Below are positions 1 to 5,262 of a stretch of DNA of 5,262 nucleotides, piece by piece. The DNA is from Clostridiales bacterium. Lineage in GTDB: Bacteria > Bacillota_A > Clostridia > Lachnospirales > Lachnospiraceae. The stretch spans positions 1 to 5,262 of the forward strand of contig JASKJZ010000207.1 in NCBI GenBank assembly GCA_030154385.1, given 5' to 3'. The stretch's first letter is position 1; each line of letters opens with the position of its first letter. The notes under the pieces were generated by a model. That model worked only from the letters and a program-made list of their open reading frames with translations, was not told where the DNA came from and did not search any database. The translations under genes were made by a program, and so were the position numbers.

Positions 1-951
1 AATACCAGCAAGCAGCCAGTACAGCTAGCGGTACCAGTTGCCAAAGCAGATAAGATGGTAGAAAACCTGAAATCTTCTGCCGTTGAAAAAGCCACAGCAG
101 TTGTGACCGTAAACAAAGAATACTTAACGGATAATGATAAGGCAGTCGTATCGGAGGTAATAACAGACAAAGAAATTTTACAAGCATTGGCCGATGTCAA
201 AAAGACGCTGACCATTCAGGTGGCCGACGAAAAGGGAACCATCTATTATGCCTGGGAGTTAGACGGAGCACAGCTTGCAAAAGCAGGTGACGTAAACGAA
301 AATGTTAATCTTGCAGTCGCAGCTTCCTCTTCCAAGAACGATGAAGCAATGACAGCACTTATTAATAAGGACAGCAAAAACAAGGAAGGTCATATCCTCT
401 CTCTTGGAATAGCAAATGGTGTACCAGATGGTTCTTCCTTAACTGTAAACGCAGGCAAGCAGTTTGGAAGCAAGCCTTCACAAACAGTCTATGTATATCA
501 TGTAAATAGAGAAACGAATACACTGGACTCCATTGCACAGGTAAAACATAAGGTTTCAGAGGATGGATTTATACAAATGAATGTGAAATACGGAGATGAC
601 TATGTCGTACTCGACCATCCAGCAGCACCTCAAATCAAGCGTACTCTGACACAGCAGGTATCCGTATCGGACAGCAAGCTAAGTATAGAAAAGGGAAGCA
701 AGGATACCCTCTCTGTTACACTTCCAGAAATCATCAAGGTTGTAAAAACCTATAAGGAAGCAAAGGATATGTATGGAGATGAAATCATGCTGGCAAAGGT
801 AACCTATACAACAAGCAGCTCACGTATTGCAACGGTTGCAAAGGATGGTACCATCAAAGCAAAGAAGGCAGGAGTGGTAACCATTACAACCACCGTTCAA
901 TTACAAAATCACACCAAAAAGACCTTTACTACGACCGTAAAGGTAAAATAA
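1..951 (+). CDS. Secreted surface protein with C-terminal Ig-like (Big_2-type) domain, 5'-truncated by window edge
   Basis: The reading frame is open from base 1 to the TAA at 949-951, giving 316 visible residues; the true start and any signal peptide lie upstream. The ATG at 55 is internal and should not be taken as the start. The middle part, ending in a 'VYVYHVNRETNTLDSI' stretch and 'YGDDYVVL', resembles a beta-sandwich module common in clostridial surface proteins, in which a tyrosine-rich strand is followed by a 'G(Y/F)I.(M/V)...DYV' strand. The last ~95 residues are Ig-like: 'SRIATVAKDGTIKAKKAG' followed by 'VTITTTV' is the typical Big_2 pattern of a changing residue set, a K-x-G turn and a final strand. 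There is no LPXTG signal, transmembrane tail or S-layer domain, so release or non-covalent wall attachment is likely. It is followed by its own terminator and is not part of the downstream operon. Exact function unknown. Confidence 0.85.
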   Translation, partial: NTSKQPVQLAVPVAKADKMVENLKSSAVEKATAVVTVNKEYLTDNDKAVVSEVITDKEILQALADVKKTLTIQVADEKGTIYYAWELDGAQLAKAGDVNENVNLAVAASSSKNDEAMTALINKDSKNKEGHILSLGIANGVPDGSSLTVNAGKQFGSKPSQTVYVYHVNRETNTLDSIAQVKHKVSEDGFIQMNVKYGDDYVVLDHPAAPQIKRTLTQQVSVSDSKLSIEKGSKDTLSVTLPEIIKVVKTYKEAKDMYGDEIMLAKVTYTTSSSRIATVAKDGTIKAKKAGVVTITTTVQLQNHTKKTFTTTVKVK

Positions 952-961
952 AAAAATTAGC

Positions 962-1001
962 AGGCCGTCACTTTAATGGAGTGGCGGCCTATTGATTTTT
1001 T
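962..1001 (+). terminator. Rho-independent terminator of the surface-protein gene
   Basis: The arms 962-972 (AGGCCGTCACT) and 980-990 (AGTGGCGGCCT) form an 11-bp GC-rich stem with a single G-T wobble and a 7-nt loop. A T-rich tract (ATTGATTTTTTA) follows and an A-run lies before the stem. It sits 11 bases after the stop codon. Confidence 0.93.
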
Positions 1002-1020
1002 AGAAGCTTAATGATAAGAT
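992..1020 (+). promoter_or_regulatory. Predicted sigma-A promoter of the receiver-CheC-cyclase operon
   Basis: TTGATT (992-997), a 17-base spacer, then TAAGAT (1015-1020) preceded by TGA (1012-1014), which forms an extended -10. Both hexamers match consensus at four of six positions. The -35 overlaps the T-tract of the upstream terminator. The expected transcript start near 1027 would leave a leader of about 35 nt. Prediction by eye only. Confidence 0.55.
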
Positions 1021-1046
1021 GGTAAACGGTGACAAAAATGAGGATT

Positions 1047-1053
1047 AAGGAGA
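1047..1053 (+). promoter_or_regulatory. RBS that decides the receiver start
   Basis: AAGGAGA ends directly against the in-frame GTG at 1054, leaving no spacer, but is 9 bases before the ATG at 1063. This favours the ATG. Confidence 0.8.
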
Positions 1054-1062
1054 GTGAACAAG

Positions 1063-1440
1063 ATGAAAAAGGTACTAATTGTAGATGATTCGGTATTTTC
1101 TCAAAAGATGATTGCAATTCTTCTGCAAAAACATATCAAAGCGTTAGACATTCATTTTGCGAGCGATGGAGAAGAAGGACTTCGCGTCTACAAGGAAATC
1201 AACCCGGACTGGGTCTTTTTAGATTTACTCATGCCTAAGTTAAGCGGACAGGCACTGATTCCTTTGATTCATGCACATGATAAAGCAGCCAATATCATTG
1301 TCGTATCTGCCGATGTACAAAATACGGTGAAAGAAGAAGTAGAGGCATCGGGTATCCGAATGTTTTTAAACAAACCATTTACCGAAGAAAAAGTACAAGA
1401 GGTCGTTTCCCTCATAAAGGAGAGCGTACATGAAGGATGA
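1063..1440 (+). CDS. Stand-alone CheY-like response regulator receiver (REC) protein
   Basis: A 125-residue protein consisting of a single receiver domain with no output domain, the usual CheY/Spo0F length. Visible key residues are the acidic pair D8-D9 (in 'VLIVDDS'), phosphoacceptor D54 (in 'VFLDLLMP'), the switch Ser S82 (in 'IIVVSAD') and the invariant lysine K104 (in 'LNKPF'). All residues expected for aspartyl phosphorylation are present, so it should be active. It is the first gene of a three-gene operon, and its last 11 bases overlap the CheC gene, suggesting translational coupling. The likely role is as a phosphorylated messenger that CheC dephosphorylates. The partner kinase is not in the window. 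The start at 1063 is preferred over the GTG at 1054 because of RBS spacing. Which output it controls is inference; the neighbouring cyclase is the obvious candidate. Confidence 0.93.
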   Translation: MKKVLIVDDSVFSQKMIAILLQKHIKALDIHFASDGEEGLRVYKEINPDWVFLDLLMPKLSGQALIPLIHAHDKAANIIVVSADVQNTVKEEVEASGIRMFLNKPFTEEKVQEVVSLIKESVHEG

Positions 1441-2062
1441 CGCAATGATTTATGATATTTTAAAAGAGGTATTTAACATCAGCGTTGGGAAAGCAGCCAA
1501 GATGTTATCTGACATCGTAGACCAAAAAATTCGATTGCAGGTGCCAAAGGTAGAAATCATCGATACCTCTACACAAGAGCTAGAAGTAATCGAGTATTTA
1601 CCAGAGCGTATCAGGGGAGCCTTGATGGTATCCTCCATTTCTTTTGAAGAGAGCTTTACGGGGACTGCAAACCTCATATTTCCAGCGGATAAAATGAAGC
1701 AGTTCATCAAGCTTTGCATGCACGAGGAGGATGGCGACCAGGAAGAAATGGAGTTTCATGATATTGATTTTGATATCCTAAAAGAAATTGGGAACATCAT
1801 CTTAAATTGTATCATGGGCGAAACCGGGAACTTTTTGGAAATTAATTTTCATTATTCGCTTCCTGAGGTCAAAGTATTTCATCAAGAAACCTTTTACGAG
1901 ACCATAAAGAACAGTAAATATAAAAATATATTAGTACTATATATCACGTTTGTAATCGGAGACACCGAAATAGAAGGGGCGATTATTGTGGAACTGACTT
2001 TGGATTCCTTAAATGAGCTTCTTAGAAAAGTGGGACAGGCAGAGGAACGACTTTATGACTGA
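1430..2062 (+). CDS. cheC: CheC-family CheY-phosphate phosphatase
   Basis: The 210-residue length is typical of CheC. The family carries two pseudo-symmetric copies of a phosphatase motif D/S-x3-E-x2-N on long helices. Both are intact here: D9-E13-N16 (in 'YDILKEVFNISVGKAA') and D115-E119-N122 (in 'FDILKEIGNIILN'). The 'VPKVEII' segment after the first helix is also CheC-like. Known CheC proteins speed dephosphorylation of phospho-CheY, so the receiver encoded just upstream is the expected substrate. An AAAGGAGAG ribosome binding site (1416-1424) inside the receiver's 3' end supports the start. The 3' end overlaps the cyclase gene by 8 bases (ATGACTGA). No CheD, CheA or flagellar gene is nearby, so a role outside chemotaxis is likely. 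The family call is firm; the exact substrate is inferred. Confidence 0.9.
   Translation: MKDDAMIYDILKEVFNISVGKAAKMLSDIVDQKIRLQVPKVEIIDTSTQELEVIEYLPERIRGALMVSSISFEESFTGTANLIFPADKMKQFIKLCMHEEDGDQEEMEFHDIDFDILKEIGNIILNCIMGETGNFLEINFHYSLPEVKVFHQETFYETIKNSKYKNILVLYITFVIGDTEIEGAIIVELTLDSLNELLRKVGQAEERLYD
2042..2046 (+). promoter_or_regulatory. RBS that decides the cyclase start
   Basis: GAGGA is 8 bases before the ATG at 2055. The upstream in-frame ATG at 2013 has no comparable site and would overlap cheC by 50 bases. Confidence 0.65.
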
Positions 2063-2999
2063 AATGACATATCGGATACTAGACAGCATACATGAGGGGA
2101 TCATTATTATGGATCGCCAAATGAACATTATATATTGGAATCAACAAATGGAGCGGATTCAAAAAAGAGAAAAAAATCAGGTGCTAAATAAGAGTATTTT
2201 TGAGGCAATGCCTGCGTTTCAAAAAAAGTGCTTTCAAGATGCCTTAAAACAGGTGGGTGAAAATGGAGCCCTTCGCTTTTTTTCCGCGGCCATGCATCCG
2301 GAGTTGGTGCTAAATGGAGAATATTTTAATTTGAAAATCGAACGAATCAAGGACTGTGATGGAAAGCTGCTTCTTTTAGAGTTTACCAATGTCAGCAGTC
2401 AGATTTTACAGATTCAGGAGCTGAAAACCTATGTAAAAGACCTGATGCATGCCAATCAGGAGCTTCGGGAAAAAGAGCGTATCATCAAGGATTTGGCGTA
2501 TCATGATACGCTTACCAGAGTGGCAAACCGTACACTCTTTTATAAAATAGCCGATCACTGCATGATGGAGGCGAAACAAAACCAAAGTATCATGGGTCTT
2601 ATGTTTATTGATGTCAATAAATTTAAAAATATCAACGATACCTTTGGGCATGAGATTGGAGACCAGATTCTGGTGCGTGTAGCCGATATGCTGGTCAAAG
2701 CCACCAGAGAACAAGACATCGTAGCAAGATACGGCGGAGATGAGTTTCTTATTTTGCTTACTGACTTAAAAGATGTCATAAACTATGAAATCATCGCTTC
2801 TCGCATCATAAACTTTAAAAACAAGCCGCTCGTCATCGATGGAAATGAAATTCCGATTTCCCTCAGCATGGGAGTATCCTTTTACCCCTATGATGCAGAC
2901 AGCATCGATAAGCTTATCATAGAAGCCGATAAAGCGATGTATGTAGCCAAACGCATGGCAGGCGTCGACAACTGCTTTAGCAGTGTCTGTAATATGTAA
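2055..2999 (+). CDS. Soluble PAS-GGDEF diguanylate cyclase
   Basis: A 314-residue cytoplasmic protein with no signal peptide or membrane segment. Residues ~5-115 form a PAS sensor ('SIHEGIIIMDRQMNIIYWN' is a typical PAS start). Residues ~116-147 are a coiled-coil-like linker. The GGDEF domain runs from ~148 ('AYHDTLTRVANR') to ~305. The signature GGDEF is intact at 227-231, the metal-binding Asp lies in 'FIDVNKFKNIND' (D186), and the inhibitory I-site R-x-x-D (R218-D221, 'REQD') lies exactly five residues before GGDEF. It should therefore convert two GTP to cyclic-di-GMP with product inhibition. There is no EAL domain. It is the last gene of the operon and overlaps cheC by 8 bases. The PAS could bind a ligand or dock the receiver or CheC protein; the sequence does not show which. 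The start at 2055 is chosen from the RBS. Confidence 0.95.
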   Translation: MTEMTYRILDSIHEGIIIMDRQMNIIYWNQQMERIQKREKNQVLNKSIFEAMPAFQKKCFQDALKQVGENGALRFFSAAMHPELVLNGEYFNLKIERIKDCDGKLLLLEFTNVSSQILQIQELKTYVKDLMHANQELREKERIIKDLAYHDTLTRVANRTLFYKIADHCMMEAKQNQSIMGLMFIDVNKFKNINDTFGHEIGDQILVRVADMLVKATREQDIVARYGGDEFLILLTDLKDVINYEIIASRIINFKNKPLVIDGNEIPISLSMGVSFYPYDADSIDKLIIEADKAMYVAKRMAGVDNCFSSVCNM

Positions 3000-3007
3000 G
3001 GATACCA

Positions 3008-3062
3008 GGGTTCCAAAGTCATGTGCTTCATGCTTGCATGAAAGCACATGACCTTGGAACCC
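3008..3062 (+). other. Hairpin H1 of repeat copy 1
   Basis: A long stem pairs 3008-3032 with 3037-3062: GGGTTCCAA against TTGGAACCC, then GTCATGTGCTT against AAGCACATGAC, then CATG against CATG around a CTTG loop. The only defects are an A-C mismatch (3017/3053) and a bulged A (3041). No T-run follows, so it is not a standard terminator. Confidence 0.9.
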
Positions 3063-3065
3063 GCC

Positions 3066-3109
3066 AAAACATGAGAAGGGAGCCCGAAAGGGCGGAGTTC
3101 TCATGTTTT
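3066..3109 (+). other. Hairpin H2 of repeat copy 1, GNRA-type loop
   Basis: A perfect 12-bp outer stem (AAAACATGAGAA / TTCTCATGTTTT) leads to an internal loop GGGA/GGAG. Above it a 4-bp stem GCCC/GGGC is capped by GAAA, which is a GNRA tetraloop in RNA form. The GNRA cap suggests selection as RNA, although the copy 2 counterpart has lost the inner stem. Confidence 0.85.
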
Positions 3110-3110
3110 A

Positions 3111-3142
3111 GGATTGCGAGAGCACAGAGTGCGGAGCAATCC
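3111..3142 (+). other. Hairpin H3 of repeat copy 1, GA-rich internal loop
   Basis: Outer stem GGATTGC/GCAATCC, internal loop GAGA/GGA, inner stem GCAC/GTGC and loop AGA. The loop bases are kept unchanged in copy 2 while the outer stem changes C to U opposite G, which preserves pairing. This is the best conserved part of the element (34 of 42 bases over 3110-3151). Confidence 0.85.
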
Positions 3143-3160
3143 GTGGTATCCGAGGCAAGG

Positions 3161-3216
3161 CAGGAACCAAAGAAAGTGCTCATGCTTGCATGAAAGCACA
3201 TGACCTTGGAAACCTG
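3161..3216 (+). repeat. Partial extra copy of hairpin H1
   Basis: Bases 3181-3211 repeat 3029-3059 exactly (31 of 31). The surrounding bases still fold: CAGG/CCTG, an AA/AAA internal loop, CCAA/TTGG, then GTGCT/AGCAC and CATGC/GCATG around TT. This looks like a duplicated and partly rebuilt H1 arm next to copy 1. Confidence 0.85.
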
Positions 3217-3217
3217 T

Positions 3218-3276
3218 AGCACAAAAAAGGAAGGAAAAAAACTGAGCCTCAGTTTTTTTCCTTCCTTTTTTGTGCT
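3218..3276. terminator. 59-bp near-perfect palindrome, likely bidirectional terminator
   Basis: The arms 3218-3246 and 3248-3276 are perfect 29-base reverse complements around one central C. Each strand carries A-runs on the left and T-runs on the right (AAAAAAGG...AAAAAAACTGAG, mirrored). It lies between the converging cyclase operon and the minus-strand XRE gene, so it can end transcripts from both sides. It overlaps the last codons of the XRE gene. Confidence 0.8.
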
Positions 3277-3629
3277 GCACTCTGCGCTTTTAGAAACCTG
3301 GCATATGTAATCAGCTTATCAGCTTCTTCTCCTCTTGCGACCTCAAGCACCATCTGGAGATCCTTATTATTCGTAAGCTCCAAGCTAAGCTCCCTAAGCT
3401 CCTCGTTTAGAGAACCAGGAGAACTCGAAGGAGTATTTTTATCTCCGTGTATAAAATAATCTACATCAACACCGAAGTAGTCGGCAATAATGGTAAGCTT
3501 ATCAAGTTTAGGGGTACTAAGCCCTTTTTTCCAGGCACTAAAGATAGATTGTGCGATGTGGGTGTCCTTTGCCACCCGATAAGTTGTAACACCACGACTT
3601 TTTAATAAGACTTCAAAGTTTTGATACAT
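3249..3629 (-). CDS. XRE-family HTH transcriptional regulator, 126 aa
   Basis: The N-terminal ~60 residues are a Cro/C1-type helix-turn-helix: 'TYRVAKDTHIAQSIFSAWKKG', with the second (recognition) helix starting at 'AQSIFSAW', then 'TPKLDKLTIIADYFGVDVDYFI'. A serine/proline linker follows (~65-73), then a helical tail (~74-126, 'NEELRELSLEL', 'DLQMVLEVARGEEADKL') like the dimerisation tails of clostridial phage-type repressors. The ATG at 3629 has AGGAG (3640-3636) six bases upstream; a GTG at 3632 is a poorer alternative. The last residues (AQKRKEKN) and the stop are encoded inside the 59-bp palindrome. The gene and its control region lie between two inverted copies of the 152-bp element. 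It shares 34 of 60 N-terminal residues with the regulator at 4049. It probably represses its own overlapping promoters; targets unknown. Confidence 0.9.
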   Translation of the reverse strand: MYQNFEVLLKSRGVTTYRVAKDTHIAQSIFSAWKKGLSTPKLDKLTIIADYFGVDVDYFIHGDKNTPSSSPGSLNEELRELSLELTNNKDLQMVLEVARGEEADKLITYARFLKAQSAAQKRKEKN

Positions 3630-3635
3630 CACTAT

Positions 3636-3640
3636 CTCCT
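3636..3640 (-). promoter_or_regulatory. RBS of the minus-strand XRE gene
   Basis: AGGAG on the minus strand is six bases from the ATG at 3629 and only three from the GTG at 3632, so the ATG is preferred. Confidence 0.7.
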
Positions 3641-3660
3641 TTCAAAAGGAACAAAAGTTG

Positions 3661-3689
3661 TTGACTAATAAAAAAACATGTAGTAGTAT
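3661..3689 (+). promoter_or_regulatory. Predicted plus-strand promoter divergent from the XRE gene
   Basis: TTGACT (3661-3666), a 17-base spacer, then TAGTAT (3684-3689). On the minus strand a good -10 (TATACT, 3690-3685) overlaps it, but without a clear -35, so the XRE gene's own promoter probably lies here too. The plus-strand transcript would cross the antisense of repeat copy 2 and reach the XRE paralogue at 4049 after ~350 nt. Apart from the operator described separately, 3706-3781 shows nothing recognisable. Confidence 0.5.
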
Positions 3690-3703
3690 ATAAAAAGTAC
3701 TAC
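3683..3703. promoter_or_regulatory. Candidate XRE operator
   Basis: GTAGTA (3683-3688), nine bases, TACTAC (3698-3703): an inverted repeat overlapping the -10 boxes on both strands. A dyad in the divergent promoter of an XRE gene is the usual place for autoregulation. There is no second matching site to confirm it. Confidence 0.45.
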
Positions 3704-3786
3704 AAAATATGGAAGTAAAAAGATAAAATACTTCTGTAAAATTAAGTATTTATATGAGGTGAGCGTTATACGCTGTATTTTTACAA

Positions 3787-3938
3787 TGGTACCATAGATT
3801 GCTCCGCATCTTGTGCTCTCACAATCCTAAAGCATTTGAAATCCGTCTTATTCAGGAAAATTTCATATGTTTTTGTGGGTTATACGGTTATGTTTTTTCA
3901 TGTAAATTGGAAACACATGCCTTCAAACCGTGATATCA
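3787..3938 (-). repeat. 152-bp folded repeat element, copy 2 (inverted, diverged)
   Basis: Read on the minus strand, it aligns with copy 1 from end to end at the same length. Its ends TGATATCA and TGGTACCA still pair (one G-T, one mismatch), and the stem extends five more bases (TACAA 3782-3786 with TTGTA 3939-3943). The H3 region matches at 34 of 42 bases. The H1 right arm (3878-3903) matches at 19 of 26. H1 and H2 stems persist with mismatches, but the inner H2 stem and GNRA loop are lost. It lies upstream of the minus-strand XRE promoter and points toward that gene, as does copy 1 from the other side. It is apparently an older, decaying copy. Confidence 0.8.
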
Positions 3939-3997
3939 TTGTATCACAAACCCGAAGTATTAACAACAAAAGAATTGCAACAGGGAGTATCAAATTA

Positions 3998-4017
3998 CCA
4001 ATCTGTATTGGCAGATT
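3998..4017 (+). promoter_or_regulatory. Two mutually exclusive small hairpins in the leader of the second XRE gene
   Basis: CCAAT (3998-4002) can pair with ATTGG (4007-4011). Alternatively AATCTG (4000-4005) can pair with CAGATT (4012-4017). The two share bases, so only one forms at a time. The set may equally be a DNA dyad for XRE binding. The rest of 3944-4048 holds only the RBS. Confidence 0.35.
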
Positions 4018-4034
4018 AGTGGATGAATTATGCG

Positions 4035-4041
4035 AAAGGGG
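4035..4041 (+). promoter_or_regulatory. RBS of the second XRE gene
   Basis: AAAGGGG is seven bases before the ATG at 4049. It fixes the short 73-codon reading over an open frame that extends back to 3836. Confidence 0.7.
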
Positions 4042-4048
4042 ATATGCT

Positions 4049-4270
4049 ATGTATCAAAAGTTTCGAAAATTGATTGATGAAAGGGGCATTACTGCGTATC
4101 GGGTATCGATGGATACGGGCATTGCACAATCTTGTCTCAGTGACTGGAAAAATGGCAGAAGTAAACCTAAAATTGACAAGCTGATTATTTTGGCAGATTA
4201 TCTGGGGGTACCACTTGAGGATTTGATTGATCGAAGGGACAAAACAGAAGTCAAGGGGGAGAATGGATGA
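4049..4270 (+). CDS. Short XRE-family HTH regulator, 73 aa
   Basis: It consists almost entirely of a Cro/C1-type DNA-binding domain: 'AYRVSMDTGIAQSCLSDWKN' and 'KPKIDKLIILADYLGV', ending in a short charged tail. It aligns with the first ~60 residues of the minus-strand regulator at 34 of 60 positions, including the opening MYQ-F, but lacks that protein's linker and helical tail. The frame is open back to 3836, but the extra 71 codons lie in repeat copy 2 and its flank, have no plausible domain, and are bypassed by the RBS at 4035. It could be a Cro-like partner of the larger repressor or a truncated duplicate. It is likely co-controlled from the promoter near 3661. Confidence 0.85.
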   Translation: MYQKFRKLIDERGITAYRVSMDTGIAQSCLSDWKNGRSKPKIDKLIILADYLGVPLEDLIDRRDKTEVKGENG

Positions 4271-4351
4271 ATGGTCAGTTTAATATGGCATAATATAGAA
4301 AATATAATTGCGATAGCAAAACAAATATTTTGATTGCGCAAACTTCAAGAT

Positions 4352-4368
4352 ATGGTAAATTATACCAT
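4352..4368. promoter_or_regulatory. AT-rich dyad, possible operator
   Basis: ATGGTA (4352-4357), five bases, TACCAT (4363-4368). It lies 82 bases after the second XRE gene and ~165 before the Big_2 gene. The same half-sites, abutted, occur as ATGGTACCAT at 3786-3795, but there they belong to the end of repeat copy 2. Confidence 0.3.
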
Positions 4369-4453
4369 GGCACTTGGAAAAAAGAAAAGTGCACGAGAAC
4401 AGAAGGAAAAAAATGTCGATTTTTATGAAAAATGGAAAATCTTAATTTTATGA
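4367..4453 (+). CDS. Doubtful 28-aa lysine-rich small ORF
   Basis: ATG at 4367 to TGA at 4451-4453, encoding a charged peptide beginning MALGKKKSAREQKEKN and ending in a hydrophobic turn. The composition is protein-like, but no good Shine-Dalgarno is visible, and the ATG lies in the 4352-4368 dyad. It may be a chance frame. The rest of 4271-4454 is AT-rich with nothing recognisable. Confidence 0.15.
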   Translation: MALGKKKSAREQKEKNVDFYEKWKILIL

Positions 4454-4454
4454 C

Positions 4455-4483
4455 TTGAAAATGCCATAAAAAGGGGATACAAT
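4455..4483 (+). promoter_or_regulatory. Sigma-A promoter of the Big_2 secreted-protein gene
   Basis: TTGAAA (4455-4460), a 17-base spacer, then TACAAT (4478-4483): near-consensus boxes at ideal spacing. The transcript should start near 4490, leaving a ~43-nt leader that contains AGGAGG (4521-4526), six bases before the ATG at 4533. Confidence 0.75.
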
Positions 4484-4532
4484 GTTAAGAAGAAAAATAT
4501 GAAAAATTTTTTATGAAAATAGGAGGAGTTAA

Positions 4533-5003
4533 ATGAACCAAATGAGAAAAATCATCAAAAAGGCAGCAGTCGTAACACTTACTTCTGCCATGGTTGTAAC
4601 AACGGTACCTGCAGTTGCACCGTTAGTACATGTAGGGGCAGCCGCTAAGACACAAATTGTGGTATCAAACAAGAGAACTGTTTTAGTTGCTGGAAGAACA
4701 TATTCCGTAAAGACAAAGGGAGCTACAGGCTTTAAGAGCAGCAATAAAAAGGTTGCTACGATTACAAAGGCTGGAAAGATTTCTCCAAAGAAAACTGGAT
4801 ATGTAAATATTACTGCAAAGGTGGACGGCAAGACTGTTACCACAAAGTTCCTTTGTGTATCCAAGACTGGATCTACCAGTTCTGAAGCAAAAGTGAAAAA
4901 GATGCCACCTAATAATCCCTCCCAACTTTTTTTTGGTGAAAAATGTGGAGAAAGTTTATGTTTACCGAAACTCAACCCAAAAAAATATGCACCGGCGTCA
5001 TAA
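4533..5003 (+). CDS. Secreted Big_2 (Ig-like) domain protein, native part ends near 4900; C-terminus chimeric
   Basis: The signal peptide is clear: positively charged MNQMRKIIKK, a hydrophobic core (~11-32) and a likely cleavage after GAAA (~38). Residues ~42-109 form one Big_2 domain ('GFKSSNKKVATITKAGKISP', then 'GYVNITAKV'). A Ser/Thr linker starts (~110-119). From about residue 124 the sequence ('MPPNNPSQLFF' onward, to the stop at 5003) is the antisense of a cdsA-like gene on the other strand and is not native protein. The real protein is probably much longer. Promoter and AGGAGG support the start. The domain resembles the C-terminal one of the protein at 1-951, so the two may be related surface proteins. 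The role in the cell envelope is unknown. Confidence 0.85.
   Translation: MNQMRKIIKKAAVVTLTSAMVVTTVPAVAPLVHVGAAAKTQIVVSNKRTVLVAGRTYSVKTKGATGFKSSNKKVATITKAGKISPKKTGYVNITAKVDGKTVTTKFLCVSKTGSTSSEAKVKKMPPNNPSQLFFGEKCGESLCLPKLNPKKYAPAS
4885..4904. other. Chimeric or rearrangement junction
   Basis: To the left, the plus strand reads a normal Big_2 secreted protein. To the right, the minus strand reads conserved CdsA sequence whose last conserved pair, Gly-Gly, is encoded at 4904-4909. Each reading frame stays open into the other's antisense and loses all family character. GC falls from ~43% to ~33% (hand counts). The break must lie at or left of 4904. Confidence 0.75.
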
Positions 5004-5262
5004 GCCCATACTGCAGTTAATGCTAAAATCGCCATCCCTGGTCCATAGTTCAAATGAATCAAATAAAAGTTTGAAAGAAAAAAAGATACGTAGATAATGC
5101 TTAAAGCAGAAGATTCTATAAACCTTTTTGTGTACGTTATCTCTTTAACTAAAAGCATAATTGAAAATACAGACGCTACAAAAGCTAAGAAAAATATTCC
5201 TTCACTTTCAAAAGGTAAAATTCCTCTATATTCAGCCTCCAAGGAGAATCCATATATAAGAC
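4904..5262 (-). CDS. cdsA: Phosphatidate cytidylyltransferase (CdsA) fragment, both ends missing
   Basis: CdsA makes CDP-diacylglycerol from phosphatidate and CTP in the membrane, the branch point of phospholipid synthesis. The fragment shows hydrophobic segments ('GIFFLAFVASVFSIMLLV', 'ALSIIYVSFFLSNFYLIHL', 'GMAILALTAVWAYDAGAYFF') and the diagnostic 'DAGAYFFGLSFGKHKLSP' followed by 'SPKKSWEGLLGG'. The frame is open to the window edge with no need for a start at 5242, so the N-terminus is outside. On the other side it stops abruptly at the junction: the C-terminal family signature (K-R/K-D...G-H-G-G..D-R-x-D) is absent, and the further open frame down to 4529 is only antisense of the Big_2 gene. 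Lower GC than its neighbour suggests another genome or region. About 119 residues of a usual ~270 are present. Confidence 0.85.

Follow-up and report, generated by a model that had tools for sequence, protein, structure and literature searches.

Two 152-nt copies of a folded repeat, equal in length and inverted to each other, flank a gene for an XRE-type regulator in the window, the 5,262-nt stretch of DNA analysed here, and the question is what kind of sequence such a repeat is. The first-pass annotation, which had called it unrecognised, offered three readings: a composite mobile unit with the regulator, a pair of miniature elements, or paired RNA structures. Our analysis indicates that the two repeats are very probably an intact and a decayed copy of one non-autonomous, MITE-like element, identical with the Rfam family RF01699. 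This is the most likely reading of the family because its copies are dispersed among unlike flanks, have definable ends, are bordered by 7-bp duplications and, at one site, can be compared with an unoccupied relative.

Two members of RF01699 in the window

The features of the window are listed in Table 1. Both repeats share the sequence and the fold of RF01699 (Clostridiales-1 RNA) and, with 152 nt each, cover positions 1 to 166 of its model at the coordinates first noted, so the repeat is a known one. Copy 1 matched the full model with 118.3 bits, above the gathering cut-off of 48 bits, and copy 2, recovered in a permissive search, narrowly missed that cut-off (46.1 bits, E 1.1e-8). Our own model R1 gave 134.5 bits for copy 1 and 83.9 bits for copy 2, scores that are not independent because both window copies were among the 32 sequences on which it was trained.

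Table 1. Coordinates of the features in the window
Feature	Position	Strand	Evidence
PAS-GGDEF gene, just upstream of copy 1	2013..2999	+	Pfam GGDEF, 151.4 bits
Copy 1, intact Rfam core (RF01699) with three stems and a closing terminal stem	3000..3151	+	118.3 bits
Left end of copy 1 (inverted-repeat region), GATACCAGGG...	3001..3018	+	Start as in target-duplicated copies elsewhere
Partial second unit, first hairpin again 152 nt on	3152..3214	+	3028-3062 vs 3180-3214, 34/35 bases
Inverted repeat between GGDEF and XRE genes, outside the element	3215..3279	.	32-nt arms, 97% complementary, 1-nt spacer
XRE-type regulator between the copies	3249..3632	-	Pfam HTH_26 and HTH_3 above cut-off
Copy 2, decayed RF01699 member	3787..3938	-	46.1 bits, E 1.1e-8; folding z -1.24
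Second XRE-type gene, divergent from the first across copy 2	4049..4270	+	Pfam HTH_19 and HTH_3

In a global alignment the two copies were 71% identical, with a score of 61 that was equalled by 0/2000 dinucleotide shuffles (mean -35.5, maximum -13). Identity was 80% in H3 plus the terminal stem and 68% outside them, and in neither part did any of 2000 shuffles do as well. The claim of two homologous copies that align over their full extent, which had been staked on the identity outside H3 being better than that of shuffled sequence, therefore stands. As a control, copy 1 aligned to the wrong strand of copy 2 scored -15, which lies above all shuffles (maximum -19) because the element is palindromic, and far below 61. 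What needs correcting is the extent: the 152-bp repeat is real, but it is the Rfam core and not the whole element, whose right end lies further 3'.

The first-pass description of a clean first and an eroded second copy was borne out by the folding z-scores, which were -11.73 for copy 1 (0/200 shuffles as good) and -1.24 for copy 2 (22/200 shuffles as good). Copies from the genome G046 were the nearest relatives of both copy 1 (85% identity) and copy 2 (74%), and 48 of the 101 copies analysed, all from other genomes, resembled copy 1 more closely than copy 2 does. Together with the unequal decay and the 71% likeness, this supports the earlier suggestion of separate insertions. Neither a 7-bp duplication nor the canonical right end could be recognised at either window copy.

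Dispersal across genomes of the family

We surveyed 397 genomes of the family to which G001, Lacrimispora defluvii, belongs, the Lachnospiraceae of established taxonomy. A match to RF01699 (E <= 0.001) was present in at least 214 of them and reached the cut-off in at least 176, both counts being lower bounds because at most seven candidates per genome were scored, under stricter filters. In 12 genomes picked from the survey for fuller scoring, with completeness unstated, the matches numbered 31, at least 89, 15, 10, 21, 20, at least 67, at least 93, at least 96, 2, 16 and 4. The ten loci closest to the CheC-like gene of the window, mostly from Lacrimispora, were 54-59% identical to it, with G172 at 72%; eight genomes behind these ten loci gave no RF01699 match, and there the controls were silent too, though the same search gave signals elsewhere.

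The 101 copies analysed comprise 66 from rich genomes (G046, 23; G279, 21; G035, 12; G240, 10) and 35 loci from the family searches, which represent 31 genomes, G279 being one. Eighteen single loci (11 duplicates, 3 further copies and 4 that were short-flanked or odd) and one middle unit of a tandem array were set aside. The four-genome sample favours well-kept copies, because its members were the highest-scoring ones. Within a genome, the median identity between copies was 97% in G046, 97% in G240, 87% in G279 and 80% in G035, and the flanks were 47-52% identical, which is the random level.

According to our own gene calls, 91 of 99 copies lie outside open reading frames (ORFs), and each of the other 8 overlaps a short ORF (81-128 aa) which may not be a gene. 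Among these 99 copies, 22 run along tandem genes and 22 against them, 29 lie between divergent and 13 between convergent genes, and 5 have no called neighbour. Ten neighbour proteins, chosen from 23 listed, fall into unrelated families: MreB, ABC transporter, Fe-ADH, response regulator, CbiD, methyltransferase, TIM barrel, LysR, tRNA modification and phosphofructokinase. The left flanks look rich in promoters by eye and the right flanks score nearly as well, with promoter-like pairs in 19/70 left and 12/70 right flanks; neither these counts nor the even orientation supports an insertion behind promoters or a role as a leader.

As to phages and plasmids, the window copy used as query had no match in the phage, plasmid and viral collections. 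An element of the G046 type matched 8 of 50,697 phage records and 1 of 72,556 plasmid records, the 30-nt right-end query aligned over no more than short stretches, in 3 plasmid records, and in the viral collection the right-end pattern was found 0 times and the H3 pattern once. One contig of the viral collection (L137) carries a full copy at 12294-12461 (151.2 bits) in what may be prophage or host DNA.

Ends, target duplications and an empty site

By eye, the left end of the element reads GATACCAGGGTCAAAAGG, and the right end, ...ACCTTTTGACCCC(T/A)ACATC, also read as ...TTTTGACCCC(T/A)ACATC, is an imperfect inverted copy of it. In 70 of the 101 copies, a motif search that tolerated up to 3 mismatches located the right inverted-repeat end 15-34 nt downstream of the point where the Rfam model stops; in the remaining 31 the right end was unrecognisable or the copy repeated a site already counted. 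The full element measures ~180-205 bp in well-kept subfamilies, with its right end ~30 nt past that of the Rfam model.

When the seven bases bordering the left end were searched for freely within ~110 nt to the right, an exact copy was found for 50/101 elements, compared with 3.2% for swapped flanks. In fixed register, the duplication of 7 bp was exact in 39 of 70 copies (swapped flanks: mean 0.75, maximum 6, in 2000 trials), and 47 of 70 had at most one mismatch (mean 5.83, maximum 16, in 2000 trials). Base composition shifts over exactly seven positions, to ATWWWAT. Among internally deleted derivatives, 9 of the 15 listed showed exact 7-9-bp repeats by eye, as did 3 of the 6 shortest (36-38 bp).

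An unoccupied counterpart was found for one copy. At C4:67624 of G046 the occupied site reads ATTATAT-element-ATTATAT, and in G406, a relative from the same genus, its flanks align across a single ATTATAT; G405 is also without the element there, with a joint that does not align to the base. This clean empty site is one among 9 element-like places in 120 kb of the G046 contig, the other 8 not being judged to the base because their flanks were missing or had diverged. In G405 and G406, ~79 kb each contained no element-like place, and both carry copies elsewhere, one of them common to the two genomes with its duplication included. The site of that common copy could not be located in either G046 or G362, to which no more than ~580-600 of the 1480 flank bases aligned, and a second empty site was not obtained from G202, whose relative was too distant.

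For the family, copies, ends, duplications and the empty site thus uphold the 'pair of miniature elements' among the earlier readings; the two window copies themselves lack a recognisable duplication. By eye, the 3' flanks of the copies L026 and L019 hold further short palindromic elements (GATACCAGTGTGAAAAG... and GATGTTAGGGTCAAAAAATGC...) right next to RF01699; their ends resemble those of RF01699, and they are perhaps sister families.

Tandem units and remnants

In the window, the place of the canonical right end behind copy 1 is occupied by the partial second unit, and similar partial or full tandem units occur in other genomes. Arrays are built of 146-nt units in G046 (L116) and of 159-nt units in G279 (L079). 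Short direct repeats are common to both ends of the element (AGGGTCAAAA near the left, AGGGGGCAAAA or AGGGGTCAAAA near the right), and by eye L148, L159 and L165 hold remnants that look like joints between these end repeats, while those in L161, L177 and L175 are right-end palindromes without an exact duplication. Crossing over between the direct repeats of the ends would yield both the arrays and the 36-37-bp remnants, and, judged from its sequence, the partial unit that follows copy 1 probably arose in this way. At L079 (1159-1640), three 159-nt tandem units follow an RF01699 copy, with the third stem kept and the rest re-paired.

Search for a mobilising transposase

The ATWWWAT sites with a 7-bp duplication point to a putative DDE-type transposase that would act in trans. 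Searches with end patterns in 8 genomes, and again in G046 alone, revealed no transposase with element ends among the matches listed. Scanning 40 loci around end-like hits for the ends and the H3 motif likewise yielded no transposase, with ~11 loci having only one end, and none of the PF01609 hits fetched from 8 genomes (30 of 31) was flanked by both ends; one of them, L243, has an ordinary element end nearby. All fetched loci together contained 12 pairs of ends 0.5-5 kb apart, 2 of them duplicate places. At the 10 end pairs and 11 lone ends, the larger ORFs looked like host genes by eye, and no pair had a flanking duplication.

A covarying fold and its possible causes

The covariation set consisted of 30 copies from 28 genomes together with both window copies, and its alignment also served to predict the structure. 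In 32 of 40 predicted pairs both sides have changed with pairing kept, and 95.4% of the cells pair. The covariation score of 0.430 compares with 0.174 after shuffling (0/500 reach it) and with at most 0.102 for slid structures. G-U pairs outnumber A-C mispairs by 66 to 38, and by 29 to 8 in H2 and H3; these were counted in the best 74 of 103 model matches, 70 of them unique. The excess, suggestive of an RNA of this strand, is a hint only, because the structure guided the alignment and the sequences share ancestry. As modelled, the fold is under selection in the spreading lineages despite mobility. The first-pass suggestion of paired RNA structures is half supported, by strong covariation, the RNA itself remaining predicted.

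In the mechanism that we propose, the element, as the analysed copies show, sits at intergenic ATWWWAT sites with a 7-bp duplication. Spreading lineages would keep the fold by compensatory change, and dead copies, such as copy 2, would lose it. A fold kept in spreaders and lost in dead copies suggests selection through the element's own success, that is, mainly via its spread or tolerability and not via control of neighbouring genes.

The boldest reading left goes further and makes RF01699 a mobile RNA element, in which the covarying fold would be that of an RNA made by the element and needed for its own spread, for example as a partner of the transposase or as a cleaving RNA that makes insertions harmless. 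We regard this model as unlikely; if it were true, RNA function and transposition would be selected together in a transposon of ~200 bp.

That RF01699 is instead an ordinary small RNA gene or a cis-acting RNA, its copies forming a gene family with no transposon involved, is highly unlikely in our judgement. Rfam assigns the type 'Gene; sRNA', in the accessible text of the 2010 discovery paper (Weinberg et al. 2010, PMC2864571) the family appears only in a table, which rates it a probable RNA that is unlikely to be cis-regulatory or a switch, and the covariation exceeds what a plain MITE would need and fits an RNA function, with the G-U excess leaning weakly the same way. The Rfam entry, however, describes an sRNA gene that ends at the terminal stem, whereas the analysed copies have inverted-repeat ends beyond the model, 7-bp target duplications, unrelated neighbours and an empty site. 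Their even orientation to tandem genes and the similar numbers of promoter-like pairs on either side also argue against it.

Movement as single-stranded DNA by way of the hairpins, in the manner of IS200/IS605- or REP-like elements with a Y1 (HUH) transposase, would account for the conserved hairpins and for a fold that is kept though copies face both ways, and RF01699 resembles REP/RAYT and IS200/IS605-type elements in being short, palindromic and intergenic. To our knowledge, elements of the IS200/IS605 and REP types insert without duplicating their target and lack true terminal inverted repeats, but RF01699 has both a duplication and such repeats, which leaves this explanation extremely unlikely.

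The XRE gene and its surroundings

That the two copies and the XRE gene between them form one composite mobile unit, as inverted copies of equal length facing each other across a gene might suggest, is hardly credible at all: the closely similar flanking copies of a composite transposon are not what 71% identity amounts to, 48 of the 101 foreign copies resemble copy 1 more than copy 2 does, copy 2 has lost the fold, no target duplication was seen around the whole unit, the ten flanking proteins of other copies belong to unrelated families, and the divergent XRE pairs of G172 and G003 have no element in the spacers printed. These pairs occur once in G172 and twice in G003 (L252, L253, L255), away from the CheC-GGDEF locus, and the spacer between the matched XRE frames measures 204-233 nt there, compared with 416 in the window. 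No homologues of the XRE protein were found in viral contigs. Since the copies are not each other's closest relatives, the XRE gene looks like a bystander, and its position between them is best explained by chance, through two independent insertions of unequal age.

Two further features of the window lie outside the element. The inverted repeat at 3215-3279 reaches into the 3' end of the XRE gene and, from its sequence, is probably a two-way terminator that serves this gene and the GGDEF gene. At ~4533-5260, a Big_2 surface-protein ORF on the plus strand runs into a CdsA-like cytidylyltransferase on the opposite strand (Pfam matches, read by eye), and the switch near 4900 may be a chimeric assembly joint or a real rearrangement.

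Relation to known elements and implications

RF01699, as a MITE-like element, has its closest counterparts in BOX, RUP and SPRITE of Streptococcus pneumoniae (PMC3049150) and in the MITEs of PMC10969869, which, in the accessible text of these papers, have in common with it a length below 210 bp, inverted-repeat ends, a target duplication, an intergenic position, a fold and many copies; modular or tandem forms are a further likeness to BOX. MITEs whose transcripts fold are already described in the same text. RF01699 differs in that no partner transposase was found and in that covariation over several stems was measured across 28 genomes; in the accessible main text of PMC3049150, the string 'covar' does not occur. 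IStrons resemble RF01699 as an idea, combining a DNA transposon with a structured RNA; as the accessible text of PMC4227781 describes them, they contain both a group I intron and an insertion sequence, and RF01699 showed neither.

Among the titles and abstracts listed in searches of the open-access literature, none calls RF01699 mobile; subscription journals fell mostly outside that search, as did the 2010 supplement, so earlier recognition is possible. As far as the searches reach, the assignment of RF01699 as a MITE, its right end, its target duplication and the measured strength of its covariation are new.

RF01699 is used for annotating bacterial non-coding RNA and would need re-reading as a transposable element. 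Counts of RF01699 'sRNA genes' in Lachnospiraceae would then be inflated, and the family boundary would be ~30 nt short. The family would also offer a clean test case for the question of why compensatory change preserves an RNA-like fold in so small a transposon, for which decayed copies such as copy 2 would serve as natural controls.
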